Part shown: positions 1 through 37,802 of the stretch, in pieces
Numbering within the stretch: the first letter of the stretch is position 1
Layout of the letters: each line of letters starts with the position of its first letter
Virus record (IMG/VR): IMGVR_UViG_3300046665_000091
Location: 1 to 37,802 of that record
DNA: 37,802 bases
Origin: a virus
Reading direction: 5' to 3' (one strand)
Position numbers and translations under genes: made by a program
Notes under the pieces: generated by a model
Told to the model about the DNA's origin: nothing
Seen by the model: only the letters and a program-made list of their open reading frames with translations
The model's database searches: none

Positions 1-1037
1 TCAATAAGTTAAATCCGATTGACGGCGTTATCAACATGTCTAATCTTTGCTCAGAAATCCTACAGGTAAACACTCCTTCTGTTTACGAAGACGATCTCGG
101 ATATAAGGTTATTGGTAAAGACATTTCGTGTAACCTTGGCTCGCTTAACATTTACAACGCGATGAAGTCAGATGATCTTGGTAGGCTCGTTAGAACTTCT
201 ATCCTTGCCTTAAACACTGTATCGGAAATGTCATCCCTAGACAGCGTGCCTTCGATACGCGAAGGGAATGCTAAGAGCCACGCCATCGGCTTGGGGCAAA
301 TGAATCTTCATGGCTATCTCGCGAGTGAAAAGATTCATTACGGTTCAGAAGAATCTGTTGACTTTACGAATATTTACTTTTATACAGTTTTATATCACGC
401 GCTGCGTGCGTCTAATGAACTGGCGAAACTTCGTGGTAAATCATTCGACGGCTTCGAAAAGAGTGCTTATGCCGATGGTTCATTCTTTGATAAATACATT
501 AATCAAAAATGGGAACCTGCGACAGAACGCGTCAAAGAACTTTTCGGCGGCAAGTTTATCCCGACACAGGGTGATTGGGTCGATCTGGCTCAAGCCATCC
601 TTATTGATGGATTGTATAATCAAAATCTTCAGGCCGTTCCGCCTACAGGCTCGATCTCGTACATCAATAACGCCACGTCTTCAATTCATCCTATTGTTGA
701 AAAGATCGAAGCTCGTAAGGAAGGTAAAATTGGACGCGTCTACTATCCCGCGCCTCATCTCACAAACGACAATGCGGAATATTTTGCAGATGCTTACGAA
801 ATCGGTCCAGAAAAGATTATTGATATCTATGCCGCCGCTACTCAGCATGTGGATCAAGGCTTGTCGCTGACATTGTTCTTCCCTGACACAGCGACGACTA
901 AAGATATCAACAAGGCGCAAATCTATGCGTGGAAGAAAGGTATCAAGACAATTTATTATATCAGGATTCGCAAAAAGGCTTTAGAAGCAAAAACAATCGA
1001 AGTAACTGAAGACTCTTGCGAAAGCTGTGTACTATGA
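1..1037 (+). CDS. nrdE: Ribonucleotide reductase class Ib, large subunit (5' partial)
   Basis: C-terminal part of the catalytic subunit that reduces ribonucleoside diphosphates to deoxy forms. The frame is already open at base 3, so the ATG at 36 is an internal Met and the N-terminus lies outside the window. Visible family marks are SNLCSEI (active-site Asn, radical Cys and Glu), CNLGSLN (one of the redox Cys pair), PPTGSISYI, the IYYIR tyrosine pair of the radical path, and a C-terminal CESC, the mobile disulphide that is recharged by NrdH. Length and the neighbours nrdF and nrdH point to class Ib rather than Ia. The stop codon overlaps the nrdF start (ATGA), so translation is coupled. nrdI is not seen downstream and could be upstream. 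Role: raise dNTP supply for phage replication. Confidence 0.95.
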
Positions 1038-1981
1038 ATTTCTCTGGCGCTATTAATTGGAATCAATTAGAAGATAACACGGATTTGGAAGTCTGGAACA
1101 GAATGACTTCTAGCTTTTGGCTCCCCGAAAAAATCGCGATATCCAATGATATTCCATCGTGGACCACGATGAGTGAAATAGAACAAGAGACAACGGTGAA
1201 AGTCTTTACCGGTCTCACCTATCTTGACCACTTACAAAGCTCAGCCGGTGCGCCTTCTCTCATGGTAGATGCTGTGACGCAGCACGAAGAAGCTAATCTA
1301 GCTTTCATTGGTGCGATGGAAGCAATTCATGCCCGATCTTATTCTTCAGTGTTCGCTACACTGTGTAGCTCCTCTGAAATCGCAAAAACGTTCGAATGGG
1401 CGAAGAATAATAAGCACCTTCAACAGAAATTTGAAATAGTAAATAAGTATTATAGCGGTACTGATCCTCTTATGAAGAAAGCAGCTTCAGTATTTCTAGA
1501 AAGTTTTATGTTTTATTCCGGATTCTACTTGCCGCTTAAATTATCGGCAAGAAAGAAACTCACTAATACTGCTGATATTATTAAATTAATCATTGCAGAC
1601 GAAGCGGTACATGGATATTACATTGGATATAAATTCCAAGTAGCGGCGCGTAAACTTTCTCAGGCAGAGCGAGACGAGTTGGAGCAAAAAGTTAAAATCC
1701 TACTTAACTCGCTTTACGCGGTAGAAACGGCATATGCTTATGAAATTTATAAAGATATAGGCTGGTACGAAGAAGTAATTCCATTCCTAAATTACAACGC
1801 AAACAAAGCTCTGATGAATTTGGGCTATGACGAAATGTTTGATTTCAGTGAGACTCAAGCCGATCCTTCCGTCATTGCTGCACTGACTTCAGACGATAAT
1901 CACGACTTTTTCTCCGGCGCTGGCTCAAATTACGTCATGGGAAAAGCAGTAGATACAGACGACTCAGATTGGGATTTTTAA
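1034..1981 (+). CDS. nrdF: Ribonucleotide reductase class Ib, small (radical) subunit
   Basis: Beta subunit that houses the dimetal site and tyrosyl radical. I chose ATG 1034, which overlaps the nrdE stop (ATGA). An in-frame upstream ATG at 1016 exists but would lie inside nrdE and add six residues absent from the family. From ATG 1034 the ligands read D65, E96, H99, E156, E190, H193 (in LDHLQ, MEAIH, FLESF, DEAVHG), and the radical tyrosine is Y103 in HARSYSS. This is the complete NrdF set with Salmonella-like spacing. The length of 315 residues is normal. It forms an operon with nrdE upstream and a glutaredoxin three bases downstream. Nothing suggests loss of function. Confidence 0.96.
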
Positions 1982-1984
1982 AAA

Positions 1985-2233
1985 ATGTTCACAGTGTACA
2001 GTAAAGATAATTGCGGATTTTGTGTCAAGGCTTATGCCTTGCTGGACCTGAAAGGCGCGGCTTACAGGAAAGAAATTCTCGACACGGAAGAAAAATTGCA
2101 AGCTTTTAAAGCTCGGGGCTTTAGGCAAGTTCCTCAGATTTACTTTAATGATGAATTGATTGGCGGCTTCGATAAGCTTGAAGTTTGGTACAAGACGCGA
2201 GACGCAACCGAAGATAGTGCTTTTGATGATTAA
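1985..2233 (+). CDS. nrdH: Glutaredoxin / NrdH-redoxin
   Basis: Small thioredoxin-fold electron donor, 82 residues. The N-terminal beta strand is followed by the active site NCGFC (C11-x-x-C14), then the conserved cis-Pro segment QVPQIYFND and a GGFD motif typical of glutaredoxins. Its place three bases after nrdF suggests that it re-reduces the CESC tail of NrdE. Whether it takes electrons from glutathione (Grx) or thioredoxin reductase (NrdH) cannot be read from the sequence. The RBS is weak (A-rich), so translation is probably coupled to nrdF. The operon ends at the hairpin at 2241-2258. Confidence 0.9.
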   Translation: MFTVYSKDNCGFCVKAYALLDLKGAAYRKEILDTEEKLQAFKARGFRQVPQIYFNDELIGGFDKLEVWYKTRDATEDSAFDD

Positions 2234-2240
2234 AAAGAAA

Positions 2241-2258
2241 CCCCGCTGAGAAGCGGGG
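2241..2258. terminator. Bidirectional Rho-independent terminator
   Basis: Perfect 7-bp GC-rich stem CCCCGCT/AGCGGGG with a GAGA loop, followed by six T on the plus strand and preceded by an A-rich run that gives a T-rich tract on the minus strand. It sits between the convergent nrd operon and the minus-strand lysis/tail operon, so it can end both transcripts. Confidence 0.93.
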
Positions 2259-2265
2259 TTTTTTA

Positions 2266-2517
2266 TTATCGAAATCCGTATGTAGAACTTATTCCGTATC
2301 GGCCCTCAATTGCTTTGTTCAAAGCCGTAGCCCCTCTAGCAATATCCTTGGCCACTTCGCTTCTCAACGTATCAAGAAGATTTTGGATATCCACGGTCTT
2401 GACAGTCTCAAATTTTAAAATACTCAGGACCGTATCTGATCCAAGTTTCCCAAACTCTTCCGCCGTGATATCTAGTGTGACATGTTCGGACGTGATCAGC
2501 ATTATTTCTGACCCCAT
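2266..2517 (-). CDS. Small protein sharing the tape-measure C-terminal motif
   Basis: An 83-residue protein with no family I recognise. Its last ~38 residues (LLDTLRSEVAKDIARG, then TALNKAIEGRYG) closely match the last ~40 residues of the tape-measure protein at 9111-13403 (LLEQIKDGVAKDISKG, then TSLNKAIEGRYG). This suggests a duplicated tail segment or a shared binding partner. The N-terminus (MGSEIMLITSEHVTLDITAEEF) is unrelated to that protein. An internal ATG at 2502 forms a TAATG overlap with the o-spanin stop, like the junction before the tape measure, and is an equally likely start. It is the last gene of the minus-strand operon, just before the terminator. Function unknown; a virion or tail-assembly role is only inferred. 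Confidence 0.75.
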   Translation of the reverse strand: MGSEIMLITSEHVTLDITAEEFGKLGSDTVLSILKFETVKTVDIQNLLDTLRSEVAKDIARGATALNKAIEGRYGISSTYGFR

Positions 2518-2807
2518 TCTTCTTTGAGCTTCAACGCGTTTTCGTTCTGCTTATCGATCAGGCCAATAATTTCTTTGAGCTTCAATTTGCAATCAAGGCG
2601 AGCCGAATTCAATTTAATAATAAATTCGCCTACTTCACGCTGCGTGTAAATTCCTGTAGGCCTCTTGGGAAGGCCGGAACAGGTGCGCAACGCGGCAGGA
2701 ATTTCCACGGTATAAATCAGGGGCTCGTATTTAGTTGTCGCCGCGCAACCCGCTAATGCTACGCTCCAAGAGAGGAGACACACTCCCATTATCGCTTTCA
2801 GGTTCAT
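2502..2807 (-). CDS. o-spanin (Rz1-like outer-membrane lipoprotein)
   Basis: A 101-residue lipoprotein: short basic N-terminus, hydrophobic stretch, and lipobox VALAGC with the lipidated Cys at residue 21. The mature part is ~80 residues, rich in Lys, Glu and Leu with a helical C-terminus. The gene starts inside the 3' end of the next gene upstream (2731-3066) in another frame, with a 77-base overlap. This is the overlapping or embedded arrangement typical of Rz/Rz1 two-component spanins. Together the pair would fuse inner and outer membranes in the last step of lysis of a Gram-negative host. Assignment rests on lipobox, size and gene arrangement, because spanins diverge too fast for simple homology. 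Confidence 0.85.
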   Translation of the reverse strand: MNLKAIMGVCLLSWSVALAGCAATTKYEPLIYTVEIPAALRTCSGLPKRPTGIYTQREVGEFIIKLNSARLDCKLKLKEIIGLIDKQNENALKLKEEWGQK

Positions 2808-3066
2808 TTCTAAGTTTCTCCAAATCTTCTTCTAATTGTTTATTTGCTTCGTTCTGCTGTGTCAGTAGATTCTCAAGAGATTGCTGCGCCGCTTTAGAAT
2901 TATCAACTTCTAATGCTTTGGATTTAAATGCCGCCTTGGCATTATCTCTTTCGATACTGACTTGCAGAACTTCATTTTTTAAATGTTGGTTCGTGGCATA
3001 GAGCGAACTTAGCGCTCCAAATGCCAAGAGACCAACGATCAGATATACACCAATTTGATTGAACAT
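2731..3066 (-). CDS. i-spanin (Rz-like inner-membrane protein)
   Basis: A 111-residue protein with one N-terminal membrane helix (about residues 4-24, IGVYLIVGLLAFGALSSLYA). It continues into a long, highly charged coiled coil rich in Lys, Glu and Gln (about 28-90) and a short flexible tail. This type II topology with a periplasmic coiled coil is that of lambda Rz. It directly follows the endolysin (TAATG-type junction at 3066) and overlaps the o-spanin gene, completing the lysis cassette. Confidence 0.87.
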   Translation of the reverse strand: MFNQIGVYLIVGLLAFGALSSLYATNQHLKNEVLQVSIERDNAKAAFKSKALEVDNSKAAQQSLENLLTQQNEANKQLEEDLEKLRNEPESDNGSVSPLLERSISGLRGDN

Positions 3067-4142
3067 TATTTATCCTCAAACGCTTTTTTATAGTTTGTGT
3101 AGGCCTTGATGATTTTATCTTGGGCCAGAATGCCTAGGACAGCTAGAACGATAAGGCTCAAGAAGATGGCAACAAGAATTCGCCAGTCCTGAAACCAAGC
3201 GAGTCCGCCAGCGAACGGGATAGATGAGAACCAATAACCGAAGCGGCTGAAGAAACCGGCTTGAATAGCAGGAGGTTGACCTAAAACGCCACTTGGATCT
3301 TGACCTTGATCTTCGACAACTTCAGCCAACTTCTGTTTCGTCAGTGGGCCAACTTCGCCATCAACGGTTAGGCCGTTAGCTTCTTGGAATTGCATCACGA
3401 CTTCTTGAGTGTGACCACCAAAATCTCCATCAGAGTCCACATCATATCCAGCGGTTTGTAGCGCGCTCTGCACCGCCTCAACATCAGCGCCCTTCGTGCC
3501 AATATCGACAGTTGGATTGCTATACGAAACAGGCGTGAACTTAGAGCTATTAAGTTTGGCCTGCCACTTGCGATCCGCGTTTAGAAGCTTGACGTGATAG
3601 TTGTTAGCTTTATATTGCTTGCCGTTATAACCAGCGGCAAAAACTTCCCACTTGCCACTTTTCAGAGCTTCGAAGATACCCTTGGCCTGAGCAAATTTAA
3701 TAATACCCTCAAGCTGATTAGCTTCGCTCTGAGCCATCCACTGAACCATGGATAGCGCGGTTGGGAAGCCTAACATGGCATGATTGAAGCCCATGCACTG
3801 ACCCATGCCAAACGAAGTTGACATAGCTGCGATCTCGTCTCCCGCGATAGAGGCGCAAAGATCGATCCTGTCATAGGATGTTTTGGGGTAATTGCGTACC
3901 CAATCCTTATAAGCAATGCCAGCCTTGACGAGTTTATCCCTTACCGCGCCCTTGGTGTAGCGGTAGGCGATATGAGGCTCGTACAGCGCGATTAGGCGGT
4001 TCTGGCTGTCGTAACCGCTACCGCGTGCTTCTACCTCTGCTACGGCTCTGAGGCGCGATTCTGCGATGTTGTACTTATTGGCTAGAGCAGTGAAATCCGC
4101 AGCGCTAATTTTTCTCCCTGTGCCGTAATAAAATCTTGTCAT
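3066..4142 (-). CDS. Endolysin: N-acetylmuramidase, peptidoglycan-binding domain and C-terminal membrane helix
   Basis: A 358-residue lytic enzyme. The N-terminal ~190 residues fit the N-acetylmuramidase (DUF3380) family: VEARGSGYD with probable catalytic Glu38, then the YEPHIAYR segment corresponding to the family's FE-H motif. A PG_binding_1 repeat follows (about 215-285: GADVEAVQSALQTAGY, FQEANGLTVDGEVGP). The C-terminus is unusual: a proline-rich linker and a strong membrane helix at about 320-340, with a short basic cytoplasmic-type tail. No separate holin is seen next to it. The enzyme may be membrane-tethered and released or activated when the membrane is depolarised; that is inference. 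The start overlaps the J-like gene stop by one base. It is followed directly by the spanins. Confidence 0.9.
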   Translation of the reverse strand: MTRFYYGTGRKISAADFTALANKYNIAESRLRAVAEVEARGSGYDSQNRLIALYEPHIAYRYTKGAVRDKLVKAGIAYKDWVRNYPKTSYDRIDLCASIAGDEIAAMSTSFGMGQCMGFNHAMLGFPTALSMVQWMAQSEANQLEGIIKFAQAKGIFEALKSGKWEVFAAGYNGKQYKANNYHVKLLNADRKWQAKLNSSKFTPVSYSNPTVDIGTKGADVEAVQSALQTAGYDVDSDGDFGGHTQEVVMQFQEANGLTVDGEVGPLTKQKLAEVVEDQGQDPSGVLGQPPAIQAGFFSRFGYWFSSIPFAGGLAWFQDWRILVAIFLSLIVLAVLGILAQDKIIKAYTNYKKAFEDK

Positions 4143-7100
4143 TATGTTGCCGTCCTACTAAATTGTGTTGAATAGAGATAACCGTTACCACCGGCATAAC
4201 TATCGATTGTACTAACTCTGTAATAATATGTCGTCCCTGAAGCCAGACCAGTAATTGAAACACCTAGGGCGTTTGCATCAAATACTCTGTTTGCCGGGGC
4301 AGGAGTAAACCCGTTTACCGTGCTCATGAATACTTGATATTTAATAATGTCTGATCCAGATACCGCGCTCCACGTGATATCAATTCTTCCCGCACTTGGG
4401 CTTGTTGAACTGATTGTCGTAGGTGCAGCTGGTGCATTATCAGCAACGTTCAATGTTGTATCCGGCCCGACTAGGCTTGAGTTTTCAGCATTGACTTTCA
4501 CGGAGAAAGTTCTCCAAGGCCCGCCATCTGCAATTAACTGTGAATTACTATAGAAATAGTTATTCGAAGTTGTCGTGGTTTGCCTTACCAATGTGCCAAT
4601 ATTATTATAAATTTTAACTCTATAAAGCGTGGCGCTCGTAACTGTGTTCCATTGGATCGTAGCTTCTACGCCGGTATATGGCGAGGTGAGGGATAATCCA
4701 GAAACTGCACCCAATGTGAGACCAAGAATTTGATCCGACACGGCGGCAGATTCGCCATAATCATTAATAGCATAAACATTGACTTGAACCCTAGACCAAG
4801 GTCCGCCAGCAGCGGTAATCTCAGAAGAGGTCCATGATAAGAACGGCGACGATACAGTCTTAGAAAGTTTGATAGTATCAAAATTCCCGCTACCTACAAC
4901 GCTTTCAATATAAACATCACCTCTGTAAGACGTGGCACGTGGCGCGGCGTTAAACGTGGCCTGAAGTGTACCAGCATTAACGTCAGCTGTTGCGTCCAAG
5001 TTACTTACTATACCCGGAGATAGAGAAGGAGTACCAAAGCTTTGGGGATTTGGATCAATATATTTCCAAGGCCCGATGATGGTATTAAAAGCCGCAACCC
5101 TTACATATAAATCACCAGCACTTGCGACGATCTGGAAATTCAGGTTGGAACCATTGTAAACGGTTTGCCAGCTAATTCCGTCATAAGAAATTTGCAGAAT
5201 ATAACTCTGCGCCCCAATAGCACCGGACCAGATAGCATTAATATCTACTGGATCACTGCCGCTCAATGGGTCTTGAGATATATGAATGCTCGTTACTTCA
5301 GGACCGGCAGGCACAACGCCGGGGCCATAATATGTAACACCCGGAGGAGGAGTACCGGTATCGGCGCTATATACTCTAGGATCATCAATTGCCAGAGTTA
5401 GATCGACTTTATCGATGCCTCTCATTGTTGAGCCGACAACTATAAATCTCTTTTTGTACTCCGTGGTAGAACCTAGGACAAAAGCCGTGTCTTTGGCTTC
5501 GCCGTCATAAGATAGAACTTCCTCAATTGTAATGTCTTGAGAAATTTCCAAAGCATCTAGCGAGCCACTTTCTAATTGAACCTCATTCGTGAAACCAGTA
5601 TATGTAACCTCTATCGGGCCAAATTCTTTACCATCACGGCGTCTCAATGAAATATAATTTGTTTCAGATTGACTCAATGTGACGTTTCTATCAAAAACAA
5701 GAATTCTATCAGATGGTAAATAATCCACGACCAACCCGTTCTGAGACCAACCCGGAACGTCATGGCTAACAATAACTGGATCGCCTTTGAGCAGCAAACG
5801 TCCATCAGCTTCGGTCGAAACAGAAGCCATAATTCTGCGATAAGAATTAGACGCGGCGTGATACATTCCTTCGCGCCAAGCCTGAGACCTATCTGTGATT
5901 CCGAAAAGTTGAATTCTTGCAGGTTTTGTCGAAGTCGATCCCGGCAGAGTACATTGAATTTCAGAATCTTCCCAAGTAGTCGAATCTTTAAATTCTACAA
6001 TAACATCGTCAGCGCTATCTTCTCCTTTAGCAATGTGCGTAGTTTTAAAAGTGTTCTTCAAAATGGACTGAGGCGTAATAACAGTTCTGGCTAGAGAGCG
6101 TTGTTGATCCCTGACAAATGTCACCATGCCAGCGACAAGAATTGGCTGCGTTCTAACAACGGCTAGAACTGAATTTAGTGCATCCCACAAAGTTCTGGCC
6201 GTGTCAAAGACGCCGTTGAAACCATCATTTCTGGAGTCATAAATCTGAGCCAGTTCACTAAGTTTGGCAATGTCGATTCGACTATCTGGCAGGCCAGCGC
6301 CGTAAACAGTGTTTCTTAATATGTCAGCCGCGATCCATGCCGGATTGCTAGTATCAGCTGGTGGTTGCCAAGCCCCATTATCCCAATAAGGAATTCTCCC
6401 CCTTTGGATGGTATTGATTTGAGTCGAACTCTGACTACTTAACTGATTAGAAGCCCTGATCTTTACCGCTAACAGTGTAACATCTGGATAGATGTTATCG
6501 TCGGGGATGAAGGCTCTCAGACTTTGCCAAACAATATCATTACCGTAACGAGAATCTGTTTGTTTCGTGCTAGTTCTTCTAACTCTAACTTCGTATCTTC
6601 CGAGACTTACATAGATATTACGTGTGTAACGACGCTGTGTAGAATCGGCAAGCGTAAACGTCTCGTTAAGTACGGTGATGTAGCTTCCGATAGGATCGCC
6701 TAGATTATCAATCTGTCTAACTTGAACTGTGTAGCTCACAGAAGCATTGCTCAAACCACCAGCATCGTTGGCGTAGTAAAGCCCGCGAGGTAGGACAAGG
6801 TCAACTTGGAGGTGATCCGTGGCTTGATTGTTAGGGTTAGCCACAAATGGGCCGGTCCAAACAGAAGTGTCAATTAGTTCTTGGCCGCTTACTTCAGCCG
6901 ACGTGTTGACGTTGGATGGAAATAGTGTAATAGTTCCACCGGGAGGAATGACTTCTATCTGAACATTGGAAAACGAGCCGCTGTAGCCAGAAGTGGTATC
7001 CCACAATTCTGTTTCGCCAATGTTAATTTTCATTAGATCATAATAACCAACACCGAGGCAAAACAATTGGTATAGATATTGATCGTTATTTTCAAAGCTT

Positions 7101-7630
7101 TGAAATGGCTGTGACGCAAAGTCTGGATATAGAATATGCGTCCCATAAAGTCTTGGGATAGGATTTAAGAGTCTGGCGCTATTACCCTGAGCCCCAATAT
7201 CATAAGTAGGGCTAGCGGCTTGAGCCGATTCTTGCTTAGGGGTTTTTACTGAAGAGCCTAGGAATGCATTGATTAGAAACGTGCCGCCAAGAACGATTGC
7301 GGCAGAAATGAGTGCAAACGCAAATGTACCAGAGGCCGCGAAAAGCCCAGCGATAGGACCAGCGACAATACCAAGCGCAATGATAGCAACGGTTTTAAGA
7401 ATATCTTTAAATGTTTCGCCACGAGGGATTACAACGAATTTAATCTCGTCTTCCTTCATCCCGACTACATTCCCCCAATCCTTTCTAAGGACCGGTACGC
7501 CGTTGCGTACACAAATTACCGGTTCTCTTTTATAAGGCGCACCTAGTTTGTCAGCGATATCGTAATACGTATCACTGCAAACATAGTTATCAATTTTTAA
7601 ATTAGCAAAAGGTGAATTATATTCAATCAT
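4142..7630 (-). CDS. Tail tip / host-specificity protein, lambda J-like
   Basis: 1162 residues. The N-terminus (PVICVRNGVPVLRKDW, then a VVIPRG segment) is followed by a long Gly/Ala-rich hydrophobic region (about residues 75-130). This layout is known from lambda-type tail-tip proteins, where an I-like segment is fused to J. The middle (about 150-720) has the conserved J core, with marks such as NPIPRLYGTH, YLYQLFCLGVGYYD and AWIAADILRNTVYGAGLP. The last ~400 residues are fibronectin-III-like repeats; the final one (from about 1066) contains the typical WSAVSGSDIIKYQVFM and GLASGTTYYYRVS strands. It probably caps the tail tube and contacts the receptor. The gene overlaps the NlpC/P60 gene upstream by 8 bases. 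Confidence 0.93.
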   Translation of the reverse strand: MIEYNSPFANLKIDNYVCSDTYYDIADKLGAPYKREPVICVRNGVPVLRKDWGNVVGMKEDEIKFVVIPRGETFKDILKTVAIIALGIVAGPIAGLFAASGTFAFALISAAIVLGGTFLINAFLGSSVKTPKQESAQAASPTYDIGAQGNSARLLNPIPRLYGTHILYPDFASQPFQSFENNDQYLYQLFCLGVGYYDLMKINIGETELWDTTSGYSGSFSNVQIEVIPPGGTITLFPSNVNTSAEVSGQELIDTSVWTGPFVANPNNQATDHLQVDLVLPRGLYYANDAGGLSNASVSYTVQVRQIDNLGDPIGSYITVLNETFTLADSTQRRYTRNIYVSLGRYEVRVRRTSTKQTDSRYGNDIVWQSLRAFIPDDNIYPDVTLLAVKIRASNQLSSQSSTQINTIQRGRIPYWDNGAWQPPADTSNPAWIAADILRNTVYGAGLPDSRIDIAKLSELAQIYDSRNDGFNGVFDTARTLWDALNSVLAVVRTQPILVAGMVTFVRDQQRSLARTVITPQSILKNTFKTTHIAKGEDSADDVIVEFKDSTTWEDSEIQCTLPGSTSTKPARIQLFGITDRSQAWREGMYHAASNSYRRIMASVSTEADGRLLLKGDPVIVSHDVPGWSQNGLVVDYLPSDRILVFDRNVTLSQSETNYISLRRRDGKEFGPIEVTYTGFTNEVQLESGSLDALEISQDITIEEVLSYDGEAKDTAFVLGSTTEYKKRFIVVGSTMRGIDKVDLTLAIDDPRVYSADTGTPPPGVTYYGPGVVPAGPEVTSIHISQDPLSGSDPVDINAIWSGAIGAQSYILQISYDGISWQTVYNGSNLNFQIVASAGDLYVRVAAFNTIIGPWKYIDPNPQSFGTPSLSPGIVSNLDATADVNAGTLQATFNAAPRATSYRGDVYIESVVGSGNFDTIKLSKTVSSPFLSWTSSEITAAGGPWSRVQVNVYAINDYGESAAVSDQILGLTLGAVSGLSLTSPYTGVEATIQWNTVTSATLYRVKIYNNIGTLVRQTTTTSNNYFYSNSQLIADGGPWRTFSVKVNAENSSLVGPDTTLNVADNAPAAPTTISSTSPSAGRIDITWSAVSGSDIIKYQVFMSTVNGFTPAPANRVFDANALGVSITGLASGTTYYYRVSTIDSYAGGNGYLYSTQFSRTAT

Positions 7631-8042
7631 GTTTATACTTATAAAAATTAAAACGACGCCAGCCAGAAGCTTTTAAAACAATTAGAGGGTCAAAAGTAAC
7701 CCCGGCAAATGAGCAATGTAAAATCCCTCCACCGTCGATATCTAGATAAACCCCGATATGATGTGGGTTATTGGAATTGGATAGTTCGACCACACCACCA
7801 TGAACCGGAGCATCTACTTTTTCCCAATTTAAATGTTCGGAATGGTTTCTGATAAATTTAACTAAATCTCTGGCATTATCAGATGGCGGTTCAATAATTT
7901 GTAATTCCCTACCAAACGCTTCTTTTTGAACATGGCGGACCAAACCCCAACAGTCGAAAGTATCTGGCCCCATAGAGCCAGATTCATATTTAACACCTAG
8001 TACAGAGTAAACAATTTCTATTAATTTTTCATCATCTGTCAT
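7623..8042 (-). CDS. Tail-associated NlpC/P60 cysteine peptidase (lambda K-like)
   Basis: A 139-residue NlpC/P60 domain. Catalytic Cys lies in PDTFDCWGLVRHV, the catalytic His in NPHHIGVYL, and a third polar residue in ILHCSF. It is a compact single-domain peptidase of the kind carried at the tail tip, thought to cut peptide cross-links of peptidoglycan during DNA entry. Position between the L-like DUF1833 protein and the J-like protein matches lambda K. Start ATG 8042 lies one base after the DUF1833 stop. Confidence 0.93.
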   Translation of the reverse strand: MTDDEKLIEIVYSVLGVKYESGSMGPDTFDCWGLVRHVQKEAFGRELQIIEPPSDNARDLVKFIRNHSEHLNWEKVDAPVHGGVVELSNSNNPHHIGVYLDIDGGGILHCSFAGVTFDPLIVLKASGWRRFNFYKYKHD

Positions 8043-8043
8043 A

Positions 8044-8619
8044 TTAAATCAAACCTCTAAACTCTTCAGGTCTGTATAACTTTCCCGGAAAGTTTCTGTT
8101 AACCAGATCGGCAAAACTGGCCGTAGCGGTTACACGAGTTACTGTGGTATCTATTGATTGAATCGACATGCCGTTCAAAATAAACTGAGGTACTTCTAAA
8201 TCGCTTAACAGATATTCTCTATAAGTAACCTCAATGCTAGTGTCCAGTTCAACAACTGAATCTAAATATTTTCCAACTTCTTTAGTTACGTTATCGATAA
8301 CGATTTCGATGGTTGGCAGACTTCCTTCTTGCTGCGCCGGAAGTTCAAAATCAAACATACAGGAGACGTAGCGAACCACTTCTCCCGCATTTACCGGGGC
8401 GTCATCTTCAAGCGTGAAATCATACCCAAAAATATCAGGATCGCCTTCTTCAAGAAGCTCTCCATTATCCCTAACCAACCTAATAGGAGTTAAGTCTCCA
8501 TTGCTATCCACAAAAGATGGGTGGCGAAGTTCCAGCGTATACAGAATTATTTCGCCGGAAGGCGCGGAAGCATAAGCTTCTTGGATAGCTTGGTCCCAAA
8601 TGTCGTCAGATGTTGCCAT
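8044..8619 (-). CDS. Minor tail protein, DUF1833 family (lambda L-like position)
   Basis: 191 residues. It begins with an acidic helix, then beta-rich segments (EIILYTLELRHPSF, PIRLVRDNGELLEEG) and ends with ADLVNRNFPGKLYRPEEFRGL, which resembles the DUF1833 C-terminus with its final FPGL-type motif. In related phages this family lies between the tail distal protein and the NlpC/P60 protein, as here. No enzymatic residues are evident; a structural tail-tip role is inferred from position. Confidence 0.85.
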   Translation of the reverse strand: MATSDDIWDQAIQEAYASAPSGEIILYTLELRHPSFVDSNGDLTPIRLVRDNGELLEEGDPDIFGYDFTLEDDAPVNAGEVVRYVSCMFDFELPAQQEGSLPTIEIVIDNVTKEVGKYLDSVVELDTSIEVTYREYLLSDLEVPQFILNGMSIQSIDTTVTRVTATASFADLVNRNFPGKLYRPEEFRGLI

Positions 8620-9102
8620 TTATAAATAGTCTGCCATAATTGTCGGGTAAGTTTGATTTACTATAATTTGAAGTTTGTCAGCCAATTCTATCGCGAAATC
8701 TGCGCCATAGATGCTGATAAAATAAGTAGAAAATGTATTGTAATAAAAATAATTTCTAACATCTAATTTAATGGTGACTGTGTATTGGTTCCAGCCCTCG
8801 TCTTTAACCGAGTATTTTTCAGCAAATCTTGCTTTTCTGACGGTGTAACTGTTTCCTTCCCAAACAGGAAGTTCAAACCATCTACTGCCTTGATTAAGTG
8901 TACCGAAATAAAAACTTCTAAAAACCATGAACTCGTCATTTGTCATGGTTAAGGTGCCGCTGTAAGTGAGAAGAGGATTATTAAATCTCACTCTCACCAA
9001 CTGCGGACCATCATCAAAATCAGTGCGTGCCGGTTCTTTCTCTTCAATCGAGAAAGAGCCGCGATCTAATGTATAGTTAAGATTAGTAGGCCACTGATCC
9101 AT
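8620..9102 (-). CDS. Minor tail protein (lambda M-like position)
   Basis: 160 residues, beta-rich with many aromatics (WFELPVWEGNSY, FRSFYFGTLNQGSRWFELP). It lies directly after the tape-measure gene, where lambda M or distal tail proteins sit, with 8 bases between them. The pattern of an early VRVRFNNPLL strand, a short FYFGTL helix and a late KLDVRNY strand fits the small tail-tip proteins of this position. I did not recognise a named domain. Function is inferred from synteny only. Confidence 0.75.
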   Translation of the reverse strand: MDQWPTNLNYTLDRGSFSIEEKEPARTDFDDGPQLVRVRFNNPLLTYSGTLTMTNDEFMVFRSFYFGTLNQGSRWFELPVWEGNSYTVRKARFAEKYSVKDEGWNQYTVTIKLDVRNYFYYNTFSTYFISIYGADFAIELADKLQIIVNQTYPTIMADYL

Positions 9103-9110
9103 TATTTTTA

Positions 9111-12100
9111 TTATCTTCTCTTATTGCCAGCGGCTGGTGAAGAACCGTAACGGCCTTCAATAGCTTTATTAAGGCTAGTACCACCCTTGGAAATATCTTT
9201 GGCCACACCGTCTTTAATTTGTTCAAGTAGAACATTAACATCCAACGAACCATCTGAATTTTGTTTCGTTGAAGTTGAGGCGTTAGCATTAGTTCCGTTA
9301 TTTATAACATTCAAATTAATTTTGGGCTGAACAAAAACAGCTGAAGACGAAGCTTGAACCGCACCGCTGGCTTGGACGCCTAATGAACCATCAGCTGCTC
9401 TTTTAAGAGGCATAATCGCTTCAGGTCCAGCCTCACCCATTAAGCCAGTTCTATTTCCTGACATTCCAAATGTGGTAGGAGAATTTACTATACCATTGTT
9501 TGAACCATTTGTCAAGCCCCCGTTAGCAAAAGCAATGAGTTTTCCTGAATTAAATGCTCCACCATTGGCAAAAGTCATTGGAGTTGAAATAGCCGACATG
9601 CCGCCGCCAAGATCAAATCCACCTAATGAACTTGAACCGCCGCCGAACATACCACCAAAAGCACCAGACAATGCTTTGATGATCGGCTGAATCACTGTGT
9701 AACGAATAACGATTCTAGCAATATCACCTAAGATACTCTGAGCCAAAGATTTGAAATCCATTTTACCTGTTGTTACCCAACTCGTCAAAGCATCCTCAAG
9801 ACCGTTGAAAGCATTGGAAACAGCGCCAGCAACATCCGTAGTGAAATCCTCAGATGTTTTAGTTAGATCGGTCAAGCCTTTATTGATACCCGAAATCCAT
9901 GGAGAACTACCACCTGAAGCAGCTTCAGAATATTGCTTCTTCAGGCGAGTCAATAGCTCAGTGTATTCCTGAAGATTACCAGTGTTGGCAAATTCTTGAT
10001 CAAGGAGTTGCTTCTTCTGAGTAAACTCATCAAGTGCCGTTGTTGACGGCATCAATTCGTTTCTTAGTTTCTCAAAATCAGAAGTGAAGGCGGAAGAACC
10101 CGGAAGAACGCCGCCGTACTGATCCCTAAGTTCAGCAAGGCCTTTGTTATACTCAGCCTGTGTTATTTGACCCTTCTTGAGTTGTTTCTCAAGAGCTTCC
10201 TGTGCTTTATTATACTTTATAGTATCTTTCGCAGCACCGTCAAGATACGAAGAAGCCGCACCTCCGGTATGGTCTACCTTTGGTTTACCGCCATTAGCAA
10301 TATCTTTTTGTGTCTTGATTAAGTCCGTTTGCATCGCGGTCAATGCGGCAACTTGATCCGGCGACTTGCTTTGAACCTTTTGAAGAGCAGCTATATCATC
10401 TTTTAATTGAGAAACTTTACGAGAGGCTGAAGTTGCTCCTTCAGCGTATTTTTCAATACGCTTGTTGAAATCATCAGCTGCGTCGTGTCGTTTCGTAGCG
10501 GTTTCTACAGCCTTGACAGAAGTGCCAATTTGGTCATAAGTCTTTTTTAATTGTTGACCAGCTTGAGCAATGGCTTGGATTGCACCAGCAGGATCATTCT
10601 TTGCAGATTCATTGATTGTCTTTACCATATTTTGATAAGACTCATCAGCCTTCTCGTACTGTTGCGAAAATTGGGCCGCAGCCTTGGATCGATTCAGTTC
10701 TGCGATAGCTTGATTCGCTTTACTAGCCGCGCTGGCCACTGCTTCAGCCATGCCACCAGCTGCTGACGCAACACTGTTCATCACAGCAACTGCGTTAGCC
10801 GATGACATATGATTCATTACACCTTGAATTAGTTCAAGTTTCTGAGCCGCATTGAGAGCTTCACCTTGCGCCGACGCAAGAACGTTTTGCAGTTCGATAA
10901 AACCTCTAGCCAATTCGGCAGTGTTACCGTCTTCAAATTTCGAACTTGCGATTTCCATGACAAACTGATTATATGATTTGCCGGTCTCGTCAAGATATTG
11001 TTTAATATTCTGAAGTTTAGTGGCTAATTGATCATACTCTTGTGTGTTTTGTCCGCCAGTCAAGGATTGGTCGGTTGATCTGCGCAGAAGCTCAAATTGT
11101 CCGCGAGCCTCTTCCACTCGCTGAGCCACGTCTATTAGCTCAGTCTTTAGTTTTTGCTGCTCCGTGACGATCTGAGACGCAGAAAGAGCCTCTACAGATT
11201 CTCTATATCGGTCCATAGCTTCTTTAGAAAACCTAATTACTTCCGTGAATTCTTTCGCGCTCGAACTAGATGCATACCAAGACGCAGCTAGAATGCCTAG
11301 GCCAATGATTAGAGCACCTACTGGACCAGAAGCAAGACCAGCAATTGCGCCGCCAGCGCGTCCAAAAAGTGATACAGCAATGGAAGCTTCTGACGCGGTT
11401 GTAGCAACGCCGGTAATGGCATATTTTATTAAATTTAGATTAGTTACCCAAGCTGTTCCGCTAGCAATGCTCCCTAGAACCATTGAGGCGAAACTTTGTA
11501 AAAATCTAGCAATATTAAGGGCGAGCAATACCTTTAGACCGTTAACTACAGTGTCAACGTGCTTGATCAGGAACGAGAATGCCGAACCTAATGCTTCAAT
11601 AGCCTTACCAGAACGTTCGCCAAATTTATCAGCAAACTCCAAAAATTCAGGTGATGAGATTGAATCTTTTACTTGTTCAATTGCCTTAGCTAGAGATGCC
11701 ATAGCACCACCTTGACCAACGGCGACTTCTAGGTCATAAACCGCGTTCTGCAATAGATTAAACTGCGCCGTTGAATTCTTCAACGCGCTCTGAAGTGATC
11801 CACCATAAGTTCTTTGAATTTCAGCTGCGAATTTAGGCAAGGCATCAGAAGAAAGAATTTCACCCTTCTTAAGCATATCTTGTAGTTCAGCAGTTCCTAC
11901 ACCTAATGCACGAGCCATTAAGTTAACGGAACCCGGTAATTGCTCGCCCAACTGTCTACGAAGTTCTTCGGAAGACACAGTTCCTTTGCTCATCATCTGT
12001 TCAAGAGCAAGCAACGCAAGTTTAGTTCTATCACTTGAACGGTGCAATACTGTCATGGCAGTAATTGTTGCTTCGAAGATAGTTCTGGTTTGCTCAGTGG

Positions 12101-13403
12101 AAACGCCTGCCAATTTTGAGGAGATAGAAAATGAGCCAAAAGATTCTTGAATATCTTCTACACGCTGACCAAGGCGATTAGCCATGTCTTCGGTGTAGCG
12201 CATTTCTTCGCCGGTCTTGCTTAAGCTTCCCTCATTTACGGCCAGCAGTGTGCTTTTGAAAGCGTTGAAATTCGTGTTAGCGTCATAAATTGACTTGGAT
12301 AGTGTACCCAGCGTGATAGAGCCAATCAGGGTACGAAATACCGATGCGGCTTGGAACGTACCGCTGAAAGCATTCTCTAAGCCACGAAGGTTCGTTGTCA
12401 TGCCAGCGGCTTGACTTGAGAACTTTCCGCCGCCAATGTTGCTTAAGTTGGTGCGGAAATTATTTAGGAATTTATTAGCCATACCCGCTGCCATACCGAT
12501 CTTTTCGATATAAGCTGCGATCTGAGGGGCGTTGGTTGGTACTTTTAAATTGCCCAACATCTTGACGAAAGATTCGACATTCTTAATCTGAGCCGGTGTG
12601 GGGCCTTTGAAATTAGAGAAGGCCTGAGTAATGGCTGAGATAGAGCTTGTGCCACTGATCGGCTTAAAAGTCGATAGGGCTGAGAAAAGATCACGCAGGT
12701 TCTTAACGCTGGTAGAGCTAGGAGCTTTCATACCAGCTACAGCGCTACTTAAATTAATAATTCCTGTGATCAGCGAGCCATTGATGGAAGCTTTCGCGCC
12801 GCTGTTGTTCAGCGCGCTAAAGAAAGCCTTCATGTTGGAAACAGCTTTTTCAGAAGGGGCGCGGAACCCGCCTAGTGCATCACCTAATTTAGTAATGCCT
12901 GTGAAACTACCTGAGATGCGAAGCAGTGGAGCTACTTCTGAAAGAGAAGTGCCAAATACTTTTAAAGCTTCAATCTTTGAAGCACTTGGGACTTTGAATC
13001 CAGCCATGGCAGCGCTGATCTTGTTTACAGATTCAGCAAAGTTCCCACTAACATTAAAACTGTTTAGCAGGGCAGGAATAGATGTGGCAAATGTGTTGAT
13101 GTTTTTAAGCGCGGCAGGGCTAGGCGCTTTTAGATTTTTAAAAGCGTTACCAATGCTGTTAATGCTCTTAACAGCAGCCGGATTGATATTGATGTTGTTG
13201 AGTTTGCCTAAGTCTTTAGCGAGCTTAGTAAAGTCGCCGCCAGAGGCACCGCCCGCCATCAGTTTAGAGAAAGCAGCTTGGGCCTTGGCGTCTAGGTTGT
13301 CTAAACCTTTATTAATAGAAGAAATGGCCGAAACAAACTTTTTCGCCCCCGCTTCGGCGCGAGAGGCGTCAATTTCGAAGCGTAAGGAAAATGTATCGGC
13401 CAT
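9111..13403 (-). CDS. Tail tape-measure protein
   Basis: 1430 residues, the longest gene here. It sets tail length and is ejected with DNA. The N-terminus is helical and contains five ~44-residue repeats (about 92-311). A conserved tape-measure domain follows (about 355-560: SSEELRRQLGEQLPGSV, ARALGVGTAELQDMLKKGE). Then come hydrophobic helices (about 640-725), long coiled coils, and a Gly-rich C-terminal part with FANGGAF, FANGGL and GLMGEAGPEAIMPLKR, typical of siphovirus tape measures. The last 40 residues recur in the small protein at 2266-2517. The start overlaps the stop of the G-T frameshift product (TAATG), as expected for coupled tail-assembly genes. Confidence 0.96.
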   Translation of the reverse strand: MADTFSLRFEIDASRAEAGAKKFVSAISSINKGLDNLDAKAQAAFSKLMAGGASGGDFTKLAKDLGKLNNININPAAVKSINSIGNAFKNLKAPSPAALKNINTFATSIPALLNSFNVSGNFAESVNKISAAMAGFKVPSASKIEALKVFGTSLSEVAPLLRISGSFTGITKLGDALGGFRAPSEKAVSNMKAFFSALNNSGAKASINGSLITGIINLSSAVAGMKAPSSTSVKNLRDLFSALSTFKPISGTSSISAITQAFSNFKGPTPAQIKNVESFVKMLGNLKVPTNAPQIAAYIEKIGMAAGMANKFLNNFRTNLSNIGGGKFSSQAAGMTTNLRGLENAFSGTFQAASVFRTLIGSITLGTLSKSIYDANTNFNAFKSTLLAVNEGSLSKTGEEMRYTEDMANRLGQRVEDIQESFGSFSISSKLAGVSTEQTRTIFEATITAMTVLHRSSDRTKLALLALEQMMSKGTVSSEELRRQLGEQLPGSVNLMARALGVGTAELQDMLKKGEILSSDALPKFAAEIQRTYGGSLQSALKNSTAQFNLLQNAVYDLEVAVGQGGAMASLAKAIEQVKDSISSPEFLEFADKFGERSGKAIEALGSAFSFLIKHVDTVVNGLKVLLALNIARFLQSFASMVLGSIASGTAWVTNLNLIKYAITGVATTASEASIAVSLFGRAGGAIAGLASGPVGALIIGLGILAASWYASSSSAKEFTEVIRFSKEAMDRYRESVEALSASQIVTEQQKLKTELIDVAQRVEEARGQFELLRRSTDQSLTGGQNTQEYDQLATKLQNIKQYLDETGKSYNQFVMEIASSKFEDGNTAELARGFIELQNVLASAQGEALNAAQKLELIQGVMNHMSSANAVAVMNSVASAAGGMAEAVASAASKANQAIAELNRSKAAAQFSQQYEKADESYQNMVKTINESAKNDPAGAIQAIAQAGQQLKKTYDQIGTSVKAVETATKRHDAADDFNKRIEKYAEGATSASRKVSQLKDDIAALQKVQSKSPDQVAALTAMQTDLIKTQKDIANGGKPKVDHTGGAASSYLDGAAKDTIKYNKAQEALEKQLKKGQITQAEYNKGLAELRDQYGGVLPGSSAFTSDFEKLRNELMPSTTALDEFTQKKQLLDQEFANTGNLQEYTELLTRLKKQYSEAASGGSSPWISGINKGLTDLTKTSEDFTTDVAGAVSNAFNGLEDALTSWVTTGKMDFKSLAQSILGDIARIVIRYTVIQPIIKALSGAFGGMFGGGSSSLGGFDLGGGMSAISTPMTFANGGAFNSGKLIAFANGGLTNGSNNGIVNSPTTFGMSGNRTGLMGEAGPEAIMPLKRAADGSLGVQASGAVQASSSAVFVQPKINLNVINNGTNANASTSTKQNSDGSLDVNVLLEQIKDGVAKDISKGGTSLNKAIEGRYGSSPAAGNKRR
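12471..13130 (-). repeat. Five ~44-residue repeats in the tape-measure N-terminus
   Basis: Residues 92-311 hold five units that begin KAPS, KVPS, RAPS, KAPS and KGPT. Each is followed by a helix with a Leu/Phe pattern (NINTFATSI, ALKVFGTSL, NMKAFFSAL, NLRDLFSAL, NVESFVKML), a short turn, and a second helix ending in Gly-Phe or Gly-Met. Units 1-4 are 40-45 residues long. A weaker sixth unit may precede them (INPAAVKSINSIGNAF). A change in repeat number would change tail length. Confidence 0.8.
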
Positions 13404-14205
13404 TATTTATTCTTCTTTATTTTATTAGCAGCTTCGTCAGCCAATCTTTTCTTTTTGTCTTTTTCGTAATAATCTTCTATCCACAGATTATCCAAAAGTT
13501 TTACAAAATCGGAAAAGTCTATTCTCTTCCTATAATCATCAATGCCATATAATTGGCAATAGTGATTTATTTCAGAAAAAGAAATATGCATCGGGCCAGC
13601 CATTCCGGCAGGTCTTGATGAAGAAAGAGTTAAAAACCCTTCCCACACCCAATACAAATCCTCGAAAAGTTGTGGCCCTTCTTCTTGAACTTCCTGTACT
13701 TCTACAGGAAGTCCTTTTTCTTTTCTTACCTTAGCTATCCATTCATTATCTTTTTTGGAGATTTTATTATTGACTTTGGATAGTGAATAGTTAAGGTACT
13801 CTGTTAGTTTTTTTCTGCTTCAGCCTTGTTCTGGACCTTGAACGCGTCATCGTCCGTGACAAGCTTGGCAATTAGGTTGCGGAATTCGCGGTACTTGGTA
13901 AGCTGATCTTCAGCGGCCTTGACAGAGAAAGGAAGGACAGTCTCTTCGTCTTCTTCTGTGAAGCCTTCCCAATCAGCAACAATGGCCTGTGCCATCTGAG
14001 CGATCAATAGGCGTTCCTGATCACCCTGTGGAATGCCTTTGCCGGAACGCTTCATAGCGAGGTAAGGAGCTTCAAGAGCCTCACGGACTTCCTGTGAGCG
14101 CTTGCTCTGGAAAGAGCGAAGCTTGATGCGAGCCTTATCGCCAAGTTCGAACCACTTACCAGTTTCTTCAGATTCAACGTCGGTAGCAAATGTAGAGAAT
14201 TTCAT
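13403..14205 (-). CDS. Tail assembly chaperone G-T, -1 frameshift product
   Basis: The upstream chaperone (13804-14205) ends GCA GAA AAA AAC TAA. The heptamer A AAA AAC in the correct frame is a canonical -1 slippery site placed directly before the stop. After slipping, the -1 frame continues from CTA (13807) without a stop to 13403, giving 133+134 = 267 residues. The T part runs LTEYLNYSLSKVNNK... and ends in a basic KKRLADEAANKIKKNK. The frame between 13807 and 13657 has no ATG and no own start, so the T part needs the shift. The order G, G-T, tape measure is that of lambda and most siphoviruses. Both proteins act as chaperones that bind the tape measure during tail assembly. Efficiency is unknown. 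Confidence 0.88.
13804..14205 (-). CDS. Tail assembly chaperone G (zero-frame product)
   Basis: 133 residues, acidic and helical (KWFELGDKARIKLRSFQ, EGFTEEDEETVLPFSV). It is the in-frame product ending at TAA 13804, one codon after the slippery site. By position and size it is the lambda gpG equivalent, made in excess over the G-T fusion. I did not recognise a specific Pfam domain; the call rests on gene order and the frameshift signal. Upstream lies a terminator hairpin (14256-14289), so the gene is probably reached by read-through or an unseen promoter. Confidence 0.85.
   Translation of the reverse strand: MKFSTFATDVESEETGKWFELGDKARIKLRSFQSKRSQEVREALEAPYLAMKRSGKGIPQGDQERLLIAQMAQAIVADWEGFTEEDEETVLPFSVKAAEDQLTKYREFRNLIAKLVTDDDAFKVQNKAEAEKN
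13807..13813 (-). promoter_or_regulatory. -1 ribosomal frameshift slippery site A AAA AAC
   Basis: Minus strand codons GAA AAA AAC TAA contain the X XXY YYZ heptamer with both A- and P-site tRNAs able to re-pair after a one-base backward slip. The new frame reads CTA ACA GAG and stays open for 134 codons. Downstream sequence is AU-rich and I see no strong stimulatory hairpin. Confidence 0.88.
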
Positions 14206-14255
14206 GTTCGGGATTTCCTATGTTTTTAAATATTTCGGGTTATTAATTGAGACAA

Positions 14256-14289
14256 AAATGGCGGCGGCACCCGACAACCCCCGCCATTT
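14256..14289 (-). terminator. Terminator after the tail tube gene
   Basis: Nine-bp stem AAATGGCGG/CCGCCATTT (minus strand) with a G/C-rich 16-base loop and a T-rich run after it (TTTTTGT). It lies between the tail tube frame extension and the chaperone gene, so it would end most tail tube transcripts. Confidence 0.72.
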
Positions 14290-14316
14290 CCTATTAAGCC
14301 TCTTGGCTTAAATTTT

Positions 14317-14400
14317 TTAACTATTTGTCAGACCGAGAAGTAGCCCGAGAGGCGACCCTGTAGTCCCGCCGCCCCCGCCTGTAGGAGGCGAGACTGGATC
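14317..14400 (-). CDS. Probable +1 frameshift extension of the tail tube protein
   Basis: The tail tube gene ends TGC TCC TGA TCC. Skipping one base at TCC-TGA opens the +1 frame at GAT (14400) and runs 27 codons to TAA at 14317. The peptide is proline/threonine-rich, then five Gly, then SPLGLLLGLTNS. The same ending (TPIGLLLILTR, with a PVVNPPETSG linker before it) is found in the separate 65-residue protein at 17486-17683, which strongly suggests that this frame is translated. A GC-rich hairpin CGCCT-CCTAC-AGGCG lies 8 bases after the TGA and could stimulate shifting. A precedent is Listeria phage PSA, whose capsid and tail proteins use +1 shifts. The zero-frame read-through alternative gives an Arg-rich tail with no similarity. 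Mass spectrometry has not been done, so this remains a prediction. Confidence 0.65.
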   Translation of the reverse strand, partial: DPVSPPTGGGGGTTGSPLGLLLGLTNS

Positions 14401-16258
14401 AGGAGCAGACGTTACTCACGTCACTCCAACGGTCGATTTGGAACATCGTACCAGTGGATGCGTCACGGAAAGCAACGAATTCAAGTGGTTCAACAACGTC
14501 TTGGTCGATACCCTGAGCCGCAATGTTATCGCTTGAGAACTTAACAGCTGGTAGGGTGTACTTGTAAGTATTACCATCAACGTCAGTGAACTTGAAAGCG
14601 AGAGAAGACGTTTCGTGGTTGATGAAGTCGTCATAGAACGGGCTACCAGCTTCGAAATAAGCCGTAACAGTGCCGGTTAGGTTGAAACGGCCTGTACCGA
14701 TACCACGAGCGAACTTAGAACCAACGGCGGGCTGCTGACGCAGTGTAGCATCACCCTGAAGCGCGATTGACTGAAGTGCTGAAGAAAGTTCAACACCATC
14801 TTTTTCAATCGAACCTACGTTGGTCGTAGCGTTCATAACTTCAGTACCAGTTGAGCGAAGCGCAACGTAAGGAGAAAGAGCTAGTTTGGAAACGTTCGTG
14901 ATCTGACGCTTAGTTTCTTTACCTTCGAATGAATACGTACCGGTAACGATGGCACCTGAGCTTACGTCCATTGAGAACGAACCTACGCGTAGGCCGTTGT
15001 GAACGAAGAACTGGTTAACGTCGTTGTAAGCCGATTCAGCGCTGAAGCTCTGAGCCACGATTTGCTGGTGAGGCAGTGATCCGGTCCCGTCAGGGTTACG
15101 AAGCATTGAACCTTTAATAGTTACACCAAGTGTACCACCGTTAGCGTCTGTAGCAGGGGCTGGCGAAACTGTTAGAACATCGTCCGCAACAGAAAGGATT
15201 TTGAAGAAACCACCAGAAGCTAGGCCACCGCTGAAGTTAGTCGTAACAGCGTTGGTAGAAACGTCAGCAAGTGTACCACCAGTTCTACGAAGGTTCGTTA
15301 CAGTAACTGTAGCGGTAGACACAGTAGCCTTGGCCTGAAGACGACCATCAACACGAGCTTGGTTGATAGCAGCGGCAATGTTAGTCGCTGTGGCAGCACC
15401 AGAACCACCGAGCGTTACGATCTGATTACCAGCCGTTGCGCCACCGTCTGAAGACGTTTCGAAAACAACCTGATTCACGCCATCGTAAACCGTGAACGTG
15501 TCGTGGTTAGCAGCGTTGGTCGTGAAGTTAATCGTACCGGATTCTCTACCGGAAGCGTTATCTACATAGATGTTCTGACCGGCGACAAGATTGCCAGCTG
15601 CAATTGCAGCGGCAAAAGCATTTGTACCATTTGAGTCGATAGTAGAAGCGCCGCTAGTTCCGAAGCGAATAGCAGTGTTGTTGAGAATAATAACATCGTT
15701 TGCATCTTGAACCTTAGTAAAAGCAGTACCGGCTTCAACAACAGCTGTAGTTGTTGATACAGTAACTTGAGTTGCGCCGCCAGAAAAAGCAAGAGAAGCA
15801 ACCTGCACATACTTGTTATTCAGCGGGTTAAGAAAGCCCGAAGTCTTGAGACGGCGACCTACCACGAAGTAGTCACGGAAGTCTCCACCAGCAATCGAGA
15901 TGACGTTGTTCGCGGTCCAAGCAACACCAACACCTTTGAAGAAGTCAAACTCCATTGGGCGGCTCCAAAGGCCGAGCACGAAAGCTTGCATCAGAATGTC
16001 GTGAGAACCGGCGCTGAATTCGTAATTAATATCACCGCTTGTAGAGGCCGAAACTTCAACAACCGAGCTAACCATACGGTCGGCACGAAGTTCGTCAGAC
16101 GTGACGGTTTCTTTGGCCGCAGCGAGGGAGTGGGATGTGATACGAATTTCACGAGTCGCACCAGACGCAGGAGTCGTACCCCAAGTCAGGTTATTTTCTT
16201 GAATTAGGCGAATGCTATCGCGGTTACTATCAGCAAAGTTGGCCACTATTGTCTCCAA
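14399..16258 (-). CDS. Major tail tube protein with inserted domain
   Basis: 619 residues in the zero frame. The N-terminus (ENNLTWGTTPASGATREIRI, then TVTSDELRADRMVS and SGDINYEFSAGSHDILMQAF) matches the phage tail tube family with its WGT.P and S.E.R.DR signature. The matching C-terminal half begins near residue 385 (RNPDGTGSLPHQQIVAQSFS). Between them, about residues 185-345, is an extra region with SGTINFTTNA, DTFTVYDGVNQVVFE and AATATNIAAAINQA. This beta-rich module recurs in phage virion proteins and probably decorates the tube surface. The normal family length is about 300, so the gene is enlarged. It has its own promoter (16323-16351) and terminator (14256-14289), consistent with high expression. 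It ends in TGA at a likely +1 shift site. Confidence 0.88.
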   Translation of the reverse strand: METIVANFADSNRDSIRLIQENNLTWGTTPASGATREIRITSHSLAAAKETVTSDELRADRMVSSVVEVSASTSGDINYEFSAGSHDILMQAFVLGLWSRPMEFDFFKGVGVAWTANNVISIAGGDFRDYFVVGRRLKTSGFLNPLNNKYVQVASLAFSGGATQVTVSTTTAVVEAGTAFTKVQDANDVIILNNTAIRFGTSGASTIDSNGTNAFAAAIAAGNLVAGQNIYVDNASGRESGTINFTTNAANHDTFTVYDGVNQVVFETSSDGGATAGNQIVTLGGSGAATATNIAAAINQARVDGRLQAKATVSTATVTVTNLRRTGGTLADVSTNAVTTNFSGGLASGGFFKILSVADDVLTVSPAPATDANGGTLGVTIKGSMLRNPDGTGSLPHQQIVAQSFSAESAYNDVNQFFVHNGLRVGSFSMDVSSGAIVTGTYSFEGKETKRQITNVSKLALSPYVALRSTGTEVMNATTNVGSIEKDGVELSSALQSIALQGDATLRQQPAVGSKFARGIGTGRFNLTGTVTAYFEAGSPFYDDFINHETSSLAFKFTDVDGNTYKYTLPAVKFSSDNIAAQGIDQDVVEPLEFVAFRDASTGTMFQIDRWSDVSNVCS

Positions 16259-16322
16259 ATATTTTGTTATTGTTATTAGATGGGGCTTTTAGTGACCCAA
16301 ACTTTTATTAAATTTGAACTGC

Positions 16323-16351
16323 ATCATACTACAATTTTTAAAATTTGTCAA
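16323..16351 (-). promoter_or_regulatory. Sigma70-type promoter for the tail tube gene
   Basis: Minus strand TTGACA, 17-bp spacer, TATGAT. The spacer holds A and T tracts (TTTTAAAAATT). It lies 65 bases before the tail tube ATG, after the terminator of the upstream gene. Confidence 0.85.
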
Positions 16352-16378
16352 GAAAAATCTTCTTTGTACAGAAAATTA

Positions 16379-16403
16379 AACCCACTAAATTACTTAGTGG
16401 GTT
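16379..16403 (-). terminator. Terminator after the 347-residue virion protein gene
   Basis: Perfect 10-bp stem AACCCACTAA/TTAGTGGGTT with a 5-base loop, followed on the minus strand by TTAATTTTC. It separates the upstream gene from the tail tube promoter. Confidence 0.85.
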
Positions 16404-16435
16404 CAATCATTATCTTAAAAATTTAATTGTTCGTA

Positions 16436-17479
16436 TTATACTGATACGGTGTGAAGCGTGATGGTATAAACTGAAGCTGAGTTAGGGGTGTAAGCGCCGT
16501 TAGTTACGAGATAGCCGTACACATTGGCTGAGCTTAACTTCATCTGCTTGTTGATGTTAGTCACTTCGCAGTATAGAGTCGAACCTAGATCGGCTGGTGT
16601 TCCCAAATCGATATAACCAAGGAACGAAGCTCTGTCGCCAGAAGGCAAGTCCCAAGCAGCATTGTCAGCCAAAGCGGATGGAGGCGTGACGTTGTAGAGG
16701 TAAAGTCTAAAGTTCGTCATACCAGAAGGAATGGCAGAAACATCGATTTCTAGCTGAGCGCCAGTAATCATTGTTGTTGCACCTGAAACGCCTACAGTTG
16801 CAAAGGTGAGTGCAGCGGCGGTAGGGCCAACAACGTCGTTCGCGGTATAAGCCGTGGTGTCAGCTGGACGAGTCGCAGAAACAGCAACGTCGAAAGCTGA
16901 AGTGACTTGGTTGATCGGAACCGTGGCTTGGTCCGTAGCAAGAACTACAGATAGCGAGCCTGTGCTTGCCTTAGCGCCAATCGAAGTTGGAAGTAGAGCA
17001 ATTAGAGATGTTAAGCGTTGAGCCACGCGCTGTAAACGACCATTGAGACCGCTTGAAGCAGTATCGGAAGCTGGTGCGGTTTCAGTAACGATACCAAGTT
17101 GCGGGACTAGAACGTCATCAGTAGCAGTGGTTACAGCAAGTGATGCAGCAGCAGTCTTTGCGCCAAGCGAAGTTGGGAGCAATGCGATCAGCGATGTGAG
17201 ACGCTGAGCCACGCGCTGTAGACGACCGTTCAGGCCGCTTGAAGCGGTATCAGAAGCTGGTGCAGTTTCAGTAACAATACCGATCTTAGCTTGCACGTCA
17301 TCATCGCTGGCGATAGTGACTGGAAGCGAAGCCGCTTTGTTGCCCTGACCCAAAGTAACATCAGTGGCAGTGCCATCTGGACCTACAGTAAGTTTGACAC
17401 GTTGAATAAGTACGCCGCCTACGTCATCGGCACCGATTGTAACGCCTGTTCCGGGAGTTACTGTGATATTATCAGCCAT
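16436..17479 (-). CDS. Putative virion protein with two identical-type 42-residue repeats
   Basis: 347 residues. Two copies of a segment (residues 67-108 and 129-170) read GIVTETAPASDTASSGLNGR, then LQRVAQRLTSLIALLPTS, and are almost identical in protein but differ at many third codon positions. The motif NGRLQR.AQRLTSLIALLP is common in structural proteins of many phages, often near tail fibre or tailspike genes. The C-terminal ~150 residues form a beta-rich domain (MTNFRLYLYNVTPPSALADN, SFLGYIDLG). Start ATG 17479 has the good SD GAGGTAA, in which the TAA is the stop of the preceding 65-residue gene. Likely a head-decorating, collar or tail-side protein; no specific function can be assigned. 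Confidence 0.8.
   Translation of the reverse strand: MADNITVTPGTGVTIGADDVGGVLIQRVKLTVGPDGTATDVTLGQGNKAASLPVTIASDDDVQAKIGIVTETAPASDTASSGLNGRLQRVAQRLTSLIALLPTSLGAKTAAASLAVTTATDDVLVPQLGIVTETAPASDTASSGLNGRLQRVAQRLTSLIALLPTSIGAKASTGSLSVVLATDQATVPINQVTSAFDVAVSATRPADTTAYTANDVVGPTAAALTFATVGVSGATTMITGAQLEIDVSAIPSGMTNFRLYLYNVTPPSALADNAAWDLPSGDRASFLGYIDLGTPADLGSTLYCEVTNINKQMKLSSANVYGYLVTNGAYTPNSASVYTITLHTVSV
16970..17281 (-). repeat. Tandem protein repeat with synonymous divergence
   Basis: Copy 1 is 17156-17281 and copy 2 is 16970-17095, separated by 60 bases. The encoded 42 residues are identical except for one Leu/Ile, while the DNA differs mostly at third positions (for example GGGAGCAATGCG against GGAAGTAGAGCA on the plus strand). 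This argues for selection on the protein motif rather than recent duplication. Confidence 0.85.
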
Positions 17480-17485
17480 TTTAAA

Positions 17486-17683
17486 TTACCTCGTTAAGAT
17501 TAAAAGTAGGCCGATTGGCGTACCTGAAGTTTCTGGAGGATTAACTACCGGTGTGGGTGGTTTCCTACCTGCTTTTTTGTTTTTCTTCGGAGAAACTTCT
17601 CTAAAGGGTTCTGTCGGTATTTGATCCGTAAACACGATTAGTTTGTTTGCCGGATTATACCTTACTTTTTTTGGTGTTCCCAT
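17486..17683 (-). CDS. 65-residue basic protein with hydrophobic C-terminal motif
   Basis: Small protein: a 30-residue head (MGTPKKVRYNPANKLIVFTD), a basic stretch (SPKKNKKAGRKPP), a proline linker (TPVVNPPETSG) and the tail TPIGLLLILTR. The linker and tail match the predicted +1 frameshift extension of the tail tube protein. Its stop TAA is inside the Shine-Dalgarno of the 347-residue gene (6 bases between the two genes), so the two are translationally coupled. Promoter 17716-17743 lies upstream. No known family. It may use the shared motif to bind the same virion surface or partner as the extended tail tube; that is inference. Confidence 0.72.
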   Translation of the reverse strand: MGTPKKVRYNPANKLIVFTDQIPTEPFREVSPKKNKKAGRKPPTPVVNPPETSGTPIGLLLILTR

Positions 17684-17715
17684 GATGTATAATCCAGTTT
17701 ATAATTATTGATTTC

Positions 17716-17743
17716 ATTATACCATAATTTTTTAAAAAGTCAA
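17716..17743 (-). promoter_or_regulatory. Sigma70-type promoter for the 65- and 347-residue genes
   Basis: Minus strand TTGACT, 16-bp A/T-tract spacer, perfect TATAAT. It lies 33 bases upstream of the ATG at 17683. Confidence 0.87.
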
Positions 17744-17774
17744 GATAAAGTGATTTAATCCAAAATTTTAAATA

Positions 17775-19481
17775 TTAAGGAGCCTCGTAACATCCAATAT
17801 TGGCTGTGCCGCCAGCGGATAGTGCGTTGCCAAACAAATCAATTGAGCCTAGATTAATGCTAAACAGTGAGTTAATATTCTGCCCCGCGTTCTTAGCAGG
17901 GGAAGAAGATTGTAATTTATATGGAGCTAGTGCGGCAATGCTAAAGCCGTTGGTGTTCCCAACTGGAACAGTGCCTTGTAATAGTGGATCTCCGCTCACT
18001 GATACGTTAGTGCTTGTGATAGTTTCTTGAGTAGAGAATGCGCCGCGCCAAGCACCAATTGAAGTGTAAGTAGAAGGCCCCCATTTGATCGATACTGAAG
18101 CTACAGTGCTATAAAGATTTCCAATAAATCTAATGGCAGGCGTTAAGCTCGTGGATGAGTTGATCAGCTTTGTCGTCGCGCCGGTTAGATAGAAAATGTT
18201 GTTGCAGACATATGTGGTTGTAAATTTATCTGGATTGGAGAAAACGTAGACACCATTAATCGAAGCAACACTGCTGTAGATCGTGTTATTATAAATAGAA
18301 TTTCCAGACGCGGCTCTTGCTGTTTCCGCCGTGCCCATAAGAATGCCTCCCTTAGTAGTGGGAGCTTGTGTGCCGTCGTTTTCGGAGATATTAAAACGAA
18401 TCGTATTTCCGGTTAGCGCTAATACAGTTGAATCATTATATTGATAAAGTTGCAAACCAGAACCATAATTATCGTGACTGTAGCAAAATTGAACGATGCA
18501 GTTCTGACACCCGCCGTCAATATCAAAACCGCCGCCGTCTGATGTGCCGGTTCCGGTCTTGTTGTGGTGGCTTTCACTGTATTGAATAACAGTGCTGGTG
18601 CAATCGTACATCCAAATCCCTACCGGACCAGATGCATAAGTATTGTTTGCTCCATTATTATATGCTTCGCAAAATTCAATTAATCCACCACTGCACTGAC
18701 CTAAGAGAATACCGCTGCCACAGTGAGAAACAGTAATGCCTGCCTTGCCGGTACAGTTATACGCTTTGCAATTTCTCACGACAGGATTTGTGTGACTCGC
18801 GGCATTAGCTACTAGGCCGTACAGTCCTTGAACCGTGATGCCGTTGCCTACATAATCAATACAATTTCCGGTGCAGTCATGAACAATACAACTATCAATT
18901 AGAGGCGCATCAAATCCAGAAGGAGAGTTGGCAGCATATGCCGTGTCTCCGGTGTAAAGCGCGATACCATCATAGCCATAACCAGAAACATCCAGTCTCA
19001 GAAGAGTTAGGCCTTTTAACTTAGTGCTGCCGAGTTGATCATTAATGCAATAAACGCCAGTCGATGTACTGACAGTTGTGCCGGTTCCAACAAAAATTAA
19101 ATCTTGAACCGTGACGTGGTGTGGATTAATTAGATAAGCGCCTCTATCACTATTACCAGAAGCTTGAATAGTCGCTCTTCCAGTTCCATAAGAGCCAAAT
19201 ACAGTTGCCGCACCGCTGTTGCCATAGTGCTGACCTTCTACCAGACTAAGAGTTCCAGAGAAAGTTGCGCCACCTTTAAATAGCACCCAAGCCCCAGCCG
19301 GGAAGGTGGCTCCGTTTACTTTGGACAGGGTTTGCCAAGGCGTAGAAGGTGACGTTCCGCTGTTTGTGTCTGACCCGTTAGGGTCAACATAATAAATAAC
19401 GGATGGTTGTGAGACGCCTTTTTTCGTCACAGGAGCACTGGAAATGACTGCTGTTTTTGTTTTATTTCTGGCTAGCGGCAT
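17775..19481 (-). CDS. Tailspike, right-handed parallel beta-helix (paralogue 1)
   Basis: 568 residues. The N-terminus (MPLARNKTKTAVISSAPVTK) and the next stretch (KKGVSQPSVIYYVDPNGSDT) lead into NSGTSPSTPWQTLSKV, a common opening of beta-helix proteins. About 400 residues of beta-helix rungs follow, with N-rich ladders (SNPDKFTTTYVCNNIFYLTG, NTIYSS). It ends with the compact SIDLFGNALSAGGTANIGCYEAP module. It probably degrades or binds a surface polysaccharide (pectate-lyase-like fold), but no catalytic residues can be assigned by eye. It is closely related to the next gene (19524-21242) over its whole length, with the best match at both ends, so the pair arose by duplication. A separate terminator before it is not evident. 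Confidence 0.87.
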   Translation of the reverse strand: MPLARNKTKTAVISSAPVTKKGVSQPSVIYYVDPNGSDTNSGTSPSTPWQTLSKVNGATFPAGAWVLFKGGATFSGTLSLVEGQHYGNSGAATVFGSYGTGRATIQASGNSDRGAYLINPHHVTVQDLIFVGTGTTVSTSTGVYCINDQLGSTKLKGLTLLRLDVSGYGYDGIALYTGDTAYAANSPSGFDAPLIDSCIVHDCTGNCIDYVGNGITVQGLYGLVANAASHTNPVVRNCKAYNCTGKAGITVSHCGSGILLGQCSGGLIEFCEAYNNGANNTYASGPVGIWMYDCTSTVIQYSESHHNKTGTGTSDGGGFDIDGGCQNCIVQFCYSHDNYGSGLQLYQYNDSTVLALTGNTIRFNISENDGTQAPTTKGGILMGTAETARAASGNSIYNNTIYSSVASINGVYVFSNPDKFTTTYVCNNIFYLTGATTKLINSSTSLTPAIRFIGNLYSTVASVSIKWGPSTYTSIGAWRGAFSTQETITSTNVSVSGDPLLQGTVPVGNTNGFSIAALAPYKLQSSSPAKNAGQNINSLFSINLGSIDLFGNALSAGGTANIGCYEAP

Positions 19482-19523
19482 GACTGTCTTTCTAAAATTT
19501 TAAATTGTTTTATATGGGAAATA

Positions 19524-21242
19524 TTAAGAGGCTTCGTAGCACCCGATATTTGCAACACCGCCTGCGGATAGGGGATTTCCAAATAAATCAATTGTGCCTA
19601 GGTTGATGCTGTACAGTGTGGCAAGGTCTTGACCTGCATTCTTTGCGGGGGATGAGGACTGCAATTTATAAGCCCCAAGCGCTGCTGCATTGAAACCGCC
19701 TATAGTGCCTACAGGAACTGATCCTACAAACAATGGATCACCAGATACTGATGTGTTACCACCAGACACAGTCTCCTGAGTGACAAATGCGGCTCGCCAT
19801 GTACCTAGACTGGAATATGTGGTCGCGCCCCACTTCAACGAGAATGTCGCTGTGGTATAATAAAGATTACCGACGAACTTAAAAGTGGTATCCGGCGTAA
19901 CGTTGTAGGTGTAGATCAATACGCCAGACGATCCAGTAACCCTTATTATGTTGTTAGCAAAATAAGTGCTTTTTATGAGGTTGTGCGCCGCGCCGATAAA
20001 GTTTACCGCTACGCCGCCAGAAAGGGAAGTCATTATCACATTATTATAAATTTTGTTTCCGGTGTGATCGCGGCCTGTCTCATCGTTACCAATTGTGATA
20101 GAAGCTTTGCCCACAGAGACGCCGCTAGCTCCTCCATCATTCTCTGTGATATTGAATCTAATAATATTTCCCTGAAGCGGATATTGGCCATAAGTAGCGC
20201 CGTCTTCATAGTTGTAGAGAAGATAACCAGCGCCAACGTTGTCGTGGCTGTAATTGTATTGTACCACGCAGTCTTTACAACCACCATCAAGATCAAAACC
20301 ACCGCCATCTGACGTTCCAGCTTCTACGGTGTGAAACGCACTTTCATTATACTGAAGCGTAACGGCTTCGCAGTCATAAATCCAGATGCCTACAAGACTT
20401 CCGCCTGAGCCTCCGTTGTGATGGACATAATTATATGCAATAAGTGAATCTTTGGCCTGCCCTAGCAGGATGCCATTACCTGAATGTGAATTTATAATTG
20501 CTTTGCTTTTACCGATGCAATTGTAAACCGTATTGTTACCTACATAAGCATTGATGACCGTGGGAGGAACAGCGGCTAGTCCGTAGGTGTTCAGAGATTG
20601 TAGCGTGATGCCACAGCCTTGATAAGTGGTGGCGTTGCCGGTGCAATCATGGACAACATTGCCTGTGATCACAATTCCATCAAAGCCTGAGCCAGACACA
20701 TCAGAAGGATTTCCCCAACCAGAGATACCGTTGTTGCCGTATTGCGATACGATATTATTGATGATCGAAACGCCAAGTAGTTTGACGTTGCCTGTAAGCG
20801 TATTCTCAAAATAAATACCAGAACCTGTACCGACTAGAGTGCCGGTGCCACGAAGGTCTAGATCGCGGATAGTTACGTATTGAGGATTAATTGCATACAC
20901 GCCGTGATGGGCATTGGTAGACGCTTGGATAATTGCTTTACCAGAGCCATAAGAACCGAAAACAGTAACTGAGCCCTTTACGCCAAAGTGTTGACCAGCA
21001 GTTAGGGTAAGCTGCCCGCTAAATGTAGCACCACCTTTAAAAAGTACCCAAGCCCCTGCCGGGATAGTTGCGCCACTCACTTTGGAAAGAGTTTGCCAAG
21101 GTGTGGAAGGCGATGTTCCGCTATTTGTATCTGATCCGGCTGGATCAACATAATAAATAATATTAGGTTGAGACACGCCTTTCTTAGAAGCGCCAGCGCT
21201 AGAAGTAATTGTATTATTTGTTTTTCTTCTACCTAAAGGCAT
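19524..21242 (-). CDS. Tailspike, right-handed parallel beta-helix (paralogue 2)
   Basis: 572 residues with the same plan as the preceding paralogue: a short basic head (MPLGRRKTNNTITSSAGASK), YYVDPAGSDTNSGTSPSTPW, beta-helix rungs with repeated N and G residues (VTLQYNESAFHTVEAGTSDG, CVVQYNYSHDNVGAGY), and the ending GTIDLFGNPLSAGGVANIGC. The conserved heads probably attach to the virion, while the diverged middle rungs probably set substrate choice. Promoter 21273-21301 lies just upstream, and its -35 box includes the TGA stop of the tail-terminator gene. Confidence 0.87.
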   Translation of the reverse strand: MPLGRRKTNNTITSSAGASKKGVSQPNIIYYVDPAGSDTNSGTSPSTPWQTLSKVSGATIPAGAWVLFKGGATFSGQLTLTAGQHFGVKGSVTVFGSYGSGKAIIQASTNAHHGVYAINPQYVTIRDLDLRGTGTLVGTGSGIYFENTLTGNVKLLGVSIINNIVSQYGNNGISGWGNPSDVSGSGFDGIVITGNVVHDCTGNATTYQGCGITLQSLNTYGLAAVPPTVINAYVGNNTVYNCIGKSKAIINSHSGNGILLGQAKDSLIAYNYVHHNGGSGGSLVGIWIYDCEAVTLQYNESAFHTVEAGTSDGGGFDLDGGCKDCVVQYNYSHDNVGAGYLLYNYEDGATYGQYPLQGNIIRFNITENDGGASGVSVGKASITIGNDETGRDHTGNKIYNNVIMTSLSGGVAVNFIGAAHNLIKSTYFANNIIRVTGSSGVLIYTYNVTPDTTFKFVGNLYYTTATFSLKWGATTYSSLGTWRAAFVTQETVSGGNTSVSGDPLFVGSVPVGTIGGFNAAALGAYKLQSSSPAKNAGQDLATLYSINLGTIDLFGNPLSAGGVANIGCYEAS

Positions 21243-21272
21243 AGTGGTCTTTCTTTAATTGTTATTAGAAGT

Positions 21273-21301
21273 TTAATAACATAAATTTTTAAAAAAGTCA
21301 A
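21273..21301 (-). promoter_or_regulatory. Sigma70-type promoter for the tailspike genes
   Basis: Minus strand TTGACT, 17-bp spacer of T and A tracts, TATTAA. The -10 match is weaker than in the sister promoters. The TGA in the -35 box is the stop codon of the gene at 21298-21729. Confidence 0.72.
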
Positions 21302-21729
21302 GAAACTTCTTCGTCGCGCCTAAAAGGAATGCGAACCACAACTCTATCTGCACCGCGTTCCTGTCCAACTACCAAATTGCTTGCTGTTTTAAATACTAAA
21401 GTACCAGCTGTTGTTGTCGGAATATTTGAACGGCGATATATTTTACCAAGGTAATCCGCTACGTCATTTTGCTTCTTCGTGCCGCTATCTAACGGTGTCA
21501 CAACATCGAACTGTAAAATTCCGACATGCCTATCGACTTGTCTCGTATTCGTTAATTGGGCTTGAATGGAATCTCCGTGGATGATAGAGAGGCGGATGTA
21601 GGTCTTGTCATCTGGCGTTTCAAAGGATTGATTCGGGTATTGAATCGGTACATCTGGAAAGGCTGCGATGAAGCCAGACGAAATTAGCTTTTCTGTAATG
21701 GCTTTACGAACTTCATCTAAAGCTGACAT
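21298..21729 (-). CDS. Tail terminator / tail completion protein (gpU-like)
   Basis: 143 residues. The pattern matches small tail-terminator proteins (DUF4128-type): an N-terminal helix (SALDEVRKAITEKL), IQYPNQSFETPDDKTYIRLS, a long beta hairpin (VGILQFDVVTPLDSG), then a C-terminal strand (VVVRIPFRRDEE). Position between head-tail connector genes and tail genes supports that. It would cap the tail tube at the head-proximal end. The start overlaps the stop of the upstream gene at base 21729. Confidence 0.78.
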   Translation of the reverse strand: MSALDEVRKAITEKLISSGFIAAFPDVPIQYPNQSFETPDDKTYIRLSIIHGDSIQAQLTNTRQVDRHVGILQFDVVTPLDSGTKKQNDVADYLGKIYRRSNIPTTTAGTLVFKTASNLVVGQERGADRVVVRIPFRRDEEVS

Positions 21730-22211
21730 TATAAACTCCTTGCCTCCAATCGAGCCAAGACCTGTTCCATGGTGATGCCAAACATCCCGTTAGGGCTACG
21801 TGAGACAAAGGGATCACCCGGCAAAAGCCCAGCTTCAAGACCAGAAACACTATCTGCGTTGTTGCTGATGTAAATTTTTACAAATGGTTTATCTGGATTA
21901 ACTATTAAATTAGAAAGTGACGTTTCCGCCGCTTTCTCATTTGCTGGTCGTCTAGGTTCCACGCCTAGAGGAAGATTATTGGTTTGACCAGTAGGCCCGC
22001 TTTCGATAGGATCGAACACGGTTGAGGAAGGTGTGTTCATGGTTAAGATATAATTTCTAACCGTAGTACCTTCGTGGACCGGCGTTTTTGACATTAGCGT
22101 CTTGTGCGTATAACGCGCTATTCTGTCCAAACGCTTGGCAAAATCCTTTTTCCATTTGGGAAAATAGGAATTAAGCTGATCTTTAAATTGTGGAATGTTA
22201 GATTTAAACAT
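21729..22211 (-). CDS. Neck/tail completion protein (HK97 gp10-like)
   Basis: 160 residues. It opens with a basic helix (QFKDQLNSYFPKWKKDFAKR) then IARYTHKTLMSKTPVHEGTT and RNYILTMNTPS. This TPV.TG..R..W-like layout is known from HK97 gp10 and related head-tail joining proteins. It ends with FGITMEQVLARLEARSL. One-base overlaps on both sides show a tightly packed connector operon. The function is inferred from the motif and position. Confidence 0.77.
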   Translation of the reverse strand: MFKSNIPQFKDQLNSYFPKWKKDFAKRLDRIARYTHKTLMSKTPVHEGTTVRNYILTMNTPSSTVFDPIESGPTGQTNNLPLGVEPRRPANEKAAETSLSNLIVNPDKPFVKIYISNNADSVSGLEAGLLPGDPFVSRSPNGMFGITMEQVLARLEARSL

Positions 22212-22582
22212 TAAGCTTTTCTACACTGAAGAATCCAAACGCTGTCACCCGGAACGCTTTTTACAATTCTAACTGTCCAACGGAGATTTCTGTCATCGAG
22301 AAAATAATCATTTTCTTTAGGTACTACTCCGTTTAAATCTTTGTTTGCAATAATAAACTTTGCATCCTTGTCTACAATAATTGAATCATTAATTTCTTCA
22401 GCCTTGTAGCGAGCCTTAACAGCTTTGACGACTGTCTGAGTATCTGTACTAATTTCAGCATCATTAATTGGATCGTAAGTGACATTAAGGCCTTTAGAGA
22501 CATACGTTATTTGAATTGGTATGTCTCCAAGAATTTTAATTGCTGAAGAAACAAGATTGTTTAGTGAACCTTTTAAGGCCAT
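22211..22582 (-). CDS. Head-tail stopper protein
   Basis: 123 residues, beta-rich (IPIQITYVSKGLNVTYDP, AKFIIANKDLNGVVPKENDY). Size, the D-x-F-[IL]-[IL] strands and the order connector, stopper, gp10-like, terminator fit the stopper that closes the portal channel after DNA packaging. The start ATG 22582 is 3 bases after the connector gene stop and has SD AAGGAG. No fully diagnostic motif is visible. Confidence 0.72.
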   Translation of the reverse strand: MALKGSLNNLVSSAIKILGDIPIQITYVSKGLNVTYDPINDAEISTDTQTVVKAVKARYKAEEINDSIIVDKDAKFIIANKDLNGVVPKENDYFLDDRNLRWTVRIVKSVPGDSVWILQCRKA

Positions 22583-22585
22583 TGC

Positions 22586-23101
22586 TTAGCTCCTTCTGAT
22601 TTTAGCTACTGTAGTTGCGCCGCCCTTTATTCTTCCAATTCCAAAAATGAGATCGTTGATATAACTAGGTACTTCGGCCAGTCTGTAACTTTTATCAAAT
22701 TCAAGTTCAATAACGTCAACAACGATTTTCGTTAAGCCATCAGTTTCTTGCTCAACTGTTCTATCATTCTCGATAAGAAACCTTGCGTATTGAGCCGTGG
22801 CTTGCTTTAATTGCTTAGGCACCACATTTGACGGAATTGTAACATTGTCTCTATCCACAGTGTATTTGCGGGGCCAACGTAATGCAGAAGTGGGATAGGC
22901 TTTCTGCCCATCCCAATCTGCTTTGGTGTCTAAAAGACTTGTAGCCCATGCAAGAAGATATTGCTTGCTAGTATCATTCAAAGCTTCCCAAGCAGTATTA
23001 TGAATGTTAGTAACAAGAATATCGTTAGCTTCGGATAGCGAGACATAGGAAGTGGCATTCGGTAATCCGGTGCCATCCTCAACAACGAACGCGAACGCCA
23101 T
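22586..23101 (-). CDS. Head-tail connector (adaptor) protein, 'DnaT-like' family
   Basis: 171 residues from ATG 23101, chosen because it has a good SD (AAGGATGA) and gives the family start AFAFVVEDGTGLPNATSYVS. An upstream in-frame ATG at 23173 would overlap the PhoH-like gene. The opening VEDGTGL.NA.SYVS..EA is the usual mark of head-tail adaptor proteins often mislabelled DnaT-like ssDNA-binding proteins. The helix-rich middle (ALRWPRKYTVDRDNVTIPSN, PKQLKQATAQYARFL) also fits. It probably forms the first ring below the portal. Confidence 0.82.
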   Translation of the reverse strand: MAFAFVVEDGTGLPNATSYVSLSEANDILVTNIHNTAWEALNDTSKQYLLAWATSLLDTKADWDGQKAYPTSALRWPRKYTVDRDNVTIPSNVVPKQLKQATAQYARFLIENDRTVEQETDGLTKIVVDVIELEFDKSYRLAEVPSYINDLIFGIGRIKGGATTVAKIRRS

Positions 23102-23105
23102 GATT

Positions 23106-23834
23106 TCATCCTTTTTGTTTTTCTTTATTGAAAGCGCCGACCCATTCTTTTGCATTAGCAGAACGGACAACATCTTCCTCGGTAAACTCGACCACGGCAG
23201 GGCTTAGGTCATATTCGTAAATAATATCTACGATTTTCTCTAATCCGCTGTCAGGAATATCAACCTGATCTATGTCGCCATTGACAATCGTTAGGCTGTT
23301 TTCCCCGATACGAGTCAGGAACAGTTTAAGATCGGCGTAGGTGCAGTTCTGAGCCTCGTCTAGAATAATGACAGCGTCGTTAAAAGTACGACCTCTCATG
23401 TGCTCAAAACTCAGGAATTCAATTCGGCCTAAGTTTTTTAATTTATCAACATCAGCTGGTGAAACTTCATCAGCGAAAGAAGCTAGAATGGGAACAAGCC
23501 ATGGTCTTAATTTGGCTTCCAGATTTCCCGGTAGAAATCCTAACTCGTGTCTCTTCTGAGCCACTGTAGGTCTTGCAATAATTAATTTTTCGTATTTGTT
23601 TTCGACTAGTTTGCGGATCGCGAAGCGTGAAGCTAGATAGGTCTTACCAGTACCTGCGCCTCCAATGGCGAAAACTTGTGTCTCAGTATTTAGGCATTCA
23701 AGATAAAATTTTTGTGTTTCAGTCTTTGGCGTTAGAGGCCTTTTTGTTTTTTGTTCCGTTCTAATGTCTTTCGTATCCCTACGGGCACGACGTTTTTCAG
23801 ATTTGGTTAGTGAAGCGGAATGTTCTTGAACCAC
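23106..23834 (-). CDS. PhoH-like ATPase
   Basis: 242 residues. Walker A GGAGTGKT (58-65) and Walker B VIILDEAQN (155-163, acidic pair D159-E160), with the PhoH signature IIARPTVAQKRHELGFLPGN and HMRGRTFNDAVI between them. PhoH-like proteins are common in phages and some have been tied to RNA helicase/RNase activity, but their role in infection is unsettled. The gene lies within the head-tail connector operon, 4 bases before the connector start. GTG 23834 is the first usable start, with SD TAAGG. Confidence 0.93.
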   Translation of the reverse strand: MVQEHSASLTKSEKRRARRDTKDIRTEQKTKRPLTPKTETQKFYLECLNTETQVFAIGGAGTGKTYLASRFAIRKLVENKYEKLIIARPTVAQKRHELGFLPGNLEAKLRPWLVPILASFADEVSPADVDKLKNLGRIEFLSFEHMRGRTFNDAVIILDEAQNCTYADLKLFLTRIGENSLTIVNGDIDQVDIPDSGLEKIVDIIYEYDLSPAVVEFTEEDVVRSANAKEWVGAFNKEKQKG

Positions 23835-23898
23835 TATGGGATTACCTTATTTCATTTATTATTATTTTTAGTTTGGTAGAGTAACCCGAAAATTTTAA

Positions 23899-24117
23899 TT
23901 ATGAACCAATTATTTTATCCTTGAAAAAATCCCACAAGTAAAACCAAGCTGCTACAACTGCGGCAGCACTTAATAGGATTGTTTTAATATAACGACTAAC
24001 CACATTCATGGCTTCGTCTCTTTCAATCATTGTCATCATTCTGCGATAATCTTTCGCTCGCATCTTTACGACAATAAGTTCTTCATCCTTGAAAAGATCG
24101 TTATTTACGTCTGACAT
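23899..24117 (-). CDS. Small membrane protein, one C-terminal TM
   Basis: 72 residues: a charged N-terminal ~45 residues (MRAKDYRRMMTMIERDEAMN) and one hydrophobic helix (about 46-65, TILLSAAAVVAAWFYLWDFF), ending in a short charged tail. The SD is strong (AAGGGG...AAGGG before ATG 24117). It lies behind the terminator at 24146-24168 and before the PhoH gene. No known family; size and topology are compatible with a holin, but the head-gene context is not the usual lysis position. Confidence 0.7.
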   Translation of the reverse strand: MSDVNNDLFKDEELIVVKMRAKDYRRMMTMIERDEAMNVVSRYIKTILLSAAAVVAAWFYLWDFFKDKIIGS

Positions 24118-24145
24118 GGCAAACCCTTAACCCCTTGAAATAAAA

Positions 24146-24168
24146 AGAGCCACAATCAATGTGGCTCT
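24146..24168 (-). terminator. Terminator closing the capsid gene unit
   Basis: Nine-bp stem AGAGCCACA/TGTGGCTCT with a 5-base loop and a run of five T on the minus strand. It lies ~55 bases after the stop of the acidic 116-residue gene. Confidence 0.9.
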
Positions 24169-24222
24169 GAGTTGTTCACCACGATATTACATGGTAAAAA
24201 TAAATTGTTATTTTTATTTTTA

Positions 24223-24573
24223 TTATGACTTCTTCTTGCGGCCACGGACAGCAGGAGCAGGGGTGGGAACTTCTTCCTTAACTTCTACTTCTTCTTCCTT
24301 GACAGCTTCGACAACTTCAGATACTTCGTCTTCAACGACTTCTGAAACTTTTTCTTCTTGAACTTCGGCAACAGGGGCTTCTACTACAGGAGCCTCAATA
24401 ACAGGTTCAGAAATTACGACAGGCTCTTTAACTTCGACAACATCAAAGATTGCTGTATCCGTGTGTGGCTTATCGTAGCTCCAACCAGCATGCACTACTA
24501 GATCACGCGCGTTAACGGGTGAGTTTTCGAACATTTCGCCAGAGGGGGCGTATACTTTTACCAATTCAGACAT
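24223..24573 (-). CDS. Acidic low-complexity protein
   Basis: 116 residues. The first ~45 (SELVKVYAPSGEMFENSPVN, ARDLVVHAGWSYDKP) look folded. Residues ~50-105 are repeats of Val, Glu and Pro/Ala (EAPVVEAPVAEVQEEK), and the end is basic (RGRKKK). Proteins with this head plus an acidic spacer are frequent beside capsid genes of siphoviruses; a virion or assembly role is inferred. No enzymatic motif. It lies after the decoration gene and before the terminator. Confidence 0.72.
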   Translation of the reverse strand: MSELVKVYAPSGEMFENSPVNARDLVVHAGWSYDKPHTDTAIFDVVEVKEPVVISEPVIEAPVVEAPVAEVQEEKVSEVVEDEVSEVVEAVKEEEVEVKEEVPTPAPAVRGRKKKS

Positions 24574-24600
24574 TATCTCTTCTTTCAGGGTTTAGAAGAT

Positions 24601-24626
24601 TAAAGTCTCATTTTATTGAGACTTTA
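24601..24626 (-). terminator. Hairpin after the decoration gene
   Basis: Ten-bp perfect stem TAAAGTCTCA/TGAGACTTTA with a 6-base loop, four bases after the decoration stop. The T-run is weak (TTTAATCTT), so this could be a partial terminator or a 3'-end stabiliser. Confidence 0.65.
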
Positions 24627-24630
24627 ATAA

Positions 24631-25071
24631 TTAACCAACGATAGGAGCAAGATATGCGTCGTAGTCGAGGATTGGGGTTGTACCAGCGAGCGTGGTGTTG
24701 ATACGGATGAAGGCAGCGTTAGAAACGAGCTTCTTAACTGTGTCCATATCGAGCAGGATGGTGTAAGCACCAACCGCAGTTACGCCAGCGAGCGTACCAA
24801 CAACTGTGTATGAACCGCCAACTAGGTTGGAAACTTCAACAGTGAAGGTGTAGGTTTCGTCCGCAGTGGTGCGGTCGATTGTCTTAACAATGATGTTAAC
24901 TGCCATAACCTGATAAGGTGTAATACCCGAGTTCCAGTAAGCAGCACCGTTGTTAAGGGAAACGCCTGTTTCAGCGGTTGACGCCGTAATCTGAGCAGCA
25001 GAAGTAGCACGAAGTGTTACAGCAGCAGCCTTGTCAACTAGAAACTTTACTTTAGAATTCATGTTAGCCAT
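24631..25071 (-). CDS. Head decoration / capsid-stabilising protein
   Basis: 146 residues, rich in Ala, Thr and Val and beta-prone: AAVTLRATSAAQITAS, then VMAVNIIVKTIDRTTADETY and TFTVEVSNLVGGSYTVVGTL. This resembles small capsid decoration proteins (Bbp16-like type) and lies immediately after the major capsid gene. SD AGGAG. The gene is flanked by two strong hairpins (24601-24626 and 25100-25129), suggesting that its mRNA level is set separately. Assignment from composition and position, not a diagnostic motif. Confidence 0.72.
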   Translation of the reverse strand: MANMNSKVKFLVDKAAAVTLRATSAAQITASTAETGVSLNNGAAYWNSGITPYQVMAVNIIVKTIDRTTADETYTFTVEVSNLVGGSYTVVGTLAGVTAVGAYTILLDMDTVKKLVSNAAFIRINTTLAGTTPILDYDAYLAPIVG

Positions 25072-25099
25072 TTTAATTCTCCTAAATGGTTGTATTTAA

Positions 25100-25129
25100 A
25101 GTCAAGTCAGAGATTGCTCTGACTTGACT
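25100..25129 (-). terminator. Strong hairpin between capsid and decoration genes
   Basis: Perfect 13-bp stem AGTCAAGTCAGAG/CTCTGACTTGACT with a 4-base loop. The following minus-strand sequence is CTTTAAATAC, a weak T-run, so it is probably an attenuator or an mRNA stabiliser of the capsid transcript. Confidence 0.7.
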
Positions 25130-25146
25130 ATTGTCTCTAGTTGATA

Positions 25147-26079
25147 TTAGAGAGTTACGTTAGCGTTTGTGATGCCCCAAAGACGAGCAGCGGCGCGACC
25201 GTGTTCAACAACCATACCGACGTACCACTCAACGCGAGTACGGTAGACCGGAGCCGTGTCAAGTTCGCCAATATCCTTAACGTCAATAAAGCCGTTCTGG
25301 ATACCCTTGATCTTGCCGGGGCCGATTGAAAGAACGTAGATCGAGCTAGCGGTTGAACCACCACCCGGACCAGCTTCGTTGAAGCCAACCATACGAGAAC
25401 CAGATTCATCGTAATCTGCGATGAGGATCGGAAGACCGTTGTAGTAAGCAACGCGCTGACCAAATTCGTTAATGTCGAACATGAAGTCGCCACCAATGCC
25501 AGCACGAACAGCTGTTGAAAGCTTGTTACGCATAGTCTTGGACATTAGGAGGTGAGTAGGAGCATCAACACGGTCAATAGCTTCGTCAAGCGCTTCAAGA
25601 GAAAGCGGCGAGTTCGAAGAAGGAGCGGTTAGGTTAGCAGGTACAAGCTGATCGCCAGTGATACGCTTGCGAAGGCCGTCAAACTCAAGCTCAGAGTTAA
25701 GTTCAGAGTCACCGTTGATCATCTTGTTCATGATCGCGAGCGAAAGTGCCTTAACCTTCATAGCTTCTTGCTGTGAACGAACGTCAGCGCCACGAGTAGC
25801 GATAAGGAACTTATCGACGTCGAGATCACCGCCAGCGATACGAAGAGCTTCGGTGCGCTGGTTCAGGATGCCTGTTGATTCGGTGTAAGCAGCATTAACG
25901 CCACGGAAACCAACACCCGGAAGAGCGTGCTCTTCAGTATATGTGTATGAACCACCAGCAATATTTTCGAAAGGAAGAACGCGCAGTAGATCGGCGTTCA
26001 TTGCGAACATTTCAACAATAGCGGAACGCTTTACGTCGCCATCGTTAAGTTTATTTGCTTCTAAAAGCGTAAGTGCCAT
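25147..26079 (-). CDS. Major capsid protein (HK97 fold)
   Basis: 310 residues. It begins MALTLLEANKLNDGDVKRSA, with ALPGVGFRGVNAAYTEST and LNQRTEALRIAGGDLDVDKF, then NPL-type core SSNSPLSLEALDEAIDRVD and PTHLLMSKTMRNKL, and ends with TRVEWYVGMVVEHGRAAARL. This matches the HK97-type major capsid proteins of the Gp7/Bbp17 sort. No long delta domain is present, and a separate coiled-coil scaffold gene lies just upstream. A structured leader (26131-26186) and a strong SD (AAGGAGAA) suggest high expression. Confidence 0.93.
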   Translation of the reverse strand: MALTLLEANKLNDGDVKRSAIVEMFAMNADLLRVLPFENIAGGSYTYTEEHALPGVGFRGVNAAYTESTGILNQRTEALRIAGGDLDVDKFLIATRGADVRSQQEAMKVKALSLAIMNKMINGDSELNSELEFDGLRKRITGDQLVPANLTAPSSNSPLSLEALDEAIDRVDAPTHLLMSKTMRNKLSTAVRAGIGGDFMFDINEFGQRVAYYNGLPILIADYDESGSRMVGFNEAGPGGGSTASSIYVLSIGPGKIKGIQNGFIDVKDIGELDTAPVYRTRVEWYVGMVVEHGRAAARLWGITNANVTL

Positions 26080-26130
26080 GGGAATTCTCCTTGTAGGCCA
26101 TTTTGTTGTTTTTAAAAATTCAGTTTCTTG

Positions 26131-26186
26131 GGCTGTAGTTTTTTAAACTTGGGGAACTTCCCTAAAGATTTTCCCCGTACACAGCC
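26131..26186 (-). promoter_or_regulatory. Structured leader of the capsid gene
   Basis: Between scaffold stop and capsid ATG the minus strand can form a three-way junction: GGCTGT/ACAGCC enclosing GGGGAA/TTCCCC and AGTTT/AAACT. It could protect the mRNA or tune initiation. A TTGACA lies just before it (26213-26218) but its -10 match at 17 bp is poor, so I do not call a promoter. Confidence 0.5.
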
Positions 26187-26228
26187 GTTACGAGGAGTTG
26201 TTTTATGTCCTGTCAAGGAGATTAGGCT

Positions 26229-27002
26229 TTACTTAAGAGCCTTCTTGTTTGCTAGCTCAAGGCGTTGCATCGGAGAAAGTTTATTAAGTTCTTCCCTAGT
26301 CATACCATAACCAGTCATATTACCGCCGTTAGCACCGCCGCCGTTGGATTCCTTAAAGAGGTAAGGCATCGTTTTCTGAAGAGACTTCATCCATTCTACA
26401 GGTGACATTGGCGTAGCGCCGTCCGAACCGTAAATCGTTGAGTCACCATTCTTCGGAATGATCTTTTCACCGTCTATTTTAAATACTTTGCGAGCTTCAA
26501 GAAGAATGTGAGATTCAGCTTCGGCACGAGCACCAGACTTAGGATCATGGATAGCAGAGCGAATGAAATTATCGATCTGGACGCCCTTGAGTTGTTCTGT
26601 TACCGTTTCGTACTGGTTCTTCCATGTCGAACCTTCATTCGCTAGGCGACGAAGTTCTTCTTCATGGGTCTCACGCATTTTCTTTGTACGTTCTGACAGA
26701 ACTTCTTCGATCTTACCTGACTCAGAAAGTGTACCGTCGTCTACACGCTGCTTTGTGGTACGAAGTTCTTTAAGTTCAGCAACGAACTTATCTTCATCAT
26801 CACCAACAACTTTGGCTAGCTTCTCTACGCGCTTGGCTAGATCGTCTTTTTCCTTAGCGAGCTTTACATTGTTCTCGCGGAATTCATCAATCTTGACTTT
26901 CGGTACTAGATTGAGAACGAACTTTCCGTCGTCGCGCTTCTTGGCTTCAGCATGTAGTTCCTCTGGAACCTGTTCAATTACGTCAAAAAGAAATTCTGGC
27001 AT
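26229..27002 (-). CDS. Capsid scaffold protein
   Basis: 257 residues, mostly coiled coil: the central helix (about 35-150, KIDEFRENNVKLAKEKDDLA, RVEKLAKVVGDDEDKF) is highly charged. A short globular segment follows, then a basic Leu-rich C-terminus (GMTREELNKLSPMQRLELAN). The gene lies between portal and major capsid protein, the usual scaffold position, and is not a protease. The C-terminal basic helix resembles the capsid-binding ends of scaffolds. SD CGGAGA before ATG 27002. Confidence 0.87.
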   Translation of the reverse strand: MPEFLFDVIEQVPEELHAEAKKRDDGKFVLNLVPKVKIDEFRENNVKLAKEKDDLAKRVEKLAKVVGDDEDKFVAELKELRTTKQRVDDGTLSESGKIEEVLSERTKKMRETHEEELRRLANEGSTWKNQYETVTEQLKGVQIDNFIRSAIHDPKSGARAEAESHILLEARKVFKIDGEKIIPKNGDSTIYGSDGATPMSPVEWMKSLQKTMPYLFKESNGGGANGGNMTGYGMTREELNKLSPMQRLELANKKALK

Positions 27003-27118
27003 GTGTACATCTCCGATGTATTTTTAAGTATTTAAAATAAAAGGTCGCGCTGCAACTCTTTACCTAGACCATCTTGGCTAGGGTTTGTTTTGGCTTTAAA
27101 CTTTAATAAATTAAAATT

Positions 27119-27262
27119 TTAGGCCTTGTCGGGATCATTAACAAGGTCAGTCAACTTTCGTTGCGCCGATCTTCGATCTTTAAAAGGTCCAATTCGAACT
27201 ACGATATAGGACTCTTGTGTATCTGGATCAGTCTTTACTTCAGCTAAACCGGTTTGCTTCAT
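27119..27262 (-). CDS. 47-residue protein with SPOR-like segment
   Basis: Short gene: ATG 27262, TAA 27119. It lies 13 bases after the -10 box of the promoter at 27275-27303. Its C-terminal half YIVVRIGPFKDRRSAQRKL resembles the second half of SPOR domains (V.VGPF..R..A), which bind denuded peptidoglycan glycan, but it is too short for a full domain. SD is weak (GAGAA). Because a strong promoter and codon-like composition support it, I consider it real; function unknown. Confidence 0.6.
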   Translation of the reverse strand: MKQTGLAEVKTDPDTQESYIVVRIGPFKDRRSAQRKLTDLVNDPDKA

Positions 27263-27274
27263 TTTATGTTTCTC

Positions 27275-27303
27275 ATTATATACTAAAAATTTAAAAAAGT
27301 CAA
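27275..27303 (-). promoter_or_regulatory. Sigma70-type promoter for the scaffold/capsid unit
   Basis: Minus strand TTGACT, 17-bp spacer with T and A tracts, perfect TATAAT. It precedes the 47-residue gene, scaffold and major capsid protein. Confidence 0.9.
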
Positions 27304-27310
27304 GAAAAAA

Positions 27311-27496
27311 TTATTTAGTCCATTTTTTCGGTGTTTTTATTTTAACTTTTTCTAGGTATTCTTCTAAACTTTCAAGTTCAATACCAAAAAACGCATCATC
27401 TTCGTCGGGCATAGAAAGTTCGAATTCTTTGAGGAGGGAGTCAATATCATCCACATCCTCAAAGTCAGTGTCAAATTTGCTTGGTTTTCTGGCCAT
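27311..27496 (-). CDS. Small acidic protein behind the portal
   Basis: 61 residues, very acidic (DTDFEDVDDIDSLLKEFELS, MPDEDDAFFGIELESLEEYL) with a basic C-terminal tail (KIKTPKKWTK). The start overlaps the portal gene 3' end by 26 bases, and the stop is 8 bases before the capsid promoter. No RBS is obvious. Unknown family; a charge-mimicking assembly role is possible but unsupported. Confidence 0.6.
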   Translation of the reverse strand: MARKPSKFDTDFEDVDDIDSLLKEFELSMPDEDDAFFGIELESLEEYLEKVKIKTPKKWTK

Positions 27497-29090
27497 TGGT
27501 ACTATTCTTATTTAATTTATTCTGTTGAGCCGTAAAACTTTGAGTCATTTGAAGCTGGGACTGCGCCGCGCTGCGATCCTTGGCGTTCTCTTCAACTTCT
27601 ACCTTGGTAGCCGCATCTGGATAACCTTCTAGGCGGGCTTCGAAGTCTGGATCATTCGGGAACTGGTCAGGATTTTCAAGCATGTTCTTAAATTCATCAA
27701 CAGTAAGTCCGTCTGGAATGATATCTGTCTTCTGAAGAATATCGAAAAGTACGTCGATAGGAATGATGCCGTCTTGATACATCATTGTGAATGCTCTAAA
27801 TTCACGAGCATCGATCTGAGCAAATAGGAAGTCTTTGTTTACTTCTACCGTTGTTGCGATAGAATCAAGGTCTTCGTTCTGCCAATACATCCACCAAGAA
27901 AGAAGTCTGGTGAAGCCTTCGTTGAGAACGGTAACGACATTCAGTAGAAGAGACATTTCGTTTTTCTCTTTTACTTTGACAAGGTTATCCGATTCAGCAA
28001 CGGCGGTAGACTTAGTGCCAAGCATTCTGCCACCCATGGCAGAGATGTTAGATTCTTTCTCATCTAGGGCGCGTTCCAAATAGATCAGGCCTTGGCCATT
28101 ATATTCAGCAATGCCGGGAGCCTTGTCGCCTTCGTATTCCCAAACGACGTTAGGGCCGACGACATAATCGCCACCCTTATCATTTGCGCTCTTGACTTGG
28201 ACGTGATAGATCGGAATGGCGGTATAGAAACGACCATGTTCTAATTGAGCCACTGAGCGATAGTGACTTAAATTCATTAGGGCGATATCTAGAAGAGGTG
28301 GCTTCTCAACCTGTGGATTATTGGACAGGGAGCCGAAGAAAACAAACGGAATGAAATCGAACGGAACGCCGAGGCGCTTTGGCTCGATAACTTCGGGAGT
28401 TTCATCTGTAACAAGTGCTAGATTAAAAAACTTGGTGCGATACACGTACTGGCGATACACACCGTCATCGTCAAGACTGAGCTTGCGGTAAACGGCTTTA
28501 TAGCGCAATGAAGTGGTGCGGAGCACAGGCGCGATAGTGTCTCTGTCTTCTTCAATCTCGCGAAGCAGGACTTCCTTGAGGACGTATCGCCCATTCTTTT
28601 CAACCACGGACCAATCAAGAATGTTCTCAGCGATATAGTTTACGAAAAAAGGTGTGCCGTCTCCGTTCTTATCCATATCGAGGAGCACGCCGATGCGGCC
28701 CACGTCAAAGATTTGATTCGCTGTGTCACGGATAAACGTGTTGAGCGAAGTACCATCTTTGGAAATGGACTTGATAGACTTTTCAAATTGTTTGGGGAGG
28801 TTTTTTACTTTTGGTTCACGTCTAAAGATTGTGCCTACGAGGCCATTCGACGTGCGCTGTGTCATGTTGTAGAAATAAGCGCGATCCAAGAAGGCGGCGT
28901 ATTCGTTGGGGTCTTGGGCTTCCATTCGAGGAAGGTACAGTGAGCCAGCGTCTTTTACCGCGATTTCACCAAGAATGGTGTCGCGCATCACTTGCCACTT
29001 AGATCTCCAATAATTATATTCAGGATGTGACTGAATACTTTCTTGACCTACGGCGGTTACAACCTGAAGATTTTTATCGTTAATTGCCAA
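27471..29090 (-). CDS. Portal protein (DUF4055 family)
   Basis: 539 residues. It carries the DUF4055 pattern: AFLDRAYFYNMTQRTSNGLV, GTIFRREPKV, then NILDWSVVEKNGRYVLKEVL, LMNLSHYRSVAQLEHGRFYT and ENPDQFPNDPDF. This family is the dodecameric portal through which DNA is packaged and leaves. Low complexity (Gln, Asn) at the C-terminus. Promoter 29125-29153 lies 35 bases upstream. The large terminase gene is not in the window, so the packaging genes must lie elsewhere or beyond the tRNA region. Confidence 0.92.
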   Translation of the reverse strand: MAINDKNLQVVTAVGQESIQSHPEYNYWRSKWQVMRDTILGEIAVKDAGSLYLPRMEAQDPNEYAAFLDRAYFYNMTQRTSNGLVGTIFRREPKVKNLPKQFEKSIKSISKDGTSLNTFIRDTANQIFDVGRIGVLLDMDKNGDGTPFFVNYIAENILDWSVVEKNGRYVLKEVLLREIEEDRDTIAPVLRTTSLRYKAVYRKLSLDDDGVYRQYVYRTKFFNLALVTDETPEVIEPKRLGVPFDFIPFVFFGSLSNNPQVEKPPLLDIALMNLSHYRSVAQLEHGRFYTAIPIYHVQVKSANDKGGDYVVGPNVVWEYEGDKAPGIAEYNGQGLIYLERALDEKESNISAMGGRMLGTKSTAVAESDNLVKVKEKNEMSLLLNVVTVLNEGFTRLLSWWMYWQNEDLDSIATTVEVNKDFLFAQIDAREFRAFTMMYQDGIIPIDVLFDILQKTDIIPDGLTVDEFKNMLENPDQFPNDPDFEARLEGYPDAATKVEVEENAKDRSAAQSQLQMTQSFTAQQNKLNKNSTNGQKTKQI

Positions 29091-29124
29091 TGTATTAATC
29101 TTTATTATTTATTATTACATTCAG

Positions 29125-29153
29125 CTTATATCATATAAAAATTAAAAAGTCAA
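29125..29153 (-). promoter_or_regulatory. Sigma70-type promoter for the portal gene
   Basis: Minus strand TTGACT, 17-bp A/T-tract spacer, TATAAG. It follows directly on the terminator of the tRNA region. Confidence 0.85.
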
Positions 29154-29165
29154 GTGAAAAATTAA

Positions 29166-29195
29166 AAAAGTCCAGAAAATTAATTCTGGACTTTT
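29166..29195 (-). terminator. Terminator at the end of the tRNA region
   Basis: Perfect 12-bp stem AAAAGTCCAGAA/TTCTGGACTTTT with a 6-base loop, followed by T-rich sequence on the minus strand. It separates the tRNA array from the portal promoter. Confidence 0.88.
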
Positions 29196-29200
29196 AAAGT

Positions 29201-29276
29201 TGGTGGCCCGCCTCAGATTCGAACTGAGACTGGACGCGTTCTAAGCGCGTTGCCTCTGCCTTTGGGCTAGCGGGCC
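29201..29276 (-). tRNA. tRNA-Leu (UAG), short variable loop
   Basis: 76 nt with CCA encoded. Acceptor GGCCCGC/GCGGGCC, T arm CTCAG-TTCGAAT-CTGAG, anticodon stem ACGCG/CGCGT with loop CTTAGAA, so anticodon UAG (reads CUA). D stem is 3 bp plus a mismatch. The variable loop is only 5 nt (CCAGT), unlike the long arm of bacterial tRNA-Leu, so charging identity is uncertain. Confidence 0.88.
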
Positions 29277-29279
29277 AAT

Positions 29280-29355
29280 TGGTAGTTCCTGCTAGGATCG
29301 AACTAGCGCATGCTGGAATGTAAATCCAGAGCCTTAACCGCTTGGCGAAGGAACC
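29280..29355 (-). tRNA. tRNA-Val (UAC)
   Basis: 76 nt, CCA encoded. Acceptor GGTTCCT/AGGAACT (G-U at the first pair), anticodon stem CTGGA/TCCAG, loop TTTACAT giving UAC, T arm GCTAG-TTCGATC-CTAGC. Three bases separate it from the next tRNA downstream. Confidence 0.92.
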
Positions 29356-29365
29356 GTGTTAAATT

Positions 29366-29515
29366 TTAAATACTTAGACCTTTACCATGACGTGTAGGGA
29401 CGTTATAAAAACTGATAAGAGTTTCATACATGGCTTGGACCAGATCATCACGTTCAGCCGATGGGGCGGACGCTCTAATGGTCTTCATTACTTTATTAAA
29501 TTCATTTAATTCCAT
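29366..29515 (-). CDS. 49-residue protein of unknown function
   Basis: Start ATG 29515 with SD AGGAC. The longer frame from 29578 would read through tRNA-His and is rejected. Sequence MELNEFNKVMKTIRASAPSA, then ERDDLVQAMYETLISFYNVP: helical, with no motif I know. It lies between tRNA-His and tRNA-Val. Confidence 0.65.
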   Translation of the reverse strand: MELNEFNKVMKTIRASAPSAERDDLVQAMYETLISFYNVPTRHGKGLSI

Positions 29516-29534
29516 AACTTTTGTCCTATGTTTT

Positions 29535-29610
29535 TGGACCGTCTTCCTTGAGTTGAACAAGGGTATCGCGATCCACAATCGCGCGCTCTAACCAATTGAG
29601 CTAAAGACGG
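29535..29610 (-). tRNA. tRNA-His (GUG), without G-1:C73
   Basis: 76 nt, CCA encoded. Acceptor CCGTCTT/AAGACGG, anticodon stem CGCGA/TCGCG, loop TTGTGGA giving GUG. The base before position 1 is T and the discriminator is T, so the universal G-1:C73 identity pair is absent. Alphaproteobacteria are known to lack it (usually with A73). The 5' part overlaps the 3' end of the HNH gene. Confidence 0.92.
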
Positions 29611-29962
29611 AAGTTTTTAATTTTTCTCTGGCTTTACGTTTATATTGCTTGGATTTCTCATTCCAAGCAAGTCGGCAAGCATCACATCTACACTTTCTGT
29701 GTCTATACATTCCCATGGTGCCGTGTTCTGGAGCGTGCTTTTCGGTATGACACTCGATACATAATAGCTGGCATTTATTTATTTCATCTATCAGAGTGTC
29801 CCAAGGATAGGACCAATTAGATGTAACATTAAATTTTTTATTGGTTGGGTCTATATGATCTACTTCTAGTGCTTCAGTAGAACCGCAGTGAACACATTTA
29901 TTTCCTAAATGATTTAATAATTTTTCTTTAAATTGCTTATAGTATTTTACGTTTTTCTTCAT
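29588..29962 (-). CDS. HNH homing endonuclease
   Basis: 124 residues. The HNH motif: CVHC (C23, C26), EVDHIDP (D35-H36), and LLCIECHTEKH (C68, C71, H72), giving a zinc-supported beta-beta-alpha-metal fold. A second Cys cluster (MYRHRKCRCDACRLAW) follows, common in phage HNH proteins and probably DNA-binding. It probably acts as a mobile nuclease. The reading frame enters tRNA-His and its stop TAG lies in the tRNA D-loop, so the last ~8 residues are encoded by the tRNA. The RBS is weak. Confidence 0.9.
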   Translation of the reverse strand: MKKNVKYYKQFKEKLLNHLGNKCVHCGSTEALEVDHIDPTNKKFNVTSNWSYPWDTLIDEINKCQLLCIECHTEKHAPEHGTMGMYRHRKCRCDACRLAWNEKSKQYKRKAREKLKTSVFSSIG

Positions 29963-29974
29963 AATATTTATATT

Positions 29975-30049
29975 TGGTTTGCGAGGCTAGACTCGAACTA
30001 GCAACCGCCTGATTCAAAGTCAGGTGCTCTACCATTAAGCTACTCGCAA
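29975..30049 (-). tRNA. tRNA-Gln (UUG)
   Basis: 75 nt, CCA encoded. Acceptor TTGCGAG/CTCGCAA, D arm GC-TTAATGGTAGAGC, anticodon stem CCTGA/TCAGG, loop CTTTGAA giving UUG, T arm GCTAG-TTCGAGT-CTAGC. Confidence 0.94.
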
Positions 30050-30055
30050 AAATTA

Positions 30056-30151
30056 TTAAAGCGCTAGGTAAATACCTTCACCCATGGGTTGGTACGAAGC
30101 ACAAGCTGTTACGGTTAGGGTTAAACAAATAATTGTTAAAATCTTAAACAT
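30056..30151 (-). CDS. 31-residue lipoprotein
   Basis: Very short gene with SD AAAGAG before ATG 30151. The sequence is a complete signal peptide with lipobox: MFKILTIICLTLTVTAC, then only 14 more residues (ASYQPMGEGIYLAL). The mature lipidated peptide has 15 residues. It lies between tRNA-Gln and tRNA-Tyr. Such tiny lipoproteins resemble entericidins or phage exclusion lipoproteins (as in T5 Llp), but no homology can be claimed. The membrane-exclusion role is inference. Confidence 0.75.
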   Translation of the reverse strand: MFKILTIICLTLTVTACASYQPMGEGIYLAL

Positions 30152-30169
30152 TACATTCTCTTTTTAATT

Positions 30170-30252
30170 TGGTGGACGTAGATGGAGTTGAACCACCAAG
30201 CCTTAAGGACCGGAGCTACAATCCGGCGGGCCTGCCAATGCCCAATACGTCC
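30170..30252 (-). tRNA. tRNA-Tyr (GUA)
   Basis: 83 nt, class II variable arm (TCCTTAAGGCTT), CCA encoded. Acceptor GGACGTA/TACGTCC, anticodon stem CCGGA/TCCGG, loop TTGTAGC giving GUA, T arm GGTGG-TTCAACT-CCATC. Confidence 0.94.
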
Positions 30253-30258
30253 TAATTT

Positions 30259-30645
30259 TTAAACCTCAACGTCGGAATACTTTTCTTTCAGCTTCTTCAG
30301 TTGTTCTAATTCTTTATTCCTAGCCTTATCAGCCTTCTTCTGCGCCGCTGCTTGGCTTCTACGTTTAGCTTCAGCTTTGCGTTCCTGTTCAGCCTTTGCG
30401 GCTCGCTCAACCTCATCCCTAATGGACTTGATTGCCTGTAGCGCGCCACCTTCAGGTTCACGTACCAACACGTATTGATGGACGTTGTTATTAATCTTCT
30501 GAAGGAGGTGAAGATTTTGCTGAACGAACTGAAAATCTTCCTCAGAGATTTCTTCCCAATCTGAGATACCTTGAGTAAGGATTTGTTGGTCGTAATAATC
30601 ATCCACGCTTATGTTTACATACATGAACAGTTTAACTTTTACCAC
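30259..30645 (-). CDS. Charged coiled-coil protein
   Basis: 128 residues. GTG start with a perfect SD (AAGGAGG, 5-nt spacing). The first ~75 residues look globular (MYVNISVDDYYDQQILTQGI, EDFQFVQQNLHLLQKINNNV). The rest is a charged helix rich in Lys, Glu, Ala and Arg (EQERKAEAKRRSQAAAQKKA) likely to be a coiled coil. No recognised family. It lies between tRNA-Tyr and tRNA-Asn. Confidence 0.82.
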   Translation of the reverse strand: MVKVKLFMYVNISVDDYYDQQILTQGISDWEEISEEDFQFVQQNLHLLQKINNNVHQYVLVREPEGGALQAIKSIRDEVERAAKAEQERKAEAKRRSQAAAQKKADKARNKELEQLKKLKEKYSDVEV

Positions 30646-30663
30646 GACAACCTCCTTAAAAAT

Positions 30664-30742
30664 TGGCTCCCTTCCTCGGGATCGAACCGAGCTAATCAGT
30701 GCTTAACAGGCACGCCCATGCACCAAGCTTGGGTTGAAGGGA
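30664..30742 (-). tRNA. tRNA-Asn (GUU)
   Basis: 79 nt, CCA encoded. Acceptor TCCCTTC/GAAGGGA, D stem CCCA/TGGG, anticodon stem CGTGC/GCACT (one mismatch) with loop CTGTTAA giving GUU, T arm CTCGG-TTCGATC-CCGAG. Discriminator G. Confidence 0.9.
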
Positions 30743-30753
30743 TAATATAGTTA

Positions 30754-30864
30754 TTATCTATTTGACAGGAAGAAAGAGCACTTCTTAAATTCTGTCAAAC
30801 CAATTTCATTAATAGCTGCTGTAACAGCTGATTTGATTGCGTTGTAAACTGTTTCGTCGTCCAT
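30754..30864 (-). CDS. 36-residue protein
   Basis: ATG 30864 with SD GGAG. Sequence MDDETVYNAIKSAVTAAINE, then IGLTEFKKCSFFLSNR. The longer frame from 30939 adds a hydrophobic head but has no better RBS. Helical; function unknown. Confidence 0.55.
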   Translation of the reverse strand: MDDETVYNAIKSAVTAAINEIGLTEFKKCSFFLSNR

Positions 30865-31156
30865 GTCAATGTCTCCTAACAAAAATAGAACCAGAAAGTG
30901 TGCTGCTACGCCAAATTCTCTAAGGGTCTTACGTGGCATCTAAGGGGATTCTTGTCCATACCCTCCCCAAATTAATTCAGAGGCTTCACCCAATGAACGT
31001 ACCACGTAAACTGCGTAGTCTAGATATTGTTCGCGCAATACCTAAACATCTCCTTCCCCTGTTGACCTATTCAGACTGTGGACCAGAACTGACTTATTCA
31101 ACTCGAAACTCTTTAAAAGATGGCTGCTCTTAGGCCAACTTCCTTAACTGGTATTC
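30865..31156. other. Gene-poor spacer in the tRNA region
   Basis: About 290 bases between the 36-residue gene and tRNA-Ser(GCU). One hairpin, GTATTG-CGCGAA-CAATAT (minus strand), is visible. A plus-strand frame (30933-31133, 66 codons) has no SD and is not supported. I see no tRNA here. Confidence 0.5.
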
Positions 31157-31247
31157 TGGCGGAAGGTGCAGAGATTCGAACCTGCGGACCCCTTTCAGGG
31201 CCTCCTCTTTAGCAAAGAGGTGGTTTAAGCCACTCACCCAACCTTCC
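31157..31247 (-). tRNA. tRNA-Ser (GCU), extra base in T arm
   Basis: 91 nt, class II, CCA encoded. Acceptor GGAAGGT/ACCTTCC, anticodon stem CCTCT/AGAGG, loop TTGCTAA giving GCU. Long variable arm GGCCC-TGAAA-GGGGTCC. The T arm reads GCAGG-TTCGAAT-CTCTGC, one base too many on the 3' side (bulge). The same oddity is in tRNA-Ser(UGA). Confidence 0.92.
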
Positions 31248-31254
31248 AAACTTA

Positions 31255-31329
31255 TGGAGACGAGAGCCAGAATCGAACTGGCGAGTATCGGATTTGCAGT
31301 CCAACGCCTAACCATTCAGCCTTCCCGTC
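31255..31329 (-). tRNA. tRNA-Cys (GCA)
   Basis: 75 nt, CCA encoded. Acceptor GACGGGA/TCTCGTC with one G-U, anticodon stem TTGGA/TCCGA, loop CTGCAAA giving GCA, T arm GCCAG-TTCGATT-CTGGC. Discriminator T as usual for tRNA-Cys. Confidence 0.93.
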
Positions 31330-31336
31330 GTCTTAG

Positions 31337-31963
31337 TTAAACAATCGTTTCTTTAATTCCAGCAGCCTTGGCGCGATCTTCGTCACTAAATTCCATAGCG
31401 AAACTCAAGCCACTATCTGCCGAAGCATACAAAGCACTACGGTTTGCTACTGACTTAAATGCTTGATCGTAATTACCCTTAGTCATATTCAGAGTCGAAC
31501 CTGACAGAACACCTAGACCGCCGCTCTGACCAAACGCGTCAAAGTCAGCACCAATGAAGATAACGTCATAGCCCTTTGTCTTAAAATCGTCAATAGACTT
31601 TTTAGCATTATCTTTAGTAATTTCGCGGCTCGCATTTTCAAGGCCGTCAGTTACGACTACAATGGTAGCTTTCTTAGGAGCCTTGAGGTGAATGGTCTGA
31701 GCCAGAGTGCCAATAGCGTCGAACAAAGGTGTCATCCCGCGCGGCATAACTTCGTTAGCTGCAATTGGAGTCCATTCCTTGATCTTCACTTCGGAACGAA
31801 TAACTTTAAAAGGTTCCTGATTGTCAAAAACGGCAACAGTGATATCACCCTTCTTAACACCATTTTCACTCAAGGCAGCGGCGTAAGCATTTACCGCGCC
31901 AATGGTTTCGGTCCAGTTAGAAGACATGGAACCGGATCGATCAATAAGAATATAAATCTTCAA
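31337..31963 (-). CDS. vWA-domain protein with MIDAS metal site
   Basis: 208 residues from TTG 31963, chosen because the ATG at 32008 lies inside tRNA-Ser(UGA). TTG follows an AGAAAG purine run and gives the usual vWA opening KIYILIDRSGSMSS. MIDAS residues: D8-x-S10-x-S12, Thr in PRGMTPLFD, Asp in VTDGLEN. The fold follows the vWA alternation (IVVVTDG, DVIFIGADFDAFGQ). Metal-dependent vWA domains bind a partner protein. Neither tellurium-resistance genes nor an AAA partner are near, so the partner is unknown. It lies between two tRNAs. Confidence 0.9.
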   Translation of the reverse strand: MKIYILIDRSGSMSSNWTETIGAVNAYAAALSENGVKKGDITVAVFDNQEPFKVIRSEVKIKEWTPIAANEVMPRGMTPLFDAIGTLAQTIHLKAPKKATIVVVTDGLENASREITKDNAKKSIDDFKTKGYDVIFIGADFDAFGQSGGLGVLSGSTLNMTKGNYDQAFKSVANRSALYASADSGLSFAMEFSDEDRAKAAGIKETIV

Positions 31964-31979
31964 TTTCGTTCTTTCTATA

Positions 31980-32072
31980 TGGCGGAAGAGGTGCGGATTC
32001 GAACCCACGGAACGCCTTTCGACGTTCGCTCGCTTTCAAGGCGAGTGCCTTAGACCACTCGGCCACCCTTCC
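31980..32072 (-). tRNA. tRNA-Ser (UGA)
   Basis: 93 nt, class II, CCA encoded. Acceptor GGAAGGG/CTCTTCC, anticodon stem CTCGC/GCGAG, loop CTTGAAA giving UGA (reads UCA). Long variable arm GAACG-TCGAAAGG-CGTTC. T arm GTGGG-TTCGAAT-CCGCAC has one extra base on its 3' side. Confidence 0.93.
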
Positions 32073-32082
32073 AATTCTGTGA

Positions 32083-32164
32083 TGGAGCACTCCGCGAGAC
32101 TCGAACTCGCATTTTCGTTCCAGTTAGCTTAGTCAACGTTCGTAGCGCTGCGGCATAGGAGTGC
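32083..32164 (-). tRNA. tRNA-like element, isotype uncertain (possible Leu UAA)
   Basis: 82 nt. Acceptor (GCACTCC/GGAGTGC), T arm (GCGAG-TTCGAGT-CTCGC) and CCA are perfect. The central part is odd: no GG in the D-loop, no clear D stem, and the best anticodon stem (CGTTG/TAACT) has one mismatch with loop ACTAAGC, giving UAA but lacking U33. Either a degenerate tRNA or one with an unusual centre. Confidence 0.6.
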
Positions 32165-32169
32165 GTGTT

Positions 32170-32541
32170 TTAAAAATCTTTCTTAGCGTCACGAAGCAGG
32201 ATCAGTGAGGTATGATTTTCAGGTAGAAAATATTCGTACACAAGATCGATCACAACATCTTCGTCATAGTCTTTACAGCTGAAAATGTCAAGATAAAAAT
32301 CGCCATCTGTTTCGCAGAAGTGGCCCGTAATGTTGGACGTTTCAATCATCTGGATAAAAGAAATGCCAGCTTTAACCGGATCATGCGTTGCGAAACGCTC
32401 GATCCAGAGCGGGCCGTACTTGATCATATCAATCTTTACAACAAGTTCGTCTACGAACTTAGCGATATGGTCCTTAGACGTGATGGCGGGGATAGCCCCC
32501 GCTCTTGCGTCGATTACGATATGCTTACCCCAATAGTCCAT
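32170..32541 (-). CDS. S-adenosylmethionine decarboxylase-like protein
   Basis: 123 residues. GKHIVIDA, the central ISFIQMIETSNITGHF and DFYLDIFSCK match prokaryotic AdoMetDC (SpeD/SpeH). Residues S69, H74 and C89 have the same spacing as the self-processing Ser63, His68 and Cys83 of the Thermotoga enzyme. The residue before S69 is Thr, not the usual Glu, so a true pyruvoyl-forming decarboxylase is not proven. The virosphere has several AdoMetDC homologues, some with altered substrates (arginine or ornithine). A role in polyamine supply for packaged DNA is inferred. SD AAGGAAG precedes ATG 32541, and the start nearly abuts the next gene's stop. Confidence 0.85.
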   Translation of the reverse strand: MDYWGKHIVIDARAGAIPAITSKDHIAKFVDELVVKIDMIKYGPLWIERFATHDPVKAGISFIQMIETSNITGHFCETDGDFYLDIFSCKDYDEDVVIDLVYEYFLPENHTSLILLRDAKKDF

Positions 32542-32892
32542 TTATAAATCTTCCTTGCACTCGGCCCAAGAAACTGGTTGGTTAGTGATCCATTTTTGAG
32601 TAAACGAATCGTACTTCTTTCTAAATCCACCGGGATAAGAAGTTTCAATGCCGTTCTTATGTCTTAGTTTTAGATAATGAATTGCGTGATCGGTCTTTAA
32701 TTTCTCTACACCTTCTGGTGTAATTCTGTTATCATCGTCTACATCATTGATATAATATTGACAAAGATAGTCATTGTAATGGATGTTGGACCAATCGGTT
32801 AGGCCTATCACATCAATTAAATAATCTTCAAATTGCTCATCGGCTCTTTGATAATCTTCTAAAATAATGCCAAACTTAAGAGGCTGGTTCAT
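32542..32892 (-). CDS. Hypothetical protein
   Basis: 116 residues from ATG 32892. A longer frame begins at 32940 inside the upstream gene and is less likely. Aromatic- and acid-rich, for example EDYQRADEQFEDYLIDVIGL, TDWSNIHYNDYLCQYYINDV. No recognised family. Overlaps the upstream gene by 17 bases and adjoins the AdoMetDC-like gene. Confidence 0.75.
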   Translation of the reverse strand: MNQPLKFGIILEDYQRADEQFEDYLIDVIGLTDWSNIHYNDYLCQYYINDVDDDNRITPEGVEKLKTDHAIHYLKLRHKNGIETSYPGGFRKKYDSFTQKWITNQPVSWAECKEDL

Positions 32893-33145
32893 CAACGTTA
32901 AAACCTTGACGCTTGGAACCAAAAGGATAGGTCTTGCCAAGATTTAGATAAGGCTCGTAGCGCTCATAGCGAGGCTTGGCGTAGGCAACAAATTCACCCT
33001 TAATCTGACGACCTTCGACCAGCTGATCCAGCGGGTGGACCTTGTAGCCCTTTAGCTTGGCTTCGATGCGGCGCTCCGTAGTAAGTTCAAATTCTGTAAC
33101 CTTGTCATCGAAAGATTCAATAACCGACGTTGTAGCTGTTTCCAA
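32876..33145 (-). CDS. Hypothetical protein
   Basis: 89 residues. METATTSVIESFDDKVTEFE, then ERRIEAKLKGYKVHPLDQLV and FVAYAKPRYERYEPYLNLGK. Charged with a basic middle; no motif recognised. ATG 33145 has SD GGAAA. First gene of a three-gene run after tRNA-Trp. Confidence 0.75.
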   Translation of the reverse strand: METATTSVIESFDDKVTEFELTTERRIEAKLKGYKVHPLDQLVEGRQIKGEFVAYAKPRYERYEPYLNLGKTYPFGSKRQGFNVDEPAS

Positions 33146-33175
33146 GTTTAAATTTCCTTATTTATAATTTCTAAT

Positions 33176-33250
33176 TGGCACGACGCCGTGGTCTCGAACC
33201 ACTCTCTTCAGTTTTGGAGACTGAGGTTTTACCAGATAAACTATCGCCGC
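33176..33250 (-). tRNA. tRNA-Trp (CCA)
   Basis: 75 nt, CCA encoded. D stem GTTT/AAAC, anticodon stem TCAGT/ACTGA, loop CTCCAAA giving CCA, discriminator G as in Trp. Acceptor and T stem each have one mismatch (A7-G66 and A49-G65). Confidence 0.9.
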
Positions 33251-33258
33251 AAAGAGTT

Positions 33259-33582
33259 TTAGAGAAGTGCTTCAATAGCTGCTTGGACCATTTGATCCGC
33301 GCTCTGCTTTGAATTTGCGTATTCTTCTAATGGATCAAGAAGTTCATATTCCCATCCACTATTGCCTAATGGGCGCTTGCCGCTAAAGCTTTCACCTTCG
33401 TCCCATAACACGGATAGAAGGGTTACGAGATATTCGCGAACCGTGGCAGCGCCAGCGTCATTTTCTTCTTCATTTAATGGAAGTTCTAAAATTTCTTTGC
33501 CGGATAACACTTTAATACTTTCTATTTTTATAATTGGTGCAGCTTCTTGGTTCCGCCCCAAGCTCTCTTGTGCTTCAAACAA
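33259..33582 (-). CDS. Hypothetical acidic protein
   Basis: 107 residues. MFEAQESLGRNQEAAPIIKI, then VLSGKEILELPLNEEENDAG and TVREYLVTLLSVLWDEGESF. Amphipathic helices, acidic; no known domain. Ends just before tRNA-Trp. The start region shows no strong SD. Confidence 0.72.
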   Translation of the reverse strand: MFEAQESLGRNQEAAPIIKIESIKVLSGKEILELPLNEEENDAGAATVREYLVTLLSVLWDEGESFSGKRPLGNSGWEYELLDPLEEYANSKQSADQMVQAAIEALL

Positions 33583-33665
33583 GCGCTTTCACTAGATTAG
33601 CTTAAACTGCGAAACTACTAGAAGGGGAAATGGTGGTCAGTCCATTCGCGTTGCCTTCGTAGCAG

Positions 33666-33713
33666 GAAGTAAGCGTGTATCCAAGACCATTACAGGACAG
33701 TGAAACTTACTTC
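33666..33713 (-). other. Inverted repeat in an untranslated spacer
   Basis: GAAGTAAG/CTTACTTC, 8 bp perfect, with a 32-base loop, between the gene at 33259-33582 and tRNA-Gly. It may be a processing signal. The rest of 33583-33722 shows nothing I can name. Confidence 0.45.
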
Positions 33714-33722
33714 TACTTAATT

Positions 33723-33797
33723 TGGAGCGGGTAGTGGGGATTAAACCCACGACATTCTGGTTGGAAGCCAGACGCTCTATCACTGAGCTACACCCGC
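33723..33797 (-). tRNA. tRNA-Gly (UCC)
   Basis: 75 nt, CCA encoded. Acceptor GCGGGTG/TACCCGC, anticodon stem TCTGG/CCAGA, loop CTTCCAA giving UCC, discriminator T as in Gly. T loop is TTTAATC instead of TTC. Confidence 0.93.
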
Positions 33798-33803
33798 AAA
33801 TTC

Positions 33804-34439
33804 TTAATAGGACTTACCGTCTTTATATCGTCTTCGTCTACTATGTCGGCCTTTACCTACATTTTTAGCTTTATAAGTTGGTGTCATAGCGTGACAAGTA
33901 GGGCATAGCAATCTGCAATTCTCTAGTCTATTATCTTTAAAATCCCCATTGATATGATCTATCTCAATAGGTATAACTTCACCAAGTTTATGCGTTTCAT
34001 GGCACTTAGAACACTCTATCCCATTGTTTCTTATTAAATAGGATTTAATTGTTACTGAAGAGGCAGTCCCACTTAAAACACTTAATTCTAGCTCAGAGTT
34101 GCGGTTGGCTACAAAACATTTCATAGAGCAAAATTTAGAATTTTTTGTCCTACATTTACAATGAAAACACTCTATTATTGGCCTTCGATCTTTAGGTCTT
34201 TGCGGTGGCCCAATTTTATCGTTACTGTGGTCTATTCGTTTGAAATTATTAAATGTAGCTCCGCAAGACTTAGAACAAAAATCGTTCTTTCTCTTATAAT
34301 AAGTTAAAGAATTATTGCACCATTTGCAAATCTTTGGATTTGAGTTATAATCGTCAATTCGTTTTTGTTTCGCAATAGCATTGGCTAATTTAGATTTTTC
34401 CGCCCCTAGACGGCCAGCTTCTGATTTTGTTAGTTTCAT
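33804..34439 (-). CDS. HNH endonuclease with extra zinc clusters
   Basis: 211 residues. Three Cys regions: CKWC..DFCSKSCG (about 38-60), CFHCKCRTKNSKFCSMKC (about 91-108), and the HNH domain IECSKCHETHKLGEVIPIEI, then EIDHINGDFKDNRLENCRLL and CPTCH. The domain order and the basic C-terminus (GRHSRRRRYKDG) fit HNH homing endonucleases of phages. It ends six bases before tRNA-Gly, the same placing next to a tRNA as the first HNH gene. Mobile intergenic element likely. Confidence 0.88.
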   Translation of the reverse strand: MKLTKSEAGRLGAEKSKLANAIAKQKRIDDYNSNPKICKWCNNSLTYYKRKNDFCSKSCGATFNNFKRIDHSNDKIGPPQRPKDRRPIIECFHCKCRTKNSKFCSMKCFVANRNSELELSVLSGTASSVTIKSYLIRNNGIECSKCHETHKLGEVIPIEIDHINGDFKDNRLENCRLLCPTCHAMTPTYKAKNVGKGRHSRRRRYKDGKSY

Positions 34440-34455
34440 AATACTTTAAATGATT

Positions 34456-34529
34456 TGGTGCCTCCACCCCGAATCGAACAGGGAAACTCGCGTTACAAAG
34501 GCGAAGTTATACCATTTAACTATGGAGGC
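34456..34529 (-). tRNA. tRNA-Thr (UGU)
   Basis: 74 nt, CCA encoded. Acceptor GCCTCCA/TGGAGGC, D stem GTTA/TAAC, anticodon loop TTTGTAA giving UGU. Top pair of the anticodon stem is C-C. Confidence 0.91.
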
Positions 34530-34544
34530 TTTAAAGATTGACGC

Positions 34545-34871
34545 TTACGCGTCAATCCACTTAAAAATGTCTTCCCTAGTGATTTGCTTATCACCGTACT
34601 TATTAACCATAGCGAGGACGCGAGGCACAATAACAACCACTAGCTTATTGCTGCTGTGGATTTTTACCTCGACAGACTTGTAAGCCCTGCCATCTAGGAA
34701 TGCACGAGCTAAGAAAGTGGCTCGATTTTCATTTCTAACTTCCCATGTTCTGTGTTGTCTCAGGGACCAGAACGCGGGCTTGTTTTTTGCTTTTTGTTTC
34801 CTCTCTTCAAAGCGGATAATTTTTGCTTCTTCAGAGAGGTGCTTAGATTTAACTTTAAGTTCGATACTCAT
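34545..34871 (-). CDS. Hypothetical basic protein
   Basis: 108 residues, ATG 34871 with SD GGAGAA. SIELKVKSKHLSEEAKIIRF, then FWSLRQHRTWEVRNENRATF and YKSVEVKIHSSNKLVVVIVP. Basic; probably nucleic-acid or protein-binding, but no named domain. Upstream at 34900-34910 a TTGACT box occurs without a good -10. Confidence 0.76.
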   Translation of the reverse strand: MSIELKVKSKHLSEEAKIIRFEERKQKAKNKPAFWSLRQHRTWEVRNENRATFLARAFLDGRAYKSVEVKIHSSNKLVVVIVPRVLAMVNKYGDKQITREDIFKWIDA

Positions 34872-35024
34872 TTGTATTCTCCATTAGATAATTTTTTGTC
34901 ATTAGTCAAGTGTTTATTTTAACTAAATTAGGCGGGCCTCTGATACAGGTCGCACCATTATCTATTGAAGTAACGCACTTTAGGACTCAGCTAAAAATAA
35001 TCATTATCATTTTCCTATGTTATT

Positions 35025-35100
35025 TGGTGCGCCTACGTGGAAACGAACCACGTTAGGGAGATTTGAAGTTTCCTGCATAACCCATACATGCTCTAGGCGC
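35025..35100 (-). tRNA. tRNA with UCA anticodon (opal suppressor type)
   Basis: 76 nt, CCA encoded, well formed: acceptor GCGCCTA/TAGGCGC, D stem GCAT/ATGC with GGG in the loop, anticodon stem GGAAA/TCTCC (one A-C), loop CTTCAAA, T arm CGTGG-TTCGTTT-CCACG, discriminator A. Anticodon UCA pairs with UGA. It is too short for tRNA-Sec, and a separate tRNA-Trp(CCA) is present. The 5' half is inside the 3' end of the gene at 35053-35400. The amino acid it carries cannot be told from sequence. Confidence 0.87.
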
Positions 35101-35400
35101 TGATATTCTAATTAAAGCTTCGAGCAACTCATCATATTTAGCTGCGCTCTCTGCCTTAGCTTTTGCGATAAGAGGAATACAATCTTCCACATATCCCAAA
35201 ATGTTTTTCTGGTTAATTCTACTCTCGCCTCTGAATTCACCATCGGCGGCGTACTCACCAGTTATATAGTATTCTCCGTCTCGGTATCCCGGTCCAGAGC
35301 CGATATAGTTCCAAAGCTCGTGTATCGTAAGCATTGGGCCGTTTGAATAATCGCCAGAGTTATAAAGAACGTTTCTGTTGCAATCATAAAGCTGTGGCAT
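35053..35400 (-). CDS. Hypothetical protein ending inside the UCA tRNA
   Basis: 115 residues. ATG 35400 with SD AAAGGG. MPQLYDCNRNVLYNSGDYSN, then LWNYIGSGPGYRDGEYYITG and DELLEALIRISAPRACMGYA. The last ~16 codons are encoded by the tRNA at 35025-35100, and the stop TAA is in its variable loop. No known family. The Gly/Tyr-rich middle is typical of a small beta protein. Confidence 0.75.
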   Translation of the reverse strand: MPQLYDCNRNVLYNSGDYSNGPMLTIHELWNYIGSGPGYRDGEYYITGEYAADGEFRGESRINQKNILGYVEDCIPLIAKAKAESAAKYDELLEALIRISAPRACMGYAGNFKSP

Positions 35401-35482
35401 ATCATCCCTTTAAACTTTGGTCGAAGCTTCTCACTCCGCTGTCGATTGCTTGGCCCATCGATAATGCCGACCATAAATTAGG

Positions 35483-35559
35483 TCTGAGTGGCAAGGATTT
35501 GAACCTGCGACCTTCCTCTTCATTGGTGAGGACGCTCTGTCCAGCTGAGCTACACCCAA
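35483..35559 (-). tRNA. tRNA with 9-nt anticodon loop, isotype undetermined
   Basis: Acceptor TTGGGTG/CACTCAG (two G-U), typical D arm GCTC-AGCTGGACA-GAGC. Anticodon stem TCCTC/GAGGA closes a 9-nt loop ACCAATGAA. T arm GCAGG-TTCAAAT-CCTTGC with an extra base. CCA is not encoded (ACCT follows). Expanded loops are known from frameshift-suppressor tRNAs, but decay is equally possible. Confidence 0.72.
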
Positions 35560-35692
35560 GTTAGCGCCGGACTCTTTCCCGACTGTCTCGCACTTGGCTT
35601 TTGTCGAATATAGTTGCCGTGGATCAGACGGTACTTTAATTCGCGGAGCCTCGACCCATGTTGCGCAACGGGCTTGCGTTCAAAACCTCAAT

Positions 35693-35769
<77 letters not shown>

Positions 35770-35770
35770 T

Positions 35771-35870
35771 TATTCTTTTATTGTGGGGCACCAGTACCTA
35801 ACAAAAACACCTCGGATGCAGCGAGATGAAGGTTAGGTTTGCACCCTGAGTGCCACCCAATAAAAGAATA
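35771..35870 (-). ncRNA. 100-nt extended hairpin RNA
   Basis: Basal helix of ~20 bp: TATTCTTTTATTG pairs with its complement at the other end (a 13-bp run), then GG/CC and GGCAC/GTGCC with two single-base bulges. Two inner helices follow: ACCTAAC/GTTAGGT and CATCTCG/CGAGGTG. The inner one needs a G-U pair that only works in minus-strand RNA, so transcription in the tRNA direction is implied. Not a terminator (no T-run after it). It is 1 base from tRNA-Pro. Possible processing signal or stable RNA. Confidence 0.6.
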
Positions 35871-36022
35871 CACGCTAGGATGAATGAAGAAAGCGGCGTA
35901 CCTGTTTCATCACTCTTCAATTCCTTAAGACGCCTAGCCGCCTTCTTTAAACCAGTATCCAAACTGGCACCAGAGGTCGATTCAAGTTTTAATTCTTTGT
36001 TACTAACAAGAGGCCAATCCTG
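35798..36022 (-). pseudogene. Start-less open frame, possible gene remnant
   Basis: A frame of 74 codons without ATG runs from the TGA at 36023-36025 to a TAG at 35798. Its product would include KKAARRLKELKSDETGTPL and a hydrophobic SSFILACILLLGG. The composition looks protein-like, but there is no start with SD and the end overlaps the 35771-35870 hairpin. A TTGACA with no good -10 lies upstream. Probably a decayed gene; it could also be chance. The rest of 35871-36088 holds nothing else I can name. Confidence 0.35.
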
Positions 36023-36088
36023 TCAAGAACCATTAACCTATTCGGAGGCAAATCGACACGCCCTTACGCACCACATGGGCCGTAATTT

Positions 36089-36226
36089 TTAGAACCCGTT
36101 CTGCCTAGCAATTTCCCTAATATCGCAACGCGAGATACCAAGATCGGCAAGTTCCCTATTTGTCAAACGCTCCAATTCGCGAATCGTCTGACGCTGCTTC
36201 TTCCACTTTGAGAAAAATTCGAACAT
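36089..36226 (-). CDS. DUF1127 small protein
   Basis: 45 residues from ATG 36226 (SD AGAAGG). MFEFFSKWKKQRQTIRELER, then LTNRELADLGISRCDIREIA is the complete DUF1127 domain: basic helix, L..LT.REL.DLGISR.DI. An in-frame upstream ATG at 36331 would give 80 residues, but the family norm is ~45 and the added part holds a perfect hairpin (36265-36292). DUF1127 proteins are mostly alphaproteobacterial; some are RNA-binding and change RNA turnover, for example CcaF1 of Rhodobacter. The promoter at 36512-36539 probably drives it. In a phage it could redirect host RNA decay or phosphate/amino-acid control; inference. Confidence 0.88.
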   Translation of the reverse strand: MFEFFSKWKKQRQTIRELERLTNRELADLGISRCDIREIARQNGF

Positions 36227-36264
36227 GATATTTCCTTCTAATGTTCTAGTTTTCTCCTCCACCA

Positions 36265-36292
36265 ACCTTCTTCCAATGAATTGGAAGAAGGT
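36265..36292 (-). promoter_or_regulatory. Near-perfect palindrome in the DUF1127 leader
   Basis: ACCTTCTTCCAAT and its exact complement separated by 2 bases, 13 bp, 39 bases before the ATG. As RNA it forms a stable hairpin that may guard the leader or bind a protein; as DNA it could be an operator. Confidence 0.6.
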
Positions 36293-36331
36293 CATATTGC
36301 TTCCCACGCAAATTAAATTCACCAAAGACAT

Positions 36332-36530
36332 ATTAAACTACCTGTAAAGAAAATGTTTACAGAGTGGAACGGGATGGTCCACAACGACGCTGGTTTTTGC
36401 AGAGAACTCCCCCACTACTTACCAAGGGCTGTTTTGTCTAAATCCGTGTACGCCGATTATTCCCTCAACTGTCCTTATCACTACGGTTCGAAACGTCGTA
36501 CAACGTAACGGATTATAGCTATGGCGAAAC
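36332..36530 (-). other. Leader/spacer between tRNA-Ile and the DUF1127 gene
   Basis: About 170 transcribed bases follow the promoter at 36512-36539 before the first possible ATG. Hairpins GTGGA/TCCAC and CTGTAAA/TTTACAG (36351-36371) are visible. No ORF with SD is seen, so it may be a leader RNA or contain a small RNA. Confidence 0.45.
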
Positions 36531-36539
36531 TGGTGTCAA
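36512..36539 (-). promoter_or_regulatory. Sigma70-type promoter whose -35 lies in tRNA-Ile
   Basis: Minus strand TTGACA (36534-36539) is part of the tRNA-Ile 3' acceptor strand and CCA. A 16-bp spacer leads to a perfect TATAAT (36512-36517). Transcription would start near 36505 towards the DUF1127 gene. Confidence 0.8.
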
Positions 36540-36606
36540 AAACTGGACTTGAACCAATAACCTCTCCCTTATCAAGGGAGTGCTCTAACCATTGAGCTAT
36601 TCTGAC
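36531..36606 (-). tRNA. tRNA-Ile (GAU)
   Basis: 76 nt, CCA encoded. Acceptor GTCAGAA/TTTTGAC with one G-U, anticodon stem CTCCC/GGGAG, loop TTGATAA giving GAU. T arm ATTGG-TTCAAGT-CCAGT. Confidence 0.95.
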
Positions 36607-36612
36607 TTATTT

Positions 36613-36754
36613 CTGTTTCTCGGCCACACCCTTCTAGCTTTTTATCTAGAATTTCGCCGCAATTCACGTCTGATTCGCTGACACCGTTTTTAGCGCGCGG
36701 AGTTAACAATTCCGCCTTCGTACTGACGTGCCGAAAGATGTGGCCGAGAAACAG
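36613..36754 (-). ncRNA. 142-nt multibranch structured RNA
   Basis: A perfect 16-bp closing helix (CTGTTTCTCGGCCACA with its complement, 36613-36628 and 36739-36754) encloses a multiloop. Inner helices: CACGTC/GACGTG (36665-36670, 36725-36730), itself enclosing GCGGA/TCCGC (36697-36701, 36711-36715) and CGCT/AGCG (36676-36679, 36692-36695); and TTCTAG/CTAGAA (36632-36637, 36646-36651). It lies next to tRNA-Ile. There is no supported ORF: the overlapping frame 36572-36757 runs into the tRNA. It resembles no RNA family that I know. Confidence 0.65.
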
Positions 36755-36814
36755 CACCTTATTTCCTAATATAGCTACTTTGGGCTGCGAATTTTGGAGG
36801 TGCCGTATCAGATA

Positions 36815-36919
36815 TTACTTAGTTTCAGAAGTCTTAGATGGTACAATCTCTACGCCATTAATATAAACAGCGACGTACTTAGTGCCATCTGTGTTTTTAA
36901 TTTCTTTAGTCGTTACCAT
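36815..36919 (-). CDS. 34-residue protein
   Basis: ATG 36919, SD GGAG with good spacing, stop TAA 36815. MVTTKEIKNTDGTKYVAVYI, then NGVEIVPSKTSETK. Beta-hairpin-like and hydrophilic. Preferred codons and SD make it convincing despite its length. Unknown function. Confidence 0.75.
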   Translation of the reverse strand: MVTTKEIKNTDGTKYVAVYINGVEIVPSKTSETK

Positions 36920-36978
36920 GTCATGCTCCAAAAGTTGTAGATAAAAGTGTCGGGTGAAACTTTTATCTTATTATAATT

Positions 36979-37055
36979 TGGTTGCGGGTGTCAGAATCGA
37001 ACTGACGTGATTGGCTTATGAGACCATGCTGGAACCGCCTCCAGTCCAACCCGCA
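36979..37055 (-). tRNA. tRNA-Met (CAU), elongator or Ile2 type
   Basis: 77 nt, CCA encoded. Acceptor TGCGGGT/ACCCGCA, anticodon loop CTCATAA giving CAU. D arm CTGG-AGGCGGTT-CCAG. It lacks the GC-rich anticodon stem of an initiator. Met versus lysidine-modified Ile cannot be separated by eye. Confidence 0.88.
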
Positions 37056-37081
37056 AAACTTTGTAATCATTTAATGCACGA

Positions 37082-37110
37082 ACTATAACACAGGTTTTTC
37101 GTTTTGTCAA
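37082..37110 (-). promoter_or_regulatory. Sigma70-type promoter of the tRNA array
   Basis: Minus strand TTGACA, 17-bp spacer, TATAGT. It lies just upstream of tRNA-Met and overlaps the last bases of the gene at 37107-37409, marking the start of the tRNA transcript. Confidence 0.9.
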
Positions 37111-37409
37111 GCATTAATTTTGTAATTTTTATTAAAATCTTTTTCAGGAACGATTTCAAAGGTCTGATTGTCGTTGAAAATAATATAATCTCCAACCATT
37201 ACCGTTTCGGAAGATGAATCGCCACAAGTAAACGTAACAAAAAGTCTATCCTTTGCTACGAGCATTGACTCGCTTTCAGGTGGTAAATGAATTTGAAAAT
37301 CTTCGCAGAGATAATCATAATGCAATTTTTCAATTAGAGAAAGTGCGTTAGTGAAATTAAATTGGGCCGCGCCCACATTCTGAGAAATTTTGGTGTAGGT
37401 TTTAATCAT
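37107..37409 (-). CDS. Hypothetical protein
   Basis: 100 residues. MIKTYTKISQNVGAAQFNFT, then DRLFVTFTCGDSSSETVMVG and DYIIFNDNQTFEIVPEKDFN. Beta-rich, with some likeness in layout to the next gene upstream (a VGDYIIF strand against an EGNYLVS strand). ATG 37409 overlaps the upstream stop by four bases. Function unknown. Confidence 0.78.
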   Translation of the reverse strand: MIKTYTKISQNVGAAQFNFTNALSLIEKLHYDYLCEDFQIHLPPESESMLVAKDRLFVTFTCGDSSSETVMVGDYIIFNDNQTFEIVPEKDFNKNYKINA

Positions 37410-37711
37410 GCTTTGTATTCCACAAATGTTCCTAGAAATGTATAATTGTCCACCACGCTAACTTCGCCGTCAGGAGCACTAACAAGGTAATTTCCTTCCG
37501 CGATGGTCCAAACCGTACCAACATTTTCTTTATTGGTGAGGGTTAGCGTTAGAATTCTGGTGTCGAAGTCAAGTGAAGCCTTTACGTCTTGGCCTTGGTT
37601 ACGCGATGCACCTACAATAAATTTACTGGCTGCAATGAAAGAATCAGCATCTTTGACAGAAAACTTCGCGGCTCGATATTCAGGTGTTCTCAATTTATAA
37701 CTGCTAAACAT
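37406..37711 (-). CDS. Hypothetical protein
   Basis: 101 residues from ATG 37711, which overlaps the stop of the upstream gene. The longer frame from 37777 runs through that gene. MFSSYKLRTPEYRAAKFSVK, then DADSFIAASKFIVGASRNQG and VWTIAEGNYLVSAPDGEVSV. Beta-rich. The pattern is of a small phage early protein, but I cannot name it. Confidence 0.75.
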   Translation of the reverse strand: MFSSYKLRTPEYRAAKFSVKDADSFIAASKFIVGASRNQGQDVKASLDFDTRILTLTLTNKENVGTVWTIAEGNYLVSAPDGEVSVVDNYTFLGTFVEYKA

Positions 37712-37802
37712 TCTTAATCCATTCCTCAATAATTGCTTTCGTGACAGCGCCAATCTTCGTCCCGACCAACACGCCATCGCCGTTATAGATTTGCATCGTT
37801 GG
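37704..37802 (-). CDS. Hypothetical protein, possibly 5' partial
   Basis: The frame is open at the window edge. The first ATG (37796) gives 30 residues (MQIYNGDGVLVGTKIGAVTK, then AIIEEWIKNV). It overlaps the next gene by 8 bases. It could be a complete mini-protein or the end of a larger gene. Confidence 0.6.
   Translation of the reverse strand, partial: PTMQIYNGDGVLVGTKIGAVTKAIIEEWIKNV

What the first reader, a model, noticed from the sequence alone, without database searches (positions are those of the whole stretch)
14317..14420. +1 frameshift at TCC-TGA of the tail tube gene
The sequence after the stop is open for 27 codons in the +1 frame. It encodes a Pro/Thr/Gly linker and SPLGLLLGLTNS, and is followed by its own stop and then a terminator. 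A GC-rich hairpin 8 bases after TGA could stimulate the shift. The transcript end lies after the extension, not after the first stop. Listeria phage PSA shows that +1 shifts in tail proteins exist. This would give two tail tube forms.
Basis: partly seen in the sequence, partly recalled or inferred. Interest (0 to 1): 0.85.

Follow-up and report, generated by a model that had tools for sequence, protein, structure and literature searches.

The report
Frameshifted docking tag on phage tail
A phage appears to make its ribosomes slip by one base at the end of its tail-tube gene, using the same ten-base signal as animal antizyme genes, so that some tail subunits gain a short sticky tag that many unrelated phages also carry, probably to hold an extra surface protein on the tail.

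Summary
The tail tube gene (minus strand) ends UGC UCC UGA U and is followed by 27 open +1 codons.

Three divergent relatives (two distinct further sequences) keep the site and the extension. Only the +1 frame is under amino-acid constraint. A pseudoknot starts 3 nt after UGA, with 18/18 pairs kept and four compensatory pairs. Mouse antizyme 1 has the same decamer and pseudoknot spacing.

The extension ends in a real motif, G-x-P-[ILMTV]-G-L-L-L-x-[LI]-T. An IMG/VR scan for PIGLLLALTK DNA found it in 18 loci, almost always at the extreme C-terminus of unrelated phage proteins (tail hub, tail completion, small ORFs). In 17 of 18 an uncharacterised N-terminal 'MADN' domain is encoded just downstream.

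In the window the MADN protein (ORF347) lies just upstream of the tail tube and just downstream of a second tagged ORF. Relatives without this cassette lack the extension.

Best reading: programmed +1 frameshifting puts docking tags on a minority of tail-tube subunits, so that ORF347 decorates the tail shaft. The coding and RNA signal are well supported; docking is inferred.

The parts
14399..16246 (-). Tail tube (major tail) protein gene, GTG start, 615 aa, 0-frame form
   Evidence: PF18906 Phage_tube_2 E=2.7e-28; phrog_290 E=4.9e-61; SD and GTG start conserved in L002-L006
14398..14407 (-). Shift site UGC UCC UGA U (P-site UCC, stop UGA)
   Evidence: Identical in window, L002, L003, L004; same decamer in mouse OAZ1 (PMC10296195)
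14350..14395 (-). H-type pseudoknot starting 3 nt after UGA: S1 14395-14387+14385-14383 with 14374-14372+14370-14362; S2 14380-14375 with 14355-14350
   Evidence: 18/18 pairs kept in 3 distinct sequences, 4 compensatory pairs, slid controls 44-61% paired with none; column shuffles P=0.0008 (S1), 0.0028 (S2)
14317..14400 (-). +1-frame extension, 27 codons + TAA: DPVSPPTGGGGGTTGSPLGLLLGLTNS
   Evidence: Constraint only in +1 frame
14320..14358 (-). C-terminal tag GSPLGLLLGLTNS within the extension
   Evidence: Matches the motif G.P[ILMTV]GLLL.[LI]T from 36 distinct phage tags
14254..14291 (-). Terminator-like stem with T run after the extension
   Evidence: 11-bp stem then T run, conserved in all aligned relatives; similar stem visible in L005/L006
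17486..17683 (-). ORF65, small protein ending in a second tag GTPIGLLLILTR
   Evidence: present only in relatives that have the tail-tube extension
16436..17479 (-). ORF347: N-terminal MADN domain (about 17479-17300), ~70-residue repeats, C-terminal jelly-roll domain; proposed partner of the tag
   Evidence: MADN HMM hits next to tags in 17/18 tag loci by HMM or sequence; jelly-roll from AF2 and Foldseek
17775..21242 (-). Two paralogous beta-helix-like proteins, part of the same inserted cassette
   Evidence: PF13229 E=4.6e-8 for 17775-19481; synteny

Best explanation
Ribosomes finishing the tail-tube gene pause at UGC UCC UGA U, held by the UGA and a downstream pseudoknot, and a fraction slip +1 on UCC (UCC to CCU). 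They add 27 residues: a flexible Pro/Gly linker ending in the tag GSPLGLLLGLTN. The virion tail tube would then be a mixture of plain and tagged subunits. The tag is a docking peptide for proteins with an N-terminal MADN domain, here the neighbouring ORF347 with its C-terminal jelly-roll, so frameshifting sets how many ORF347 appendages decorate the tail shaft. ORF65 carries a second copy of the tag and probably puts the same protein elsewhere on the virion. Shown from sequence: conserved +1 coding, shift site, covarying pseudoknot, tag family, tag-MADN gene linkage. Inferred: shift efficiency, incorporation in virions, physical tag-MADN binding, outward display.
For: +1-only amino-acid constraint. 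Covarying pseudoknot 3 nt after UGA. Same decamer UGC UCC UGA U and same 3-nt spacing in mouse OAZ1 (PMC10296195; 3-nt spacing also in PMC5009743); UCC_UGA is the +1 site of most antizyme genes (PMC5009743). No homopolymer at the site for transcriptional slippage and no start codon in the +1 frame. Tag found in 18 loci by DNA pattern, at the extreme C-terminus in most; MADN gene in 17/18 of them (16 by HMM, the 17th a variant read by eye), usually starting 1-30 nt after the tag stop; none in 124 kb of unrelated contigs nor in 312 kb of tag-less tail-tube relatives. The adjacency is not just translation coupling: some tagged genes carry several tags (L111, L116, L120, L099) and some tags lie away from the MADN gene (tail tube here; L107, L174). 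Tags sit on tail hub, tail completion and baseplate-plug proteins. Extension, ORF65 and ORF347 occur together in window, G001, G002 and G003; all are absent from the 185-kb G005, where tail terminator and tail tube are adjacent, and from the held part of G004. Major tail proteins extended by frameshift or Ig domains display them outside (PMC8718954).
Against: Only three distinct sequences carry the extension, so covariation and constraint rest largely on one divergence (window/L002 vs L004). Many MADN genes have no tag beside them (22 of 77 loci scored automatically, about 25 by eye, have one; many loci redundant), so MADN must have other partners or anchoring modes. No measured shift. UCC_UGA with a pseudoknot is established here only for eukaryotic ribosomes. 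The AF2 model of MADN is poor (pLDDT 56), so binding could not be examined. Pseudoknot loop 3 (6 nt) is short for a 12-bp stem 1.
Confidence: 0.68

Rival explanations
1. Programmed +1 shift is real, but the tag does something other than docking ORF347, for example a processing or sorting signal, or self-association of subunits.
For: Tag-MADN binding is untested; MADN often occurs without a tag; the tag is short and hydrophobic.
Against: 17/18 loci found by the tag alone have a MADN gene next door; extension and cassette come and go together; multi-copy tags with Gly/Pro linkers look like display of binding sites.
Confidence: 0.2
2. Relic: the tag was once in frame, an indel put it out of frame, and the +1 frame is no longer translated.
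For: The extension is short, and close relatives L005/L006 do without it.
Against: Selection on +1 codons persists across 24 of 84 differing bases (P=1e-4); shift decamer and pseudoknot pairs are kept through compensatory changes; motif kept in all.
Confidence: 0.05
3. The conserved structure is only RNA-level (terminator, mRNA stability or regulation of the downstream tail chaperone) and the peptide conservation is a by-product.
For: Terminator-like stem and a small hairpin follow directly.
Against: The encoded peptide independently matches a tag found in 36 distinct forms across unrelated phages; that cannot follow from a local RNA fold.
Confidence: 0.04
4. Assembly or sequencing error: the tag is really in frame.
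For: Metagenome contigs.
Against: Same register in four separate contigs (three distinct sequences, up to 24 of 84 bases apart in the extension) with TCC TGA identical.
Confidence: 0.03

Closest known systems
Listeria phages PSA, A118, A500 tsh (tail shaft) +1 frameshift; SPP1 gp17.1*
   Same: C-terminally extended minority form of the major tail protein made by frameshifting at the end of its gene; for the Listeria phages +1 at a codon directly before UGA (PMC5009743; PMC8718954)
   Different: Listeria tsh site is CCC_UGA, here UCC_UGA; extensions there are described as Ig-like or FN3 domains, here a 27-aa linker plus a short tag; a covarying pseudoknot 3 nt after the stop is found here, whereas for PSA the review names a pseudoknot for the capsid gene and the stop codon for the tail shaft gene
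Eukaryotic antizyme (OAZ1) +1 frameshift signal
   Same: Decamer UGC UCC UGA U identical to mouse OAZ1; pseudoknot 3 nt after UGA; both stems conserved
   Different: Bacteriophage gene read by 70S ribosomes; no homology of the proteins; no evidence for polyamine control; the codon before UGC UCC is GUC here, UGG in antizyme
Frameshifted Ig-like domains on phage virions
   Same: Recoding used to dose a surface module on a repeating structural protein; module found on different proteins in different phages
   Different: Module here is a peptide of about 12 residues with its own co-encoded presumed partner (MADN), not a folded domain

Membership tests
Programmed +1 frameshift in a phage major tail protein gene (PSA type) | Gene encodes the tail tube protein | tested here: met
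   PF18906 E=2.7e-28, between tail terminator and tail assembly chaperone/tape measure
Programmed +1 frameshift in a phage major tail protein gene (PSA type) | +1 frame downstream of the stop is conserved as protein | tested here: met
Programmed +1 frameshift in a phage major tail protein gene (PSA type) | Shift codon CCC before UGA | tested here: not met
   UCC_UGA; Listeria tsh uses CCC_UGA
Programmed +1 frameshift in a phage major tail protein gene (PSA type) | Both products found in virions | not testable with these tools
   Needs proteomics
Frameshifted Ig-like tail extension | Extension is an Ig/FN3 domain | tested here: not met
   Only 27 residues, linker plus tag
Antizyme-type +1 signal (works like) | UCC_UGA shift site | tested here: met
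Antizyme-type +1 signal (works like) | Pseudoknot starting 3 nt after UGA | tested here: met
   Comparative evidence only
Antizyme-type +1 signal (works like) | Stimulation shown by reporter, polyamine response | not testable with these tools
   Needs experiment
G.P[ILMTV]GLLL.[LI]T C-terminal tag | Motif at extreme C-terminus | tested here: met
   GSPLGLLLGLTNS then stop, 2 residues after the T
G.P[ILMTV]GLLL.[LI]T C-terminal tag | MADN-domain gene close by | tested here: met
   ORF347 directly upstream of the tail tube gene

The most novel reading that the evidence does not exclude
A phage-wide 'snap-on' system: a C-terminal peptide (G.PIGLLLALTK) on many different virion proteins docks proteins that share an N-terminal MADN domain but have varied outer domains. 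In this clade an antizyme-identical +1 signal sets how many tail-tube subunits carry the dock.
Probability: 0.5. Interest if true: 0.9.

Novelty: new variant of a known kind. Interest (0 to 1): 0.82.

Why it matters
It gives a +1 frameshift signal in a bacterial virus that is identical over ten bases to the mammalian antizyme site and has the same pseudoknot spacing, so one can ask directly whether 70S ribosomes respond to an antizyme-type signal. It also exposes an apparently unreported short peptide tag and partner domain by which unrelated phages seem to attach surface proteins, useful for predicting virion appendages and for display on laboratory phages.

Tried and rejected
Readthrough or -1 access: both frames contain stops in relatives. 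Re-initiation: no start codon in the +1 frame. RNAfold alone gave weak support (z -1.2, +0.1, -1.0), so the structure claim rests on comparison, not energy. INPHARED tblastn with the extension, with ORF65 and with an L070 tag peptide: no true hit; a microvirus match is antisense chance. Tail-tube relatives in named phages (223 records, under 60% identity): the 3' ends of their genes were not read. Genome-contig scan gave only a distant Roseomonas MAG locus. ORF347, MADN and tag have no Pfam, PHROG or PDB match of note; the PHROG hits of L117 and L119 lie in their C-terminal parts. AF2 of MADN alone failed. Papers: no hit for GLLLALT or PIGLLL. L118 tag match looks like chance.

Full report
OBSERVATION. 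The window is a 37.8-kb viral record. On the minus strand the gene 14399-16258 encodes a tail tube protein (PF18906). Its 0-frame ends VCS-UGA. The +1 frame runs 27 codons to a TAA at 14317 and encodes DPVSPPTGGGGGTTGSPLGLLLGLTNS. The listed TTG start overlaps the Shine-Dalgarno; a conserved TTTGGAG...GTGGCCAAC places the start at GTG 16246, so the forms are 615 and 642 aa.

CONSERVATION. Relatives L002 (95%), L003 and L004 (92%) keep TGCTCCTGAT and a 27-codon +1 frame ending SPLGLLLSLTND or SPTGLLLSITNS. L005, L006 and L007 end with a 0-frame TAA and have no extension. L003 and L004 are identical here, so there are three distinct sequences. In the +1 frame the amino-acid differences are fewer than random placement of the same substitutions gives (window-L004 8 vs 13.1, P=0.003; L002-L004 7 vs 13.7, P=0.0001); the other frames show no constraint and contain stops. 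Openness alone is not informative.

RNA SIGNAL. An exhaustive helix search over the aligned 3' region finds, as the longest helices perfect in all sequences, the terminator-like stem and a 9-bp helix starting 3 nt after UGA with two compensatory pairs. Three more pairs extend it, and its loop can pair with bases 6 nt downstream of it to form a pseudoknot. For the 18 pairs, 100% of cells are paired, 4 pairs are compensatory, and slid versions pair 44-61% with none. Column shuffles reach this in 0.0008 (stem 1) and 0.0028 (stem 2) of trials. One compensatory pair joins two nonsynonymous changes (GTC/GCC with ACT/GCT), so it is not explained by codon degeneracy. Energy-based folding alone is unremarkable.

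KNOWN SIGNALS. [quoted passage not shown] spacing also PMC5009743). The phage has the same ten bases and the same spacing. UCC_UGA is the +1 site of most antizyme genes, while Listeria phage tail genes use CCC_UGA (PMC5009743). This is analogy in mechanism, not descent.

THE TAG. A search for similar peptides in the window found the C-terminus of ORF65 (17486-17683)...GTPIGLLLILTR. Each genome with the extension has exactly two copies, and G004 and G005 have none. A scan of IMG/VR for DNA encoding PIGLLLALTK found 18 loci. Nearly all carry the motif within a few residues of the C-terminus of proteins of 37 to about 1100 aa, some with two or three copies on Gly/Pro linkers. Carriers include a tail completion protein (PF11367), GTA-like tail hubs (PF13550/PF23666), a Pam3 gp18-like baseplate plug and cadherin-domain tail proteins. 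Thirty-six distinct forms give G-x-P-[ILMTV]-G-L-L-L-x-[LI]-T-[KRYN]. Chance background is low: 1 antisense match per 996 kb and two chance-like matches in 788 kb.

THE PARTNER. An HMM of the N-terminal 60 residues of ORF347 (MADN domain) hits 16 of the 18 tag loci, and a seventeenth (L117) has a variant read by eye. In most the MADN gene starts 1-30 nt after the tag stop; L105, L107 and L115 are farther. It hits nothing in 124 kb of unrelated contigs or 312 kb of tag-less tail-tube relatives. MADN proteins have different C-terminal domains. In reverse, 22 of 77 MADN loci (about 25 with near misses; many redundant) have a tag directly or just upstream, so MADN is broader than the tag. In the window the order is ORF65(tag), ORF347(MADN), tail tube with +1 tag. 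In G005 the cassette is absent and so is the extension. G004 holds a different cassette before its tail tube and no extension. ORF347's C-terminal domain is a confident beta domain (pLDDT about 83); Foldseek matches are viral jelly-rolls, including the cyanophage Pam1 capsid chain 7eel_H and the A-1(L) short tail fibre domain 8ke9.

MECHANISM. The simplest account is that the +1 form displays a flexible dock on the outside of the tail tube, as Ig/FN3 extensions are displayed elsewhere (PMC8718954), and that ORF347 binds it through MADN. Frameshift efficiency would set the number of appendages. The coding and the RNA signal I hold at about 0.9, tag-MADN docking at about 0.6-0.7.

LIMITS. Three distinct sequences; no host known; no experiment; tag-MADN binding is inferred from gene linkage. 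The literature held here covers open-licence papers only, so 'unreported' means not found there, nor in Pfam, PHROGs or PDB.

Noticed in passing
window 13403-14205 (-): Tail assembly chaperone gene ends AAA AAC TAA in an A-run and the -1 frame is open for 134 codons, overlapping the next ORF: probable classical lambda G/GT-type -1 frameshift.
   Followed up: no
L099 7675-7986 (Rhizobium phage RHph_Y65 gp324): Small protein with three tag-like repeats (SLGLLLLLTY, PMGLTLLMTY, RGLLLLNS) directly upstream of a MADN-domain protein, in a cultured phage: a tractable test case.
   Followed up: partly
L100 7307-7702, L101 7673-7816, L071 5733-5933: Other ORF347-like jelly-roll proteins without MADN follow small ORFs ending PSL.FS...NSQYIGQV or similar: perhaps a second tag class matched to another N-terminal domain.
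   Followed up: no
L160 11805-14840: Tag near the N-terminus (MAAGEPLGLLLALTQAS) of a 1012-aa protein with a laminin-G-like domain.
   Followed up: no
L005 30-2000: Relative G004 has a different small ORF plus 576-codon open frame before its tail tube: the site seems to exchange cassettes.
   Followed up: no
L147-L156 and L157-L204: Large redundant groups of contigs encode MADN proteins right after a large protein with a Pro-rich C-terminus (638 aa in most) or a protein ending IFSFTVA (143 aa in most), without any tag.
   Followed up: partly
window 17775-19481 and 19524-21242: Two paralogous beta-helix-like proteins with similar N- and C-terminal segments; relatives G001 and G003 match both at a single locus.
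   Followed up: no
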